Assembly: GCF_000226565.1 (NCBI RefSeq)
Contig: NC_016041.1
Coordinates: 3,844,001-3,908,000, forward strand
Length of the DNA: 64,000 nt
From: Glaciecola nitratireducens FR1064
GTDB lineage: Bacteria; Pseudomonadota; Gammaproteobacteria; Enterobacterales; Alteromonadaceae
Reading direction: 5' to 3'
The notes beneath the pieces are model-generated. The model was not told where the DNA came from. It saw nothing but the letters and a program-made list of their open reading frames with translations, and did no database searches. Every line of letters begins with the position of its first letter. Within the stretch, counting starts at the first letter, position 1. Below are positions 1-64,000 of this stretch, one piece after another. The position numbers and the translations under genes were made by a program.

Positions 1-161
1 ATGCCGGTGAAAACGACGAGTGCGTTGCGAGGTAAATCTATGTCGATATTCTTTAAGTTGTGTACGCGCGCTCCGCGCACTTGAATGCAGTTTTCAGCAT
101 CGCAGAGGACGCTATTAGTTTTCTTTTCGACGATGGTTGGTTCTCCCGTAACAGTAGACAT
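1..161 (-). CDS. uvrA: UvrA-family ATPase, N-terminal 53 residues only (gene runs off the left edge)
   Basis: This is the beginning of a UvrA-type ABC ATPase, the damage-recognition subunit of nucleotide excision repair. The visible residues include [20 protein letters not shown], the conserved strand-and-loop region just before the Walker A motif, which would lie beyond the window. About 27 residues precede this block, more than in E. coli UvrA, and the ending VVFTG resembles the class II UvrA paralogues more than the housekeeping VVTG form, so a paralogue is possible. The start is ATG at 161. Family assignment is firm; housekeeping versus paralogue is inference. Confidence 0.85.
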
Positions 162-256
162 AAAAATTAATAATAACCTATCCAGCCCACATACGTAATG
201 AGTGAGCTCATTCAAAATGCAAGCTTGGTCGTTCTCACCGGCATAGGCTGTCTTAA

Positions 257-610
257 TTACTCGATGATTAACTCACCTACGTACATTTTCATTTGACAGT
301 GAAACGCATAGTGACCAGACGGTGAAGCGGGTATTGTCACACTCTCTTGCTTGTTCAGCGGCAGCGTTGCATTAATCTCTAAATCAGGAATGAGTAGAGT
401 TTCCGCGCAAGATGACAGGTCGCGCCTTGTAAACATAAGCACAGTCTCTTTATTTGCAGGTATTTTGATTTTGGACGGCTGGTATACGCCATCTTTGACA
501 ATCACCTCAACACGGCCTTCTTGCAGCGCAACACTTGACGATTTATAAAGCCAAAACCACCAAACAATAATGGCGATAAGGGCCACGCCGATTAAATTTA
601 TCCATAACAT
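257..610 (-). CDS. membrane-anchored cupredoxin-domain protein
   Basis: A 117-residue protein with one N-terminal membrane helix (about residues 4-21) and a periplasmic domain resembling the EfeO-type cupredoxin fold. The expected copper-ligand set is visible: Cys68 in a DLSSCAET stretch, then His104, Cys105 and Met107 in FHCQM near the C-terminus. It lies 12 nt downstream of copA on the same strand and probably shares its copper-responsive promoter. The likely role is binding periplasmic copper, perhaps receiving it from CopA or detoxifying it there. Function is inferred from fold and context; metal specificity is not proven by sequence. Confidence 0.8.
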
Positions 611-622
611 AACTCAATACTC

Positions 623-2977
623 CTAATGTTCTTTTGCTTTAAAAAAACGCAGGCGATTGGCGTTTGTCACCACGGTGAGTGAGGAAAATGCCATTGCAGC
701 ACCCGCAATCACTGGGCTCAATAACAAGCCAAAAAACGGATAAAGCACGCCAGCCGCAATGGGCACGCCAGCCACGTTATAGATAAATGCGCCAAACAAG
801 TTTTGCCTAATATTGCTTAGCGTCGCTTTGCTCACAGCGATTGCATCAGCTAATCCATGCAAAGAACCCCGCATGAGGGTGATATCGGCGCTTTCTATCG
901 CTACATCAGTGCCTGTTCCGATAGCAAAGCCAACATTTGCTTGAGCTAAAGCCGGCGCGTCATTGATACCGTCACCGGTCATGCCTACTATTTCCCCATC
1001 ACTTTGCAACTCAACGACTTTCTTTGCTTTGTCCTCAGGCAAGACTTCAGCAACGTATTCACTGATACCGACTTTTTCTGCTATCGCCTTTGCTGTGAGT
1101 CTATTGTCACCTGTCAACATCACAACTCGGATACCGCTGTTCTGTAAGCGTTTAATCGCTTCGATAGAGTCACTTTTAATTGGGTCAGCAACCGCAATTA
1201 CCGCCGCTAACTCATTGTTGACCGCGAAGTACATAGGCGTTTTTGCTTCTTCAGCGAATGCTTGTGCTTTGTCGATGAACGCTTCTATGTTGATGCCGCG
1301 CTTAGCCATTAGCTTTTCGTTACCAAACAACAGCACGCTGTCATCTAACTTAGCTTCAACACCTTGCCCTGCAATCGACGCAAACCCAGTGACCTTTTTA
1401 GGCTCGATCCCCTGCTCCTTGGCACTCTCCACTATCGCCATTGCCAGTGGATGCTCAGAGCCTGCTTCTATGCTCGCGGCGAACATCAATACTTCTTCTC
1501 GCGTTAGCTTATTTGCAACAAGTACATCGGTGACTTTTGGCGCACCTTCAGTGATCGTGCCGGTTTTGTCTAAAATCATCGTTGTTATTGTTGATGCGCT
1601 TTGCAATGCTTCGCCGTTTCTTATTAATACACCAGCTTCAGCCGCTTTACCTACACCCACCATGACCGACATTGGCGTAGCCAAACCAAGTGCACAGGGG
1701 CAGGCAATGATCAACACAGTCGTGGCCGATACAATGGCAAAAGCAATACTTGGAGTGGGTCCAAAATTTAACCAAGCGAGTGCACTCAACACCGCAATGA
1801 TCATAATAACCGGCACAAAATAGGCAGAAATCACGTCTGCCATTCGACCAATAGGGGGCTTAGAGTTTTGAGCTCGCTTCACCATATTGATGATTTGCGC
1901 TAATGCGGTATCTTTGCCTACTCGCGTTGCTTTGAACACTATCGAGCCAGATTTGTTAATAGTACCAGCAACGACTTTATCACCTTGCGTTTTCTCGACA
2001 GGCATAGGTTCGCCCGTTAGCATCGACTCATCTATCGCTGTGTGCCCTTCAGTCACCACACCATCGACGGATATTTTTTCACCCGGGCGCACTCTCACCA
2101 AATCATCAAGCAGGACATTTTCAATGGGAATATCAATGTCTTTATTGTCTCGAATTACCCTAGCGGTTTTAGACTGCAAACCAATCAGTCTTTTAATCGC
2201 TTCAGAGGTTTTGCCACGGGCTTTCACTTCCAAGGCTAAACCAAGGTTAATTAAACCGATAATCATCGCAGTCGCCTCAAAATAAATGTGCCTTGCCATG
2301 AGAGGGAGTAAGTCAGGCACCGCGACTACCACCATGGAATATATCCAAGCGGTGCCTGTACCTAATGCAATTAAGGTATCCATGTTGGCAGAATGATTTT
2401 TAAAAGAGTGCCACGCGCCAATGTAAAAATGCTTACCCGAAAATATCATGACGCCCAGCGTCAATAGCCCTACGGAGAACCATACCAACCTTTCTGTGCT
2501 TGTCGTCACGGTCATTTCACCAATTGCCAGCCCATAAATCATGAGTGGGACACCAATCAGCAAAGCAATAGACATATCGCGTATTAACTTTTTATAGTAT
2601 TTCGCATCAGCCTTGTCTTTTTCATCAACCGCCTCTTCTTCTGATTCGCTTGTGTCAATTTTTGCGTTATACCCGGCTATTTCAACCGCTGAAATCAGAG
2701 AGGCATCCGCCACGTTGCCGACAACTACCACGGTTCGCTGTGCAAAATTCATTTCTGCGCTCTGGACGCCTTCAACGGAGTTAAGTGCTTTTTCAATTTT
2801 ACTTACGCAACTGGCACAGCTTGCGCCGTCCACGATGAGATGGTGTTCTGATTGTCGATCGTTACTTGCTAGATTATTCGTGATTTTGTCGTCTGATGCA
2901 TCTGGCTGTGTAGTATTTTTTGGCTTGCAACACGCATGCTTAGCTTCGACGGTGTTACTTTTGCTGACGTTATTCAT
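623..2977 (-). CDS. copA: copper-exporting P1B-type ATPase CopA
   Basis: A 784-residue inner-membrane ATPase that pumps Cu(I) out of the cytoplasm. In order there are a Cys/His-rich N-terminus (HACC), one heavy-metal-binding domain with GASCASC (Cys54 and Cys57), eight predicted helices with the CPC metal site, a TGE actuator loop, the phosphorylation motif DKTGT, the SEHP motif, TGDN and GDGINDAP. An in-frame GTG 60 nt upstream (3037) would extend the protein. The ATG at 2977 is chosen because AAGGAGAG lies just before it and the extra residues do not look like family sequence. It is first in a two-gene copper operon behind a CueR-type promoter at 3114-3144. Confidence 0.96.
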
Positions 2978-3113
2978 AAAACTCTCCTTATCGAAGGTTG
3001 CATATATGACAATGTATTGCGCGTCCTTTTCGTGCACTTCTTTTTATAGAACTGTATAAAGTTACTTTTTGCGTGTTAATATACACCACGTGCAGTATCA
3101 TTTTCTTTTTACC

Positions 3114-3144
3114 ATCATAAACCTTGCAGCCGCTCAAAGGTCAA
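3114..3144 (-). promoter_or_regulatory. CueR-type copper-responsive promoter of copA
   Basis: On the minus strand TTGACC (3144-3139) and TATGAT (3119-3114) are separated by 19 bp, the over-long spacer typical of MerR-family activated promoters. The spacer region carries the interrupted dyad ACCTT...AAGGT, matching the known CueR operator at E. coli copA (CTTGACCTT...AAGGTT). It points towards copA and leaves a leader of roughly 130 nt. No cueR gene is present in the window, so the regulator must be encoded elsewhere. Confidence 0.88.
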
Positions 3145-3253
3145 GCACTTATTTCTGCAGTTAAAATGACATTAAATAAACGATCATGTGCATACAATAT
3201 ACGGCCTCTTTACTAGCCTGAACGTACCCAAGTTGAACCAATAAGTAGTCCCC

Positions 3254-3796
3254 ATGATTGAAATAATATTCCTCGCAATAGCCTTGAGCATGGATGCATT
3301 TGCAGTGTCCTTAACAATCGGCGTTAGCAATCCAAAGCAAATTCAAAAAATGGCGCTTTTAGCGGGTTTATACTTCGGCATTGCCCAAGGCTTAATGCCC
3401 TTGTTTGGCTATCTGGGAGGCGTTGCAATATTCGGATGGCTTGGTGAGTATACGCAATGGATAGCGTTTATCTTACTGCTTATTATTGGTATCAAAATGG
3501 TATACGAAGCGCTTACATCTCCACCCGAAAAAGGCGTAACATCGAAAAAATACTCACACCATGCATTATTGATGCTTGCAATTGCGACTAGCATCGACGC
3601 ACTCGCTGCAGGTTTCACTTTAACCTTGATGAGTATAAACGGCATTTATGCCTGCATTATCATTGCTATTATCACATTTTTATTCAGCTACTCAGGTGTC
3701 CTTATGGGTCGGAGCTCATCCGTTTGGTTGGGTAATAAAGCTGAAATTTTTGGTGGTGTGGTGCTGATATTTTTAGGTTTTAAAGTGTTAATTTAA
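3254..3796 (+). CDS. mntP: manganese efflux pump MntP
   Basis: A 180-residue, six-helix membrane protein of the MntP (YebN) family, which exports Mn(II). It has two homologous halves, each with a conserved Asp-containing helix: ALSMDAFAVSL near the N-terminus and ATSIDALAAGF at mid-length. E. coli MntP is of similar size (188 residues). The ATG at 3254 has no strong Shine-Dalgarno sequence before it. No yybP-ykoY manganese riboswitch is recognisable in the roughly 110 nt upstream. It diverges from copA, so the intergenic space serves two metal-export functions. Confidence 0.93.
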   Translation: MIEIIFLAIALSMDAFAVSLTIGVSNPKQIQKMALLAGLYFGIAQGLMPLFGYLGGVAIFGWLGEYTQWIAFILLLIIGIKMVYEALTSPPEKGVTSKKYSHHALLMLAIATSIDALAAGFTLTLMSINGIYACIIIAIITFLFSYSGVLMGRSSSVWLGNKAEIFGGVVLIFLGFKVLI

Positions 3797-3930
3797 GTAA
3801 CCTGACATGGCGCTAACTACAACATTCTATGCTAAGTCTCGCACCAATTTTGCAAACTTGAAAAAGAGGCGAGTGTGATATCTTCTTTTCTGCAACCATT
3901 CTTAGACTCGAATATTTCGCTAGCGCTCAT

Positions 3931-4896
3931 CTAAATCTTCTTGCTCAGCCAATGCATAACATTAAGTAAGAACTGCTCATTCTGCTGGGCACCTTCCGAT
4001 ACCAATCCATGTTTTTCTCCAGTAGGAATATAGATTTGTGAGGTAAACATCATGGCCTCGGAGAACACTGCAACTCGACCGTCACCAACTTCTAATACAG
4101 CACCCTGAGACCAGCCCTCCATTGATACCCTTGGAGTTTCGGAATTAATCTGAAAAGGTATCTCGGGTAAAAGTGAAGTAGAACCTTTGCCTAAAATCAA
4201 TAGTGCTTTGGCGTCGTTTGGTGCTTGAAAAGCTGAACCGCCAAATGTCCGTACCTGTCTTATTGATTTTGTCACGGGTTCAATAAGGCCATTAAAGGTA
4301 TCTGCTCCATTATTATACTGCTGACTGGACTTCATCCCTTTTGTTATTGAGTGTTGAGCAAGGCTTTCATCATCAATACGAAAGATCGCTTTATCTACGT
4401 GACCATTGCTAAACTCAAAGCCAAAAGCAAGGGATAAGGACTCTGCAGCTTTTGGGAAGGGTATGTGGTCTGCAATTAGGAATAGAGAGCCTCCTTCAGA
4501 TACCCACTGTTTAATCACTTGAACTTCTTTAGCATCAAACGCGTCGCGAAATGGCGGTGTCCAGTCTTGTCTGCCTGCGTCAAGAGCATTGGCGATAACC
4601 AAAATATCAGCCTGTTCCAAACCGGCTAATGTAAAAGCTTTTGTGCTACTTTTAACCGTGTAGCCGTCGCTGGCCAGAACTTTTGCAAATGCACTAAATC
4701 GACCATTCGCAGTATGAAAGTTATTGTGAGCCTCATCAATAAATACGACTGGACTGTTAAGTTTAGAAAAGCTTCTTGTCGTATTTTGAGGCTGGAAATC
4801 CGGGTCGGCCTGCTGAGGCAATCTATGGTTATCCGAGCAAGCAAAAGTGAGCACTACTGTAGAGCTAAGCAATAATATTCGTAAAAGTGGTTTCAT
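3931..4896 (-). CDS. DUF4350-like lipoprotein
   Basis: A 321-residue protein with a lipoprotein signal (hydrophobic stretch ending in a lipobox-like TFAC at about residue 20). The mature part begins with VVFIDEAHNN, contains DILVIANALD and then GGSLFLIADHIPFP, a pattern of the glutamine-amidotransferase-like fold in DUF4350/GldG-type proteins, where the domain usually serves as a non-catalytic binding module. It continues to a C-terminal HWLSKK. It has no operon partner and converges with mntP. Biochemical function is unknown. Confidence 0.6.
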   Translation of the reverse strand: MKPLLRILLLSSTVVLTFACSDNHRLPQQADPDFQPQNTTRSFSKLNSPVVFIDEAHNNFHTANGRFSAFAKVLASDGYTVKSSTKAFTLAGLEQADILVIANALDAGRQDWTPPFRDAFDAKEVQVIKQWVSEGGSLFLIADHIPFPKAAESLSLAFGFEFSNGHVDKAIFRIDDESLAQHSITKGMKSSQQYNNGADTFNGLIEPVTKSIRQVRTFGGSAFQAPNDAKALLILGKGSTSLLPEIPFQINSETPRVSMEGWSQGAVLEVGDGRVAVFSEAMMFTSQIYIPTGEKHGLVSEGAQQNEQFLLNVMHWLSKKI

Positions 4897-5182
4897 ATAA
4901 TTTCCGTATAATTGCTTAGGAAGGTCGCTTTATGAGAATTGCTATACAGAGCTCATACGTCGACGATTAACAATATGCATCAGGCTAAATTCGTTTGCAA
5001 ACAGCACCACTAAAATTCGAGTTACCTCTGTCGGTTTCACATTAGCGGACCAGTTTTATCTGCTAAGCGCGCAAACACTTCGAAAAATTAGAACGTTTTG
5101 CTCGCTAAATGTACATTGTAGTGAAAATTTTTGATGGTATTCTTGTTGCTCAACAAAACCCTAAACAATAGGAAACTTAACT

Positions 5183-5758
5183 ATGATCGGCAAATTAAAA
5201 TCGCTTCTACTCGTTTCTACCGCAATGCTTAGTGTCAATACTATGGCAAATACTACTTATACCATTGACCCGACGCACACTTCCGTTATTGCTACTTGGA
5301 ATCATTTCGGTTTTTCTAATCCAACGGCCGCGTTTTCTGATGTATCGGGTTCTATTACTTATGACGCAGACAAGCCTTCCGCATCAACTATCTCCGTATC
5401 AATCCCTGTAAAAACAGTCGATACTTTTGTTCCTAAACTAACTGATGAGTTTATGGCTGAAGCGTACTTTGATGTCAGCACTTATCCAACAGCAACTTTT
5501 GAGAGCACTAAAGTTACCTCAACTGGTGAAAATACCTATGATGTTGCAGGTAGGCTAACCATAAAGGGAACCACGAAGCTCGTAGTGTTTAAAGCAACGT
5601 TGAACGGTAAAGGCCCGCATCCGATGACTCAAAAAGCAGCAATTGGCTTTGACGCAAGTACAACAATCAAACGTTCTGACTTTGGGATAGACCAGTATGT
5701 ACCAAATGTTAGCGATGAAGTAACGTTGACCATCACTACTGAAGCGCAAGCAAACTAA
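5183..5758 (+). CDS. YceI-family periplasmic protein
   Basis: A 191-residue secreted protein with a cleavable signal peptide (about residues 1-22, ending TMANT). The remainder is a YceI-like lipocalin-type beta-barrel domain, starting with YTIDPTHTSV and with the LTIKGTTK region near residue 125. Members bind isoprenoid or other hydrophobic ligands in the periplasm and are often induced by stress or high pH. AGGAAA lies 10 nt before the ATG. The gene stands alone and is followed by a terminator at 5873. The ligand cannot be inferred. Confidence 0.9.
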   Translation: MIGKLKSLLLVSTAMLSVNTMANTTYTIDPTHTSVIATWNHFGFSNPTAAFSDVSGSITYDADKPSASTISVSIPVKTVDTFVPKLTDEFMAEAYFDVSTYPTATFESTKVTSTGENTYDVAGRLTIKGTTKLVVFKATLNGKGPHPMTQKAAIGFDASTTIKRSDFGIDQYVPNVSDEVTLTITTEAQAN

Positions 5759-5872
5759 TCATTAACGAAACGGTTGATAAAAGCTCTTCGTAAGGTGTGT
5801 AAGTGTAGTAGGTACACTTAATAACATCAGAACAAGTCGAAATCTAATATCAACAGCTAGTGTGACTCCCTT

Positions 5873-5908
5873 AGCCCCAAAGTATAACTATGCTTTTGGG
5901 GCTTTTTT
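5873..5908 (+). terminator. intrinsic terminator after the YceI gene
   Basis: AGCCCCAAA (5873-5881) pairs with TTTGGGGCT (5895-5903), followed by a run of six T. It lies 115 nt downstream of the YceI stop codon. Read leftward it has no T-run, so it serves the plus strand only. Confidence 0.88.
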
Positions 5909-6000
5909 AGTTGATATTCCGAAGCCAACTAGTGCGCATAAAAGCCGAGTGTGGTTTTAAATGAAAGCCAAAGAAAATAATCAAAAGGATTCGTGGATGA

Positions 6001-6585
6001 TTAATTTAAGTTACGTTTAGCTTCATAAGTAAGTATTTGATTCATGTATCTCTGGGTATCTGAAATTTCGTCAAGGCCATTAATCAATCTTTCTTTCAGG
6101 TATTTTGGTATATCGAAGTCATGTTTACCAAGTAAATCAGCACTGATGGTTTGCTCAACTAAGTCAATCGTTAGATCCTCACAACCACCTTGGTAATACT
6201 CTCGGTACTTTGTAAGAAACGCGGCGTTTACCTTAATCAGGAGGAGATTATTTTTTATCGCGTTATTAAAAAAAATATCGGCAAAACTTTCGGCTATTAC
6301 GCAGTCTACGCCAAAGTCTTTGATGGCCCAAACAGCATGTTCACGAGATGAGCCACAGCCAAAGTTAGCTCCTGAAACGATCACTTTAGCTTTGTCATAC
6401 GGCGCTTTATCAAAAATTGAATCACTCTCCTGCTCGCCACTTTGAGAGTATCGCCTGTTATAAAATAAGCCTCTCTTTAAACCCTTTTGGGTAATCGATT
6501 TCATGAACTGCTTAGGTAATATATCGTCAGTATTGATATCAGATTCTAATAAAGAAATAGCCGATCCTTTAATTGTAGTAAACAT
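6001..6585 (-). CDS. leuD: 3-isopropylmalate dehydratase small subunit (LeuD family)
   Basis: A 194-residue swivel-domain subunit (E. coli LeuD is 201). The substrate-binding loop GCGSSREHAVWAIKDFG is intact near residue 75. The start codon overlaps the stop of leuC by one base (TAATG), so the two are translationally coupled. LeuCD normally interconverts 2- and 3-isopropylmalate in leucine synthesis and is also known to hydrate citraconate. No leuA or leuB is near; the genes sit in a catabolic island with a CoA-transferase and a citrate-synthase-like enzyme. A role in degradation of a branched dicarboxylate is therefore plausible, but biosynthetic activity cannot be excluded. Confidence 0.88.
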   Translation of the reverse strand: MFTTIKGSAISLLESDINTDDILPKQFMKSITQKGLKRGLFYNRRYSQSGEQESDSIFDKAPYDKAKVIVSGANFGCGSSREHAVWAIKDFGVDCVIAESFADIFFNNAIKNNLLLIKVNAAFLTKYREYYQGGCEDLTIDLVEQTISADLLGKHDFDIPKYLKERLINGLDEISDTQRYMNQILTYEAKRNLN

Positions 6586-7964
6586 TACAGAACCTCCATT
6601 GGATGAGCAATTCGTCCCTTTATTGCTGTGGCTGCAGCGACAGCCGGCGATACAAGATGAGTACGGCCTCCTCTTCCTTGTCGACCTTCAAAATTTCTGT
6701 TTGATGTAGACGCGCAACGCTCTTCAGGTAACAGTTTATCCTCGTTCATAGCAAGGCACATTGAACAGCCAGGTTCTCTCCAATCACATCCCGCTTTCAC
6801 AAAAATGTCTTTTAAACCCTCTTCCTCTGCAAGTCTTGCGACTGCACCGGAGCCGGGAACAACCATCATTGATAAACCTACTTTGATCCGTTTCCCTTTC
6901 AAAATTGATGCGGCTAGGCGCAAGTCCTCAATTCTTGAATTTGTACAAGAACCGAGAAAAACCTTATGGATTGTCATAGATAAAAGCTCCTCACCAGAAT
7001 ACATACCCATATATTCTAGAACTCGCTTATATTTCAGCTCTTCAGCTTTTGTCGAATCACTAGCCAGTGCCGGGATTCGATCATGAATTCCGCATACTTG
7101 ATCTGGACTTGTTCCCCAAGTCACTCTTGGCTCTAAACCATCAATGTCTATCACTACCAATTTATCATAAACGGCATCTGGGTCAGACTTTAAGATGGGG
7201 TATTTAGCATTAGCGTTTGCTGTTTTGTTTAAGTAATCTATGGTTGTCTGATCTACAGCTACCATGCCAGACCTAGCGCCAGCTTCGATTGCCATATTAC
7301 AAAGAGTCATCCTGCCTTCCATTGATAACGCCGTAATATAGTCGCCGCAGTATTCAATAACGTAACCCACTCCGCCACTTGCACCAATGGTTGCGATCAC
7401 ATGTAGCGCAACATCCTTTGCGGACGTCCATGTTGACGGTTCACCGGTTAACGTTATTTTCAAAGATTTAGGCTTTTTTATTCTTAATGTTTGGGTTGCT
7501 AATACATGCTCTACTTCCGTTGTACCAATACCAAAACCCAATGCACCAAATGCGCCATGGGTACTAGTATGGCTGTCACCACAAACAATTGTCATACCAG
7601 GCAACGTTAAGCCGCGCTCAGGCGCAACAATGTGTACGATGCCATTTTCCTTGTCACCCATAGAATAGCCGGGAATATTAAATTCTTTGCGGTTACTTTC
7701 GAGTGTGGTTATCTGAATACGAGAATCATCGTCAGAGATATTTTGGATACCCAACGACTGGTTGACTGTTGGCACGTTGTGATCGACAACGGCGAAGGTA
7801 TTTTGTGGTCTGAATACGGTGCGATTTTTATCGCGCAGTCCTGAAAAAGCTTGAGGAGATGTAACCTCATGAATCAAATGCGTATCGATATAAAGCAGCG
7901 TTTCATCGTTAGGAAGTTCACACACTGCATGCAAACCCCAAATTTTATCAAGCAAGGTTTTCAT
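6585..7964 (-). CDS. leuC: 3-isopropylmalate dehydratase large subunit (LeuC family)
   Basis: A 459-residue aconitase-superfamily subunit (E. coli LeuC is 466). The 4Fe-4S ligands are visible: Cys340 in FLGSCTNSR and Cys400/Cys403 in GCSMC. The hallmark RCASTSNRNFEGRQGRGGRT is complete, placing it with true LeuC rather than aconitase. It forms the heterodimer with the overlapping leuD. A strong hairpin lies between it and the upstream wrbA gene. The gene set around it argues for a second, catabolic copy; searching the rest of the genome for a leuABCD operon would decide this. Confidence 0.9.
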   Translation of the reverse strand: MKTLLDKIWGLHAVCELPNDETLLYIDTHLIHEVTSPQAFSGLRDKNRTVFRPQNTFAVVDHNVPTVNQSLGIQNISDDDSRIQITTLESNRKEFNIPGYSMGDKENGIVHIVAPERGLTLPGMTIVCGDSHTSTHGAFGALGFGIGTTEVEHVLATQTLRIKKPKSLKITLTGEPSTWTSAKDVALHVIATIGASGGVGYVIEYCGDYITALSMEGRMTLCNMAIEAGARSGMVAVDQTTIDYLNKTANANAKYPILKSDPDAVYDKLVVIDIDGLEPRVTWGTSPDQVCGIHDRIPALASDSTKAEELKYKRVLEYMGMYSGEELLSMTIHKVFLGSCTNSRIEDLRLAASILKGKRIKVGLSMMVVPGSGAVARLAEEEGLKDIFVKAGCDWREPGCSMCLAMNEDKLLPEERCASTSNRNFEGRQGRGGRTHLVSPAVAAATAIKGRIAHPMEVL

Positions 7965-7980
7965 AATATAAAATACACAT

Positions 7981-8021
7981 AAAAAGTAGCGCTAAAATAC
8001 ATCTTATTTTTTAGCGCTACT
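7981..8021 (-). terminator. perfect 13-bp hairpin with T-run between wrbA and leuC
   Basis: Arms 8021-8009 and 7997-7985 are exact inverted repeats (AGTAGCGCTAAAA) around an 11-nt loop. On the minus strand the second arm runs into TTTTT, the form of an intrinsic terminator. It sits only about 20 nt before leuC and no promoter is visible between, so it may be a partial terminator or RNA-stabilising element that sets leuCD expression below that of the two upstream genes. Confidence 0.75.
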
Positions 8022-8042
8022 GTTAGTTGAAGGGGACTAAAA

Positions 8043-8651
8043 TTACTGTCCGCGTTTTATTGCGCGAGTTACCGAAGCAACATGGCGCCCCTGACTTTTA
8101 GCTATTTCTAATTCGTTTTCAGAAGGCATTCGGCTACCGTCGCCACCGGCGATCGTAGACGCACCATAAGGCGTTCCACCGGAAACCTCATCAATATTAA
8201 CGAGTCTTTTCTCTGTGTAAGGAGTACCAACAATCGTCATTCCTAAGTGCATGAGATTCACAATAGTTGAGATCAGTGTAGTTTCCTGACCACCGTGCTG
8301 GCTGGCGGTAGAAGTAAATACGCTTCCCACTTTGCCGACCAATGCATCTTGGAACCAAAGACCACCAGTTTGATCAAGGAAATTTGCCATTTGTGCAGCC
8401 ATACGACCATAACGAGTAGGCGTACCAATAATAATTGCATCATATTCAGGGAGTTCTTCAACGGTTGCAATCGGTGCACTTTGGTCAAGCTTTGCTCCAG
8501 CTTGCTTAGCCACTTCGTCCGACATAAGTTCAGGAACTCGCTTAATAACAACTTCGCTATTTTCAACAGAAGTAACACCCTCGGCAATTGCGTTCGCCAA
8601 TGCTTCGATATGCCCATATGTTGAGTAGTATAAAATAAGAGTTTTGGTCAT
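8043..8651 (-). CDS. wrbA: NAD(P)H:quinone oxidoreductase, WrbA type
   Basis: A 202-residue flavodoxin-like enzyme (E. coli WrbA is 198) that reduces quinones by two electrons using FMN. The N-terminus [15 protein letters not shown] is the phosphate-binding loop for FMN, and the [18 protein letters not shown] segment (about residues 76-93) is diagnostic of WrbA. It lies 13 nt after the citrate-synthase-like gene in the leftward operon. In this setting it could keep a quinone intermediate of aromatic breakdown reduced, which fits a pathway role but remains inference. A general oxidative-stress role is the alternative. Confidence 0.92.
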
Positions 8652-8664
8652 AATATTATTCCTA

Positions 8665-9459
8665 TTATTTGTGTTTTGGTTCTACACCGTTGTAGCTGAT
8701 ACTTTCTGCAGCTTTGCCGGAAAGAATAAAGCCGATTGGATTTTCTGTTTCTTCTTGTAAGTGCCCTACTAAACTTGCTGTTCTCGCTAATAAAGATATT
8801 CCTTTCAGCGCGCCAAGTGGGAATCCTACATCAAGCATTACCGCAGGAATCGCTCCGTTTACATTCACCGGTAGCTGTCTATTCATTATCTCTGGTACAT
8901 ATTTTTCAATTGCCTTCGATGCTGCAATATATTTCCCGTCAACTTGATGTTCGTAAGCCAATTTGAGTATTCTGTTCGCTCTAGGGTCGCCGGTAGAGTG
9001 AAGCGGATGACCGAATCCTGGTACTTTTTCCCTAGCAGCTTTCAATTTGTTGAGAGACGCCTTTGCAGATTCATCAATCGAACCGTACTGTTCTTCATTT
9101 GCTACTATCTCGTGTAAAAACTGGCCGGCGATTTCCGCGCTACCTAACACGACTGAACCACAGCCGTTCAAACCGGCAGCAACTGCTCCTTGAAAAGCTT
9201 CGGGCGCTGCGGCAAGAGTCATTCTCGCTGCGACAACACTTGGTACAAGACCATGCTCCGCTATCGCGGTTAATACTACATTAGCAAAGAATTTTTGCTT
9301 TTCATTTGGCACATCACCACAAACCAGAAGCCAAAAATATGAAGTGAAGTCCATTTTGCCCATGATATCTTCGACCAGATCATGTCCCCTGACCGTAATA
9401 TTTTCGGCAGTTGAGGTGCAAATGGCAGAGTGAGCCTTGTCTTGCTTACCTATTCTCAT
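8665..9459 (-). CDS. citrate synthase / citryl-CoA lyase-like enzyme with altered active site
   Basis: A 264-residue single-lobe member of the citrate synthase superfamily, the size of citryl-CoA-lyase-like proteins rather than citrate synthase (about 430). The motif PGFGHPLH with His151 matches the second catalytic His. The first catalytic His (normally in HGGANE) is replaced in the GSVVLGSAE segment. Asn201 in PVNVNG sits where the catalytic Asp is expected. The start at 9459 is chosen because CAGGAG lies about 9 nt before it; the longer reading from 9528 lacks a ribosome site. It opens the leftward operon opposite the CoA-transferase. Likely reaction: cleavage of an acyl-CoA of a 2-hydroxy-2-substituted acid to acetyl-CoA and an oxo acid. 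Substrate unknown. Confidence 0.75.
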
Positions 9460-9535
9460 ATGAAATAACTCCTGTATCGTTGTAAGCGAAATGTGAATCA
9501 CGTGGTATTGTTCTTTTAACTGCACCACCTGAATA

Positions 9536-9567
9536 TTCGATATTCGAACTTGTATTCGATTTCCGAA
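9536..9567. promoter_or_regulatory. two tandem IclR-type operator candidates in the divergent promoter region
   Basis: Two copies of TTCGATNNNCGAA occur at 9536-9548 and 9555-9567, starting 19 bp apart, in the 178-bp space between the divergent citrate-synthase-like and CoA-transferase genes. The same pattern recurs upstream of iclR and of the TonB-receptor gene. IclR proteins bind short palindromes of this size, so these are probable binding sites for the regulator encoded at 10829. Confidence 0.7.
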
Positions 9568-9637
9568 GAGTATAGTATATTCAAAACACAGAGATGTAAA
9601 GTTTCAATAAATTCTAGGTTAAGTTGGGGAGCGACAA

Positions 9638-10759
9638 GTGGCAAGCATATTATCTGATGTTAAAGTTCTAGAGATGGGCACCTTTATTACCGGACCCGCA
9701 TGCGGTATGTTTTTAGCTGACATGGGAGCTGACGTTATAAAAATTGAACGTCCAGATTCAGGGGATCCCTTTCGAGCATTTAAAGGTGAGCTATATAGTC
9801 CCCACTTTCAAACATATAATAGAAACAAACGAAGCATAGAGCTCGATACTAGGCAGCAAAAAGACCTAGAATATTTTGATGAGCTAATAAAAGATGCTGA
9901 TGTTTTCATCGAAAACTTTAGGCCTGGCGTTGCTAAAAAATTAAATATTGATGCAGAACGTTTGCGAGCTATCAATCCAAAACTTATTTACTGTTCGATT
10001 TCTGGGTTTGGTTCTGATGGTCCGGACGCAATGAAGCCCGCTTTTGATACCGTAGCGCAAGCAGCAACTGGATTCTTAAGATTACTACTTAATCCAAAAA
10101 ACCCGAGAGTTGTTGGCCCAGCGATTGCTGATGCAATAACTGGATTTTACGCTTCGCAAGGTGCACTTGCCGCTTTATATAGCAGAGAAAAAACGGGGCA
10201 GGGTAAACTTGTTGAAATTTCAATGTTCGAAGCAATGAGTCATTTTAATCTAGATGATTTCACTCATTATTTTTCTGCAGGTCAAATAATGGGACCGGAG
10301 AGCCGGCCAAATGTATCCCAATCTTATGTTTTTGAATGTCAAGACGCCGAATGGATTGCGTTACATATGTCTTCACCCGAGAAGTTTTGGTCTGGTTTAG
10401 CTAATGCAGTTGGTGAGCCTGATATGTTATCAAGACCCGAGTTTAGCTCACGGGAATCGAGGATAGACAACTATGATAAAGTACTCGCTCATTTAAAGCC
10501 CATCTTTCTCAGCAAGCCTTTGGAGTATTGGTGTAATAGACTAATAGAAATAGAAGTTCCACATTCACCTGTGTATAACTCCAAGGATGCCTTAGAGACA
10601 CCGCAAGCTAAACACATGCAAATGCTTGTCGAAGCGCCACATCCTGTCTTGGGTAAATACAAAACAGTAAGACCACCTTTACGTTTTGACGGTGAAATAA
10701 CCACTTCTGTAACTGCTCCGCCTTTACTTGGAGAACATAATGGAGAACGTTTTCGATAA
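9638..10759 (+). CDS. family III acyl-CoA transferase (CaiB/BaiF type)
   Basis: A 373-residue enzyme that moves CoA between carboxylic acids. The N-terminal VLEMGTFITGPACGMFLADMGADVIKIERP stretch (seen at about residues 10-40), the ENFRPGV motif and the Asp165 in AIADAITG, which aligns with the catalytic Asp of formyl-CoA transferase, are all present. It starts at GTG 9638 after a GGGGAG ribosome site. It is transcribed away from the citrate-synthase-like gene under the shared operator pair. The natural job here would be activating the acid that the leftward-operon enzymes process, with a CoA donor such as succinyl- or acetyl-CoA. Substrate not inferable. Confidence 0.92.
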   Translation: MASILSDVKVLEMGTFITGPACGMFLADMGADVIKIERPDSGDPFRAFKGELYSPHFQTYNRNKRSIELDTRQQKDLEYFDELIKDADVFIENFRPGVAKKLNIDAERLRAINPKLIYCSISGFGSDGPDAMKPAFDTVAQAATGFLRLLLNPKNPRVVGPAIADAITGFYASQGALAALYSREKTGQGKLVEISMFEAMSHFNLDDFTHYFSAGQIMGPESRPNVSQSYVFECQDAEWIALHMSSPEKFWSGLANAVGEPDMLSRPEFSSRESRIDNYDKVLAHLKPIFLSKPLEYWCNRLIEIEVPHSPVYNSKDALETPQAKHMQMLVEAPHPVLGKYKTVRPPLRFDGEITTSVTAPPLLGEHNGERFR

Positions 10760-10764
10760 TCGAA
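10752..10764. promoter_or_regulatory. IclR-type operator candidate upstream of the regulator gene
   Basis: TTCGATAATCGAA is a perfect 13-bp palindrome overlapping the stop codon of the CoA-transferase, 65 bp before the iclR start. It matches the two sites at 9536 and 9555. It would let the regulator control its own gene. Confidence 0.7.
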
Positions 10765-10828
10765 TTTATTGAATTTTTGGTCAATTCTGATAGTTTACCG
10801 TCTACAAAAACTTTACTAAGGTAACGTC

Positions 10829-11632
10829 GTGTCAACAATAGAAAAAGATCCAGAGTATCTGCATACCTTGGAGCGAGGCCTAACGGTGCTTCGAGTATTC
10901 GATCAATCTCGACCAGAGATGCAGCTTAGCGAAGTTGCAGTTGCTACGGGGTTAAGCCCCGCGGTGGCTCGAAGATGCTTAAATACTTTGGTTAAGCTTG
11001 GTTACGTTGGCAAAGTAGGAAGAAAGTTCTTACTCAAGCCCGAAGTATTAGTATTCGGTTCTGCGTTTTTAGCATCTGCAAGCATCGACACGGTTGTCAG
11101 TGAGCATTTGCAAAGGCTTAGAGATGAGACTGGCGATAGTGCTTCTATGACGGTATTATCAGGCTCTGATATCTTATACTTAGCGCATATAACCACGCAG
11201 CGTCATATACGCTTGAATGCTGGCATTGGAACTCGATTTCCCGCACACGCTACATCCATGGGTAAAGTGTTATTAGCGCATCAGAAAACCGATACGCTAG
11301 AAAACTATTTGGCAACAGCGCAATTAGATAGACTAACCGACCAAACCATTACTAACCCAGACACACTGCGCGATAAACTTAAAATAGTCAGAGAACAAGG
11401 ATACGCGTCTTCGCTTAACGAATTAGACTATGGTCTTGTTTCAACCGCAGTTCCTATCTTTGATGAGTCGGGAAATATACTAGCCGCTATAAACTGCTCC
11501 ACGGGTTCCTCGCGGATCGCACAAGAAGAAATGGTGAGAACGAGACTGCCGATTTTACTTAATGCAGCAAGAGATATTCAGTTTTCCTTGAGTAAGTGGC
11601 CAATTCTTCGACACGCATTACTCGGCAACTAA
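10829..11632 (+). CDS. IclR-family transcriptional regulator
   Basis: A 267-residue regulator with an N-terminal winged helix-turn-helix (about residues 10-70; LERGLTVLRVFD, then LSEVAVATGLSPAVARRCL) and a C-terminal effector domain (about 85-260) with the family signature GTRFPAHATSMGKVLLA. PcaU/PcaR-like members control aromatic and organic-acid catabolism and bind a pathway metabolite. It starts at GTG after AAGG and lies 69 nt after the CoA-transferase. Four TTCGATNNNCGAA palindromes nearby mark its probable regulon: the divergent operons, itself and the TonB receptor. A terminator follows. Confidence 0.93.
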   Translation: MSTIEKDPEYLHTLERGLTVLRVFDQSRPEMQLSEVAVATGLSPAVARRCLNTLVKLGYVGKVGRKFLLKPEVLVFGSAFLASASIDTVVSEHLQRLRDETGDSASMTVLSGSDILYLAHITTQRHIRLNAGIGTRFPAHATSMGKVLLAHQKTDTLENYLATAQLDRLTDQTITNPDTLRDKLKIVREQGYASSLNELDYGLVSTAVPIFDESGNILAAINCSTGSSRIAQEEMVRTRLPILLNAARDIQFSLSKWPILRHALLGN

Positions 11633-11653
11633 GCAAATCAAGTAATTAACAAC

Positions 11654-11679
11654 AAGCACTCAAGAGAGTGCTTTTTTTT
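11654..11679 (+). terminator. intrinsic terminator after iclR
   Basis: AAGCACTC (11654-11661), loop AAGA, then GAGTGCTT (11666-11673) followed by eight T in all. It closes the CoA-transferase/iclR unit, so the TonB receptor gene needs its own promoter. Confidence 0.92.
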
Positions 11680-11741
11680 GCCCAAAATCCCTCGTCGTTA
11701 GATCTGCTAACATTTAATTTAATTCGCATATCGTACTTGAC

Positions 11742-11754
11742 TTCGATAGGCGAA
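11742..11754. promoter_or_regulatory. IclR-type operator candidate upstream of the TonB receptor gene
   Basis: TTCGATAGGCGAA, the fourth copy of TTCGATNNNCGAA in 2.2 kb, lies 78 bp before the receptor start and just after the iclR terminator. It ties the receptor (and probably the two genes after it) to the same regulator as the CoA-transferase operons. Confidence 0.65.
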
Positions 11755-11831
11755 GTATATATTGTTAACGATAAGTTAATGACAGGTGTATCTATTTACC
11801 TGCCTCCATCAATAAGACGCAGGAGAAAACT

Positions 11832-14057
11832 ATGAATTCGTCTTTTGAAATATCAGCAATTCGAAAAACAATGCTAGCGGTATCAATATCAGCTGTTTTG
11901 AGCGGTGTAGTGTCAGCCCAAGAAGCAACTGTGGAAAAAGATGATTCGTCCACAGCCGATACAAAAGCTGTTGAGCTTATTATGGTAAAGGGTACTCGAC
12001 GCACCCAAGAACTGCAGGATGCACCTGTCGCTCTAACGGCTTTTACTGCGGAAGATATCGATGGAGCAGGAATTGAAAGACCAGCCGACTTTATCGGCCT
12101 GACTCCTAACGTAACGCTAATTGAAACTCAAAATGCTGGGATGGCTTTTATCACCGTCAGGGGGATATCACAAAACCGCGATACGCAACCTTCAGTGGCT
12201 GTCATTATTGATGGTGTAGAGCAAACTGATGCAGGGCAGTTTCAACAAGAGCTATTTGATATACAACAAATCGAAGTGCTAAAAGGCCCACAAGGCGGGT
12301 TATATGGCAGAAACGCTATTGGTGGCGCGATTGTTATTACTACTAAAGATCCATCAGAAAATGTTGAAGGCAGAGTTAAGGTCGGCATAGATAATGGACC
12401 CGGCTACAAGGTAGAGGCAGGCTTAAGTGGTCCAGCGGGAGAAGATTGGGCATACCGAATTTCCGGTTCCTACTATGATACTGATGGTTATATTGAAAAT
12501 ACCTTCTTAAATGAAGAATCGGACCCCCTGCGTGATATATCTCTCCGCGGAAAAGCATTATGGTTCGTAAACGATCAGTTAGAAATTGACTTCCGTGGTT
12601 ATTACAGCGCGCTAGAAACCCAACCGTTCAATTATAGAATTACGCCTGATGTGAATACCATTTTGGATATTCGTACTAACAATCCAGGTATTAATGATCG
12701 CGACTTATATGGTGCCTCCGTTAAAGTTAGTTATGAAACAGCTGACGGCGGTGAATGGACATCCATAACAGCTTGGGACAGAAGTAAAGAATTAATAGCG
12801 GGTGATGCTTTTGATTTTCTACCGGTAGAAGAGTCTCTCTTAGTCAGTGTGCTGGGGCTTCCCTTTGACCAAAGTCAAATTTCAAATTTCGGTTCTCGGT
12901 CTTGGAGCCAAGAACTTCGTTTTACCTCGTCTGACGATGAAAGATTTAAATACATATACGGGGCTTATATTGTTGATACGGAGCAACTTCAACAAAATGG
13001 AGCCCGTGCAGACTTTGGTTTAGGATTTTCTGATCCGCTTGACGGGATCAGCACGGATCCAAATAACTTTCAGCTGAACTTTCTATCGGATGTAAGAAAT
13101 AACTTTGCTTGGGCATTTTTTGGCAACGCGTCTTATGAAGTTGACGATATGTGGACAGTTGACGCATCTCTTCGTTATGACAAAGACGATAGAGAAAACT
13201 TAACCCAAACTCCACAAGCTTTTATACCAAACGTGCCAGGCTTCCCTGTTGGTACAGAGGGAGAAGTTCGTAAGAAAAGTTTTAGTCAACTCCAGCCTAA
13301 GTTTACACTTACCTATGAACCCATGGACGAACTCACCCTATATGGTGGCTATAGCGTCGGCTTCCGTTCTGGCGGTTTCAATCAGACCGGTTCTGATGCA
13401 ATTGCTGGAAGTGCTGGCATAATTGGCATCAAAGAGTTTTATGATGCTGAAACAGCCAAAACATTTGAAGTTGGTGGTAAATTTAAGCTACCTGTGGCGA
13501 GTATTAGAGGTGGCTTTGCTCTCTACTCAACAGACAGCGAAAACTCCCCGTTTTTTGTATTTTTACAGGAAAACTCAACTCAAAATATTGGGGTTATTCC
13601 AGAAGCTAAGTTTCAAGGATTTGAATTTGAAATGACTGCTAACCCTCTACCCGGTTTGCGTTTCAACGCAGCCCTTGGTTATGTTGATAGCGAGATTAAA
13701 GACTTTGGCGACCCTACCGTTATCGGTAATAGAACACCCGCCGTATCGAAGACAACCGTAAACTTGGGTACGCAATATCGAATGGATGTTAACGATGGTA
13801 TTGACAGTGTGGTTTGGCGAATTGATTATCAGCAGATTGGTAAAACAAATTTCGATATCTACGAGTCTACAGAGCGTGAACCTGTTAACTTAGTGAATGC
13901 CAGAGTTACATATGAAGCAGAAAATTGGACCTTAGCGTTATGGGCGAACAACCTGACGGATGAGCAATATAATTCAGAATGGTCCCCCGGCGGTTTTATC
14001 TATAGAGCGCGCCCGCGAGTTTATGGCTTAACCTATACTTATAATTTTGACCTGTAA
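11832..14057 (+). CDS. TonB-dependent outer-membrane receptor
   Basis: A 741-residue outer-membrane transporter. A signal peptide covers about residues 1-29 (ending VVSAQE). A TonB-box-like segment (ELIMVKG) near residue 50 is followed by a plug domain with the VEVLKGPQG-type motif (IEVLKGPQGGLYGRNAIGG at about 150) and a 22-strand barrel region ending in an aromatic-rich strand (VYGLTYTYNFDL). It resembles the substrate-inducible receptors of marine bacteria more than classical siderophore receptors, but the ligand cannot be read from sequence. The ATG follows GGAG with good spacing. An operator-like palindrome upstream links it to the IclR regulon; the VOC and hydrolase genes follow on the same strand. 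Confidence 0.95.
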   Translation: MNSSFEISAIRKTMLAVSISAVLSGVVSAQEATVEKDDSSTADTKAVELIMVKGTRRTQELQDAPVALTAFTAEDIDGAGIERPADFIGLTPNVTLIETQNAGMAFITVRGISQNRDTQPSVAVIIDGVEQTDAGQFQQELFDIQQIEVLKGPQGGLYGRNAIGGAIVITTKDPSENVEGRVKVGIDNGPGYKVEAGLSGPAGEDWAYRISGSYYDTDGYIENTFLNEESDPLRDISLRGKALWFVNDQLEIDFRGYYSALETQPFNYRITPDVNTILDIRTNNPGINDRDLYGASVKVSYETADGGEWTSITAWDRSKELIAGDAFDFLPVEESLLVSVLGLPFDQSQISNFGSRSWSQELRFTSSDDERFKYIYGAYIVDTEQLQQNGARADFGLGFSDPLDGISTDPNNFQLNFLSDVRNNFAWAFFGNASYEVDDMWTVDASLRYDKDDRENLTQTPQAFIPNVPGFPVGTEGEVRKKSFSQLQPKFTLTYEPMDELTLYGGYSVGFRSGGFNQTGSDAIAGSAGIIGIKEFYDAETAKTFEVGGKFKLPVASIRGGFALYSTDSENSPFFVFLQENSTQNIGVIPEAKFQGFEFEMTANPLPGLRFNAALGYVDSEIKDFGDPTVIGNRTPAVSKTTVNLGTQYRMDVNDGIDSVVWRIDYQQIGKTNFDIYESTEREPVNLVNARVTYEAENWTLALWANNLTDEQYNSEWSPGGFIYRARPRVYGLTYTYNFDL

Positions 14058-14146
14058 TTAATGCTTGTATATTTATCGTCAATAAGTTTAACGTCGATAA
14101 ATTAAAATTTACGATACGAATTTGGTAATGATCTTGGAGAATAATT

Positions 14147-14743
14147 ATGTCTTTAGCTTTATGGAACAAATCGGATACACCGATTCAAACTTTAAGAGCA
14201 ACGCAACGCACTAGGCAGAACGCCAATTCTGTTCTGAAGCTTCACCACCACGCTTTTAAGTGTAAGAATGCAGAAGAAACCAGAGTTTTTTACGAAGATA
14301 TACTCAAAATGCCTTTGGTGTGCGCTATTGTTGAACCCTCAGACCCAATCACAGGTGCTGAAACACCGTATGCTCATCTTTATTTTGAATTAGCAGATGG
14401 TAGCTGGTTAGCGTTTTTTGATTTTCCGTCTAAGTACGAAGAACTAGAATGCGGTTTTGATAAGACTGATGTATGGACTCACCATATCGCTCTTGAAGTT
14501 CCTGACGAAGCTACGTTGATTGCGCATCGAAAAAATTTGGATGACCATGGCATCGAATATATGAATATCGATCATGAATACTGCAATTCCGTCTATTTTT
14601 TTGACCCAAATGGTCTTGTTGTTGAATTTACTCACAATGTAGATGAAACCGAACGATACTTTCACGATAAAGCGCGCGATGTAAAACAGGATATGGAACA
14701 TTGGTTAAAAGTCAGAGCTGAGCATTATCCTGAAAAAGCATAG
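14147..14743 (+). CDS. VOC-superfamily protein (glyoxalase / extradiol dioxygenase-like)
   Basis: A 198-residue protein with one vicinal-oxygen-chelate domain made of two beta-alpha-beta-beta-beta modules (about residues 30-95 and 110-165). Probable metal ligands are His34 (HHHAF), His113 (THHIAL) and Glu160 (LVVEF). Such folds include glyoxalases, epimerases and type I extradiol ring-cleavage dioxygenases. A 30-residue N-terminal and a 35-residue C-terminal extension flank the domain. TTGGAG precedes the ATG, and the next gene, a hydrolase, starts 15 nt after its stop, so the pair could act consecutively, for example ring opening then hydrolysis. This is context-based inference. Confidence 0.8.
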   Translation: MSLALWNKSDTPIQTLRATQRTRQNANSVLKLHHHAFKCKNAEETRVFYEDILKMPLVCAIVEPSDPITGAETPYAHLYFELADGSWLAFFDFPSKYEELECGFDKTDVWTHHIALEVPDEATLIAHRKNLDDHGIEYMNIDHEYCNSVYFFDPNGLVVEFTHNVDETERYFHDKARDVKQDMEHWLKVRAEHYPEKA

Positions 14744-14758
14744 TAGGCATAAGTAAAC

Positions 14759-15589
14759 ATGGCATTCTCTAAAGTGCACACTGTTAAAAGTATTGATGGT
14801 GTTAACCTTGCCGTAACTGAAACAGGGAATCCGAATGGATTCCCTGTTTTACTTCTGCATGGCACCTGCTGTAGCCATCATATTTGGAAGTCGCAACTGC
14901 ATAGCGCTGCATTAGCTAATGCATGCAGAATTATTGCGCCTGACTTACGAGGCCATGGAGACTCCGATAAACCCAACGATAGCCTCTCATATGCACAATC
15001 ACAGTTTTGGGCTGACGATTTAAAAAGTATCTTAGATTATTTTGGGCTAGAACATGTTGTTGTCGTCGCTTGGTCATATGGCGGCCGAGTAATTAACGAT
15101 TACCTTTTGTGCTATGGACAAGATAAAATTGCGGGCATCAATTTTATTGCTGCCGGCACTCTATCTATAAATTCCGTTAAGGGCCCGAAGTATGAACTTT
15201 TAGCTCAACTTTTCAGTGACAGCCCCTCAGTGCGACAAGAAGCTGAGACACAATTTGCCACAGAATTATGCGGTGGAAATGAGTCCACGGTATTCTTTAA
15301 TCAAGTGATAGAAGACATACAAAAAACCAGTTTCAATACTCGCGTTTCGATGCGAGATAGGGAAATGAATTATGAAAATGTGCTTGCAGACCTTTCGATA
15401 CCAGTGTTGTTAACACACGGAAAGAAAGACGACTATTCTCTTCCGTTATTAACCGAATTACTCAGTGCGCATATACCTAACTCCGTTGTATCTTGGTATG
15501 ACGAAGAAGGCCATTTACCTTTTTTGACATGCCCGACACGCTTTAATGAGGAATTATTAGCATTTGTGCTAAAGGCATCCACATTGTAA
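14759..15589 (+). CDS. alpha/beta-hydrolase
   Basis: A 276-residue alpha/beta-hydrolase. The oxyanion region LLLHGTCCSHH (about residues 31-41), PDLRGHGDSDKP, the nucleophile Ser106 in the elbow AWSYGG (Ala instead of the usual first Gly), an acid at Asp224/225 and His252 in EEGHLPF make a complete triad. It resembles meta-cleavage-product hydrolases, lactonases and esterases. It lies 15 nt after the VOC gene, so coupled expression is likely. An ester, lactone or C-C bond hydrolase cannot be separated on sequence. Confidence 0.88.
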   Translation: MAFSKVHTVKSIDGVNLAVTETGNPNGFPVLLLHGTCCSHHIWKSQLHSAALANACRIIAPDLRGHGDSDKPNDSLSYAQSQFWADDLKSILDYFGLEHVVVVAWSYGGRVINDYLLCYGQDKIAGINFIAAGTLSINSVKGPKYELLAQLFSDSPSVRQEAETQFATELCGGNESTVFFNQVIEDIQKTSFNTRVSMRDREMNYENVLADLSIPVLLTHGKKDDYSLPLLTELLSAHIPNSVVSWYDEEGHLPFLTCPTRFNEELLAFVLKASTL

Positions 15590-15729
15590 AAATGAGTATT
15601 TGTTGGTTTTTATCTGGTAAAACGGAAACGCTCACTTACAAAGCTAGCCTTTCCATAACGATTGCGCTGCGTGTTATTGCTGAATCGTAGATCCCGGATT
15701 GATATTGAATGCACTTTAACTTACTTGAA

Positions 15730-17400
15730 TTAAGCCGTATTTGTGTTTAGTTTAGGTTTTGCTCTCGCTATTATTTCTGCAACATTCACAGAGGTATCGA
15801 GTGTTCCATACATATGACCACCTGAATCGCTTAGTCGTGATTTAATAAAACTGTTAGCGATAAGCGTATCACCATACAAAAGCAAAGTGGCTGCTTGCCA
15901 AGCCAATGCCATTTTTTCGACTATCCGGCGCGCTCTAAATTCTAAATCTTTCTTGTTACTTAACGATGCTTCAAGCTTGATAAAATAATCATCATATAAT
16001 TCATTTATATTTCTAGCTTGCCCTAATTCTTGGATAAACGCTTTAACGGCTAAAGGCTCTTTTTGCAGAGTCCGTAGCACATCTAAACACTGCACATTAC
16101 CTGAGCCCTCCCAAATAGCGTTAACGGGTGATTCGGTATACAGTCTAGCTAACACGTTGTCGGCAATTAATGCAACAGCACCAATCGACTCCATGCATTC
16201 ATAGGTGTGTTGAGGAGCCCGCTTGCAAATCCAATACTTTCCTATTGCCGTTCCAATTCTAACAAAGTCATGTTCATCATCGTCTAATGCTTTTGCCATT
16301 CTCATCGAAATAGCGAGGGCAGCTTCTGCCTCAATGGCTAAGTCTGCTAAAACGTTTTGCATAAGAGGTTGTTCATGAAGGTTTTTACCAAAAACGCTGC
16401 GCTCACCAGTGTGATGTAGAGCTTGCTGTATAGCCAAAGACATAATAGAAGACGAGCCCACCATGCAGTCAAAACGCGTCATCGAAACCATGTCTAATAT
16501 GGTATTGATACCACGGCCTTGTTCACCAACGAGCCAAGCAAAAGCACCTCTAAACTCAACCTCTGATGATGCATTGGAGACATTGGCAATTTTATTTTTT
16601 AGTCGTTGAATATGCATTGGGTTTTTAGTGCCATCAGGCTTCCAACGCGGCAATAAAAAGCAGCTCAATCCGATTTCTGTATAAGCTAATACAAAAAATG
16701 CATCACACATTGGTGCAGAACAAAACCATTTATGGCCAACAATTTCAAAGGTAGCCACGCCTTGGTCTTCACCAATCTGCACCGCACGTGTTGTATTAGC
16801 TCTAACATCCGAACCACCTTGCTTTTCGGTCATCGCCATACCTATTGTTAGGCCCGACTTTTCATAAAAAGGAATATTTCGAGGGTCATAAGTAGTACTT
16901 GTGATTTTAGAAAGCCATTCTTTGGCCAAGGTAGGTTGGTGCTTTATTGCAGGCACTGCAGCAAATGTCATCGTTAATGGACAACCGCTTCCTGGATCTG
17001 CTTGAGTATGCAAGAATTCTAATCCCGCTCGCACCACATGCGCCCCTTTTTTATCATTAGTCCAAGGCAAAGAATGGTGTTCAGCACTTATCGCCTCGTG
17101 CATCAAGCTGTGGTAAGAAGGATGGAACGTAACTAAATCGACGCGATGGCCAAACCGGTTGTGTGAAACAAATTCTGGTTTATGTTTATTTGCTTCAAAG
17201 CCGTCAGAAAGTAATTTTCCTCCGACTAACTCACCATATTTTGATAATTTTTCTTTGCCCCAGCTACCACCAAATTTATCAATCCACTGTTGTAATACTT
17301 GATCACTTTCGTAGGCGTTATAGTTTTCTAATGGGCTGGCTTGATTGGTGACCTCATGGGTATCTGAAATGGTAGGAGAGAAAGTTGATTGTTTGGCCAT
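15730..17400 (-). CDS. AidB-like acyl-CoA dehydrogenase
   Basis: A 556-residue flavoprotein of the AidB branch of acyl-CoA dehydrogenases (E. coli AidB is 541). The motifs MAMTEKQGGSDVRANTT, GHKWFCSAPM and ESPVNAIWEGSGNVQCLDVL are characteristic; the last, near residue 430, is the AidB hallmark around the FAD and active site. E. coli AidB belongs to the alkylation response, but no ada or alkA is nearby, and many homologues act in branched acyl-CoA oxidation. It converges with the hydrolase gene. Whether it belongs to the neighbouring pathway is uncertain: no palindrome of the island type lies upstream. Confidence 0.9.
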   Translation of the reverse strand: MAKQSTFSPTISDTHEVTNQASPLENYNAYESDQVLQQWIDKFGGSWGKEKLSKYGELVGGKLLSDGFEANKHKPEFVSHNRFGHRVDLVTFHPSYHSLMHEAISAEHHSLPWTNDKKGAHVVRAGLEFLHTQADPGSGCPLTMTFAAVPAIKHQPTLAKEWLSKITSTTYDPRNIPFYEKSGLTIGMAMTEKQGGSDVRANTTRAVQIGEDQGVATFEIVGHKWFCSAPMCDAFFVLAYTEIGLSCFLLPRWKPDGTKNPMHIQRLKNKIANVSNASSEVEFRGAFAWLVGEQGRGINTILDMVSMTRFDCMVGSSSIMSLAIQQALHHTGERSVFGKNLHEQPLMQNVLADLAIEAEAALAISMRMAKALDDDEHDFVRIGTAIGKYWICKRAPQHTYECMESIGAVALIADNVLARLYTESPVNAIWEGSGNVQCLDVLRTLQKEPLAVKAFIQELGQARNINELYDDYFIKLEASLSNKKDLEFRARRIVEKMALAWQAATLLLYGDTLIANSFIKSRLSDSGGHMYGTLDTSVNVAEIIARAKPKLNTNTA

Positions 17401-17507
17401 GGTAAACCTTGTTGATACATAAATTAAATCATTGATAATTGAGTAGCATGGCGTTTTTTTATGTTTTAAGTTACGCCTCGTGATTCAATATAAGTGACAG
17501 ATTATTT

Positions 17508-17672
17508 TTATACAAGGACAGCTTCCCTGTTACAAACCACAAACGGAGCCCCACCCATTAATATGGCAACAACCACAGTCTCTGCAATTTCATTCTTTGT
17601 TGCGCCAGTTTGCTAGGCATCGTGTACATGAAGAGAAATAAACGCGTGATGGATTACCCAACTTGTAAATCT
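17508..17672 (-). pseudogene. remnant of an AhpD-like (carboxymuconolactone decarboxylase family) gene
   Basis: On the minus strand one frame reads WVIHHAFISLHVHDA, a TAG stop, then QTGATKNEIAETVVVAILMG followed by GAPF and a short tail ending at TAA (17508). This matches the C-terminal half of the AhpD/carboxymuconolactone decarboxylase fold, where the family has CxxC..HxxxA..GAT..E..E....A..MGG. The Cys pair is missing and an in-frame stop interrupts the domain. There is no start. It begins where the HD-domain gene stops, suggesting that a deletion joined the two. Confidence 0.7.
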
Positions 17673-18234
17673 ATCCCAATGACATTGGTTGATCGTGAAC
17701 CACTTTACGAACCAATGGGATGAAACTTTCCAGACTGTCTACTTCAAAGTTAGGATCAAATCCCTCTGCATCCCATTCATCAACGAGCTTTACTGCTAGC
17801 TCGTACCAGGGCTCATCTTTATACTTTAAGCGAAGGTCAGTTGGCGCGCCCAAATAGGCGTAATAGTGCTCACCCTGAAAATCTTGGTGATGCTTTAACA
17901 CATAATAACAATCGTCAGATACATAAGGGCGAAACATTTCTGCAGCAATTGCGCCATGGTTAGGTACGTTTATGGTTTTAGCAATATCATGACACAACGC
18001 AACGACAATTTGCTCATCGGTCGCGCCCGCTCTTCGAGCCAATGTTGCCGTCATCAATGCATGGTGAAGCTGATCACATGCAAAGCCTAACGTTACACCG
18101 TCCAATTGCTGCAACATCGCAATGAATCGGTCGGCTGTTTTCGTAAAATCGAGTTTGTGCGCCGCTGCGATCTTCATCCAATCGTCTTTCGTTCCGTCTT
18201 GCATTCTTGTGAATGATGCCGATGGTGTATTCAT
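17671..18234 (-). CDS. HD-domain protein, possible PhnZ-like oxygenase or phosphohydrolase
   Basis: A 187-residue protein with an HD-fold metal site: His57/His58, His82-Asp83 in LCHDIAK, His93, His115/His116 and an Asp155 in EWDAEGFD. Typical HD proteins hydrolyse phosphoesters. The small size, several His residues after the HD pair and the late WD motif also resemble the diiron PhnZ/TmpB-type HD oxygenases. The C-terminus directly abuts the AhpD-like remnant at 17508-17672, so the last residues may be altered. It lies upstream of the acyl-CoA dehydrogenase on the same strand. Reaction unknown. Confidence 0.65.
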   Translation of the reverse strand: MNTPSASFTRMQDGTKDDWMKIAAAHKLDFTKTADRFIAMLQQLDGVTLGFACDQLHHALMTATLARRAGATDEQIVVALCHDIAKTINVPNHGAIAAEMFRPYVSDDCYYVLKHHQDFQGEHYYAYLGAPTDLRLKYKDEPWYELAVKLVDEWDAEGFDPNFEVDSLESFIPLVRKVVHDQPMSLG

Positions 18235-18665
18235 ATTTTGCCGCCTTTAAACTTTTATACCCGAGTGCTTAAATCACATACAAGATTCAAATAGTCATTG
18301 CGATTTGTTCCCAACTAACAACTCAATCAAAGCTGTACAGTCGTATTGAAAGCGCGCGGGGAATTGAAGTTGACTAAATTGAGAGTAAAAAGAATAAACG
18401 ACATTCTTGTTCTATTCAACGAGTATTGATTTTGATGCGGATAAAGCTGAATTTAGTCAGCTTAATTTACTGACCAGTATAATGTTTAACTAACAAGGGT
18501 TCGGTAGGCGAACATTTTATTATTCTTCATCGCTTATCGATGATAGATTTAGATAATGAAGGCAGCTTGTTTATAATCGAATTATAGGTCCCTAAAGCTG
18601 CAGCCATTTTCAACGGCGCCCTTTGTCGCTGAATTTAAATTACTAGCTTCTTTAAAAGGAATCTC
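18235..18665. other. 431-bp intergenic region between two divergent genes
   Basis: It must hold promoters for the HD-domain gene (left) and the serine hydrolase (right). AAAAGGAATCTC just before 18666 provides a ribosome site. A TATAAT hexamer is present near 18477. No terminator, repeat, palindrome of the island type or coding remnant was recognised. Confidence 0.5.
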
Positions 18666-19847
18666 ATGCGCTTAATCCAATCTGCTATTACCTCAAGCTT
18701 CATTGCAATATTTCTCTCAAGCAGCGCATATGCAATGCAAGCTAAAGAGACTAGCGACAAAGCCTATTTCCCCGAAACCAATCAATGGCAAACAAAGCCT
18801 TCTGAGGCATTGGGTTTTGATCAGAGCAAGCTAAACGAAGCCATTAACTTTGCCAAAAGCAATGAGTACAGTGGTTCAAGAGACTTGCGTATTGCCATTT
18901 TAAAAGGCTTTGAACGAGAGCCTTTTCATGAAGTTTTAGGACCGACTAAAAAACGAGGCGGCCCGACGGGATTGATTATTAAAAATGGATACATTGCGGC
19001 ACAGTGGGGCAATCCTGAGCGAGTAGATATGACGTTCAGTGTTACCAAAAGCTACTTGTCGACAATAGCCGGATTAGCAGTAGACAAACAGTTGATTAAG
19101 AACGTGTCTGATCCCGTTGCTAATTATGTTTGGTCCGGTGAGTTTGAAGGTCGTCACAATAGTAAAGTGACTTGGGAACATTTATTGAATCAGTCTTCGG
19201 ATTGGTCGGGTGATTTGTTTGGTATCAAAGATTGGGCAGACCGTCCGCCTCGTGAGGGCGATATAGACGATTGGAAAAATCGAGCGTTAAACGAACCCGG
19301 TACCGTGATGGAATATAACGATGTACGCGTTAATTTATTAGCGTACTCTTTATTGCAAACGTGGCGTAAACCATTACCCATGGTGCTTAAAGAAAACCTG
19401 ATGGATGCTATAGGTGCTTCAACTACTTGGCGCTGGTTCGGATATGACCACGCTTGGGTTACTGTAGACGGCATGCAAATGAAATCTGTTACCGGAGGCG
19501 GTCACAGTGGTGGCGGGATATTTGTAAATACTGTAGACCAAGCTAGATTCGGTTTATTGTTTGCACGTGACGGTCAATGGGATGGCCAACAAATCATTTC
19601 TTCTGAATGGATTACTCGGGCAACCCAGTCGTCACCGGCTAATGAGAGCTACGGCTATATGTGGTGGCTCAATAAAGGGCCGCGAAAGTGGGAGCAAGTT
19701 GCTGATGAGTCTATTTATTATGCAGCGGGATTTGGCGGTAATTTTGTGGTTATCGACAAACAGCACGACATGGTTATTGTGACGCGTTGGTTAGAGCCTA
19801 ATAAGATTGGTGAGTTTGTAGACTTAGTTCTACAGAGTGTTAAATAA
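18666..19847 (+). CDS. beta-lactamase-related serine hydrolase (class C / EstB type), exported
   Basis: A 393-residue exported protein with a signal peptide (about residues 1-23, ending AYAMQA). The SxxK nucleophile motif is SVTK (about residue 126), a Tyr-containing second motif lies in EYNDVRVN (about 218), and the third strand motif region carries GGGHSGGG (about 280). This is the fold of class C beta-lactamases, D-aminopeptidases and EstB-type esterases. Members outside the AmpC clade usually cleave esters or peptides rather than beta-lactams. It stands alone at the right end of the catabolic island and could hydrolyse an ester substrate in the periplasm. Confidence 0.85.
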   Translation: MRLIQSAITSSFIAIFLSSSAYAMQAKETSDKAYFPETNQWQTKPSEALGFDQSKLNEAINFAKSNEYSGSRDLRIAILKGFEREPFHEVLGPTKKRGGPTGLIIKNGYIAAQWGNPERVDMTFSVTKSYLSTIAGLAVDKQLIKNVSDPVANYVWSGEFEGRHNSKVTWEHLLNQSSDWSGDLFGIKDWADRPPREGDIDDWKNRALNEPGTVMEYNDVRVNLLAYSLLQTWRKPLPMVLKENLMDAIGASTTWRWFGYDHAWVTVDGMQMKSVTGGGHSGGGIFVNTVDQARFGLLFARDGQWDGQQIISSEWITRATQSSPANESYGYMWWLNKGPRKWEQVADESIYYAAGFGGNFVVIDKQHDMVIVTRWLEPNKIGEFVDLVLQSVK

Positions 19848-19911
19848 GCTTACTCATCAGCAGTGCGCGTCTGAACTCATGCCATTGCAACAAGGTATTG
19901 CCGAAGTTTTC

Positions 19912-21354
19912 CTAAGCTAATTCTTTAATACAGTTTCGGCCTTCATTTTTTGCTTGATAAAGCGCGGTATCGGCGCGTTCAATCCAAGACTCAATGCTAT
20001 CGCCTATTTTATGTTGAGACATGCCAATGCTGATCGTTAGTTGAATATCCGCTTCAAAGGATTGTTGCTCAACTGCCTTCATGAGTCTTTTAGCGAAGGA
20101 CAGAGACTGTGTTTTATTTGCTTCAGGCAGTAATACTATAAATTCTTCGCCTCCCCACCTTGCCGCAATATCGCCAGCACGCAAAGCTGCTGTCAAAACG
20201 CCAGCAAATTCCTTTAACACTTTATCGCCGGTCATATGTCCATGTTGATCGTTAATTTTTTTAAAGAAATCGAGATCAACCATCATAATGACAGAATTGA
20301 TTTGCTCTCTCGAGAGACGAGCGAATTGTGTTTTTAACGCAGACATAAAATAGTGACGATTGTAAAGCGCGGTTAAATCATCATGAAAAGACACGTACTC
20401 TAGATTTTTGTTTGCGCTTGTTAGTGCTTGTTTAACCTGCTCAAGCTCTTCATTTTTGTTACTTAGTACGGTCATTACTTTCGCGGAAACAACATAGCGC
20501 CACAAAAGCATCAAGATAATGAGGCTGCCGCCTGCAAGGAAATAATAAAGCAGTGTATAGTCCGTTTCCTTAATGACTTGAACGTTACTCCACCTGTATA
20601 GGGTTTCATTATGCTGAGCGGTCGTGATTTTATCAATCGCCTGATTAAAGATAGGCACCAAAGCCTCGTTAGGCTTGGTAAAACCAATGCGCAATTTATC
20701 TTGGATAGAAATCCAACCATTTATTCTAAGAGATGTGAGCTCGAGTTGCTGTATGAGTAAATTTGTGGAGTACAAAGAGCCAACATAGACATCGAGAACT
20801 CCTTGTTCGACTGCTACGAGGCCCGCCTCTTCAGAAGGCACTACTTGAATGTTAACGCCCGGATAATACAGCGGTATTTCTTCTAGCAATCGATAACCAG
20901 AAACCACACCTAAACTCAAATCACCTATAGCGCTGACATCTTGCATAAACGGGATATCATTTTTGCTCACTAGCACATTGGGACCAAAAAAGTAAGGAAG
21001 GGTAAAGCTCAGGTATTTTTCGCGCTCGGCTGAGCTGTTCAACATCAACGTAAGATCGCAATCTCCAGCTTTGAGTCTGTCGGTCGTATCTTTCCAAGAT
21101 TTTGTTGGCAGTATATTAAATGAGTAGGGTGTTAGTTCGGAAAACAAGCTTAAATAATCGCTGGCTATACCTGTGTGCTTCCCATCTATTAACCCCTCAA
21201 AAGGCATCCAGTCTGGATCGACGCACAAGTTTAAGGTGTTCGCATCGCTCTGCTGGGCTGAAGCACTGAAAGTCATCGATAAAGAAACAATTAAGGCTAG
21301 GCCGATAATTATAGGCATTACGAACTGGCTAAACTGCCTTAATGAAAGCTTCAT
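19912..21354 (-). CDS. periplasmic-sensor diguanylate cyclase
   Basis: A 480-residue protein: signal/membrane segment (about 12-33), a periplasmic solute-binding domain of the family 3 type (about 40-255; NLCVDPDWMPFEG), a membrane helix (about 265-288), a short coiled segment and a GGDEF domain (about 320-478). The active site is GGEEF, preceded by an RxxD inhibitory site (RAGD), so it should make cyclic di-GMP and be product-inhibited. The periplasmic domain presumably senses an amino acid or similar small molecule. It lies alone between the serine hydrolase and groESL. Confidence 0.93.
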   Translation of the reverse strand: MKLSLRQFSQFVMPIIIGLALIVSLSMTFSASAQQSDANTLNLCVDPDWMPFEGLIDGKHTGIASDYLSLFSELTPYSFNILPTKSWKDTTDRLKAGDCDLTLMLNSSAEREKYLSFTLPYFFGPNVLVSKNDIPFMQDVSAIGDLSLGVVSGYRLLEEIPLYYPGVNIQVVPSEEAGLVAVEQGVLDVYVGSLYSTNLLIQQLELTSLRINGWISIQDKLRIGFTKPNEALVPIFNQAIDKITTAQHNETLYRWSNVQVIKETDYTLLYYFLAGGSLIILMLLWRYVVSAKVMTVLSNKNEELEQVKQALTSANKNLEYVSFHDDLTALYNRHYFMSALKTQFARLSREQINSVIMMVDLDFFKKINDQHGHMTGDKVLKEFAGVLTAALRAGDIAARWGGEEFIVLLPEANKTQSLSFAKRLMKAVEQQSFEADIQLTISIGMSQHKIGDSIESWIERADTALYQAKNEGRNCIKELA

Positions 21355-21588
21355 ACGTTGAATCGATAACCTTTTTATATTTTGAGTTACGCTCGCACAC
21401 TGAGCGATAATTCAACAATAATTGGTGATAAAATAAACTATAAGGCTATTCTATGCAACAGGCCATGTTATTATTAATTTTAACGATTGCTACCGAAAGT
21501 TCATTGCAGGTATATATTGAGAAAAATCATTTTTTTTGTGTTGAACAATCTTTATGTTTTCTTGACTTCACTACGAACAATTAAGCAC

Positions 21589-21619
21589 AAAAAAAGCACT
21601 AAGCGATTAAACTTAGTGC
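21589..21619 (-). terminator. intrinsic terminator of the groESL operon
   Basis: On the minus strand GGCACTAAG pairs with CTTAGTGC (arms 21619-21612 and 21603-21596) and runs into seven T (21595-21589). It lies about 80 nt past the groL stop. The rest of the 342-bp gap 21355-21696 is AT-rich and carries no other recognisable element beyond the presumed promoter of the cyclase gene. Confidence 0.9.
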
Positions 21620-21696
21620 CTCGATTACTATAATTTTTGAAGTGTACTTAGATTTTAATCTATTAATTTATAAGTAACTTAAAAATATATTTTGGC

Positions 21697-23346
<1,650 letters not shown>

Positions 23347-23455
23347 CTAAATTTATTGCTATCAACTGTTTGTTTTAGTCGGGACAAAACTCACCGGAAC
23401 AAACAGTTCGAATTAAACGTTAATAATTAAAACTGGACTATTGTGCAGTGATTTC

Positions 23456-23746
23456 TTATTCAACAATTGCCAAAATATCGCTTTCGCTAAGGATAAGAAC
23501 TTCTTCGCCGTCTAATTTTTCAGTTTTTACGCCGTAGCCGTCACTAAAGATGACCATGTCACCTACCTTTACGTCTAGTGCTTTAACGTCGCCGTTGTCT
23601 AAAACGCGACCATTGCCCACTGCAATTACTTTGCCGCGAGTTGATTTTTCAGCAGCGGAACCCGTTAATACGATGCCACCGGCTGATTTACTTTCTTGCT
23701 CTTCGCGTTTAATGATGACGCGGTCGTGTAAAGGACGAATTGCCAT
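23456..23746 (-). CDS. groS: co-chaperonin GroES
   Basis: A 96-residue lid protein of GroEL. The N-terminus [16 protein letters not shown], the mobile-loop region with [15 protein letters not shown] and the C-terminal [13 protein letters not shown] are canonical. The ATG at 23746 is chosen over an upstream in-frame start because CAGGAG lies just before it and all homologues start there. It is the first gene of the groESL operon. Confidence 0.98.
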
Positions 23747-23863
23747 TTTCAAATCTCCTGAAAATTCCAATGTTTTGGTTTAAGTGAAACAACTACTTAT
23801 TACTGAATAAGCAGCCGCGATTTTTTAGCAGCTTTGCTGCTATTAGTATCTGGATTGCGTGTA

Positions 23864-23893
23864 AAATGGGGTTGTCCCTAAATAACTCAAGGG
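23864..23893 (-). promoter_or_regulatory. sigma-32 (heat-shock) promoter of groESL
   Basis: On the minus strand CCCTTGAG (23893-23886) and CCCCATTT (23871-23864) are 14 bp apart, a close match to the sigma-32 consensus CTTGAAA...CCCCATNT. The mRNA leader is about 110 nt and contains a small hairpin (AGCAGC-AAA-GCTGCT) near 23840. The promoter sits immediately past the fxsA stop codon, so fxsA transcription may also run in. Confidence 0.92.
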
Positions 23894-23910
23894 CTTTTTA
23901 TAAAAAAATA

Positions 23911-24534
23911 TCAATTTGGACGATTTTTTTCTTCATCGCTCTCTGCTGTATCTTTTTTACTTTGCGTATTTGAAGAAGATATAGACTCAGGCTCCTCAGA
24001 TTTTCTGTCATCTTTACTATCAATAGCGGGTGTTTCCTCGCTTGTTTTTGATGCATTGGTTCTATCTTCATACTCGGCATCAAATACACTGCCATCGTCG
24101 TTATTTTGAGTAAATCCTGAGGAAGTATTAGCATTGAAGCCCTGCTGATGAAATGTAAACCCGCCTTGTACATTGCCCGACTTCATAAATGACTTAACCA
24201 AAGCTGCAGCAATGGGTGCGCGGGTGAAGGGGATAGTAAAAAGTAAGCCGACAATGTCTGTGATAAAACCGGGAGTGACTAGCAGCACACCTGCTACCAG
24301 TAACAATAAGCCTTCACTGAGTTCTTTCCCCGGCAGTTGACCTTCTGCCATTTTCAGTTGCACATCACGCAGCGTATTCGCGCCCTCCCTGCGCACAAAA
24401 TAAGCGCCGAAAAAAGCGGTGATAAGCACTATTGCGAAAGTATTCCAGCCACCAATATTGTCACTCACATTCAGCAGCAACATAATCTCGAGAATAGGCA
24501 GTATTGCAAAAAGTAAAAATAAGCGACCAAACAT
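23911..24534 (-). CDS. fxsA: FxsA-family membrane protein
   Basis: A 207-residue inner-membrane protein. The conserved FxsA core spans about residues 1-130 with hydrophobic segments (LFLLFAILPILEIMLL; AIVLITAFFGAYFV; LLLVAGVLLVTPGFITDIVG). In E. coli FxsA overproduction relieves phage F exclusion; the cellular role is unclear. The C-terminal 70 residues are hydrophilic, low in complexity and rich in Ser, Glu and Asp, and not part of the core. The position immediately upstream of groESL matches other gamma-proteobacteria. Confidence 0.9.
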   Translation of the reverse strand: MFGRLFLLFAILPILEIMLLLNVSDNIGGWNTFAIVLITAFFGAYFVRREGANTLRDVQLKMAEGQLPGKELSEGLLLLVAGVLLVTPGFITDIVGLLFTIPFTRAPIAAALVKSFMKSGNVQGGFTFHQQGFNANTSSGFTQNNDDGSVFDAEYEDRTNASKTSEETPAIDSKDDRKSEEPESISSSNTQSKKDTAESDEEKNRPN

Positions 24535-24766
24535 GCCGTCTCCTAGTGTCTTAAGTAGTGTCTTAAGTTTCTTTTAATAAACTTCTAATATCATTACTAT
24601 GTTTGGGCTAACGAGCTTATTTCAAGAGTAAGTCGATTTGCTCTGTACAACGAGTAAAAATAGTCAAACGTATATGAAAGAAGATAAGGTTACCGCAGGT
24701 CTTGTTGCATGCAACGGCCATTACAATACATACTGCACCCACTTGGATAAGAGGTTATACCGTTTT

Positions 24767-27082
24767 ATGAAGTTTTTTCAGCAATTTAAAATGTCACTTA
24801 GATCGTGGGCGCTAGTCGCAATGGCTGTTCTCATTGCCTATCCGCAAGCATGCAAAGCCCAAATTGATGTATCACCTCAAACTCTATTTCAAGACATGCC
24901 GAGCTTTCTAAAAGTAGATCAAGCGTTTCAAATGGATTTTGAACAATCGGGCAATCAACTCATCGTAAAATGGGACGTGGCAGAAGGGTATTATTTATAT
25001 AAGAAGCAGTTCAGCATTGAAGCCGATGGTGCACTTTTAGGCGAACCAATTTACCCAGAAGCAAGCGAAATTGAAGATGAATACTTTGGTTTATCTGAAG
25101 TGTTTAAACAAGATATTGAAGTCGTTTATCCGATAATAAAAGCAGATGCGGATGCGGTTATTAAAGTAAGATTTCAAGGCTGTGCAGAAGCGGGACTATG
25201 CTATCCGCCAAAGCAAAACGATATTTATCTGACCGCCGTAGCAATGAACAATCCAATACAAGAAGGTGAGTCCAATCCGTTTGATGATGCTAGCAAGATT
25301 AATAAATCTGACAGCAAAGATTCCTTACAAGATTTATTTGATGAACAACCGACATTCGTAAAAGTAGAAGAAGCCTTTGGATTTTCATTTGAGCAGGTAG
25401 ACGGAAAACTCATCGTCAATTGGGACATTGAAGATGGCTATTACCTTTATAAAAAACAATTCAAAACAGTCATAAATAACGGCGAATTAAGCGAGCCAGT
25501 TTATCCAGCTGCTACGCAAATTGAAGATGAATTCTTTGGTATTTCTGATGTCTTTTTTGAAGATATGACCGTTGAATATCAAATTGTCTGGGCAAAGCAA
25601 GACGCCGCGGTCAAACTCCGTTTTCAAGGCTGCGCGACAGCGGGTTTATGTTATCCGCCAACCACTAAGGTTATTTATTTAAATGCCGTTGGAGAGCCCG
25701 TTTTAACTGCTGCTAATGCAAATGGATCCTCAGCAGATAATAACTCAGCTCCACAGTCTGAACAGTTCCAACTAGCGGATCGTCTGCTATCAAACGACAG
25801 CTTTCTAATCACATTAGGTCTCTTCGTTTTACTAGGGCTCGGTCTTGCATTCACACCCTGCGTATTTCCAATGTACCCAATCCTCTCTAGCATTATCGTT
25901 GGCGCAGGAAAAAACAAATTAACCACATCAAGGGCCTTCTTCCTCTCGTTTGTATACGTACAAGGAATGGCGATAACCTATTCTCTATTGGGCTTAGTGG
26001 TTGCCTCTGCTGGCGTGCAATTTCAAGCAGCATTGCAATCGCCGACGATACTAATCATCTTCATCATTTTGTTCGTCGCATTAGCAATTGCTATGTTTGG
26101 CGGATATGAAATTCAATTGCCGTCAAAATGGCAAGAAAAACTAAATGGCGTAAGCAACAGCCAAAAAGCAGGTAACCCCATCGGCGTATTCATTATGGGC
26201 GTTATCTCAGGTTTAGTTGCATCTCCGTGCACTACTGCGCCGTTAACGGCAATTCTGCTGGTCATCGCACAAAGCGGTGACCTGACGCTAGGCTTCACTG
26301 CTCTTTATGCGTTGAGCATTGGTATGGGTATTCCGCTGATATTGTTTGGCATGACAGGCGGTAAATTACTACCAAAAGCGGGCCAATGGATGAATGTTGT
26401 GAAAGCAAGTTTCGGTTTCATGATGCTCAGTGTGGCCATTCTGTTTGTTGAGCGATTCATTATTGCTGACTGGACAATGTTGCTTTGGGTTGCTCTTGGT
26501 TTAGCCTTGTTTAGCTATTGGTTTGTGGTAAACCTTGACTCTAAAACAACCTTTCTTAAAGGCGTCCGTACGCTGGTAATTATGGTCGGCTTGGTGCTGT
26601 CTATTATTGCTGGTATGAATAGCACTGCAAAACTTGGTTTGCACAGTTTCTCACTTTTAGGATCTACCGCGCAGGTGCAAAGTTCTCAATATGACATTAA
26701 TACAAAAGGCCACCCCGAGTTCATGGTCGTAAAAAACTTAGAAGACCTTTATGGCAAGGTTGCTGCAGCTAGCGCTGACGGAAAGTCAGTTATGGTCGAC
26801 TTATACGCAGATTGGTGCGTTGCCTGCAAAGAGTTTGAATCTCGCACTTTCCCGGATCCCCAAGTAATCAAGGCGCTTGAAAACACAGTCTGGATGCAGA
26901 TTGATCTTACTGACAACACGCCAGAAGGACTTGAGTTTCAAGAGCAATTTAATATTACGGGATTACCCACGATACTTTTCTTTGATAAGAATGGTTATGA
27001 GTTACCCAGAGGACGAGTTACGGGCTTCATGAAAGCAGAACCCTTTGCAAAGCATGTTGAACAATTGCTAAATCAGGGCTAA
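24767..27082 (+). CDS. dsbD: thiol:disulfide interchange protein DsbD with duplicated N-terminal domain
   Basis: A 771-residue transmembrane reductase that carries electrons from cytoplasmic thioredoxin to periplasmic thiol proteins. The start at 24767 gives a proper signal peptide (about residues 1-32). Two homologous DsbD-alpha-type domains follow in tandem (about 40-155 and 190-300), each with GYYLYKKQF, an ED(E)(Y/F)FG segment and FQGCA.AGLCYPP with its Cys pair. Then come the eight-helix core with FTPCVFPMYP and ASPCTTAPL, and a thioredoxin-like C-terminal domain with WCVACK. Usual DsbD (about 565-620 residues) has one alpha domain. An in-frame reading from 24638 would add 43 residues without a signal and is less likely. 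Confidence 0.95.
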   Translation: MKFFQQFKMSLRSWALVAMAVLIAYPQACKAQIDVSPQTLFQDMPSFLKVDQAFQMDFEQSGNQLIVKWDVAEGYYLYKKQFSIEADGALLGEPIYPEASEIEDEYFGLSEVFKQDIEVVYPIIKADADAVIKVRFQGCAEAGLCYPPKQNDIYLTAVAMNNPIQEGESNPFDDASKINKSDSKDSLQDLFDEQPTFVKVEEAFGFSFEQVDGKLIVNWDIEDGYYLYKKQFKTVINNGELSEPVYPAATQIEDEFFGISDVFFEDMTVEYQIVWAKQDAAVKLRFQGCATAGLCYPPTTKVIYLNAVGEPVLTAANANGSSADNNSAPQSEQFQLADRLLSNDSFLITLGLFVLLGLGLAFTPCVFPMYPILSSIIVGAGKNKLTTSRAFFLSFVYVQGMAITYSLLGLVVASAGVQFQAALQSPTILIIFIILFVALAIAMFGGYEIQLPSKWQEKLNGVSNSQKAGNPIGVFIMGVISGLVASPCTTAPLTAILLVIAQSGDLTLGFTALYALSIGMGIPLILFGMTGGKLLPKAGQWMNVVKASFGFMMLSVAILFVERFIIADWTMLLWVALGLALFSYWFVVNLDSKTTFLKGVRTLVIMVGLVLSIIAGMNSTAKLGLHSFSLLGSTAQVQSSQYDINTKGHPEFMVVKNLEDLYGKVAAASADGKSVMVDLYADWCVACKEFESRTFPDPQVIKALENTVWMQIDLTDNTPEGLEFQEQFNITGLPTILFFDKNGYELPRGRVTGFMKAEPFAKHVEQLLNQG

Positions 27083-27169
27083 AAATTGTTAATTTCGGCG
27101 CAATAACTTATCTATAGTGAATCATCATTCGCACTAGTTACAGCGCCGAACGTATATAACGAGACCACC

Positions 27170-27451
27170 ATGAGCGAAAAAACCTTACAACTTCCAGAGC
27201 GATTCGATTTTGGGTATCACAGTGAATTTACTGAGCAATACCAAGCAAGACTGGCTGACGAAAGTGTGACTGAAATTACTTTGGACTTTAGTCGCGTGGG
27301 GTATTTAGACAGTTCAGCTCTAGGCATGATGGTGATGTTTCAAAAGAAAGCTAAGAGTAAAAACGTGCCCGTGAAAATTAAAGGAGCAAAAGACAGTGCG
27401 AAAGACATTTTACAGATAGCTAATTTCGATCGCCTTTTCAATATTGTATAA
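27170..27451 (+). CDS. STAS-domain protein (anti-sigma-factor antagonist type)
   Basis: A 93-residue single STAS domain. The motif YLDSSALGMM places Ser48 at the phosphorylation position of SpoIIAA-like antagonists, which are switched by a kinase and a PP2C phosphatase. It converges with a double-receiver GGDEF gene 85 bp away. In related marine bacteria such STAS proteins work with receiver proteins in biofilm or motility control, but no partner kinase is in the window, so this is inference. Confidence 0.88.
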   Translation: MSEKTLQLPERFDFGYHSEFTEQYQARLADESVTEITLDFSRVGYLDSSALGMMVMFQKKAKSKNVPVKIKGAKDSAKDILQIANFDRLFNIV

Positions 27452-27536
27452 GTCAGCGTGAATACAAATAAATAAAACCTCAGTCAGATCGCAGCGAAAC
27501 TGACAGCTAACATCTTGTAACCACAGATGCAGCACT

Positions 27537-29216
27537 CTACTCTTTAAAAATGCTTATCTTATTACGACCACCTACCTTAGATGCATATAGGGCTTGGTCC
27601 GCCTGATTGATTGCATGCGGCAAGCTGTCGTTTTCTGCTAAATCAGCTAAACCAATGCTAAAAGTAGCACGAAATACTGTGTCCTTAAATTCAAAGTCGA
27701 TTGCAGCGAATGCGTCTTTAATGGCATTGAGTTTTTCAACAGATTCTTCTGGACTAGCACCCACTAAGACAATCATGAATTCTTCACCACCATAACGACC
27801 AATGTAGTCAGTTGTGCGTAAAGAACGCGATAACAGTTGCCCTAGCCCGCTTAAAACTTTATCTCCAGCAGCATGACCATAGGTATCGTTCACACTCTTA
27901 AAATGATCAAGATCTAACATTGCGATAGAGGCATTACTCTTCTGACGATGGGCCAAACGAAAGCTGTTCATCGCCGCTTCCATAATTTGCCCGTGATTCA
28001 GCAAACCGGTTAAGCTATCTTTTGATACGAACTCTCGAACACCCAATGAGCGTTTTAATCGAGTAAGCAAAAGATCGATAACTAGAGCAGGGGGGGTGCT
28101 TTTTGAAATAACATCTTCGGCTCCACCTTGCAAAGCAGCCAATTTAGTCTCTAGCTGTTCATCACCCGTTAAAAATACGATGGGAGTAAAATCGAACTGC
28201 TTCTGCTGACGGATCATTTTTGCTGCATCGAGCCCGCTCACTCCTGGCATATTCATATCTAAAAGAAACAAATCTGGGTAAATATCATCTAAGCAAGAGA
28301 ACATTTGTTCGACTGAATCCATGAAGTAAACCTCACACTGAGCGTCTTCCAAAAGTGTCTGATAAAACTCACCCATCAATTTGTGATCATCGATAAACAC
28401 GATTCGATAATCGCGTGCTTTTTGTAGATTCAAAACACGATTTATTTTTTCAATAACGCCTAATATCGATGTCGGTTTTACAATAAAGTCGACGACACCT
28501 GCGCGGACCGCTGCCAAGCGCATTTCAAAATTAAATAGTCCTGAGTGAGAAATGACTTTAGTGCCTAGATGAGTTAACTCAGCAGCAAACTCGAATACTT
28601 GTGCAGTTGATACTTCAGGCATCAAGATGTCTAACAATACTAAATCAAACTGACGCTTAGGCTGCTTTTTCTTGAGCTCCCCTATGCTTTCAAAATATTC
28701 AACATTAAAATTAAATTCCGAAACCAATTCCGCAAGCGCCATTCCCGAGACCTTTTCATCGTCAACAATAGCAATGCTCATTCGTCTGTTTTGCTTTGCG
28801 GCAAGACTCAAGTTTTGCTCCACCGCTCCGTCGCTAACAGCGGCGCTAGTTTCAATTAGCAGGGGGTTAGATACTTTTTGAGTGCTAGAGATAAGTTGAC
28901 TAAGCAACTGATCAACCTCAGTAGCTACTTGGCCAAAATTTTCTTTTTCACAGAGAATGTCTGAGCACGCTTTGGTGATCCTAGACAGTATGCTCTGCAA
29001 GGAAGGCAGAGCTAAGTCAGACACAGACTCATTGAGTTCTTCAACACAAACACGCAAAGGTTCCAACAGCGCCACGCTTTGTTGCTTACGCGCATCTGCC
29101 CAAAGCCTGATTATAATTTTCAGTTCCGCTTTAAATTTAGTATCAAAGTCACTGGGTATAGTAATGACAAATCTCCTGACAGCCTTAGATAAATTAAACT
29201 TTAACGTCGAATGCAC
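27537..29216 (-). CDS. double-receiver GGDEF response regulator
   Basis: A 559-residue cytoplasmic protein. An N-terminal helical segment of about 110 residues (possibly Hpt-like, but no clear phosphorylatable His motif) is followed by receiver 1 (about 145-262, Asp196 in LVLLDILMP), receiver 2 (about 270-390, Asp320 in LFLLDMNMP) and a GGDEF domain (about 410-556). GGEEF and an upstream RxxD (RTTD) are intact, so it should make cyclic di-GMP with product inhibition. The only start giving the full N-terminus is GTG at 29216, without a clear ribosome site; the start is uncertain. Confidence 0.9.
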   Translation of the reverse strand: MHSTLKFNLSKAVRRFVITIPSDFDTKFKAELKIIIRLWADARKQQSVALLEPLRVCVEELNESVSDLALPSLQSILSRITKACSDILCEKENFGQVATEVDQLLSQLISSTQKVSNPLLIETSAAVSDGAVEQNLSLAAKQNRRMSIAIVDDEKVSGMALAELVSEFNFNVEYFESIGELKKKQPKRQFDLVLLDILMPEVSTAQVFEFAAELTHLGTKVISHSGLFNFEMRLAAVRAGVVDFIVKPTSILGVIEKINRVLNLQKARDYRIVFIDDHKLMGEFYQTLLEDAQCEVYFMDSVEQMFSCLDDIYPDLFLLDMNMPGVSGLDAAKMIRQQKQFDFTPIVFLTGDEQLETKLAALQGGAEDVISKSTPPALVIDLLLTRLKRSLGVREFVSKDSLTGLLNHGQIMEAAMNSFRLAHRQKSNASIAMLDLDHFKSVNDTYGHAAGDKVLSGLGQLLSRSLRTTDYIGRYGGEEFMIVLVGASPEESVEKLNAIKDAFAAIDFEFKDTVFRATFSIGLADLAENDSLPHAINQADQALYASKVGGRNKISIFKE

Positions 29217-29687
29217 ACAGATGATTTAGCTGCTGTCGCATTGTAGTTTATTGAAGTACTTTTCCATAGGGCTGGGGTTTACTGGTTCTTTAACGTACTG
29301 TAGCCGAGTAAACAGATTGCATTTCTTCTTGAGAAACTATAACCAAACCTTGTTCCATTTAGACTATAGTATTACATACGTATAAAAACTCAATAACTCT
29401 TTATAACGCAGCCTAAAGAATGATTTGTACTCTCTAAGTAAGCTAAAGCATTCATTCCTATCTTCAGGTGTGGGCCAAGGCTCAAACATGTGCGAAAATA
29501 TACGGCTAACTTCGCTGATTAGACCAGTAATTTACTGAATCTTTGTAGCGATCTGTGTATATTTCACTTATTAGAGAATTTAAGAACAATTTTTTGAAGT
29601 AATTGACTGCTTGTTGGCACTTTAGGAACTAAGATGTCAAAATAAAGTCAACTTAACGACTTGTTCACCGAAAATATAAGCATTTTA
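29217..29687. other. 471-bp AT-rich intergenic region upstream of aroQ
   Basis: It separates the divergent GGDEF gene and aroQ. It should contain promoters for both. A 41-codon minus-strand reading frame (29364-29489) has a protein-like composition but no ribosome site and no recognised relative. No terminator, repeat or RNA gene was found. Confidence 0.4.
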
Positions 29688-30146
29688 ATGAATATTTTAG
29701 TTTTAAATGGACCCAACCTGAACTTGCTAGGAAAGCGCGAGCCTGAAATATATGGTTCAAAAACGTTAGACACTATATTAAATGAGCTAACTGACTATGC
29801 GAATAGCCGGGATGCGATGCTTTTTCACTTTCAATCAAATGCAGAGCACGAGCTTATTGCCCGTATTCAATCGGTACTGCTAGAGAGCTCAGAATCTAAC
29901 CAAGCGATTGACGGTATAATCATTAATCCGGCAGCCTTCACCCATACCAGCGTGGCCCTCAGAGATGCTTTACTGGCGGTGAATATTCCGTTCATTGAAG
30001 TGCATCTTTCAAACGTGCATCAGCGCGAAAGCTTTCGCCACCACTCCTATTTTTCAGATATTGCATTAGGCGTGATTGTTGGCTTGGGTGAACAGGGCTA
30101 CAAATTTGCCTTAGATGCACTAATAACCAAGTTGAGAAACAAATAA
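29688..30146 (+). CDS. aroQ: type II 3-dehydroquinate dehydratase AroQ
   Basis: A 152-residue enzyme of the shikimate pathway converting 3-dehydroquinate to 3-dehydroshikimate. The start [19 protein letters not shown] is the family signature, with the essential Tyr in [15 protein letters not shown] and EVHLSN complete the active site. An in-frame TTG at 29661 would add nine residues, but the ATG at 29688 matches all homologues. It precedes accB-accC, the usual gamma-proteobacterial order. Confidence 0.97.
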
Positions 30147-30210
30147 TAAAACTAGCCCAGTTAAAAAAGGGCTCGTCACACAACTATCAATTTATAAAAA
30201 GAGACAGAGT

Positions 30211-30666
30211 ATGGACATTAGAAAAATAAAAAAACTTATCGAGCTTGTTGAAGAATCAGGCATATCTGAACTTGAAATTACTGAGGGTGAAGAATCAGTA
30301 CGCATTCATCGTGGGGGCTCTTCTTCATCAGTTCAATACGCACCTCAAATGATGCAAGCGCCAATGATGCATGCTCCTGCTGCGCAAGCTCCTGCGGCTG
30401 CAGTTGTTGAAACTGCCGCTCCGGCGCAAACAGGACATGTGGTGAAGTCGCCAATGGTTGGCACTTTTTATCGCTCCTCTTCTCCTGAGTCAAAAGCCTT
30501 CGTTGAAATTGGCCAAAGTGTAAATGTAGGCGACACCCTATGCATCGTTGAAGCGATGAAAATGATGAACCAAATCGAAGCTGATAAAGCAGGTGTGGTA
30601 AAAGAGATCCTAGTGGATAACCAAGAACCTGTTGAGTTCGATCAACCGATGTTCGTTATCGAATAA
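30211..30666 (+). CDS. accB: biotin carboxyl carrier protein AccB
   Basis: A 151-residue subunit of acetyl-CoA carboxylase, first step of fatty-acid synthesis. The N-terminal part (about 1-35) is followed by an Ala/Pro-rich linker (about 45-75) and a biotinyl domain whose biotin attachment site is EAMKMMN near residue 117. AGAGACAGAGT precedes the ATG. It lies 64 nt after aroQ and 10 nt before accC. Confidence 0.98.
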
Positions 30667-30676
30667 GGCGGCAACT

Positions 30677-32023
30677 ATGCTTGATAAAGTACTCATAGCC
30701 AATAGAGGCGAAATTGCACTGCGTATTATGCGCGCCTGCAAAGAGCTCGGCATAAAAACGGTGGCAGTGCACTCTACTGCTGACCGCAATTTGAAACACG
30801 TATTACTGGCAGATGAATCAATCTGTATCGGTAAGCCCGCTGCTAACGAGAGCTACCTCAACATTCCACGACTCATTGCCGCGGCTGAAGTGACAAACTC
30901 GGTAGCTATTCATCCTGGCTATGGCTTTTTAGCTGAAAGTGCTGAATTTGCTGAAGCAGTAGAAAAGAGTGGTTTTGTTTTTATCGGGCCCACTGCTGAG
31001 ACCATCAGTTTGATGGGTGACAAAGTATCAGCCATTGCTGCAATGCGCAAAGCTGGGGTTCCATGCGTTCCAGGCTCTGACGGCCCATTAAGTGATGATA
31101 TCGAAAAGAACAAAACTATCGCAAAACGCATTGGTTACCCAATGATCGTGAAAGCGGCTGGCGGTGGTGGTGGTCGCGGCATGCGAGTAGTGCGTAGCGA
31201 AGCTGAACTAGAAGAATCGATTGCTATGACCAAGGCTGAAGCGGGCGCGGCTTTCAATAATGATGTAGTTTACATGGAAAAATTCCTTGAAAACCCACGC
31301 CATATTGAAATTCAAGTACTTGCTGATGGTCAAGGGAACGCAATTCATTTAGGTGAACGTGATTGCTCCATGCAGCGCCGTCATCAAAAAGTAGTAGAAG
31401 AAGCACCCGCACCTGGTATTTCTGCGCAAATGCGTGAGAAAATCGGGGAACGCTGCAGACGGGCCTGTATTGAAATTAACTATCGCGGTGCAGGTACGTT
31501 TGAGTTCTTGTATGAAAATGGTGAGTTTTACTTCATTGAAATGAATACGCGTATTCAGGTTGAACATCCTGTGTCAGAAATGATTACAGGCGTTGATTTG
31601 ATTAAAGAGCAGTTGCGCATAGCTGCAGGCCAACCCTTGTCTATCGAGCAGTCACAAGTGCAGGTGCGTGGTCACGCCATTGAATGTCGTATTAACGCTG
31701 AAGACCCAAAAACGTTTATTCCTTGTGCTGGAAAAATAACTATGTTCCACGCCCCTGGTGGCTTGGGCGTTCGTTGGGAGTCTCATATATACACTGGTTA
31801 CACCGTTCCTCCATATTACGACTCGATGATAGGTAAGCTGATTACTTATGGCGACAGTCGCGATGAAGCTATTGCTAAAATGCGTCACGCCTTGAGCGAG
31901 CTAGTAATTGAGGGAATAAAAACCAACGTGCCGCTACAACAACTGATTATGGCAGACGAAAACTTTTTTAATGGTGGCACCAACATTCACTACTTAGAGA
32001 AAAAATTAGGTTTATCTAAGTAA
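30677..32023 (+). CDS. accC: biotin carboxylase AccC
   Basis: A 448-residue ATP-grasp subunit that carboxylates biotin on AccB. The N-terminus [20 protein letters not shown], the glycine-rich [12 protein letters not shown] loop (about 159-170), [15 protein letters not shown] and [14 protein letters not shown] are all present. The ATG at 30677 is chosen because homologues start there; a longer frame reaches back into accB. A terminator follows 45 nt downstream, ending the aroQ-accBC unit. Confidence 0.99.
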
Positions 32024-32067
32024 GCTAAAATGGATGATGGCTAAGTTAATTTAGCTCGGACATTACT

Positions 32068-32104
32068 AAACGCCCAGTTTATCCAATGGTATCTGGGCGT
32101 TTTT
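32068..32104 (+). terminator. intrinsic terminator after accC
   Basis: AAACGCCCAG (32068-32077) pairs with CTGGGCGTTT (32093-32102) around a 15-nt loop, and the T-run continues to 32104. The rest of the 272-bp gap before 32296 shows no further feature. Confidence 0.9.
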
Positions 32105-32295
32105 GTTTCAAATTCTTTATTTTACAAATTTCATACAGGGCATTGTCATTTGCAAGCTGCGTAGTTAACTCCACGTTACAAAAATACTCTTGATCAAATC
32201 TATATGACTAGCGTACTAAAACCTTCAAGACTACCCATCGCAGTCGAAACAGCATAGAAGTTCGAATGAGCGGAACCTAGATCAGTGAGAGCCAA

Positions 32296-32802
32296 ATGAG
32301 CGAAAAATCTAAAACAATTCAGAGTGTACTAACGAAAATTGAAGTTTCGGGTCTATACAATTCAATAAACACTGATTTGAACCTGCGCAACCTTTTTGTT
32401 TTTCGCTACCTATTAGACGAAGCCAACGACATCGTCAATCTTAAAAAAGACATAGAGGACTTGCCCTTCTTTCCCGAGAGGCTAACCGCAAGCTATCAAG
32501 ACGAATGGATTGTTTTTTGTAAAAAAAGGCTTAGCAAACTGGGGCTAAAGCAGATTAGTCAGCAGGAGTGTTTATTTTTAATAGACGCTTCTGACGAAAA
32601 TGATGCGCTTAATGCTGAGAATGGGCATAGTGAGAACACTGAGATTTTGACTAGTTTAAGGTTACGCATCAAGGCAATGCAACAAAGCGATGAGTTCAAC
32701 AAACAGTTCGAACAACTTTGCGTCATTGAAAAAGTCTTGCACAGCGACATCGCGCTTCTCAAAAGTGAACAACAAAGAAAGATTGAGCGTTTTATTAAAT
32801 AG
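32296..32802 (+). CDS. uncharacterised 168-residue protein
   Basis: No family was recognised. The protein is soluble, highly charged and predicted mostly helical, with no signal peptide or membrane segment. A YQDEWIVFCKKRLSKLGL segment lies at about residues 71-88, and the C-terminal 50 residues (from about 118) look coiled-coil-like (heptad Leu/Ile with Lys/Glu). Its codon usage resembles its neighbours. It lies between accC's terminator and a DUF6435 gene on the same strand, 68 nt upstream of the latter. Confidence 0.6.
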   Translation: MSEKSKTIQSVLTKIEVSGLYNSINTDLNLRNLFVFRYLLDEANDIVNLKKDIEDLPFFPERLTASYQDEWIVFCKKRLSKLGLKQISQQECLFLIDASDENDALNAENGHSENTEILTSLRLRIKAMQQSDEFNKQFEQLCVIEKVLHSDIALLKSEQQRKIERFIK

Positions 32803-32870
32803 AATAAAGAAATGCGCTAAAAGACCAAGCGTGCGTATATACTATCAAATGACACCCATTGGAGAAAAAT

Positions 32871-33047
32871 ATGTTCGGCCTATTTAAATCTAACCCTAGC
32901 AAGAAATTACGTAAAACTTATGACACAAAACTAGAACAAGCCATGCAAGCGCAGCGCAAAGGGGATATTAAAACATACTCCATGATAACGGCTGAAGCTG
33001 AAGCTATCTGGGCTGAAATTGAAGCTATTGAAGCCAAAAACAAATAG
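32871..33047 (+). CDS. DUF6435-family small protein
   Basis: A 58-residue protein beginning MFGLFKSNPSKKLRKTYDTK, typical of the DUF6435 family common in Alteromonadales, Vibrio and relatives. The rest is helical and rich in Ala, Glu and Lys (QAMQAQRKGDI, then AEAEAIWAEIEAIEAK). TTGGAGAAAAAT gives a ribosome site for the ATG at 32871, preferred over an in-frame ATG 12 nt earlier. No function has been assigned to the family. Confidence 0.85.
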   Translation: MFGLFKSNPSKKLRKTYDTKLEQAMQAQRKGDIKTYSMITAEAEAIWAEIEAIEAKNK

Positions 33048-33071
33048 GGCTCTTGTGGCAACATGATGAGT

Positions 33072-33104
33072 GAGCAATGACACATTCATTGCTCTTACTT
33101 CTTT
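33072..33104 (+). terminator. probable terminator after the DUF6435 gene
   Basis: GAGCAATGA (33072-33080), loop CACAT, then TCATTGCTC (33086-33094) make a perfect 9-bp stem. The following TTACTTCTTT is a broken T-run, so termination may be partial. Confidence 0.55.
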
Positions 33105-33264
33105 AAGTATCCGCTAAAATAAATCGGTACCAAACCGAATACTGTCTTAACTGTTCAACAAACCGTCTCTCTGCTACATTTCGAAAATAGTGCCATCGAC
33201 AAAAAAACCTATCAAGGATTGACATGTAGGTCATTTATCGCGAACAGTACAAAGGAGACAGTTT

Positions 33265-33564
33265 ATGAAGTATTCATGTCCTCATTGCAAAGCAGCAATG
33301 AATAACAAGGATGTTCTACTAAAAGGCGTAATAACTTGCCACTTATGCAAGAAAGAGTGCGCTTTTGGTAGTTTTCTACAAATGTTAACGGCCGCGCTCA
33401 TTGGTTTAGTTTCAGTCTTCATTGTTACATTTGCACTGCAACAATTCGATTTTGTTGGCAAAAGTGTACTCTCCATCGGAGTGGTTGCATTAGTTATCGC
33501 TGTCGCAATGTATCTTATCGCTCGACCTGTACCTTACATTAGTAAGAAAAACTCCCAAACCTAA
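33265..33564 (+). CDS. zinc-ribbon small membrane protein
   Basis: A 99-residue protein with an N-terminal zinc ribbon (Cys4, Cys7 and Cys25, Cys28: CPHC...CHLC) followed by two membrane helices (about 39-59 and 66-88). A strong ribosome site, AAAGGAGACAG, precedes the ATG. No named family was recognised. The topology suggests a cytoplasmic metal-binding head on a membrane hairpin. It is a single-gene unit with its own terminator. Confidence 0.75.
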   Translation: MKYSCPHCKAAMNNKDVLLKGVITCHLCKKECAFGSFLQMLTAALIGLVSVFIVTFALQQFDFVGKSVLSIGVVALVIAVAMYLIARPVPYISKKNSQT

Positions 33565-33580
33565 TAAATGGTTCACGCCT

Positions 33581-33615
33581 ACCTCTTATTGTTAAAAATA
33601 CTAATAAGAGGTTTT
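33581..33615 (+). terminator. intrinsic terminator after the zinc-ribbon gene
   Basis: ACCTCTTATT (33581-33590) and AATAAGAGGT (33603-33612) form a perfect 10-bp stem around a 12-nt loop, followed by TTTT. The T-run is short. Confidence 0.7.
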
Positions 33616-33737
33616 GCCCTACAGCCCATATGATGTATATTCCCCCCCTTCGCTGAACAACCAGGCAATACGCTTGCTATAATCCATGCAGCGAGGTAGA
33701 TATCAACAAAGTCTTAACCATGAATAAAGGGTAGAAA

Positions 33738-34637
33738 ATGGCTTGGCAGCAGCTTAAAATCAACGTAAAAGCGGAACATGCGGAAGCGGTCGGCGACATG
33801 CTTACAGCAAATAAAGCCTTAGCGGTTACTTTTGTCGATGCTAAAGACACTCCCATGTACGAGCCTAAACCCGGCGAAATCATGCTGTGGCCAGACACAC
33901 AAGTTGTGGGCTTGTTCGACGCAGCTGACGACCTAAGCTTCGTTATTAAGCGCTTAGAAAAAGCCAAAGCCCTTGGTAAAGATTTTGTTCATGTTGTCGA
34001 TCAATTGGAAGACAAAGATTGGGTACGTGAGTGGATGGAAAGTTTTCATCCAATGCAGTTTGGCGAACGTCTTTGGATTTGTCCGAGTTGGTTGGACGCT
34101 CCTGACCCTAATGCGGTTAATATATTGCTCGACCCAGGTTTAGCTTTCGGAACGGGTACTCATCCAACAACATCATTATGTTTACAGTGGTTAGACAAAG
34201 CCGATGTAGAAGGAAAAACCGTCGTCGATTTTGGCTGCGGTTCTGGCATATTGGCCATTGCGGCGCTCAAATTAGATGCGGCAAAGGTCATTGGCATTGA
34301 CATTGACCCACAGGCATTAGAAGCAACTATAGACAATGCAACTCGCAACAAAGTAGAAGATAGGCTATCCGTATTTTTACCCGCCAACCAGCCAGAATTA
34401 AAAGCTGACATTGTAATGGCGAATATTTTAGCTGCCCCTCTAAAAGAATTAAGTGCTGTGATATCAAACTATTGTGCAGACAACGGGCAACTCATTATGT
34501 CTGGTATTTTGGTCGAACAAGCTGATGAAGTAATGTCCCACTATGCAAAGCAGTTTACTTTTGAAGCAGTAGAAGTAGAGGGTGAATGGGTTCGCCTAAG
34601 TGCGCAGAAAAATAAAACAGGCGCAGGAGAGAAATAG
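33738..34637 (+). CDS. prmA: ribosomal protein L11 methyltransferase PrmA
   Basis: A 299-residue SAM-dependent enzyme that trimethylates several sites of ribosomal protein L11. The N-terminal substrate-recognition domain begins [10 protein letters not shown]. The methyltransferase domain has [15 protein letters not shown] (about 137-151) and the SAM-binding [15 protein letters not shown] (about 162-176), then the MANILAAPL catalytic-site segment. The length equals that of family members. It precedes dusB-fis, as in many gamma-proteobacteria. Confidence 0.98.
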
Positions 34638-34642
34638 TTCTT

Positions 34643-34664
34643 AATCTGCCAAGAGCAGATTTTT
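34643..34664 (+). terminator. probable terminator after prmA
   Basis: AATCTGC (34643-34649), loop CAAGA, GCAGATT (34655-34661) with five T in a row (34660-34664). The stem is short. It would separate prmA from dusB-fis. Confidence 0.6.
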
Positions 34665-34799
34665 CCTGAGCTGCAGCGCAGAAAAATTTCACCGCGGCCT
34701 CACTACTTAACTAGTTGACGTGAATCATAATATTTTTTTGCAAGCTGTTTTTTTGACCATTTTATACAATTTTTGCTTTTTATTTGTACAAAAAATAAG

Positions 34800-34813
34800 T
34801 AATATGGCGCCCC
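34800..34813 (+). promoter_or_regulatory. candidate growth-rate-controlled promoter of dusB-fis
   Basis: A -10-like TAATAT (34800-34805) is followed at once by GGCGCCCC, a GC-rich discriminator of the kind that makes rRNA and fis promoters sensitive to ppGpp and the initiating nucleotide. The 50 bp upstream are strongly A/T-rich. No good -35 hexamer is visible, which is usual for such regulated promoters. Inference from pattern only. Confidence 0.45.
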
Positions 34814-34895
34814 TTGCAATTCAAGTCAGACCAGTTGCACAGCAATTCTGCGGTATTCGCATCAGTTAGGGCGCGCAGAAAGATAGGAGTATGAA

Positions 34896-35894
34896 GTGAA
34901 AATTGGTCCTTACATCTTAGATAACAATTTGATGCTTGCTCCAATGGCTGGAGTGACTGACAGGCCATTTAGGCAGTTGTGTAAAAAAATGGGTGCAGGA
35001 TTAGTTGTGTCCGAAATGCTCTCGAGTAATCCGAAAGTATGGAATACGGTGAAATCGCAACTGAGAATGAATCATGAAGGAGAATCGGGTGTTCGCTCGG
35101 TTCAAATCGCTGGTTCGGAGCCTCACTTAATGGCTCAAGCGGCGCAGTTTAATGTTGAGAATGGTGCGCAAATCATCGATATCAACATGGGTTGCCCGGC
35201 TAAAAAAGTGAATAAAAAGTTGGCAGGTTCTGCACTGCTGCAACAACCTGAATTGGTTGAATCTATCGTGAAAGCGGTAGTAGACGCAGTGCAAGTGCCG
35301 GTCACGTTAAAAATCCGTACAGGATGGGACACTGATAACAGAAATGGTGTCCAGATTGCTCAAATTGCTGAGGCTAATGGGATCCAGTCACTGGCAGTAC
35401 ATGGAAGAACGCGAGCCTGTATGTATAAAGGGAATGCGGAATACGATACGATCAAAAAGATCAAAGAGACTATCAGTATTCCAGTCATCGCTAACGGAGA
35501 TATATTGTCCGTTGATGACGCGAAAGAAGTTCTCAGATATACCGGTGCAGATGGAATAATGATTGGCAGAGGAGCCCAAGGCAACCCTTGGATTTTTCGT
35601 CAAATTAGTTATTTTTTGAGTACCGGCGAGTATTTATCAGAACCATCAATCGCTGAAAAATTAGAGGTGCTTACACAGCATGTTCAAAATGTTCAGCAAT
35701 TTTATGGCGATACTATGGGAGTACGTATTGCTAGAAAACATGTTGGTTGGTACGTTGATAAATATGACTCTGATAAACGCTTTCGTCGCGCATTTAATGC
35801 TATCGAGGATGGTGAAAACCAAATTGAGGCCTTAATCGCTTATTTTTCGTCGCTGTCAGATCAAGACAATTTGTCTATTTCACCTGCAGCATAA
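34896..35894 (+). CDS. dusB: tRNA-dihydrouridine synthase DusB
   Basis: A 332-residue FMN enzyme reducing specific uridines of tRNA to dihydrouridine. The N-terminus [40 protein letters not shown] with the catalytic Cys (about residue 100), the HGRTR motif and [16 protein letters not shown] are diagnostic. The start is GTG at 34896; an ATG five bases earlier opens only a two-codon frame (ATG AAG TGA) overlapping it. It is in an operon with fis, 31 nt downstream, as in E. coli. Confidence 0.97.
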
Positions 35895-35925
35895 TTTTTC
35901 AATCAATAAGAGCAGTAAAAGTATT

Positions 35926-36219
35926 ATGTTCGATCAAAACTTAACATCACCGTTTACAACAACGGTTACAACACCGACTCAAGCACAAACTCAAAAACCA
36001 CTTAGAGCTTCTGTAAAGCAAGCGGTTAATAAGTATCTAAAGGAATTAGACAATCAAGACATTGATAACTTGTATGACTTAGTTCTAGCGGAAATTGAAG
36101 CGCCGTTGTTGGAAGAAGTAATGACATACACTCGTGGTAACCAAACGAGAGCTGCCAACTTGATGGGCATCAACCGTGGTACTTTGCGTAAAAAGCTAAA
36201 ACAGTATGGAATGAACTAA
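35926..36219 (+). CDS. fis: nucleoid-associated DNA-bending protein Fis
   Basis: A 97-residue (E. coli 98) homodimeric protein that bends DNA and activates rRNA and other promoters in fast growth. The core [20 protein letters not shown] and the helix-turn-helix [20 protein letters not shown] are nearly identical to E. coli. The N-terminal 25 residues are Thr/Gln-rich and more variable. It is co-transcribed with dusB, whose candidate promoter has a GC-rich discriminator. Confidence 0.99.
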
Positions 36220-36301
36220 TTAAACGCTAACTATGGTATTGGCGCTTTAGGCTATCCTTTAGTTCGAATATTAATGGTTAAGTTTGACCTCATTCAAAAC
36301 G

Positions 36302-36385
36302 AAAGCCGATATGTAATTTAAATTGCCCCGAGAATTAGACATAAACTTCGACGAGAACTTTAAATATTATATATCGGCTTTTTTA
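36302..36385 (+). terminator. long hairpin with T-run downstream of fis
   Basis: AAAGCCGATAT (36302-36312) and ATATCGGCTTT (36371-36381) are exact inverted repeats, and the right arm ends in TTTTTT. Inside, TAATTTAAA and TTTAAATATTA can extend the stem imperfectly. The enclosed 58 nt are much longer than a normal terminator loop, so this may be a terminator with a structured loop or a small folded RNA. Confidence 0.6.
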
Positions 36386-36477
36386 ATCTCTCATTTAAGC
36401 TCAGGCAAGAAGTGCAAGTCTGGCTTACTGAACTACCTTATTTACCGCTTATAATAGATTGGTAGCAACGTTAACTA

Positions 36478-37113
36478 TTAAAAATAGTTAGCAAACGTCT
36501 CCTTCACACTCTCGTATTTTTGAACAGCCTGTGCTTGCTCATCTTGATATTCCGGAATAAGCTCAATCAACCCTAGCATCTCGAGTTCTAAAGACTCAAT
36601 TTGCTGACGAATTTCAAGCCTTTCAGAGCGCAGCAGCCCATCAGCAATCATCTCATTGTTTTTATCCGCAATGGTTTCTTCAAAATTTTCTATCCTCGCA
36701 TAAAGACGCTCCAAGGCATCATCTTTAGAATCCAATTCACGTCGCGCAGAATAAATCTGTTTACCATCAGTTAAGCCGTTTAAAAATAGAGGAACCAGTT
36801 CTTCAGGACAGTTTCTATTATAACTTTGCCCTTTCATACCAAGAAAAAAGCCGTTACTTCGAGTGCAATACTTTTGGGAGCCTTCATTATGGCCCCTTAA
36901 ATAATCATCAATATTGGCAGTCACGCCGTGCGCTGCGCACTCTTGACGGTGCTGTGAAAACTGTGAATCGCGAACTCCTGCAACACCATCTTCATAACCA
37001 ATTGCTTGCCAGTTAGCAGTTTCGCACTGCGCTTGATTCATATTTGCACAGCCGCTTAAGCCAACGGCAGCAAGGGTTAACATCGAAACTAACAAGTACG
37101 GTTTATTTCTCAT
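36478..37113 (-). CDS. DUF2799 lipoprotein
   Basis: A 211-residue protein with a lipobox (LSGC, Cys22) and the DUF2799 core (about 30-120): WQAIGYEDGVAG, RQECAAHG, YLRGHNEG, YCTRSNGFFLG and SYNRNCP. These repeated Gly/Cys-rich segments are usual in this family of gamma-proteobacterial lipoproteins. The C-terminal 80 residues form a likely coiled coil. It converges with fis and is a single gene. Function is unknown. Confidence 0.85.
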   Translation of the reverse strand: MRNKPYLLVSMLTLAAVGLSGCANMNQAQCETANWQAIGYEDGVAGVRDSQFSQHRQECAAHGVTANIDDYLRGHNEGSQKYCTRSNGFFLGMKGQSYNRNCPEELVPLFLNGLTDGKQIYSARRELDSKDDALERLYARIENFEETIADKNNEMIADGLLRSERLEIRQQIESLELEMLGLIELIPEYQDEQAQAVQKYESVKETFANYF

Positions 37114-37358
37114 AGAGATGTCCTTTGGTATAGCAATACTATTTTAATAATTTTATTCGTACCAAAATGCATAGGCTATTTGGCATCGTGTTAATCTCAG
37201 TATAACAAGGTGATCGGAGCGCAAGGTATTAAATTCAGCCACATCAACCAATATTTTTGATGCTAAAAACAGCAAAACTGAGTATAATCTGCGCCCATCC
37301 AAAGATTGTTAAATCCCTCAATTTGTTAGCCCTAAAGCCAATAACCTTAGAGAATATA

Positions 37359-38963
37359 ATGCAAAAAGCTAAACCTATCCAACGAGCCTTATTAAGCGTT
37401 TCTGACAAAACTGGTATCATCGACTTCGCATCAGCATTGGCTGACCAAGGCGTAGAGCTCCTCTCAACTGGCGGCACAGCCAAATTATTGAGAGAAAACG
37501 GCATACCTGTTAAAGATGTGTCTGAGCACACAGGCCAAGCAGAAATCATGGATGGTCGCGTAAAGACATTACACCCAAAAATTCACGGTGGTATTTTAGG
37601 CCGTCGCGATTTAGACCAAGCGGTAATGCAGGAACAGAATATTGCGCCTATCGATTTAGTGGTGGTTAATCTGTATCCATTTGCAGCGACTGTTGCTACC
37701 CCTGATTGCAGCATTGAAGACGCCGTTGAAAATATCGATATTGGCGGACCAACCATGGTGCGCGCTGCAGCGAAAAATCATAACGATGTGACTATCGTAG
37801 TAAATGCTAACGATTACGCTAAAGTAATGCAGGAAATGCATGACAATGGTGGCAGCGTGACTTTCGCTACGCGTTTCGATTTAGCTATCAAAGCATTCGA
37901 ACATACTGCAGAATATGACGGCATGATTGCCAATTATTTCGGCGCTAAAATTGAAGCTGTAAGTCAATCATGCGAGGACGAATGTGGACATGATCACAGT
38001 GAGTTCCCGCGCACATTCAATCTTCAAATGACTAAAAAGCAAGATCTTCGCTACGGCGAAAATAGTCATCAAGAAGCGGCTTTCTATGTTGAAAACCAAA
38101 TACAAGAAGCCTCAGTTGCAACTGCCGTTCAGCTACAGGGTAAAGAATTATCTTTCAACAATATTGCCGACACCGACTCGGCGCTTGAGTGCGTGAAAGA
38201 ATTTGAAGAACCGGCCTGTGTTATTGTAAAGCATGCAAACCCATGTGGCGTGTCGATTGCCGACGATATTTATTTGGCCTATGACAACGCTTATAAGACA
38301 GACCCTACATCTGCATTCGGAGGTATTATTGCGTTTAACCGCGAACTTGATGCAAAAACAGCGCAAGCGATTATCGATCGTCAATTCGTCGAAGTCATTA
38401 TTGCGCCGTCTGTAAGCGCTGAAGCACAAAAAGTTGTGTCGGCAAAACAAAACGTTCGCCTTCTTGTTTGTGGTGATTGGCGCGGGCAATTAACCGAAGG
38501 TTACGATTTTAAACGTGTTAATGGTGGTCTATTGGTGCAAGAAAGAGACTTCGGCATGGTCGAAAAAGAGGACTTGACCGTAGTCACAGAAGTGCAGCCA
38601 ACTGAGAAGCAATTAGACGACTTACTCTTTACATGGAAAGTCGCAAAGTACGTAAAATCAAACGCTATTGTGTATTGCCGCGACGGTATGACTATTGGCG
38701 TAGGTGCCGGTCAAATGAGCCGTGTTTACTCAGCAAAAGTAGCCGGTATAAAAGCAGCTGATGAAGGCCTTCAGGTTGAAGGCTGCGTAATGGCGTCTGA
38801 CGCCTTCTTCCCATTCCGAGATGGCATTGATGCAGCAGCTGCGGCAGGTATTAAAGCCGTTATTCAACCAGGTGGCTCAATGCGTGACAACGAAGTTATC
38901 GCTGCGGCTAACGAACATGGTATTGCGATGGTATTCACGGGCATGAGACACTTTAGGCATTAG
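37359..38963 (+). CDS. purH: bifunctional AICAR formyltransferase / IMP cyclohydrolase PurH
   Basis: A 534-residue enzyme (E. coli 529) carrying out the last two steps of IMP synthesis. The N-terminal cyclohydrolase domain begins [16 protein letters not shown], with [15 protein letters not shown]; the transformylase domain has [11 protein letters not shown] with the catalytic Lys-His pair and ends FTGMRHFRH. The ATG at 37359 is chosen because homologues begin MQ(K)A..PI.RAL; an in-frame start at 37257 adds 34 unlikely residues. It is followed by purD. Confidence 0.98.
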
Positions 38964-39101
38964 TGCAAACTGCTAATGTTTAATATAAACCCGAGCTCGG
39001 TAAGAAAGTGATTCGATGGGAAGGCTTGGTGATTCATTATTATATTTTGAAAAATCTCGTCTAGCCCAAGTTAACAACATTCAGATTAATAGAGAAAGCA
39101 A

Positions 39102-40394
39102 ATGAAAGTATTGGTTATCGGTGGTGGTGGTAGAGAGCATGCGTTGGCGTTTAAAGCAGCAGAATCGACATTGGTTACCGATGTTTTTGTTGCACCTGGC
39201 AATGCAGGGACAGCACTTGAACCTAAACTTACAAACGTTGCGATAGCGGCTGAAGATAATCAAGCACTGCTCGACTTTGCCTTATCAGAGCAAATCGGTC
39301 TCACTATTGTTGGTCCCGAAGCTCCGCTTGTTTCAGGAATTGTCGATTTATTTCAATCCCATAAGCTCGCTATTTTTGGACCATCGAAAGCTGCAGCCCA
39401 ACTAGAAGGCTCAAAAGCATTTACGAAAGACTTCTTAGCTCGGCATAAAATTCCAACCGGCGACTATGCAAACTTTACTGAGATAGAGCCTGCCTTGGCG
39501 TATGTGCGCGAAAAGGGTGCTCCAATTGTTGTTAAAGCCGATGGGCTCGCGGCTGGTAAAGGCGTTATTGTAGCCATGACCTTGCGTCAGGCTGAAGATG
39601 CAATTAAAGATATGCTTGCTGGTAATGCTTTTGGGGACGCTGGAAGTCGCGTGGTCATTGAAGAGTTTTTGGATGGCGAAGAAGCTAGTTTTATCGTCAT
39701 GGTAGACGGTAAAAATATCCTCCCATTTGCAACTAGCCAAGATCATAAACGCGCTTATAACAAAGACCAAGGGCCTAACACCGGCGGTATGGGTGCCTAT
39801 TCTCCGGCGCCCGTTGTGACTCCGGAGATATTCGAGCGCGTAATGAAAGAAGTTATCGAACCGACAGTCACTGGCATGGCTAGTGAAGGTCATCCCTATT
39901 CTGGCTTCTTATATGCAGGTTTAATGATTGATGCTTCCGGCACGCCAAAAGTAATAGAATATAACTGCCGCTTTGGTGATCCCGAAACTCAACCCATAAT
40001 GATGCGTTTGCAATCTGACTTGGTCAATTTGTGCATGCTAGCGTGTGAGCAAAAACTCGATACCGCAGACATAAAATTCGATGATCGTGCAGCTGTAGGT
40101 GTTGTGCTCGCTGCAGAAGGCTACCCTGGCGCTTATCCGAAAGGCGATGAAATACATGGCCTAGATGATGCTGCAGCATTACCGGGAAAAGTATTCCATG
40201 CAGGCACCAAAATAGATGGTGATAAAGTGCTTACCAACGGCGGACGCGTTTTATGTGCAACAGGTTTAGGTAAAACAGTTACTGAAGCACAGCAAAATGC
40301 CTATGCTTTGGTTGATGCTATTGACTGGCAAGGTGTGATGTTTAGAACCGACATTGCTTATCGCGCTATTGCTCGAGAAAACACCGAGAACTGA
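39102..40394 (+). CDS. purD: phosphoribosylamine-glycine ligase PurD
   Basis: A 430-residue ATP-grasp enzyme (E. coli 429), second step of purine synthesis. MKVLVIGGGGREHAL, GPEAPLVSGIVD, KADGLAAGKGV, HKRAYNKDQGPNTGGMGAYSP and EYNCRFGDPE are canonical. The spacing of 138 nt from purH is larger than in a tight operon, but the purH-purD order is standard. Confidence 0.98.
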   Translation: MKVLVIGGGGREHALAFKAAESTLVTDVFVAPGNAGTALEPKLTNVAIAAEDNQALLDFALSEQIGLTIVGPEAPLVSGIVDLFQSHKLAIFGPSKAAAQLEGSKAFTKDFLARHKIPTGDYANFTEIEPALAYVREKGAPIVVKADGLAAGKGVIVAMTLRQAEDAIKDMLAGNAFGDAGSRVVIEEFLDGEEASFIVMVDGKNILPFATSQDHKRAYNKDQGPNTGGMGAYSPAPVVTPEIFERVMKEVIEPTVTGMASEGHPYSGFLYAGLMIDASGTPKVIEYNCRFGDPETQPIMMRLQSDLVNLCMLACEQKLDTADIKFDDRAAVGVVLAAEGYPGAYPKGDEIHGLDDAAALPGKVFHAGTKIDGDKVLTNGGRVLCATGLGKTVTEAQQNAYALVDAIDWQGVMFRTDIAYRAIARENTEN

Positions 40395-40459
40395 GAAACA
40401 CCTTGACCGCTTGTGTTTGGTTGCTTATAACTAGGGTAATTCAATTACCCTAGAAGCCT

Positions 40460-41365
40460 ATGTCTGTAAAACATCCCATTATTGCAATTACCGGTTCATC
40501 CGGCGCTGGAACAACGACAACGACTAATGCTATCAGGCACATATTTCGCAACCTGAAGGTAGATTCAGCCTCTGTTGGCGGTGATAGCTTTCATCGCTTT
40601 ACACGGCCAGAAATGGAAGTGGAAATACGCAAAGCGCAGGAACAGGGGCGACACATAAGCTACTTTGGCCCTCACGCTAACGATTTTGAGTTACTCGCAA
40701 AACTATTTACTGAATATGGCGCGACAGGCAAAGGTCAGCATAGACAATACCTGCATACTTTCGACGAAGCGGTGCCGTTCAACCAAATGCCCGGTACCTT
40801 CACCCCTTGGCAAGACCTTCCTGAAAATACCGATTTATTATTTTACGAAGGATTGCATGGCGGTGTTAAAACCGATGAGGCCGATGTTGCTTCTCACGTA
40901 GACTTACTAGTGGGAATGGTGCCCATTGTGAACTTGGAGTGGATCCAGAAAATTGTGCGCGATACCACTGATAGAGGCCACTCACGTGACGCTGTGATGA
41001 GCAGCATCGTGCGCAGCCTAGACGACTACTTTCACTATATTACACCGCAATTTTCACGCACTCACGTCAACTTTCAGCGAGTGCCTACTGTTGATACCTC
41101 TAACCCCTTCAGTGCACGCGAAATCCCGACACAAGATGAAAGTTTTGTTGTGGTGCGTTTCCGCCGTGAAATGAAAAGCGTCGACTATCCTTACCTGCTT
41201 AAAATGATTGACGGTGCATTTATGTCACGTATCAATACCATTGTTGTACCCGGCGGAAAAATGGGCTTAGCAATGGAGTTAATTTTAACACCACTGATTG
41301 AAGAGCTACTCGACCAAAAGCGGCGGGCAGGTTACCAAATGGATTGGTTAGCAGAGAACAAATAG
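40460..41365 (+). CDS. prkB: phosphoribulokinase-like protein (PrkB/YhfA-region type)
   Basis: A 301-residue P-loop kinase with GSSGAGTTTTT near residue 11 and the segments GGDSFHRFTR, FYEGLHGG and RGHSRDAV typical of phosphoribulokinase/uridine-kinase proteins. E. coli PrkB (289 residues) is the closest familiar relative. No RuBisCO or other Calvin-cycle gene is present, so it is unlikely to act in CO2 fixation; the true substrate is not established. It lies 65 nt after purD. Confidence 0.9.
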   Translation: MSVKHPIIAITGSSGAGTTTTTNAIRHIFRNLKVDSASVGGDSFHRFTRPEMEVEIRKAQEQGRHISYFGPHANDFELLAKLFTEYGATGKGQHRQYLHTFDEAVPFNQMPGTFTPWQDLPENTDLLFYEGLHGGVKTDEADVASHVDLLVGMVPIVNLEWIQKIVRDTTDRGHSRDAVMSSIVRSLDDYFHYITPQFSRTHVNFQRVPTVDTSNPFSAREIPTQDESFVVVRFRREMKSVDYPYLLKMIDGAFMSRINTIVVPGGKMGLAMELILTPLIEELLDQKRRAGYQMDWLAENK

Positions 41366-41479
41366 TGGTAAAAAAATTGCTAAAATAAAAAGCGTATTCG
41401 GACAACAAGTTAGCTTAAAATTTAATCTTTTTCTGTTCTTAACTATTGAATAAAATCGGCGAAATGCTATCTTGTAAAG

Positions 41480-41552
41480 GTAGTGAAGAAAAAACAGCTA
41501 ATTCGTTGATTGCGTGGATTAGTTGTACCGCCGTTTATCGGCGGTTTTTTTT
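41480..41552 (+). ncRNA. candidate small RNA between prkB and ompR
   Basis: A promoter-like TTGAAT (41446-41451), 16-bp spacer and TATCTT (41468-41473) would start transcription near 41480. About 50 nt later the terminator ACCGCCG-TTTAT-CGGCGGT with an eight-T run (41527-41552) stops it, giving an RNA of roughly 70-75 nt. It could equally be the distal terminator of prkB (stop at 41365), with the promoter match fortuitous. Confidence 0.35.
41527..41552 (+). terminator. strong intrinsic terminator upstream of ompR
   Basis: A perfect 7-bp GC-rich stem (ACCGCCG/CGGCGGT, 41527-41533 and 41539-41545) with a five-base loop and T8 tail. It separates the purine/prkB region from ompR-envZ. Confidence 0.93.
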
Positions 41553-41719
41553 GTCAAAAATTCAGTCACTTTGTTATTTTCTTAGTATCCGATAGGCGTT
41601 CATTACGCACATTTGTGAATCTGACATTATTTGTAACAATCATCGACACATCCCCTCTTCCGACTTCGGCACTGATGACATATAGTGTGCTTTAATAAAT
41701 AAAGAGTTGAGTGATATTC

Positions 41720-42445
41720 ATGGGACAGGAAACCTCGAAAATTCTGGTTGTTGATGACGATATGCGTTTACGTTCATTGCTAGAGCGGTATTTAGTAGAG
41801 CAGGGCTACCAAGTCCGCACAGCCGCCAACGGTGAACAAATGGACCGCTTATTGGAACGCGAAAATTTTCATTTAATGGTCTTAGACCTTATGCTTCCTG
41901 ATGAAGACGGTCTGTCTATTTGCAGACGCTTACGTCAACAAGAAAATCAAATTCCCATTATTATGCTTACTGCAAAAGGCGATGAAGTAGATCGCATTAT
42001 TGGCCTTGAAATGGGCGCTGATGACTATTTGCCAAAGCCCTTTAACCCAAGAGAGTTATTGGCTAGAGCAAAAGCTGTTTTGCGTCGTAAAACAACAGAG
42101 GCCCCAGGAGCACCCTCGCAATCCGAACAAGTTGTTTCCTTTGGTAGTTATAAACTTAATTTAGCCACCCGAGAAATGTCCGACAATGGCAAGCCCTTAA
42201 CACTCACCAGCGGTGAATTTGCAGTGTTAAAATCACTGGTCACGCACGCTCGCGAGCCACTTTCTCGCGATAAATTAATGAATTTGGCGCGTGGTAGAGA
42301 TTACAGTGCACTTGAGAGAAGCATCGACGTTCAGGTTTCTCGACTGCGCAGAATGCTAGAAGAAGACCCTGCTAACCCACGCTACATTCAGACGGTTTGG
42401 GGCTTAGGCTACGTATTTGTACCCGACGGTGCAGTAGACGCTTAA
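41720..42445 (+). CDS. ompR: osmolarity response regulator OmpR
   Basis: A 241-residue regulator (E. coli 239): a receiver domain (about 6-120) with Asp56 in LMVLDLMLP and a C-terminal winged helix (about 140-237) ending [13 protein letters not shown]. With EnvZ it controls outer-membrane porins and envelope functions. ATG 41720 is preferred to the in-frame GTG 9 nt upstream, as the protein then begins [14 protein letters not shown] like relatives. envZ follows after 5 nt. Confidence 0.97.
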
Positions 42446-42450
42446 TCCAA

Positions 42451-43746
42451 GTGAGATTTCTTCCTAAAAGCACCTTTGGCCAAACGGTCGTGTTAATAGC
42501 GGGTTTACTGCTGATCAACCAAATTGTGACTTATTTATCTGTCATTAATTATTTTATTCGTCCTAGCTATCAACAAATAAACTCACTCATTGCCACACAG
42601 GTTGAGCAGATATTTTTGCAAGGCCTGAATTCTCCTGAAAATCCGCTGCATGAAAAATTTATGGAAACCACCGGCACGCGTTTTCATACGATAGAATCAG
42701 CTATGCATGCAGGTTTGCGCGATGCGACTTACTATAAGACTTTGTCCGTTGACATCTCAAAGCAACTTGGCGGCAAAACTGATGTTAGAACCTCTGGTGG
42801 CGTGAATTACTTAATTTGGATACGTCCACCGCAAGATCCGAATATTTGGATATCTATTCCAATGCAGGGTATGGAAGAGAGCGACTTTTCGCCACTCACC
42901 ATCTACCTCATTGTTATCAGTATCTTGAGCGTCGCGGGGGGGTGGTTATTTGTGAGACGGTTAAACAGGCCACTGCAAGCGCTGCAAAAAGCAGCACGCA
43001 AAGTAGGTAAGGGACAATTTCCAGAGCCACTGCCACTTGAAGGAAGTAGTGAAATGGTGGCGGTAACCAATGCCTTCAATAAGATGTCGCAGGGTATTCA
43101 TCAACTAGAAAGTGATCGAGTACTAATGACTGCAGGGATATCACACGACCTGCGTACGCCGCTAACCCGTATTCGTTTAGCTAGTGAAATGCTGCCAGAA
43201 GACCAAGCATGGGTAAAAGACGGTATCGAGCATGATATCGAAGACATGAATGCCATCATTGACCAATTTATTGATTACGCCAGACAAGATCAGCAAGAGG
43301 CATCTGAAAACGTTGATTTGAACAACGTCATTAAAGAGTTAATTAAGGGAAGATTGCTCGAGCAGGGACACCATATTGAACTGCAACTTGCGCCGTTACC
43401 GAATGCAAAGTTACGCGTTATTGGCATTAAACGTGTATTGGATAACTTAATCGAAAATGCCTTTCGCTACGGCAGCGCCGACATCTGTATTATTACCAAA
43501 GTTGACCATCATTCAAAATCACTAATTTGTAATGTACGTGACTATGGTAAGGGCATTCCAGAATCAGAAATTCCAGTATTATTCTCACCCTTTGCACAAG
43601 GTGACAAGGCCCGCGGCTCAGTTGGCTCAGGACTCGGCCTCGCAATCACTAAACGTATCGTCGAAAGCCACGGCGGCAAAATGCTCTTCACCAACCAAGC
43701 CTCCGGCGGCCTCTCGGCCGGTTTCACCCTTCCCTACAGCACCTAA
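42451..43746 (+). CDS. envZ: sensor histidine kinase EnvZ
   Basis: A 431-residue inner-membrane kinase of OmpR (E. coli 450). Two helices (about 11-31 and 150-170) flank a periplasmic domain, followed by HAMP, the phosphoacceptor motif [15 protein letters not shown], the N box [10 protein letters not shown] and the G boxes YGKGIP and [11 protein letters not shown] at 42451 is chosen because it aligns the N-terminus ([11 protein letters not shown]) with E. coli EnvZ; a longer frame would read into ompR. It converges with the DUF808 gene, two bases away. Confidence 0.96.
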
Positions 43747-43748
43747 AA

Positions 43749-44699
43749 TTAATTAACAAGGGCCCCTTTTATTTTGCGGGCGGTGGTTAGGGTTACCAGG
43801 GTTAGCAAACCGGCTGCTATGCCAATAACGCCGTTCAAGGCAATCCCTGTAAGCGAGCCCGCTATGGTGCCAACGGTTGGGAAGACTGACACCACATCAA
43901 CTGAGTGCTCAACAAAATGATGTAAAAACGGTACGCCGTGGGCAATGATGCCGCCGCCGACAAGGAACATTGCAGCGGTGCCGACTACTGCTAGCGTTTT
44001 CATTAGAATAGGGGCGAATCTCAGTAGAGCGCGACCGGTAAAACGCTGCAGTTTATCAAAGCTTCCTGACACTGATTTACGCAGCAGATAAAGCCCCAAA
44101 TCATCAATTTTTACAATCAGTGCGACAAAGCCGTAAACACCTATCGTGAAAATAATGCTCATCAACGACAACACCGTTATTTGTGTCGTGAAAGGTTCAG
44201 CAGCAACGGTGCCTAAAATAATGACGATTATCTCAGCGCTCAGCACAAAGTCCGTGCGGATCGCGCCTTTGATTTTGTCTTTTTCGATATCGGCTAAATT
44301 AATTGAAGGGTCAGCTAAGGCTTTTAGCTTTTCTGCATGCGCTTGCTCATCTTCTTGCTTACTAACAATGAACTTGTGAAGTAACTTCTCAACGCCTTCA
44401 AAGCACAAATATAAGCCGCCGATAATCAGCAGGTACATGACCATCCATGGCGCAAAAAAGCTAATTACCAAAGCGCTAGGTACTAAAATCAACTTATTAA
44501 GAAAAGAGCCCTTCGCAACAGCCCAAACCACCGGAAGCTCGCGGTCTGCTTTCACGCCAGAAACTTGTTCTGCATTTAAGGCTAAATCGTCACCCAACAC
44601 GCCGGCTGTTTTTTTTGCCGCCACTTTTGACAAAATCGCGACGTCATCTAATACAGTCGCTATATCGTCCAATAACGTGAGTAAATTTGCAGCAGGAAT
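43749..44699 (-). CDS. DUF808 membrane protein (YedI type), apparent AUU start
   Basis: A 316-residue multi-pass membrane protein of the DUF808 family (E. coli YedI, 305). [46 protein letters not shown] and [12 protein letters not shown](V)LSAEI are conserved. The family N-terminus is M[14 protein letters not shown]; here the matching codons are ATT-CCT-GCT-GCA-AAT before LLTLLDD, with AAGGAG exactly 7 nt before the ATT. No ATG, GTG or TTG occurs at that place; the first TTG (44672) cuts off nine residues and has no ribosome site. An AUU start is therefore likely. Function of the family is unknown. Confidence 0.88.
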
Positions 44700-44832
44700 A
44701 GCCCTTCTCCTTTAGAGATAACAAGTGATTTAGAATCTTAGCAACGTACATCCATTGACACTAGAGCTTGTTGCGCTCTGCAGTTTAAAACTCCAACAGC
44801 AAAGTTCAAAGGAATCCAATACAAAACAGACC

Positions 44833-45729
44833 TTAGTGTATTTTTTGGTCAGCAACCACGTTGTCTGCATGAATATTTTCAACATCGATAGCGTCAAAAC
44901 GATATTCTTGATGGCAGAATTGGCAGTTCATCACAACCGCGCCTTCCTCTGCTACTATTTCCAGCAAATCAGCTTTTGATACGTTTTGTAAGGCAATTGC
45001 GCTGCGCTCTTTTGAACAGTCACATTTAAACGTTACTGGCTGAGCGTCGAACAAACGAATTTTTTCTTCGTGATACAAACGGTGCAAGACTTCTGCCGTT
45101 GGTAAACTAAATAATTCTTCATTTTTCAGCGTATTCATCAAGTGACCCAAATGGTCAAAATCAGGATTTTCATGAGACTGAGAAGTTTCACTATTTTCAG
45201 GCACGACTTGCAGTAACATACCACCAGCAACATTGCTAGTGTTGTCACGCTGAGTGCGCAAACTCACTTTTGTCAGCAATTGCTCTGACTGTAAAAAATA
45301 GTCTTCTAAGCATTCGGCTAAAGTAGGTTTGTCTAGCGCGACAATACCTTGATAACGTTCACCGTCTTTCGGGGCGAGTGTAATAGCCAAATAACCTTTT
45401 CTAAACAACTCAGAAAAACTAGACGGTAATTTAAATTCTTCGTTCCATCTTGCAACACCACGCAGTTTTTGATCGTGCGTGCCATTAATTACGACGTATT
45501 TTACCAAGCCTTCGCTTTGAATTTGCAGCGACACTTCACCTTCAAATTTTAGCGTAGCGGTTAACAAGCATGCTGCCACCATCAATTCGCCCAGCAAATC
45601 TTGAATAATAGGAGGGTAATCATATGAGTCCAAAATGCCCTGATAGCTATCATGCAATTTAACGACTTCCCCGCGAACATTGCGGTCTTCAAATAAAAAT
45701 CTATCTAATTGGTCTTTCTCAACGGTCAT
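44833..45729 (-). CDS. hslO: redox-regulated chaperone Hsp33 (HslO)
   Basis: A 298-residue cytoplasmic holdase activated by oxidation and unfolding. The N-terminal part has MTVEKDQLDRFLFEDRNVRG; the C-terminal zinc site is CDCSKERSA (about 237-239) and CQFCHQEY (about 270-273), the four redox Cys in CxC and CxxC order. It lies 27 nt after hslR, as in other gamma-proteobacteria. Confidence 0.98.
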   Translation of the reverse strand: MTVEKDQLDRFLFEDRNVRGEVVKLHDSYQGILDSYDYPPIIQDLLGELMVAACLLTATLKFEGEVSLQIQSEGLVKYVVINGTHDQKLRGVARWNEEFKLPSSFSELFRKGYLAITLAPKDGERYQGIVALDKPTLAECLEDYFLQSEQLLTKVSLRTQRDNTSNVAGGMLLQVVPENSETSQSHENPDFDHLGHLMNTLKNEELFSLPTAEVLHRLYHEEKIRLFDAQPVTFKCDCSKERSAIALQNVSKADLLEIVAEEGAVVMNCQFCHQEYRFDAIDVENIHADNVVADQKIH

Positions 45730-45756
45730 AAATCTCTTCTTTAACTAGTAAAACAT

Positions 45757-46209
45757 CTATTGATGCTTAAATTGAATAATTTGTCGGCGCTGTTTCTTAT
45801 CAGGCCTGCCGTCTGGTCTTGGGCTATGAAAAATACTTAATTTTCTGGCCGCTGCATTTTTTTCACGAAGTGCAAGGCTCTCACTTGTCTCTTCATACAG
45901 AAGTTGTGCTAATTGGGCGCTTCTACGTTGCCCAATAACGTCTTTGACGACTACCGTTTTTTGGTCAAAGCCTGCTGGTACTTGAATTATTGCATCAAGC
46001 TCAACAACTTTGCTCGGTTTACAACGCTGCTTATTATACTGAACCTTACCCGATTGGACCAATTCTCTAGCAATGGCACGCGTTTTACAGAAGCGAGCAG
46101 CCCAAAGCCACTTATCAATTCGCACATCGTTTGCGTCGTGCTCGGTCTTACCCGCTTTACTTTGCCCAGCACTTTTTTTATTCGTATTTGCACTTTTTTG
46201 TTTTTTCAT
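45757..46209 (-). CDS. hslR: heat-shock protein Hsp15 (HslR), S4 RNA-binding
   Basis: A 150-residue S4-domain protein (E. coli 133) that binds 50S subunits carrying stalled nascent chains. The S4 domain starts VRIDKWLWAARFCKTRAIARELV (about residues 30-52). A Lys/Ser-rich N-terminal tail of about 27 residues and a basic C-terminus flank it. It forms an operon with hslO. No sigma-32 promoter was clearly recognised in the 100 bp shared with gspC. Confidence 0.96.
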   Translation of the reverse strand: MKKQKSANTNKKSAGQSKAGKTEHDANDVRIDKWLWAARFCKTRAIARELVQSGKVQYNKQRCKPSKVVELDAIIQVPAGFDQKTVVVKDVIGQRRSAQLAQLLYEETSESLALREKNAAARKLSIFHSPRPDGRPDKKQRRQIIQFKHQ

Positions 46210-46354
46210 TGTCTTTTGTTTACAACTTAACTTTTAGAATTGCGCCGTTTAATTATAAAAATCGTATCACTTATGCTCTTTGCTATTGTCCACACCGTAA
46301 TGACTAGATATGATGGGTGCCGATGAAGTTCATAATAATAATATTACTGAGAAA

Positions 46355-47320
46355 ATGACAGTCACCAATTTATCATTGCAACCCGCGGCGAGAATGTATA
46401 GGCAGCACCAAAACAAAATCATCATGTTGATTGTTGTGTTGCTCTCGCTGTATCTCATTGCATTTGCAGCTAAGCTTACGTGGCAAATTATTCCTCAGCC
46501 TGAAACCTTGCTATCTAGTTCATTTAACAACTCTAACACGCAAGCGTCTAAGTCAACATCTCGTGTAGACATATCGCCCCTCATCAAACTCAATTTATTT
46601 GGCAACCCGGAAGCAAAACCCCTGACCACCGTCAAAGCTGAGGTTACCGACGCACCCGAAACCAAATTGAATCTCACGCTAACAGGCGTTGTTTCAAGCG
46701 CTGATCCTAAAGTGGGGGCAGCCATTGTAGAAAACAATGGGAAACAGAATACTTATGGCGTAGGTGATAAAATAGACGGAACTAATGTAACCTTGGATGA
46801 ACTGTACATAGACCGTGTAATTATTAAAAATAGCCTCACCCGCGAAACTTTGATGCTAGATGGCATTGATTACGATGAAGCGAATCAAACGCGCAAACAA
46901 GAAGCACGACAGCTAACACCACAATATAATTCACCGCAAGCGGCCGACGAATATAAATTGTCTGAAAATGATCCAGAGTTCGATCCCGAGGAAGCATCAG
47001 ACAGCGCTAGGGAGATGCGCGAACAAATTAGTCAATCCCCAACTAGCTTTACGGATTTCATTGCGATTAAACCGCACACTTCCAATGGGCAGTTGGTTGG
47101 TTATCAAGTTTCACCAGGCAAACAGCCGGACTTTTTTCGTGATGTCGGATTGCGCTCTGGTGACATTGTTACCCAAATAAACGGATTAGATTTATCTGAT
47201 CCAGCACAGTCATTAGAAGCAATAAACGTTCTACGAGAAGCACAGTCTTTGCAATTGGAAGTGCTAAGGGGCGATGAGGCTTTGTCATTAGATATCGACA
47301 TTCCGTCGTCTGAAGAATAA
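46355..47320 (+). CDS. gspC: type II secretion protein GspC
   Basis: A 321-residue inner-membrane component linking the assembly platform to the secretin. One membrane helix (about 22-42), a homology region (about 75-165, ATKLNLTLTGVVSS-type segment) and a C-terminal PDZ domain (about 230-315, YQVSPGKQPDFFRDVGLRSG). The ATG at 46355 is preferred to one 45 nt upstream because relatives begin close to NLSLQPAARMYRQ. It is first in the gspC-N operon, diverging from hslR. Confidence 0.93.
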   Translation: MTVTNLSLQPAARMYRQHQNKIIMLIVVLLSLYLIAFAAKLTWQIIPQPETLLSSSFNNSNTQASKSTSRVDISPLIKLNLFGNPEAKPLTTVKAEVTDAPETKLNLTLTGVVSSADPKVGAAIVENNGKQNTYGVGDKIDGTNVTLDELYIDRVIIKNSLTRETLMLDGIDYDEANQTRKQEARQLTPQYNSPQAADEYKLSENDPEFDPEEASDSAREMREQISQSPTSFTDFIAIKPHTSNGQLVGYQVSPGKQPDFFRDVGLRSGDIVTQINGLDLSDPAQSLEAINVLREAQSLQLEVLRGDEALSLDIDIPSSEE

Positions 47321-47336
47321 ATAAAAGGGTCGTACT

Positions 47337-49409
47337 ATGAGGCTGGACAGCCAAAGAATCACAAGCTTTCGTCAATTTTTAAAGACATCTGTTATTGCGG
47401 CAAGTATCGCCGCAGGCTTATTTGCCACAGCGGGAGCATACGCTACAGAATATAGCCCCAACTTTAAAAATACCGAAATAACCGAATTCATCAATATCGT
47501 CGGTAAAAATCTAAAACGAACTATTATCGTGGATCCCAACGTACGCGGTAAAATTACTGTTCGTAGCTACGACTTATTAACCGAAGAACAATATTATCAA
47601 TTCTTCCTGAACGTGCTGCAAGTGTATGACTTTGCTGTTGTTGAGATGCCCAGCGGCATTCTAAAAATAGTCCGTTCGAAAGATGCGAAAACGTCAAATA
47701 TCCCTGTTGTCGACGGCGATATGCTTAACGGCGATGAAATGATTACGCGTGTGCTTCCAGTCTATAATGTTCCAGTGCGCGAGCTTGCTCCAATTCTTCG
47801 TCAATTGAATGACCAAGCGGGCGGCGGTAACGTAGTGAGTCACGACCCTTCAAACGTTATGATGTTGACCGGCCGCGCAGCGGTGGTAAATCGTCTGGTC
47901 AAAATCATAGAAAGCGTTGACCGCGCCGGCGATGAAGAAGTTGAGGTTATTAAACTCAAGCACGCTTCGGCAACGGAAATGGTGCGAATTATCGAAAGCA
48001 TCAACAAAAACCAAGGCACGGCCGGTGCCGGTAAATCAGAACCGCGCGTAGTGGCAGATGATCGCACTAACAGCATCATAGTGAGCGGCGATGTGAAAGC
48101 ACGTCAGCGCTTAATTAACCTTGTTACGCGCATGGACCAAGAGCTAGAAACTAACGGCAACACGCGAGTCATTAACCTAAACTACGCGAAAGCAGAAGAT
48201 CTAGTCAAAGTGCTGCAGGGCGTCAGCGCTGGCATTCAGGCTGAAAGTCAAGGCGGCGCGACTACACAGCGCCGTGGTGGAAATAGTAACCGCGACATCA
48301 GTATCGATTCGCACGAAGACTCTAACTCCTTGGTGATCACCGCTGAACCCGACATGATGCGCTCGCTTGAAGACGTTATTCGTCAGCTTGATGTGCGTCG
48401 CGCGCAAGTGCAGGTTGAAGCGATTATCGTGGAAGTGTTCGAAGGCGACGGCACGACTTTAGGTGTGCAGTGGGTTTCTGAAGAAGGCGGCGGAACGCAA
48501 TTTACGAATGGTGTCATTGGTGTTGGTTCATTGGGTGTTGCGTTGCGTGAAGCTGAAGATACCGTTATTACCGGAACAGCAATAGGCCCTAATGGCGACG
48601 TTGTACCTACCACAACGACGAGTGAAGGCAACCTAACCCCACTCGCTGCCCTGCTCGGCGGCGCTAATGGTCTCATTGCTGGTGTCATTAGAAACGGCTG
48701 GGGCGCAGTTGTGCAAGCGGTCAGCACCGACACTAACTCAAACATATTAGCAACTCCGCACTTAACCACCATGGATAACGAAGAAGCCTTCTTTATCGTC
48801 GGTCAAGAAGTGCCGATTATTACTGGCTCTACAACTGGCTCGAACAACGGCAACCCGTTCCAGCAGGTTGAACGACAAGACGTAGGTATCAAACTCAAAG
48901 TCACACCACAAATCAACGAAGGCGACGCGATACAACTGCAAATTGAACAAGAAGTATCGAGTGTATCAGGCGCAACCTCGGTGGATATTTCCATCAATAA
49001 ACGCGAAATTAAAACTACGGTCATTGTGGATGACGGCGGCACAATCGTATTAGGTGGCTTGATTGATGAAGACGTGCAAGAAAGTGTATCTAAGGTACCG
49101 CTGTTAGGCGATATCCCATTTGTTGGTCATTTGTTTAAATCGACAACAACAAGCAAGCGCAAGCGTAATTTGATGGTATTTATCCGTCCTACAATCATCC
49201 GTGATGGCATTACCTCAAACAAAATCAGCTTACGTAAATACAACTACATTCGAGCGCAACAGTTGAAGCGTCAGTCTGAAGGGATCCCATTAATGCCGTT
49301 TAAAGAAGGGCCTTCGTTGCCGGAATGGAATGATGCCATGGTATTACCACCTTCGTTTGATGAATACTTGCTCGACAAAGAGAAGAAAGCGAAAGAAGGT
49401 AACGATTAG
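47337..49409 (+). CDS. gspD: type II secretion outer-membrane secretin GspD
   Basis: A 690-residue secretin that forms the outer-membrane pore. Signal peptide (about 1-36), N0 ([20 protein letters not shown] onward), repeated N1-N3 domains (about 130-380) and the secretin domain (about 420-640) ending [16 protein letters not shown] and [10 protein letters not shown]. The C-terminal 45 residues resemble an S-domain. It lies 16 nt after gspC. Confidence 0.98.
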
Positions 49410-49411
49410 CG

Positions 49412-50986
49412 ATGACTGAAGCTATTGACAAAGCAGCGACTGATCTTAGTTTAGAAGAAACCGAAGCGCTCGTTACCGACGAGGTCACCGATGGTGTGCC
49501 TGAGGAAGCCGAGCCCTTAGCTGCCTTACAGCTTCCTTTTAGCTTTGCCAAGCGTCATAAAGTATTGGTTGAGTCGGCGCACGAACCGGTAAAGGTTTAT
49601 CACACGCCAAGCACCGACTTTTCCGTATTTGCGGAAGTGAGACGCTTTTTAGACCAAACCTTTGTACTTGAAGAAATAGCTGAAAACCGCTTTGAAGAAC
49701 TGCTCACCAGCAGCTTCCAGCGTGATTCAAGCGCAGCGAAGCAGTTGATGGAAGACTTAGGTAACGAAAGCGACCTGCTGTCATTAGCCGAAGACCTACC
49801 CGATACCGAAGACTTGCTCGAAAGTGAAGGCGACGCACCTATTATTCGCTTAATTAATGCCATGTTGGGTGAAGCGATTAAAGAGGGTGCCTCAGATATT
49901 CACATTGAAACCTTTGAAAACCAGCTTGTTGTGCGCTTCCGCGTTGACGGCGTGTTGCGTGAAATACTGCGCCCAAATCGCAAAATGTCATCCATGTTAG
50001 TCTCGCGTATTAAGGTCATGTCCAAAATGGATATTGCTGAGAAACGCGTGCCGCAGGATGGCCGCATTAGCTTGCGTATCGCAGGCCGAGCGGTTGACGT
50101 GCGTGTATCCACCATGCCATCGAGCCACGGAGAGCGTGTTGTATTGCGTTTGCTCGACAAAAATAACGCCCGCCTTGATTTGAAAGATTTAGGCATGACG
50201 CTGGACAACAGAAACCACTTTTCAAGCTTAATTCGCAAGCCACATGGCATCATGCTGGTTACCGGCCCGACGGGCTCGGGGAAAAGTACGACACTGTATG
50301 CAGGTTTGAGCGAAATAAATTCCAAAGACCGTAATATTCTGACCGTTGAAGATCCTATCGAATTTGACTTAGAGGGTATTGGACAAACACAAGTAAACCC
50401 GCGCGTCGATATGACCTTCGCGAGAGGATTACGGGCTATATTACGTCAGGATCCGGATGTCGTGATGGTGGGTGAAATTCGAGATATTGAAACAGCACAA
50501 ATTGCAGTTCAGGCCAGTTTAACTGGCCACTTGGTATTATCGACCCTGCATACCAATACAGCCGCGGGCGCAATTACGCGTTTAGAGGACATGGGCATTG
50601 AACCCTTCTTGCTATCAAGCAGCTTGCTCTCGGTGCTTTCACAACGTCTGGTACGTAAGCTGTGTAAAGAGTGCAAAAAGCCACACGAACCAAATAGTGC
50701 AGAACGCGAAACATTAAGCGTTGCTGAAGGCGAACAAGTGGTCATTTATCGTCCCGTTGGCTGCACTGCATGTAACCACACTGGTTACCGCGGACGCACC
50801 GGTATTCATGAGCAGCTAATTGTGGATGAACATATTCGCGAAATGATGCACGAAGGAAAGGGAGAGCAAGTGATAGAAAAATATATGCGCAAAAACACGC
50901 CTTCTATTCGTCAAGACGGGTGTGACAAAGTGTTGCTCGGCGTTACCTCTTTAGAAGAAGTTCTACGAGTTACCAGAGAAGAATAA
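49412..50986 (+). CDS. gspE: type II secretion ATPase GspE
   Basis: A 524-residue cytoplasmic ATPase powering pseudopilus assembly. Walker [10 protein letters not shown] (about residues 284-292), Asp box and Walker B ([19 protein letters not shown]), the His box [10 protein letters not shown] and a zinc-binding tetracysteine CKECKK...CTACNH are present. The N-terminal 60 residues are acidic and longer than in many GspE. It starts two bases after gspD and abuts gspF. Confidence 0.98.
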
Positions 50987-50987
50987 T

Positions 50988-52202
50988 ATGGCAGCCTTTG
51001 CATACAAGGCCATGGATGCCAATGGAAAATCCAAAAGTGGCGTACTTGAAGGCGATAACGCGCGGCAAATTCGCCAACAAATTCGTGAACAAGGTTTAAT
51101 TCCGCTTGAACTTGAGCAAGTGGCTGAACAAGAGAAAAAAACACAAGCCTCGTTCTCGCTCTTTAAAGCCAAGATTTCTGCCGGTGAGCTTGCTCTCTTA
51201 ACACGCCAGATGGCCACTCTAATTGAGTCAGCTCTACCTATTGAAGAAGCATTGCTTGCCGTTGCCGAACAATGCGAAAAACCACGCCATAAAAACATGA
51301 TGATGGCGGTTCGCAGTAAGGTAGTCGAAGGCCATGGTTTTGCCGACGCTTTGTCTGAATTTCCCTATGTGTTCGACAACCTATTTCGTGCCATGGTAGC
51401 TGCTGGCGAAAAATCAGGTCATTTAGATACCGTGCTAAACCGACTCGCTGACTACACCGAAAACAGAGAACGCACACGTAATCAAATTATCCAAGCATTG
51501 GTATATCCGTTAATCATGATGGTAGTGGCGGTTGGTGTAGTCATTATGCTTTTGGTGAAAGTCGTACCGACCATTGTTGGCCAATTTGATCAAATGGGCC
51601 AAGATTTACCCACCATTACAAATATATTAATTGCAATTAGTGACGGTGTGCAAAATTACGGTGTGTATGCGGCTATCGCACTTGCAGTAATAATATTCTT
51701 AATAGCACGATTATTAGCGATTCCTCGTATGCGCATGAAATACCACAAAAAATTACTGCGCATGCCCTTTGTTGGCCGATTAACAAGAAGCACAAACACC
51801 GCACGATTCGCTCGGACTTTGAGCATTTTAACCGCCAGCGCGGTACCTTTATTAGAGTCAATGCGCATTGCAGGGAATGTTTTAGAGAACCTTCACCTTA
51901 AAGAAGCGGTCAAAGAAGCAGCGTCAAAAGTAAAAGAAGGGTCAAGCCTTCGAAATGCATTGGAAAAAACCAAAATGTTCCCACCAATGATGATGCATAT
52001 GATTGCATCCGGTGAGCGCTCTGGTGAGTTACAACAGATGTTAGCGCGAGCTGCTGACAACCAAGACAGAGAATTTGAGTCAACAGTAAGCATTTCTCTG
52101 AAAATATTTGAACCCGTGCTGATTGTCAGTATGGCGGGTGTTGTCCTATTTATAGTATTGGCAATATTAATGCCGATATTGGCATTAAACAGTTTAGTCT
52201 AG
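50988..52202 (+). CDS. gspF: type II secretion platform protein GspF
   Basis: A 404-residue inner-membrane protein with two homologous cytoplasmic domains and three helices (about 170-190, 222-242, 375-398). MAAFAYKAMDANGKSKSGVLEG, LLTRQMATLIESALPIEEAL and MIASGERSGELQQML are family signatures. One base separates it from gspE. Confidence 0.98.
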   Translation: MAAFAYKAMDANGKSKSGVLEGDNARQIRQQIREQGLIPLELEQVAEQEKKTQASFSLFKAKISAGELALLTRQMATLIESALPIEEALLAVAEQCEKPRHKNMMMAVRSKVVEGHGFADALSEFPYVFDNLFRAMVAAGEKSGHLDTVLNRLADYTENRERTRNQIIQALVYPLIMMVVAVGVVIMLLVKVVPTIVGQFDQMGQDLPTITNILIAISDGVQNYGVYAAIALAVIIFLIARLLAIPRMRMKYHKKLLRMPFVGRLTRSTNTARFARTLSILTASAVPLLESMRIAGNVLENLHLKEAVKEAASKVKEGSSLRNALEKTKMFPPMMMHMIASGERSGELQQMLARAADNQDREFESTVSISLKIFEPVLIVSMAGVVLFIVLAILMPILALNSLV

Positions 52203-52214
52203 GAGGTAATTTTT

Positions 52215-52703
52215 ATGAGCAATCAGACACAGGCTTTTGCGCTCAGCAAACGCAAACACGCAATGGCTAATAGCAAAGCAAAGCAGTTCGGCTTCAGCTT
52301 AATTGAAATCATGGTCGTACTTTTTATTATCGGCATGATGGCCGCTTTCGTCGCGCCGCAAATTTTCGAAAACCAAGGTACTGCGCAAATTAAAAAAGCG
52401 GCGGTTGATATCCAAACCCTCGAAGGACAATTGGAAATGTACAAACTACGCACCAATCGTTTCCCGACCACAGAGCAAGGTTTAGAAGCACTGGTAACGA
52501 TGCCTACTATAGACCCTATTCCGCGCAACTATCCAAACGAAGGGTTTATTAAACGTTTACCGCTTGACCCGTGGGGAAATCCATACCAACTTCTAAGTCC
52601 TGGCGAAATTGACAGTATCGATATTTATTCTTTCGGACCAGATATGGAAGAAGGGACAGACGATGATATTGGCACTTGGAATATCAACGAATACCTACAA
52701 TAA
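52215..52703 (+). CDS. gspG: major pseudopilin GspG
   Basis: A 162-residue type IV-pilin-like protein. The prepilin peptidase site is KQFG/FSLIEIMVV with Glu at +5. The 28-residue leader is longer than usual, but GGAGG immediately before the ATG at 52215 supports it; an internal ATG gives a shorter leader. The periplasmic part has GQLEMYKLRTNRFPTTEQGLE and the calcium-binding-type C-terminus (SFGPDMEEGTDDDIGTW). Confidence 0.97.
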   Translation: MSNQTQAFALSKRKHAMANSKAKQFGFSLIEIMVVLFIIGMMAAFVAPQIFENQGTAQIKKAAVDIQTLEGQLEMYKLRTNRFPTTEQGLEALVTMPTIDPIPRNYPNEGFIKRLPLDPWGNPYQLLSPGEIDSIDIYSFGPDMEEGTDDDIGTWNINEYLQ

Positions 52704-52726
52704 ACCTAATAAAAGCGAGGGCTAGA

Positions 52727-53338
52727 GTGCGCAAGCAACAAGCAGGTTTTACACTCATCGAGATCATGCTAGTGCTAGCGCTCATGGGTCTTATGATATC
52801 TGTTGTTTCGTACACAGCCCTTGGCACCAATCACTACGACAAAGTCAACGAGCAAGCCAAGCGATTTCAAGTAGTTTTTGATATGGCCAGCGACTATGCG
52901 GTGCTAAATCAAGCACAGTTGGGTATTCGTATTGATGAAGAGAAAAACACCTATACCTATGTGGTGCTCGACGATGAAGACAAATGGGTTGAGCTAGGTG
53001 ACCAGAAGCTTTTCGCTAGCTATGAATTACCCGAATATATGACGCTGCAACTTGAACTCGAAGACTTACCCTGGCAGCAGGAAGAGCAGCTGTTTGACCG
53101 TGGTGTATTCGACGAACAGTTAAGCATTAGCGATGAAGGGGTTGAAATAGGTAAAGAAGAGGATATTCCTCCGCCCCCACCGCAAATCTTTTTACTGTCT
53201 AGCGGAGACATTACCCCTTTTGAATTAAGCATGACGTTTGAAGACCCCTTTAGCAATGATGAGCCAATTACCTTCGCATTGCGCGCTAAAGAAGTAACGC
53301 CTATTGAACGCATTGCGCCCGAGGACCGGGAGCTATGA
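52727..53338 (+). CDS. gspH: minor pseudopilin GspH
   Basis: A 203-residue minor pseudopilin with cleavage site QQAG/FTLIEIMLVL. The start at GTG 52727 follows GCGAGG. It has a poly-Pro stretch (PPPPP) at about residue 147 and a C-terminal domain of GspH type. Its end overlaps the gspI start (ATGA). Confidence 0.9.
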   Translation: MRKQQAGFTLIEIMLVLALMGLMISVVSYTALGTNHYDKVNEQAKRFQVVFDMASDYAVLNQAQLGIRIDEEKNTYTYVVLDDEDKWVELGDQKLFASYELPEYMTLQLELEDLPWQQEEQLFDRGVFDEQLSISDEGVEIGKEEDIPPPPPQIFLLSSGDITPFELSMTFEDPFSNDEPITFALRAKEVTPIERIAPEDREL

Positions 53339-53739
53339 CGAAAGTAATAAACGCAACATTTAACCGACAGCAAGGTGGCTTCACCTTACTCGAAGTTATG
53401 GTCGCGATGTTTATATTCGCAGTGGCTGGCGCAGCCATTATTAAAACCACCTCTGAGCACATCAACTCTGTCGGCAAGCTTGAAGAAATTACCTTCGCCA
53501 CTTGGGTTGCGAATAACCAACTGATGCGAGCGTCGTTACTGTCTGAAAAAACTTGGCCTCCGAAAAACAAAGAGCGCGGCAGCGTCGAAATGCTCGACCG
53601 AACTTGGTATTGGCAACAAGAAGTACAGGCCACTGCCGACGAAGACCTCAAAGCGATTATCATTACTGTAGGCAACGATCCCGAATATATAGGCTCGATA
53701 ACCTCAGTGACTACCTATGTAGCAAAGTCGAATGGGTAA
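53335..53739 (+). CDS. gspI: minor pseudopilin GspI
   Basis: A 134-residue pseudopilin, cleavage at QQGG/FTLLEVMVAMFIFAVAG. The typical ATWVANNQLM segment (about 60-70) follows the helix. It overlaps gspH by four bases and gspJ by eight, so translation is coupled. GspI nucleates the tip complex with J and K. Confidence 0.96.
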   Translation: MTKVINATFNRQQGGFTLLEVMVAMFIFAVAGAAIIKTTSEHINSVGKLEEITFATWVANNQLMRASLLSEKTWPPKNKERGSVEMLDRTWYWQQEVQATADEDLKAIIITVGNDPEYIGSITSVTTYVAKSNG

Positions 53740-54364
53740 ACTTATTTTCCGCAAAATAGCTCGCAATCAGTCGGGCTTTACGCTCGTTGAAATTCTTGTC
53801 GCTATGGCTATTTTTGCATTAATTGCGGTTGGTTCAGTAACCATGCTCAGTGCAGTAACGACCCAAAATGAGCTGTCTGATGAACGAATGAAAGCACTAC
53901 AGGACATGCAGCGCGCAATGCTCATTATTGAACGCGATTTTCTGCAAATGGTGCCGCGTAAAACGCGGGTCGAGGGCGAAGTATCTGACACCTTAGTTTT
54001 TGCTGGGAACTTTTCTTTTGAAAGCGACAGCGGCAGCATCGGCTTTGTGCGCTCCGGTTGGCATAACCCGCAGTTAACACTGCGCAGAAGCACTATGCAG
54101 TCTGTTGCGTATAGAACACAGGACAAAAAACTTGAACGCTTGTTTTCAACCTATGTCGATAACGCCATTGGCGTTGAGCCCAAAGCACGAGTCTTGTTAG
54201 AAGGCGTTGAATCAATTAGCTTTGAATTTTTAGAGAAATTCGACAGTAAAAAATTTGAATGGAAGCAAGCGGAATCGGTTGAAGAGCTGCCTATCGCCGT
54301 TGCCATCATAATAGAATCAGAAGCTTACGGCGAAATTCGACGCGAATTTAAGGTGCGTCGATGA
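53732..54364 (+). CDS. gspJ: minor pseudopilin GspJ
   Basis: A 210-residue tip pseudopilin, cleavage at NQSG/FTLVEILVAMAIFALIA. RAMLIIERDFLQMVPR is the family segment at about residues 67-82. Overlaps gspI and gspK (ATGA). Confidence 0.96.
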   Translation: MGKLIFRKIARNQSGFTLVEILVAMAIFALIAVGSVTMLSAVTTQNELSDERMKALQDMQRAMLIIERDFLQMVPRKTRVEGEVSDTLVFAGNFSFESDSGSIGFVRSGWHNPQLTLRRSTMQSVAYRTQDKKLERLFSTYVDNAIGVEPKARVLLEGVESISFEFLEKFDSKKFEWKQAESVEELPIAVAIIIESEAYGEIRREFKVRR

Positions 54365-55410
54365 GGCCAAATAAACCAACAAACAAGCGGCTTCTTTTAA
54401 AAAAGCCACACGCCAAATCTCAGAGAGGTATCGCCCTGCTAGTGATATTACTGATTGTGGCTATTGTTAGCATTCTTGCTACAGAAATGATGGCTCGACT
54501 GCAGCTGAATGTTGCAAGAACGGTCAATATTAAAGACAACAATCAAGCATTTTGGTACGCCATGGGCGCTGAACAGTTTGCCAAAAAATCGCTAAACGAA
54601 CTCAAAACCTTGTCACCAGACAATATGAATCTAGGTCAACCTTGGGCGCAGGTATTTGAATACCCAATCGATAGTGGCGGCATTCAAGCCGAATTGACTG
54701 ACTTACAGTCTTGTTTCAATCTAAATTCATTGACGCTCCCACCTCTTGAGAATCCGCCCACGCAGGACCCCAATAAAGCACCAACAACCCCGGCGCTCGC
54801 GTTTTCTAATCTGATGCGTTTGAGCAGCGAAAACGTTGACTCTTTTACCGCCGAAACCGTACGCGACTCGCTTGTCGACTGGCTCGACAAAGACGGCAAT
54901 ATTACAGGCTACGGGGCTGAAGACGCAGACTATGAGTCATTGCGATTCCCATACGTTGCAGCAAATGCACCGATGACGAATAAATCGGAACTGCGTTTAA
55001 TAAACGGCATTGAACTGAGTTATCTACGCGAATTACTGCCGCATGTTTGTGTGGTGCCCGATATCGCATTTAATGCCCTGCAGGTGAATATCAATACGGT
55101 TAAGGAAGAGAATGCACACGTGCTCGCCGCAATGTTGAATCTGACAGTTGAAAACACACAGCGCATCATCGCCTCACGTCCACTCGATGGATATGGAGAT
55201 ACTGAAGAGTTCTTTTCCGAGCCGGAAATTGTTGCATTGAACTTAAGCGCGGAACAAAAAGCGTGGTTCGTTATAAAAACAAATTATTTCATGCTATACA
55301 CTAAAACCCGCTACAATAACTCATCGTTTAAAATGACAAGTATTTTTAAACTCGATAGCGAGGGAGAGGGTGTGAGCGTGTTAAGTAGAGAATTTGGAGG
55401 CACTAACTGA
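54361..55410 (+). CDS. gspK: minor pseudopilin GspK
   Basis: A 349-residue tip pseudopilin with the expected hydrophobic helix after QRG/IALLVILLIVAIVSIL (no Glu at +5, as is normal for GspK) and a large periplasmic domain with LTDLQSCFNLN and VNINTVKEENAHVLAAML. Overlaps gspJ by four and gspL by one base (TGATG). Confidence 0.96.
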   Translation: MRPNKPTNKRLLLKKPHAKSQRGIALLVILLIVAIVSILATEMMARLQLNVARTVNIKDNNQAFWYAMGAEQFAKKSLNELKTLSPDNMNLGQPWAQVFEYPIDSGGIQAELTDLQSCFNLNSLTLPPLENPPTQDPNKAPTTPALAFSNLMRLSSENVDSFTAETVRDSLVDWLDKDGNITGYGAEDADYESLRFPYVAANAPMTNKSELRLINGIELSYLRELLPHVCVVPDIAFNALQVNINTVKEENAHVLAAMLNLTVENTQRIIASRPLDGYGDTEEFFSEPEIVALNLSAEQKAWFVIKTNYFMLYTKTRYNNSSFKMTSIFKLDSEGEGVSVLSREFGGTN

Positions 55411-56663
55411 TGGAAAAACTAGCGATACGCTTGGGCTCAACTCCGCACGATCCAGTTCATTGGCTAGTGTGGTCTGACACTGAAAAGGAAATCATTGCCT
55501 CTGGTGAACTGCCCGACGTAGAGGGTTTAAGACAACTTAGAGAACGCGCACCGAATGCCGAAGTTATCGGTATCGTACCTGGTTGTGATGTTGTCCTAAA
55601 AACTGTTCAGTTGCCATTAAGAGCAAACCGAAAAGTGCTGAATGCAATTCCTTTTATGCTTGAAGACGAAGTTGCCTCAGACATCAGCAAGTCATTTTTC
55701 GCTTTCGGCAAACGCAGCGGCGACTTACAGCAAGTGGCGATCGTTTCACGCGAAAAACTAACGTTTTGGCAAGAAATACTGAAACAATCCGACTTACATT
55801 GCGACCTCATAGTTCCCGATACACTTGCACTGCCTTATTTACCTGACACTCTAAGCTTATTGAGTTTAGGCAATCACGACCAATCACCGCTAATAGTTAG
55901 AGCAGGTGAATGGGATGGTTATCAAGGAGAACAAAGCTGGACGTTTCCACTTTTTGAAAAACAACTCAGCAAAAACAGTCAGTCTGTCGTGGCTTATTCA
56001 GAGTTAATGCATGCTGAGCAGCTGCAGGCATTTTTTGCGCAAGAACATAAGGGCGATAGTGAGGAATCTCCTAGCGATCCAGCAACACTCACCGCAAATT
56101 ACGACAAGTTACCAATGCAGCTATTGCTTGATGGCGCGTTAGAGGCGAATTTTAATTTGCTACAGGGCGATTTCGTCGTAAAACGTAAAACCAATGCACA
56201 GTGGGAAAAGTGGCGCTTAGCGGCAGTGCTCGCCGCCGTAGCCTTGTGCGTTAACTTAGCCAGCAAAACAGTTGAGTTAAATTCAATTAAAAGCCAACGC
56301 CAAGTGGTTGAAAATAGGTTACAAGCAAGTATCAATGAAGGTTTCCCAAATTTACCTAAATCGAGAAATAAAGAAACCGCGATTAGAAATGAAATGGTGC
56401 GCCTTGAGCAAGGAGGCGGCGGTATTTCAATGTTAGTCATGCTTACCCAAATGAGTCCGTCTTTTGCCAACACCGGTGTTAAACCACAGTCCATTCGTTA
56501 CGACGCAACACGCACAGAATTGCGCATGCAGTCGGTAGCCAGCAACTTTGAGTCGCTCGAAAAATTTCGTCGCGAAGTTCAGGCGCTGGGCTTTGAAGTA
56601 GACCAAGGCGCGATTAATAATAAAGGCGAACAAGTCGTTGGCACGATCATTATCAAAGGCTGA
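55410..56663 (+). CDS. gspL: type II secretion protein GspL
   Basis: A 417-residue inner-membrane protein recruiting GspE to the platform. The cytoplasmic actin-like domain (about 1-245) has LPLRANRKVLNAIPFMLEDEV; one membrane helix follows (about 270-288) and then a ferredoxin-like periplasmic domain. Its start overlaps the gspK stop. Confidence 0.96.
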   Translation: MEKLAIRLGSTPHDPVHWLVWSDTEKEIIASGELPDVEGLRQLRERAPNAEVIGIVPGCDVVLKTVQLPLRANRKVLNAIPFMLEDEVASDISKSFFAFGKRSGDLQQVAIVSREKLTFWQEILKQSDLHCDLIVPDTLALPYLPDTLSLLSLGNHDQSPLIVRAGEWDGYQGEQSWTFPLFEKQLSKNSQSVVAYSELMHAEQLQAFFAQEHKGDSEESPSDPATLTANYDKLPMQLLLDGALEANFNLLQGDFVVKRKTNAQWEKWRLAAVLAAVALCVNLASKTVELNSIKSQRQVVENRLQASINEGFPNLPKSRNKETAIRNEMVRLEQGGGGISMLVMLTQMSPSFANTGVKPQSIRYDATRTELRMQSVASNFESLEKFRREVQALGFEVDQGAINNKGEQVVGTIIIKG

Positions 56664-56700
56664 GGGAGAATCTCGGTCAAAGCGTTATTAAGGTAACAGT

Positions 56701-57177
56701 ATGAAAAAGTATTTTGGATGGTTTTATGCGCTGTCAGAGCGCGAGCAAAAAATGGTGAGTTTAGCCGCAACAGTTTCCGTCATTGGCATTTTCTACTTCG
56801 CATTATGGGCGCCGTTGAACAACTCGCTTGTTCAACAACAAGTTTTGCTTGAAAATCAAACTACGTTCGCCTCATGGGTTGACGAACAAGCTATAAGAGC
56901 AGAAAAATTAAGACAATCAGCCTCTGGAGCTAGTTTCACCGGCTCGCTTACACAGCTTGTTAACCAAACGACTCGTACCAGCAACATTCAAGTTGCCCGC
57001 ATGCAGCCCGTCGGCGAAAACCTGCAGATTAGTATCGACGAAGTTTTGTTTTCTGATTTAGTGACATGGCTCGATGTAATGGAGCGCCGAGGCGTTGTCG
57101 CCATTCAGTCCGATATTACTGAAACAAATAATCCCGGCTACGTACAGGTACGTCGCCTGCAATTAGGAAAGCGTTAA
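56701..57177 (+). CDS. gspM: type II secretion protein GspM
   Basis: A 158-residue partner of GspL. A short cytoplasmic piece with LSEREQKMV, one membrane helix (about 20-38) and a periplasmic domain ending RVRRLQ-type sequence (VQVRRLQLGKR). gspN begins immediately after its stop codon. Confidence 0.94.
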   Translation: MKKYFGWFYALSEREQKMVSLAATVSVIGIFYFALWAPLNNSLVQQQVLLENQTTFASWVDEQAIRAEKLRQSASGASFTGSLTQLVNQTTRTSNIQVARMQPVGENLQISIDEVLFSDLVTWLDVMERRGVVAIQSDITETNNPGYVQVRRLQLGKR

Positions 57178-57945
57178 ATGATAAAGATGAAGCCTTGGAA
57201 ATGGATCGTACTGGCTATTTTTACCTATCTGATTCTGCTGGTCGCCTATTTGCCTGCAGTACACATTGTTAAATTTATACAAACGAATAATCCGAATTTG
57301 CCGGTAAGTATAGGTAAGGTTGAAGGCACACTGTGGACCGGTAAGGTCGACAAGCTTATTGCACAAGGTATCGTAATTAATAATCTGAAGTGGGAGCTAT
57401 CTCCTTGGTCTTTATTAATAGGCAACGCCAGTGTGGACCTTAACGGCGGTAAAATTAGAGGAAGCGAACAAGCATATGTGAAAGGCAATGTCAGTGCTTC
57501 GCTGTTTAATTTACAAAATGTAAGCGCTGAAGAATTCAGGTTATTTTTACCTGCTCGTAGCGTTATGGCGCAGCTACCGCTCCCAGTGCCCGTGACTGCT
57601 GATGGTCGCTTTAGAGTTGAAATTAAAGAATTTGAGTTTAACAAAGCCTGCGTCAACTTAGCGGGAAGAGGGAGTTGGTTGAATGGCTCTGTTAGTGGGC
57701 CTAGCGGCGTTATTGATTTTGGTAATTTCGACGCTAACCTTGTTTGTGAAGGCGAACAATTTGCCATACAAATACAGCCTGACAACATGTTAAACCTTGA
57801 TGCAAAAGTGCTACTGTCGGTTGCTGGAAAGTACAACATTAAAGGTCGTTTCAAGCCTTCTGATACCATGCCCAAAGAAGTGCAGCAGGCAGCAAACTTT
57901 TTTGGAGCCGCTGACAACGAAGGATTCCGCAAAATAAACCTGTAG
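57178..57945 (+). CDS. gspN: type II secretion protein GspN
   Basis: A 255-residue protein with one N-terminal membrane helix (about 9-28) and a periplasmic beta-rich domain; VEGTLWTGKVD at about residues 44-54 and LKWELSPWSLLIG are family markers. GspN is a non-essential accessory in many systems. It is the last gene of the operon; no gspO prepilin peptidase, gspA or gspB is in the window, so a peptidase encoded elsewhere (pilD) must serve this system. Confidence 0.92.
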   Translation: MIKMKPWKWIVLAIFTYLILLVAYLPAVHIVKFIQTNNPNLPVSIGKVEGTLWTGKVDKLIAQGIVINNLKWELSPWSLLIGNASVDLNGGKIRGSEQAYVKGNVSASLFNLQNVSAEEFRLFLPARSVMAQLPLPVPVTADGRFRVEIKEFEFNKACVNLAGRGSWLNGSVSGPSGVIDFGNFDANLVCEGEQFAIQIQPDNMLNLDAKVLLSVAGKYNIKGRFKPSDTMPKEVQQAANFFGAADNEGFRKINL

Positions 57946-58041
57946 CTTTAATTATTTTATCAATAAATTCAGTTAGTTAAATATTTTTGAATAAAAACAC
58001 CCTTTAATTTGTACGATTTTTAATCTATTTTAACTAGCCAT

Positions 58042-58057
58042 GTCGCAAACCTGCGAC
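58042..58057 (+). promoter_or_regulatory. small perfect hairpin in the leader of the REC-GGDEF gene
   Basis: GTCGCA, loop AACC, TGCGAC, ending 20 nt before the ATG at 58078. There is no T-run, so it is not a terminator. It could influence translation of the downstream gene; no function is known. Confidence 0.3.
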
Positions 58058-58077
58058 GTATTTGTGGTTGACGAAAT

Positions 58078-59031
58078 ATGCAGCTAAAAGAAATAACAAC
58101 ACCTCACATCAGCGAGCTTGATGTTGCGAAAAAATCGCGCTTACTTGTGGTCGACGATGACCCAAATCAGCTTCGATTTTACCTTCACGGCTTGAGCAAG
58201 CTGTATTATTGTCAGTTCGCTAGGACTGCTCACGATGCGATAAGTTGTGCCCGCCAATTCCCTCAGCCCGACTTAATTATTCTCGACGTTGTTATGCCAG
58301 ATCTCGGCGGATTTGAAATTTGTCGATTATTAAAATGTGACCCACTAACCTCAAATATTCCCGTAATATTTGCTAGTGGAATTGAAGATATCGACGTTAA
58401 GGTACGCGGCTTTGACTTAGGTTGCGTAGACTACATCACCAAGCCGGTTCTCGTTCCAGAAATGAATGCTCGCATCTCGACTCATTTGAAGCTCGCGCGC
58501 CAAGCGCACTTATTGGAGTCTTTGGCATACTTGGATCCATTAACACAAGTGCCTAATCGACGTCAGTACAATGAAACCATTCAGAGGGAATGGTCGCGCA
58601 GTATCCGTTATGCGCAACCCATTGCCATGATACTCATCGACATTGATTTTTTTAAGCAATTTAATAACTTTTATGGGCACGGCGTTGGTGACGATTGCTT
58701 AATTAAAGTCGCTTATCATTTGCACTCATTAAGCCGCCGTCCTGGTGACTTATTTGCACGAATTGGTGGCGAAGAGTTCGTATTGATCCTAAGTGATTGT
58801 GATGAACTCGGTGCAGTTAACAAAGCAGAAGAAGTCATTGAGACTGTTTCCCAATTAAACATCGCTAATCAAGGCGCACCTAATCATGACCGAGTGACTG
58901 TCAGCGTGGGCATTGCAGTGGCAAAACCAAAAGTATCAGAAGAACCCCTCTCACTATTTCAAGCGGCAGACGAGGCGCTGTATAATGCCAAAAACTCCGG
59001 CCGAGACAAGTACGCCCTAGCAGAGCGGTAG
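58078..59031 (+). CDS. response-regulator diguanylate cyclase (REC-GGDEF)
   Basis: A 317-residue soluble protein. A receiver domain (about 20-135) has the acidic pair DDD at 26-28, phosphoacceptor Asp70 in LIILDVVMP and Lys in YITKPV. A GGDEF domain (about 150-315) has GGEEF with an RxxD inhibitory site (RPGD). Phosphorylation should trigger dimerisation and cyclic di-GMP synthesis. No histidine kinase gene is adjacent. Confidence 0.95.
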   Translation: MQLKEITTPHISELDVAKKSRLLVVDDDPNQLRFYLHGLSKLYYCQFARTAHDAISCARQFPQPDLIILDVVMPDLGGFEICRLLKCDPLTSNIPVIFASGIEDIDVKVRGFDLGCVDYITKPVLVPEMNARISTHLKLARQAHLLESLAYLDPLTQVPNRRQYNETIQREWSRSIRYAQPIAMILIDIDFFKQFNNFYGHGVGDDCLIKVAYHLHSLSRRPGDLFARIGGEEFVLILSDCDELGAVNKAEEVIETVSQLNIANQGAPNHDRVTVSVGIAVAKPKVSEEPLSLFQAADEALYNAKNSGRDKYALAER

Positions 59032-59048
59032 AGCTAAACCCGGGTCTA

Positions 59049-59570
59049 CTAAAATAGATCGGGATAGAAGAAGGCGCTCAAGGTCAATAATGTTGCGCTG
59101 ATATAAATACTGCTGCGGGTTTCTAAGCCATTGGTTAACTGACCAATGGCGCCCCCCTTTTGCTTGATATTCACCGTGTTGAACATGTCGTCCATCGCAG
59201 GGCCAAGCTCTTCGCCTAACTTCAGTTTTTGATATATTTGATTGGGTAGTGGCAACGTTGCTGTTCTGCCTGTTTGCAGTCTGGATGCGTCTGCAATACA
59301 CACCACAGCATAGGTACTAGGAATATCATCCAAAACATCCACTCCGCCTTCGTAGCTGACGAAGTAGTCAGCGCTATGATGCTGTTGGCAGTACCTCACT
59401 CGATTAACTGCACCATCTCTGGTTTCTTGCGTGCTCATCGGTTGCTCGCTAACCAAGGATGGAGCATCGACGGCAAGCACTTCAATTTCATGATCGGCAA
59501 ACGCGGTCGCAAAGCTCTTTCTGGCAGCTTCAATTTTTACTGGGTTTTTAGACGCAACAATGATTTTCAT
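59049..59570 (-). CDS. yjjX: inosine/xanthosine triphosphatase (YjjX)
   Basis: A 173-residue non-canonical purine NTP pyrophosphatase/phosphatase (E. coli 170) that removes ITP and XTP. MKIIVASKNPVKIEAARKSF, SYEGGVD and GGAIGQLTNGLETRS are characteristic. Its 3' end faces the REC-GGDEF gene 17 bp away. Confidence 0.95.
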   Translation of the reverse strand: MKIIVASKNPVKIEAARKSFATAFADHEIEVLAVDAPSLVSEQPMSTQETRDGAVNRVRYCQQHHSADYFVSYEGGVDVLDDIPSTYAVVCIADASRLQTGRTATLPLPNQIYQKLKLGEELGPAMDDMFNTVNIKQKGGAIGQLTNGLETRSSIYISATLLTLSAFFYPDLF

Positions 59571-59648
59571 GGTTAATTATTCATTCCTCAAATCGTTTCT
59601 CTTTGACTCTTTATGTAGTCTTTATTTCGCAGTGATGAATGCGCTACG

Positions 59649-60314
59649 TTAATTAATATCGTGCAAAAGACTCAAGTAATCATTAGTAGTCATGTGCCCG
59701 TGGATCTCATTTTCTGGCAGCTTACTATCAGGGTTTGTAATACCTAGGGTGTACGCAATCCCATATTCCTTTGCAGCATCTAATATCACCTGGCTGTCAT
59801 CTACAAATAGAGTTTTTGCCGGGTCAAAATTAAGATGGGCCTGCAGCTTCTGCCATAGCAACTGCGATTCTTTGGTTACCCCAAACTGATGAGTAGAAAT
59901 AAGTTCATCAATATGCTCGTCCAATTGTGTCTTCTCTACTTTTAAAGACAAACTTCCAGGGTGCGCGTTGGTAACCAATACCACTTTTTTCTGACTTGCT
60001 TTGAGCGCATCTAAAAAGGGTAAAGTATCGGGACGAAGGCTAATTAAATGCGATATTTCCTGCTTTGCCACAATAATATCCAAATCAAGCTGCTCAGCCC
60101 AATAGTCAAGACAGTACCACTGTATTTGGCCCTGAACTTTAGCATAAGAGTCGCGCATTTCTTGCTTGCACTGCTCTATACTTTTACCCTGCTTCTCGGA
60201 CATCTTTTGAGGAATATGCTCTAACCAAAATTGATTGTCGAAATGCAAATCAAGTAAGGTTCCATCCATATCCAATAAAACAGTTTCTATGTTATGCCAT
60301 GGTAAAAGTGCCAA
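59649..60314 (-). CDS. yrfG: GMP/IMP nucleotidase YrfG (HAD family)
   Basis: A 221-residue haloacid-dehalogenase-type phosphatase (E. coli YrfG 222). Motif I LLDMDGTLLD, motif II VLVTNAH, a cap domain with SYAKVQGQIQWYCLDYW and motif III TLFVDDSQVILDAA are intact. It hydrolyses purine 5'-nucleotides in E. coli. It diverges from nudE, a pairing shared with E. coli. Confidence 0.93.
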   Translation of the reverse strand: MALLPWHNIETVLLDMDGTLLDLHFDNQFWLEHIPQKMSEKQGKSIEQCKQEMRDSYAKVQGQIQWYCLDYWAEQLDLDIIVAKQEISHLISLRPDTLPFLDALKASQKKVVLVTNAHPGSLSLKVEKTQLDEHIDELISTHQFGVTKESQLLWQKLQAHLNFDPAKTLFVDDSQVILDAAKEYGIAYTLGITNPDSKLPENEIHGHMTTNDYLSLLHDIN

Positions 60315-60383
60315 GCGATTTTCCTTGTGATAATGTAAGCAATATAGGATTCTAAAGTATCAATAGCTTATCGTGAATTAGGA

Positions 60384-60950
60384 ATGAGTAAAATAGACAA
60401 TAAAAAAGAGTTACCAACGATCCACAGCGCAGAAATCGTCGCTAAATCTAAGTTTTTTAAAGTTGAAAAGCTGAACCTTGAATTTAGCAATGGCGCAACC
60501 CGAGAGTTCGAAAGAATGGTGGGCGCGGGACGCGGCGCCGTTATGATTGTGCCATTGAAAGATGCTGATACGATGTTGCTCATTCGTGAGTACGCTTGCG
60601 GAACCCACTCCTACCAGTTAGGTTTCCCCAAAGGCCTAATTGATCCTGGAGAGACATCGGAGCAAGCGGCCAATAGAGAGTTACAAGAAGAGGTTGGCTA
60701 CAAAGCCGACACACTTCATGCGCTGCATACGGTGCATATGGCCCCCACATTTTTTGATGCAAAGATGCATATCCTGATTGCCGAACACTTAACGCCGCAG
60801 TCATTAGAAGGCGATGAGCCAGAGCCATTAGAGGTGATTGAATGGCCTGTGGCCAAAGTAGATGAGCTACTCGCAAGAGACGACTTTGTCGAAGCCCGAA
60901 GCGTGGCAGCATTGCTGTTATTGCAAAAATGGAAGAAGGAAAATAACTAA
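60384..60950 (+). CDS. nudE: ADP compounds hydrolase NudE
   Basis: A 188-residue Nudix enzyme (E. coli 186) hydrolysing ADP-ribose, Ap3A and NADH. The Nudix box starts at GLIDPGETSEQAANRELQEE with the following VGY, near residues 90-112. The cysQ start codon directly follows its stop, so the two are coupled, as is common in gamma-proteobacteria. Confidence 0.96.
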   Translation: MSKIDNKKELPTIHSAEIVAKSKFFKVEKLNLEFSNGATREFERMVGAGRGAVMIVPLKDADTMLLIREYACGTHSYQLGFPKGLIDPGETSEQAANRELQEEVGYKADTLHALHTVHMAPTFFDAKMHILIAEHLTPQSLEGDEPEPLEVIEWPVAKVDELLARDDFVEARSVAALLLLQKWKKENN

Positions 60951-61766
60951 GTGCACCATTCCATTGCAGAGTTACTAGAAATAGCTAAAGAAGCCGCCTG
61001 TACTGCAGGACAAGAAGTCTTAGATATCTACGACAAAGGCGTTTTCGAAGAATACGCAAAAGATGACGAATCGCCAGTCACCAGCGCAGACTACCGAGCG
61101 AACGATATCATTATGAGCATCTTGCAAGAGCAGACGCCTGATATTCCAGTGATGTCTGAAGAAACACCGCAAGTGCCTCTTGAGGAGCGCGCAAAATGGA
61201 CCCGTTATTGGCTTATAGATCCTATTGACGGCACGCAAGAGTTTATTGCGCGCTCAGGTGATTTTGCTGTCAACATTGCACTGATTGAGAATAATGAACC
61301 CGTTATTGGGGTTATTTATTGGCCCACCGGTGAAACGCTGTATTTTGCAAGTAAAGACCAAGGTGCATATAAACGCTGCAATGTTGAAACCAAAAGAATC
61401 GCGGTGAGAGAGTTCAAAGTACCTAGCGAAGACGTGATCATGATTGCAATTAGTCGTCGACAATCGCGTGAAAAAGTGTTCAATAAAATGTCAGATAAAC
61501 GCGTGTACCAAACGCTACCGGCGGGCAGTTGCTCGTTAAAAGCCTGTTTCATTGCCGAAGGTAAGGCTGACGTATTCATGCGTTTAGGTGTTACGGGTGA
61601 ATGGGATACTGGTGCCTCTCAATGCATTATTAACGAAGCCGGCGGCAGAATTGTCGCCGCCACATTTGATGAACTCAGCTATAACCAGCGCGATTCAGTT
61701 GAAAACCCAGATTTCGTGGTACTAGGTGATCAGCGCGTACATTGGGAAAGCGTCATTCAGTATTAA
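60951..61766 (+). CDS. cysQ: 3'(2'),5'-bisphosphate nucleotidase CysQ
   Basis: A 271-residue inositol-monophosphatase-fold enzyme that removes pAp formed in sulfate assimilation. Metal-site motifs: SEE in VMSEETP (about 66-72), IDPIDGTQEFIARSGDF (about 91-107) and GVTGEWDTGASQCI (about 208-221). It starts at GTG directly after the nudE stop, with AGAAGGA upstream. E. coli CysQ is 246 residues; the excess is mainly at the C-terminus. Confidence 0.95.
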   Translation: MHHSIAELLEIAKEAACTAGQEVLDIYDKGVFEEYAKDDESPVTSADYRANDIIMSILQEQTPDIPVMSEETPQVPLEERAKWTRYWLIDPIDGTQEFIARSGDFAVNIALIENNEPVIGVIYWPTGETLYFASKDQGAYKRCNVETKRIAVREFKVPSEDVIMIAISRRQSREKVFNKMSDKRVYQTLPAGSCSLKACFIAEGKADVFMRLGVTGEWDTGASQCIINEAGGRIVAATFDELSYNQRDSVENPDFVVLGDQRVHWESVIQY

Positions 61767-61996
61767 CGGTCTTAAACCCCGTCTTTCTTGCGGAGGCAGG
61801 AATCTCCCCGATGCTACCTCTAATTGTTCAACATTTGCACATCGCAAATACCGTGATTGAGATGAAATATAAATGTTAACTATTATTAAAAAATACGATG
61901 AACTGGGATTTAGGTGGGTTGATTAGGAGATTTCGGTGGCTGCAAACGTTTGATAAAAAACTTTTTGAAGGAAGACGGCTTAGTCACAACACTTAG

Positions 61997-63115
61997 TTAA
62001 TGTTGATTCAGTTCGATGTTCGACACTTCCTTCATGACATGCTGGCAAGCAAGCCTATAACCGAGCGCTAATTCATCTGGCGTCAAACGCTCACGATCAG
62101 CGGCTGTAATCAACAATTCAGGTTCACCTTTAAATTTGCAAGTACCGCAAAGGCCACCGCCACCGCATATTGATCTAATCTCGATATTACTGGCGCTGAG
62201 TGCGTCAAGAATAGAACTATTTGCGCTTGCTGATAGTGTCACCGCTTTTGGGAGCTTTTCGCTATGAACGAGCAACATTTTATTTCGATCAAACCACGTT
62301 ATTTTGATGCGCCCGTCGCTAAAAAGTCGGTACAGCCCCCATGCCCCAGTGCCCGACAATAAAAGCGTCATTACGGCAAATATCTTAATAAACCAATTGT
62401 TAAAACTCCCTTCTTCAGCATAATCCATGAAGTGCAGCATCAGCAAAAGATCACGCCAGCGTGTTTCGTCATTCACATGTGCAATCACATCACCGGTTTG
62501 TGCTCGGATATAAATACTCGTTTGACTGACATCATCAACGTTAATTTGCCAAACGGCATTGCGCTCACGGGGTAGGTCTTCTATAGGCGGGTATAACAAG
62601 CCTGCTACAGACATTTTCTCTGATTGGTCTGCTGATAGATTAGGATTTTGGGTCTGAGAAGATCCAAACGCGCTATCTTTATACGAAAAGCGAGCTATCT
62701 GATAGATTAATTTTTTATCAGTAGGTGCTAATTCCTCTGCGCTTAAATCAATTAATTCACCGCTTATCGCATCCACGAGTTTATAGTGCGACGCTTGGTA
62801 GTCATGCTGCCCTGCATTTATTTTTAACTTATAGATTACTTGATCAAATAGACGACTAAGCTCAATTTCGCTTGTCATGGGATAGTTTTTTAATAATGAT
62901 TTAACGCTAACAAAAGGTGTATTTACAGCGCCTGAATTGTCGTCAGTATTTTCATAAAAGCGAGCAAAAGAAGTCGGATTATTACGCACCAAAGTGTCGC
63001 GACCAGCAGCCTTATCCATATCAAGCTTACCCAGCAAAAAGCCTGAACCAAGCCAGATAAATAGCTGTATGAAAACAGCTAGGGATAGCCACTTATGCAC
63101 CCGTTTAAACATCAT
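61997..63115 (-). CDS. PepSY-type membrane protein fused to a 2Fe-2S ferredoxin domain
   Basis: A 372-residue protein with two membrane helices (about 9-28 and 240-265) enclosing a periplasmic domain with PepSY-like features, then a C-terminal plant-type ferredoxin domain placed in the cytoplasm by topology. The cluster ligands are Cys317, Cys323, Cys326 and Cys357 (CGGGGLCGTC...CQH), the spacing seen in NqrF. It overlaps the upstream PepSY gene by four bases. Such proteins may move electrons across the inner membrane, for example for ferric-siderophore or flavin reduction; this is inference. Confidence 0.82.
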   Translation of the reverse strand: MMFKRVHKWLSLAVFIQLFIWLGSGFLLGKLDMDKAAGRDTLVRNNPTSFARFYENTDDNSGAVNTPFVSVKSLLKNYPMTSEIELSRLFDQVIYKLKINAGQHDYQASHYKLVDAISGELIDLSAEELAPTDKKLIYQIARFSYKDSAFGSSQTQNPNLSADQSEKMSVAGLLYPPIEDLPRERNAVWQINVDDVSQTSIYIRAQTGDVIAHVNDETRWRDLLLMLHFMDYAEEGSFNNWFIKIFAVMTLLLSGTGAWGLYRLFSDGRIKITWFDRNKMLLVHSEKLPKAVTLSASANSSILDALSASNIEIRSICGGGGLCGTCKFKGEPELLITAADRERLTPDELALGYRLACQHVMKEVSNIELNQH

Positions 63116-63873
63116 GAGGTAGCGCCTTCCAACTTATTCTTAAACAAGCGAAACCAGAGCAATACAAGGCCAGATAATGCGGCGAGAAAACCACTAACGC
63201 TAAATACATTTAACAACAGATTGTTTATATCTTCACCTTCATAGTAGTCCATGATGTGAAGCCGCCACAGTAAATCAAAAATACGCCAAGTATTTTTTCT
63301 CACCGTGACTATCTCGCCGTTTGTGCTGCTCACATAAAGGGTAGGCGAGTTGACGCCAAAAAAGTCAATCCGCCAAAGCGGTAGTGGACGAAACGCAATT
63401 TCACTGGGTGGGTTTTCAGTAATTAATTCAATCTGTTTTACTTCTTTAGATTCTTTCAAACTACCAATAGCAAGCTCAAGTGCGAGCGATTCTGAGATGC
63501 TGTCGATTAGCGTTCCGGTGCTCGCATCCAAGATCATCTGTCCATTATCAGTAAACCGATAAACTGGGGTTATACCCAACCAACCTAGGGTGATATTTTT
63601 GGCATCAGGGTAGAGAAGAACGACTTCATTAATATCGACACTAATAGACCGTCGTGTTTCTTGAGAGGCTTTTTGACCTGAACTGTTATGCTCATTTTGA
63701 CGAGTGTCATCTGCGTAGACGAGGACTGGTTGCTTAGCGCTAAGTAAGTCCTCACCATGAATACTGTGAATATCTATAAGCACCATATAAAGGCCACTAA
63801 AAGACCATATCAGAAACTGCAGTCCGACGAACAACATAAGCCATCGATGATATCGGCGAACTGCTGTTACCAT
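63112..63873 (-). CDS. PepSY-type membrane protein
   Basis: A 253-residue protein with N- and C-terminal membrane helices (about 10-33 and 219-243) enclosing a periplasmic region. RYHRWLMLFVGLQFLIWSFSGLYMVL and LLWRLHIMDYYEGEDINNLLL resemble the halves of PepSY_TM-type proteins that accompany iron uptake. It shares the HxxDY segment (LHIMDYYE) with the ferredoxin-fused neighbour (LHFMDYAE), so the two are probably paralogues forming a complex. Its start directly follows the stop of an upstream frame. Confidence 0.8.
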   Translation of the reverse strand: MVTAVRRYHRWLMLFVGLQFLIWSFSGLYMVLIDIHSIHGEDLLSAKQPVLVYADDTRQNEHNSSGQKASQETRRSISVDINEVVLLYPDAKNITLGWLGITPVYRFTDNGQMILDASTGTLIDSISESLALELAIGSLKESKEVKQIELITENPPSEIAFRPLPLWRIDFFGVNSPTLYVSSTNGEIVTVRKNTWRIFDLLWRLHIMDYYEGEDINNLLLNVFSVSGFLAALSGLVLLWFRLFKNKLEGATS

Positions 63874-64000
63874 TTAAAACTCATTAATATGCTTACTCAA
63901 GTAGGTCCGTTTCCATATTAAATAGATGATCGACAAAATTAGCAAACTCAAATTCGTCGCCGCGTTAATTATGCTCAAATTGATTATCAATCGCACAATG
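63874..64000 (-). CDS. C-terminal end of a small membrane protein (runs off the right edge)
   Basis: On the minus strand an open frame enters from the right edge and gives 41 residues with one hydrophobic helix (about NLSLLILSIIYLIW) and a short basic tail ending in HINEF. Its TAA stop lies directly before the ATG of the PepSY gene at 63873, a spacing typical of an operon. The family cannot be named from this piece. Confidence 0.5.
   Translation of the reverse strand, partial: IVRLIINLSIINAATNLSLLILSIIYLIWKRTYLSKHINEF

Follow-up and report, generated by a model that had tools for sequence, protein, structure and literature searches.

A DUF808 gene of Glaciecola nitratireducens FR1064 with an apparent AUU start codon shared, as AUC, by sister species

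The DUF808 gene of Glaciecola nitratireducens FR1064, which encodes a membrane protein, appears to be translated from an AUU codon at position 44699 of the window, the whole 64,000-nucleotide stretch of contig NC_016041.1 that was analysed. We put at about 0.87 the probability that this AUU is the start of DUF808, served by a strong AAGGAG Shine-Dalgarno (SD) sequence, inherited as a non-AUG start and subject to weak expression under the restraint of IF3. The sequence itself, the position of the codon, its conservation, the coding constraint on codons 2-9 and the SD are established directly.

Natural AUU and AUC starts are almost absent from the comparative survey of Belinky et al. (2017), the available text of which gives switches to AUU at one of 61,358 ancestral AUG starts and one of 5,080 GUG starts (PMC5622118). 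The AUC, AUU and AUG alleles of DUF808 among sister species provide a naturally occurring set in which start-codon fidelity can be studied outside infC, and gene calling restricted to NTG codons would truncate or extend proteins such as this one. A search of the open-licence literature found no report on DUF808 start codons.

Anatomy of the DUF808 start site

The features of the locus are collected in Table 1. The minus-strand frame is TAA AGG AGA AGG GCT ATT CCT GCT GCA AAT TTA CTC ACG TTA TTG GAC, with the stop codon five codons 5' of the ATT. Between the two there is no in-frame ATG, GTG, TTG, CTG, ATA, ATC or second ATT, and past the ATT the next NTG (ATG, GTG or TTG) is codon 10. The first-pass annotation had stated that no ATG, GTG or TTG was available at this position and that TTG 44672, which lacks a ribosome site, was the first alternative; both statements agree with the frame and with the predicted duplexes with the anti-SD, -8.7 kcal/mol for the ATT versus +2.2 kcal/mol for the TTG. 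The AAGGAG that it had placed 7 nt before the ATT is read directly at 44712-44707, and the strength of this SD lies in the top 2.3% of 176 DUF808 loci.

Table 1. Features of the DUF808 locus in the window; G001, G008, G010, G011 and G012 are congeneric genomes (species)
Feature	Coordinates	Strand	Remarks
DUF808 (PF05661) CDS from ATT	43749..44699	minus	316 sense codons plus stop TAA 43751-43749
ATT, proposed start codon	44697..44699	minus	ATC in G010, G008, G001 and G012; ATG in G011
Shine-Dalgarno (SD) AAGGAG	44707..44712	minus	7-nt spacer to ATT; predicted anti-SD duplex -8.7 kcal/mol
In-frame stop TAA	44712..44714	minus	no upstream in-frame start possible in FR1064
TTG, codon 10, first canonical start-type codon	44670..44672	minus	no SD (+2.2 kcal/mol); not conserved
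hslO (Hsp33, PF01430), upstream gene	44833..45729	minus	adjoins DUF808 also in G010, G011 and G008

The ATT occupies the start column of the aligned DUF808 family, where 217 other distinct loci, all but G011 from outside the genus, carry ATG, GTG or TTG; the earlier claim that the family N-terminus fits ATT 44699 is thereby confirmed. The genome profile search matched the protein to PF05661 with an E value of 6.5e-109. Read from the ATT the protein scores 364.5 bits over profile positions 2-300 of 302, versus 356.3 bits from the TTG (gathering cut-off 28.4). Against the NCBIfam equivalog NF007476 (PRK10062.1) the score of 355.3 bits falls below the curated cut-off of 475, so that the protein is related but the equivalog is not called. 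The closest named relatives, among the best 80 of at least 453 confirmed loci, belong to Paraglaciecola and Aliiglaciecola.

An AlphaFold2 model of the protein has a mean pLDDT of 74, the first five 10-residue blocks averaging 42-48. The first-pass annotation held that a TTG start would truncate a conserved helix; a helix is indeed predicted at residues 3-45, but at low confidence. A Foldseek search of the model against the PDB gave no match at E <= 0.001 (best 0.73), and the search for a solved relative by sequence returned none, its single match being at chance level (E 0.55).

Start codons in the genus and across the family

The gene is present in six of the 13 genomes of the genus, FR1064 counted, and at the same aligned position five of the six use AUU or AUC (Table 1). 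Protein identity to FR1064 is 87% in G010, 84% in G011, 82% in G008, 65% in G001 and 64% in G012. For the AUU initiation proposed in the first pass, which the anatomy of the site supports, these relatives are decisive: since four sister species have ATC, the ATT of FR1064 is real and inherited, not a sequencing mistake. Initiation at AUU is also supported because codons 2-9 show synonymous changes only in the two close pairs and no alternative start is conserved. Between FR1064 and G010 these eight codons comprise two identical and six synonymous, and between G001 and G012 four identical and four synonymous, with no nonsynonymous change in either pair; the remaining 13 pairs show 1-4 nonsynonymous changes. 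AGGAG is found in the SD of FR1064, G010, G011, G008 and G001, and the weaker GAGGA in G012, whose SD before the ATC is average (38% of 176 loci have an equal or stronger one).

Start codons were read at 230 DUF808 loci, reduced to 222 distinct ones by removal of identical stretches, and an NTG was accepted within one codon of the aligned position. The distinct loci have 167 ATG (one of them that of G011), 35 GTG, 15 TTG, four ATC and one ATT. Outside the genus all 216 distinct starts are ATG, GTG or TTG, and all five AUH starts lie inside it. The gene was found in 207 of 395 genomes of the bacterial family, and starts were read in 150 of the 207 (six within the genus, 30 at loci already listed and 114 retrieved separately); these family genomes, genus included, contribute 148 distinct loci with 102 ATG, 30 GTG, 11 TTG, four ATC and one ATT. 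The survey also takes in 80 named loci, the best 80 of at least 453 confirmed. Thirty loci missed by the motif searches and placed by tblastn have ATG (29) or GTG (1).

Mean SD duplex energies are -4.7 kcal/mol for ATG, -6.2 for GTG, -6.2 for TTG and -7.6 for ATC loci, with -8.7 for the single ATT. The SD is stronger before AUH than before ATG (Mann-Whitney p 0.0008, 5 versus 167, rows not independent), and because the survey rows are related such p values are only a guide. GTG and TTG starts are themselves frequent in DUF808, accounting for 50 of the 222 distinct loci (35 GTG, 15 TTG) with SDs stronger than those of ATG genes, and weak starts may be favoured across the DUF808 family at large. 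GUG and UUG starts accompany stronger SDs in the available part of the comparative data as well (PMC5622118), the same trend as among DUF808 loci.

In a tree of 35 DUF808 proteins the genus genes form one clade, ((G001, G012), (G008, (G011, (FR1064, G010)))). This clade was supported at 98/96 in the first tree, where L015, L019 and L020, all from outside the genus, had very long inner branches, apparently because of wrong reading frames. A repeat tree with frames set by tblastn gave 100/94 and an identical topology within the genus. In the repeat tree the fork uniting G011 with FR1064 and G010 received 99/96 and the FR1064-G010 pair 99/88, so that G011, with its ATG, is nested inside G008, with its ATC. 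A species tree built on pcnB and infC matches this save for one fork, at which FR1064 joins G011 before G010 (support 80), and the count of start-codon changes is the same on either tree. Because the six genus genes form a single clade, one old change to AUC is the simplest history by parsimony judged by eye: a gain of AUC in the genus ancestor, AUU in FR1064 and reversion to AUG in G011.

The most serious alternative, which we rate at nearly an even chance, accepts that AUU and AUC are used and holds that the third base has merely drifted, the strong SD making AUG dispensable and regulation by IF3 being irrelevant to the cell. The fourfold sites have reached saturation: 61-78% of them differ in pairwise comparisons, where base frequencies lead one to expect about 74% at random. 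Of the 69 fourfold columns, 43 show G in no more than one of the six genes, and a neutral third base would thus be expected to yield the single G seen among the six starts. The third base of the infC start, in contrast to that of DUF808, is T in 13 of 13 genus genomes. Against drift, G is kept at the third base in all 216 distinct DUF808 starts outside the genus, and neutrality would therefore be peculiar to this genus. Three AUH starts measured in Staphylococcus aureus reached, in poor medium, about 10% of what AUG yields, and one of the three up to 30% in rich medium (PMC13009471). By the fourfold-site test, AUH in the DUF808 genes of the genus has persisted for long, while selection for it is not demonstrated; what stands out is that this genus leaves the third base free in the first place.

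The surroundings of the gene differ within the genus. DUF808 lies between a histidine-kinase gene (HAMP, HisKA and HATPase domains) and hslO in FR1064, G011 and G008, and it adjoins hslO in G010. In G001 and G012 it is found elsewhere, its neighbours being the ATPase gene of an ABC transporter and a conserved gene that by eye resembles an M16 peptidase, a 70-residue piece of which had no Pfam match; hslO was not found in the examined flanks of these two. Since the site differs in G001 and G012, the non-AUG start is independent of the hslO context. The patchy presence of DUF808 (six of 13 genomes) and its two locations, at the histidine kinase and hslO or beside the ABC ATPase gene, suggest loss and relocation within the genus. 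In FR1064 a response regulator/histidine kinase pair (by Pfam; 41711-43746) is convergent with DUF808, the 3' ends of kinase and DUF808 (43746 and 43749) being 2 nt apart. A promoter and terminator scan of 43700-46400 listed no promoter-like or terminator-like site between hslO and DUF808, and single-sequence 63-nt folds of the start-region mRNA were weak and dissimilar (-5.7 to -10.5 kcal/mol), with no shared fold evident.

The clean AUH cases are FR1064, G008 and G001, which lack a canonical codon upstream and have their first downstream NTG at codon 10, 20 and 22, respectively. G010 and G012 each have an imperfect canonical alternative upstream, and the evidence from these two species is accordingly weaker. 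That they truly start there, with AUH initiation limited to the three clean cases, is unlikely. Both codons do exist in frame: an ATG two codons 5' of the ATC in G010, one base past GGAG (-3.1 kcal/mol), and a TTG 21 codons 5' of the ATC in G012, with a moderate SD (-5.1 kcal/mol). However, one base is close for normal use of an SD, and seven of the 13 genus genomes also have an ATG at -2 relative to the infC ATT, which the other six lack, so that it is not needed there. The TTG of G012 would add 21 residues, and in G001, its closest relative here, a stop closes the frame eight codons upstream.

Initiation at the AUU or AUC is also to be weighed against a canonical start at TTG 44672, with the nine preceding codons as an untranslated leader, to which we give very little credence. 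This TTG is the first ATG, GTG or TTG of the frame, and annotation programs are for that reason likely to choose it. Besides having no SD (Table 1), however, it is replaced by CTC in G008 and by TTA in G001 and G012, where the first downstream NTG comes only at codon 20, 22 and 16, respectively, and codons 2-9 evolve as coding sequence in both close pairs. A start at the TTG would also drop leucines 6, 7 and 9, which are invariant in four aligned proteins, positions 6 and 9 being nearly invariant in 35. The synonymous-only changes in codons 2-9, together with purifying selection on the whole gene (116 identical, 154 synonymous and 42 nonsynonymous codons between FR1064 and G010), tell against both a start at the TTG and a pseudogene. 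A sequencing error, or a pseudogene whose true or former start was ATG, could appeal to the ATG of G011, the kind of relative that the first-pass annotation had named as its refuting case, but is already refuted for the clade: G011 is nested among AUC and AUU relatives, the gene is intact, and an error, ruled out by the ATC of four other genomes, would require a wrong third base in five separate assemblies.

Near-cognate codons, initiation and IF3

Near-cognate starts were also sought elsewhere in FR1064, in 464 kb (the window and 20 stretches of 20 kb, about 11% of the genome) from which a minimum length of 90 codons and a codon-usage score selected 283 ORFs; with a strong SD set at <= -6.5, the scan misses short genes and weak-SD cases. 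DUF808 was the sole ATT or ATC with a strong SD before the first NTG of its frame, and a general relaxation of start choice was not seen in these 464 kb and 283 ORFs. There were 201 near-cognate codons before the first NTG (79 ATT, 28 ATC, 72 ATA and 22 CTG), of which four (2.0%) had a strong SD versus 33 of 1791 other codons (1.8%). The other three cases, one ATA and two CTG, precede the first NTG by 1-5 codons, and that NTG is probably the start there; the best NTG SD at these three ORFs is -4.2, -9.3 and -7.9, and that at DUF808 is 0.3. Because near-cognate codons are not enriched for an SD and a strong SD is not rare, it is the family-start position and the conservation that carry the DUF808 case.

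The most likely course is that DUF808 is weakly translated from the AUU, aided by its SD and restrained by IF3; initiation at the ATT in the cell, the weak expression and the control by IF3 are all proposed by analogy with characterised genes. The fMet-tRNA, mispaired at the third base, would initiate on AUU 44699, where the strong and well-spaced AAGGAG would hold the 30S subunit. IF3 would be expected to destabilise this complex, as it does for other AUH starts, and DUF808 output should then reach only part of what an AUG would give and increase as IF3 activity declines. Destabilisation by IF3 of 30S complexes on non-NTG codons is described in the available text of two reports (PMC5472188, PMC13009471), in which infC (AUU), sigR (GUC) and the AUH genes of S. 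aureus combine strong SDs with a start codon that limits output. The first-pass statement that AUU translation depends on IF3 would be better put as expected repression by IF3, as for infC and sigR in the former report (PMC5472188).

If the control by IF3 is true, a membrane protein would join the very short list of IF3-governed genes, and there would be a first hint of the conditions that call for DUF808. The cysteine of a PPVC motif, which we take to be Cys65 of E. coli IF3, is kept in the IF3 of all 13 genus genomes. IF3 Cys65 is cited as oxidised under hypochlorite, and the same source, in its available part, reports that sigR translation has so far not been seen to rise during oxidative stress (PMC5472188); a redox link from the IF3 cysteine to DUF808 is speculation only. 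A more specific scenario appears decidedly improbable to us: an IF3-sensing switch would have been kept while silent sites became saturated, AUC and AUU being interchangeably weak, and DUF808 would be made mainly when IF3 is low or inactivated (for example, by oxidation of the PPVC cysteine), the adjacency to hslR-hslO in four species providing a tie to heat or redox stress.

Comparison with known non-canonical starts

DUF808 adds one gene to the small known class with non-canonical starts, the mechanism itself being already known. In FR1064 there is no usable NTG at the conserved protein start, and the SD is strong with 7-nt spacing. The first-pass annotation was right that AUU starts are very rare, but infC is not the sole known case: pcnB and cvfC1 (AUU), ccpN and citZ (AUA) and sigR (GUC) have been published (PMC4245954, PMC13009471, PMC5472188, each in its available part). 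In the same partial sources infC itself has AUC in Streptomyces (PMC5472188) and AUA in S. aureus (PMC13009471).

Within the genus, infC has ATT in 13 of 13 genomes, with an SD of -9.3 to -9.5 kcal/mol in ten and -6.5 in three. The infC gene encodes IF3, starts with AUU in E. coli and is autoregulated. It is like DUF808 in its AUU start, its strong SD and its conservation among relatives. Unlike DUF808, it encodes the discriminating factor itself, so that the AUU closes a feedback loop, and its third base is invariant in the genus, whereas that of DUF808 varies. At seven of the 13 infC loci (L120, L122-L126 and L128) an in-frame ATG lies two codons 5' of the ATT, 1-3 bases past the SD, e.g. 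GGAGGAAATGCAAATT; being absent in the other six, this ATG is not a conserved start and could mislead annotation.

The pcnB gene encodes poly(A) polymerase, unlike DUF808. Its expression is reportedly limited translationally by the start codon, as the title of Binns and Masters (2002) has it. At the pcnB loci of the genus (L131-L143) an in-frame ATG is among the first post-stop codons in 12 of 13 genomes; in G001 (L143) there is no in-frame ATG within the 45 codons inspected, and its start may therefore be GTG, TTG or non-canonical, to judge by these codons. E. coli pcnB is like DUF808 in having an AUU start in a gammaproteobacterium (PMC4245954, available part).

The remaining parallels come from Gram-positive bacteria and are drawn from the accessible sections of two papers. 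Streptomyces sigR resembles DUF808 in a genus-wide non-canonical start, an exchange of C and T at its third base and a strong ribosome-binding site: 32 of 34 sequences have GTC and two GTT, the ribosome-binding site is extensive, and those sections give no sign of such a start in other actinobacterial genera (PMC5472188). It differs in that its repression by IF3 was found by experiment, its codon is GUC rather than AUC, and it is a regulator of known function (PMC5472188). The S. aureus genes cvfC1 (AUU), ccpN and citZ (AUA) share the AUH start with DUF808, and cvfC1 and ccpN also share the strong SD and the conservation across species; the starts of these two were also mapped by Ribo-Ret, while the AUA of citZ occurs only in the NCTC 8325 lineage (PMC13009471). 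Unlike DUF808, these genes are Gram-positive and their output was measured with reporters, which in poor medium gave about 10% of the AUG value (PMC13009471).
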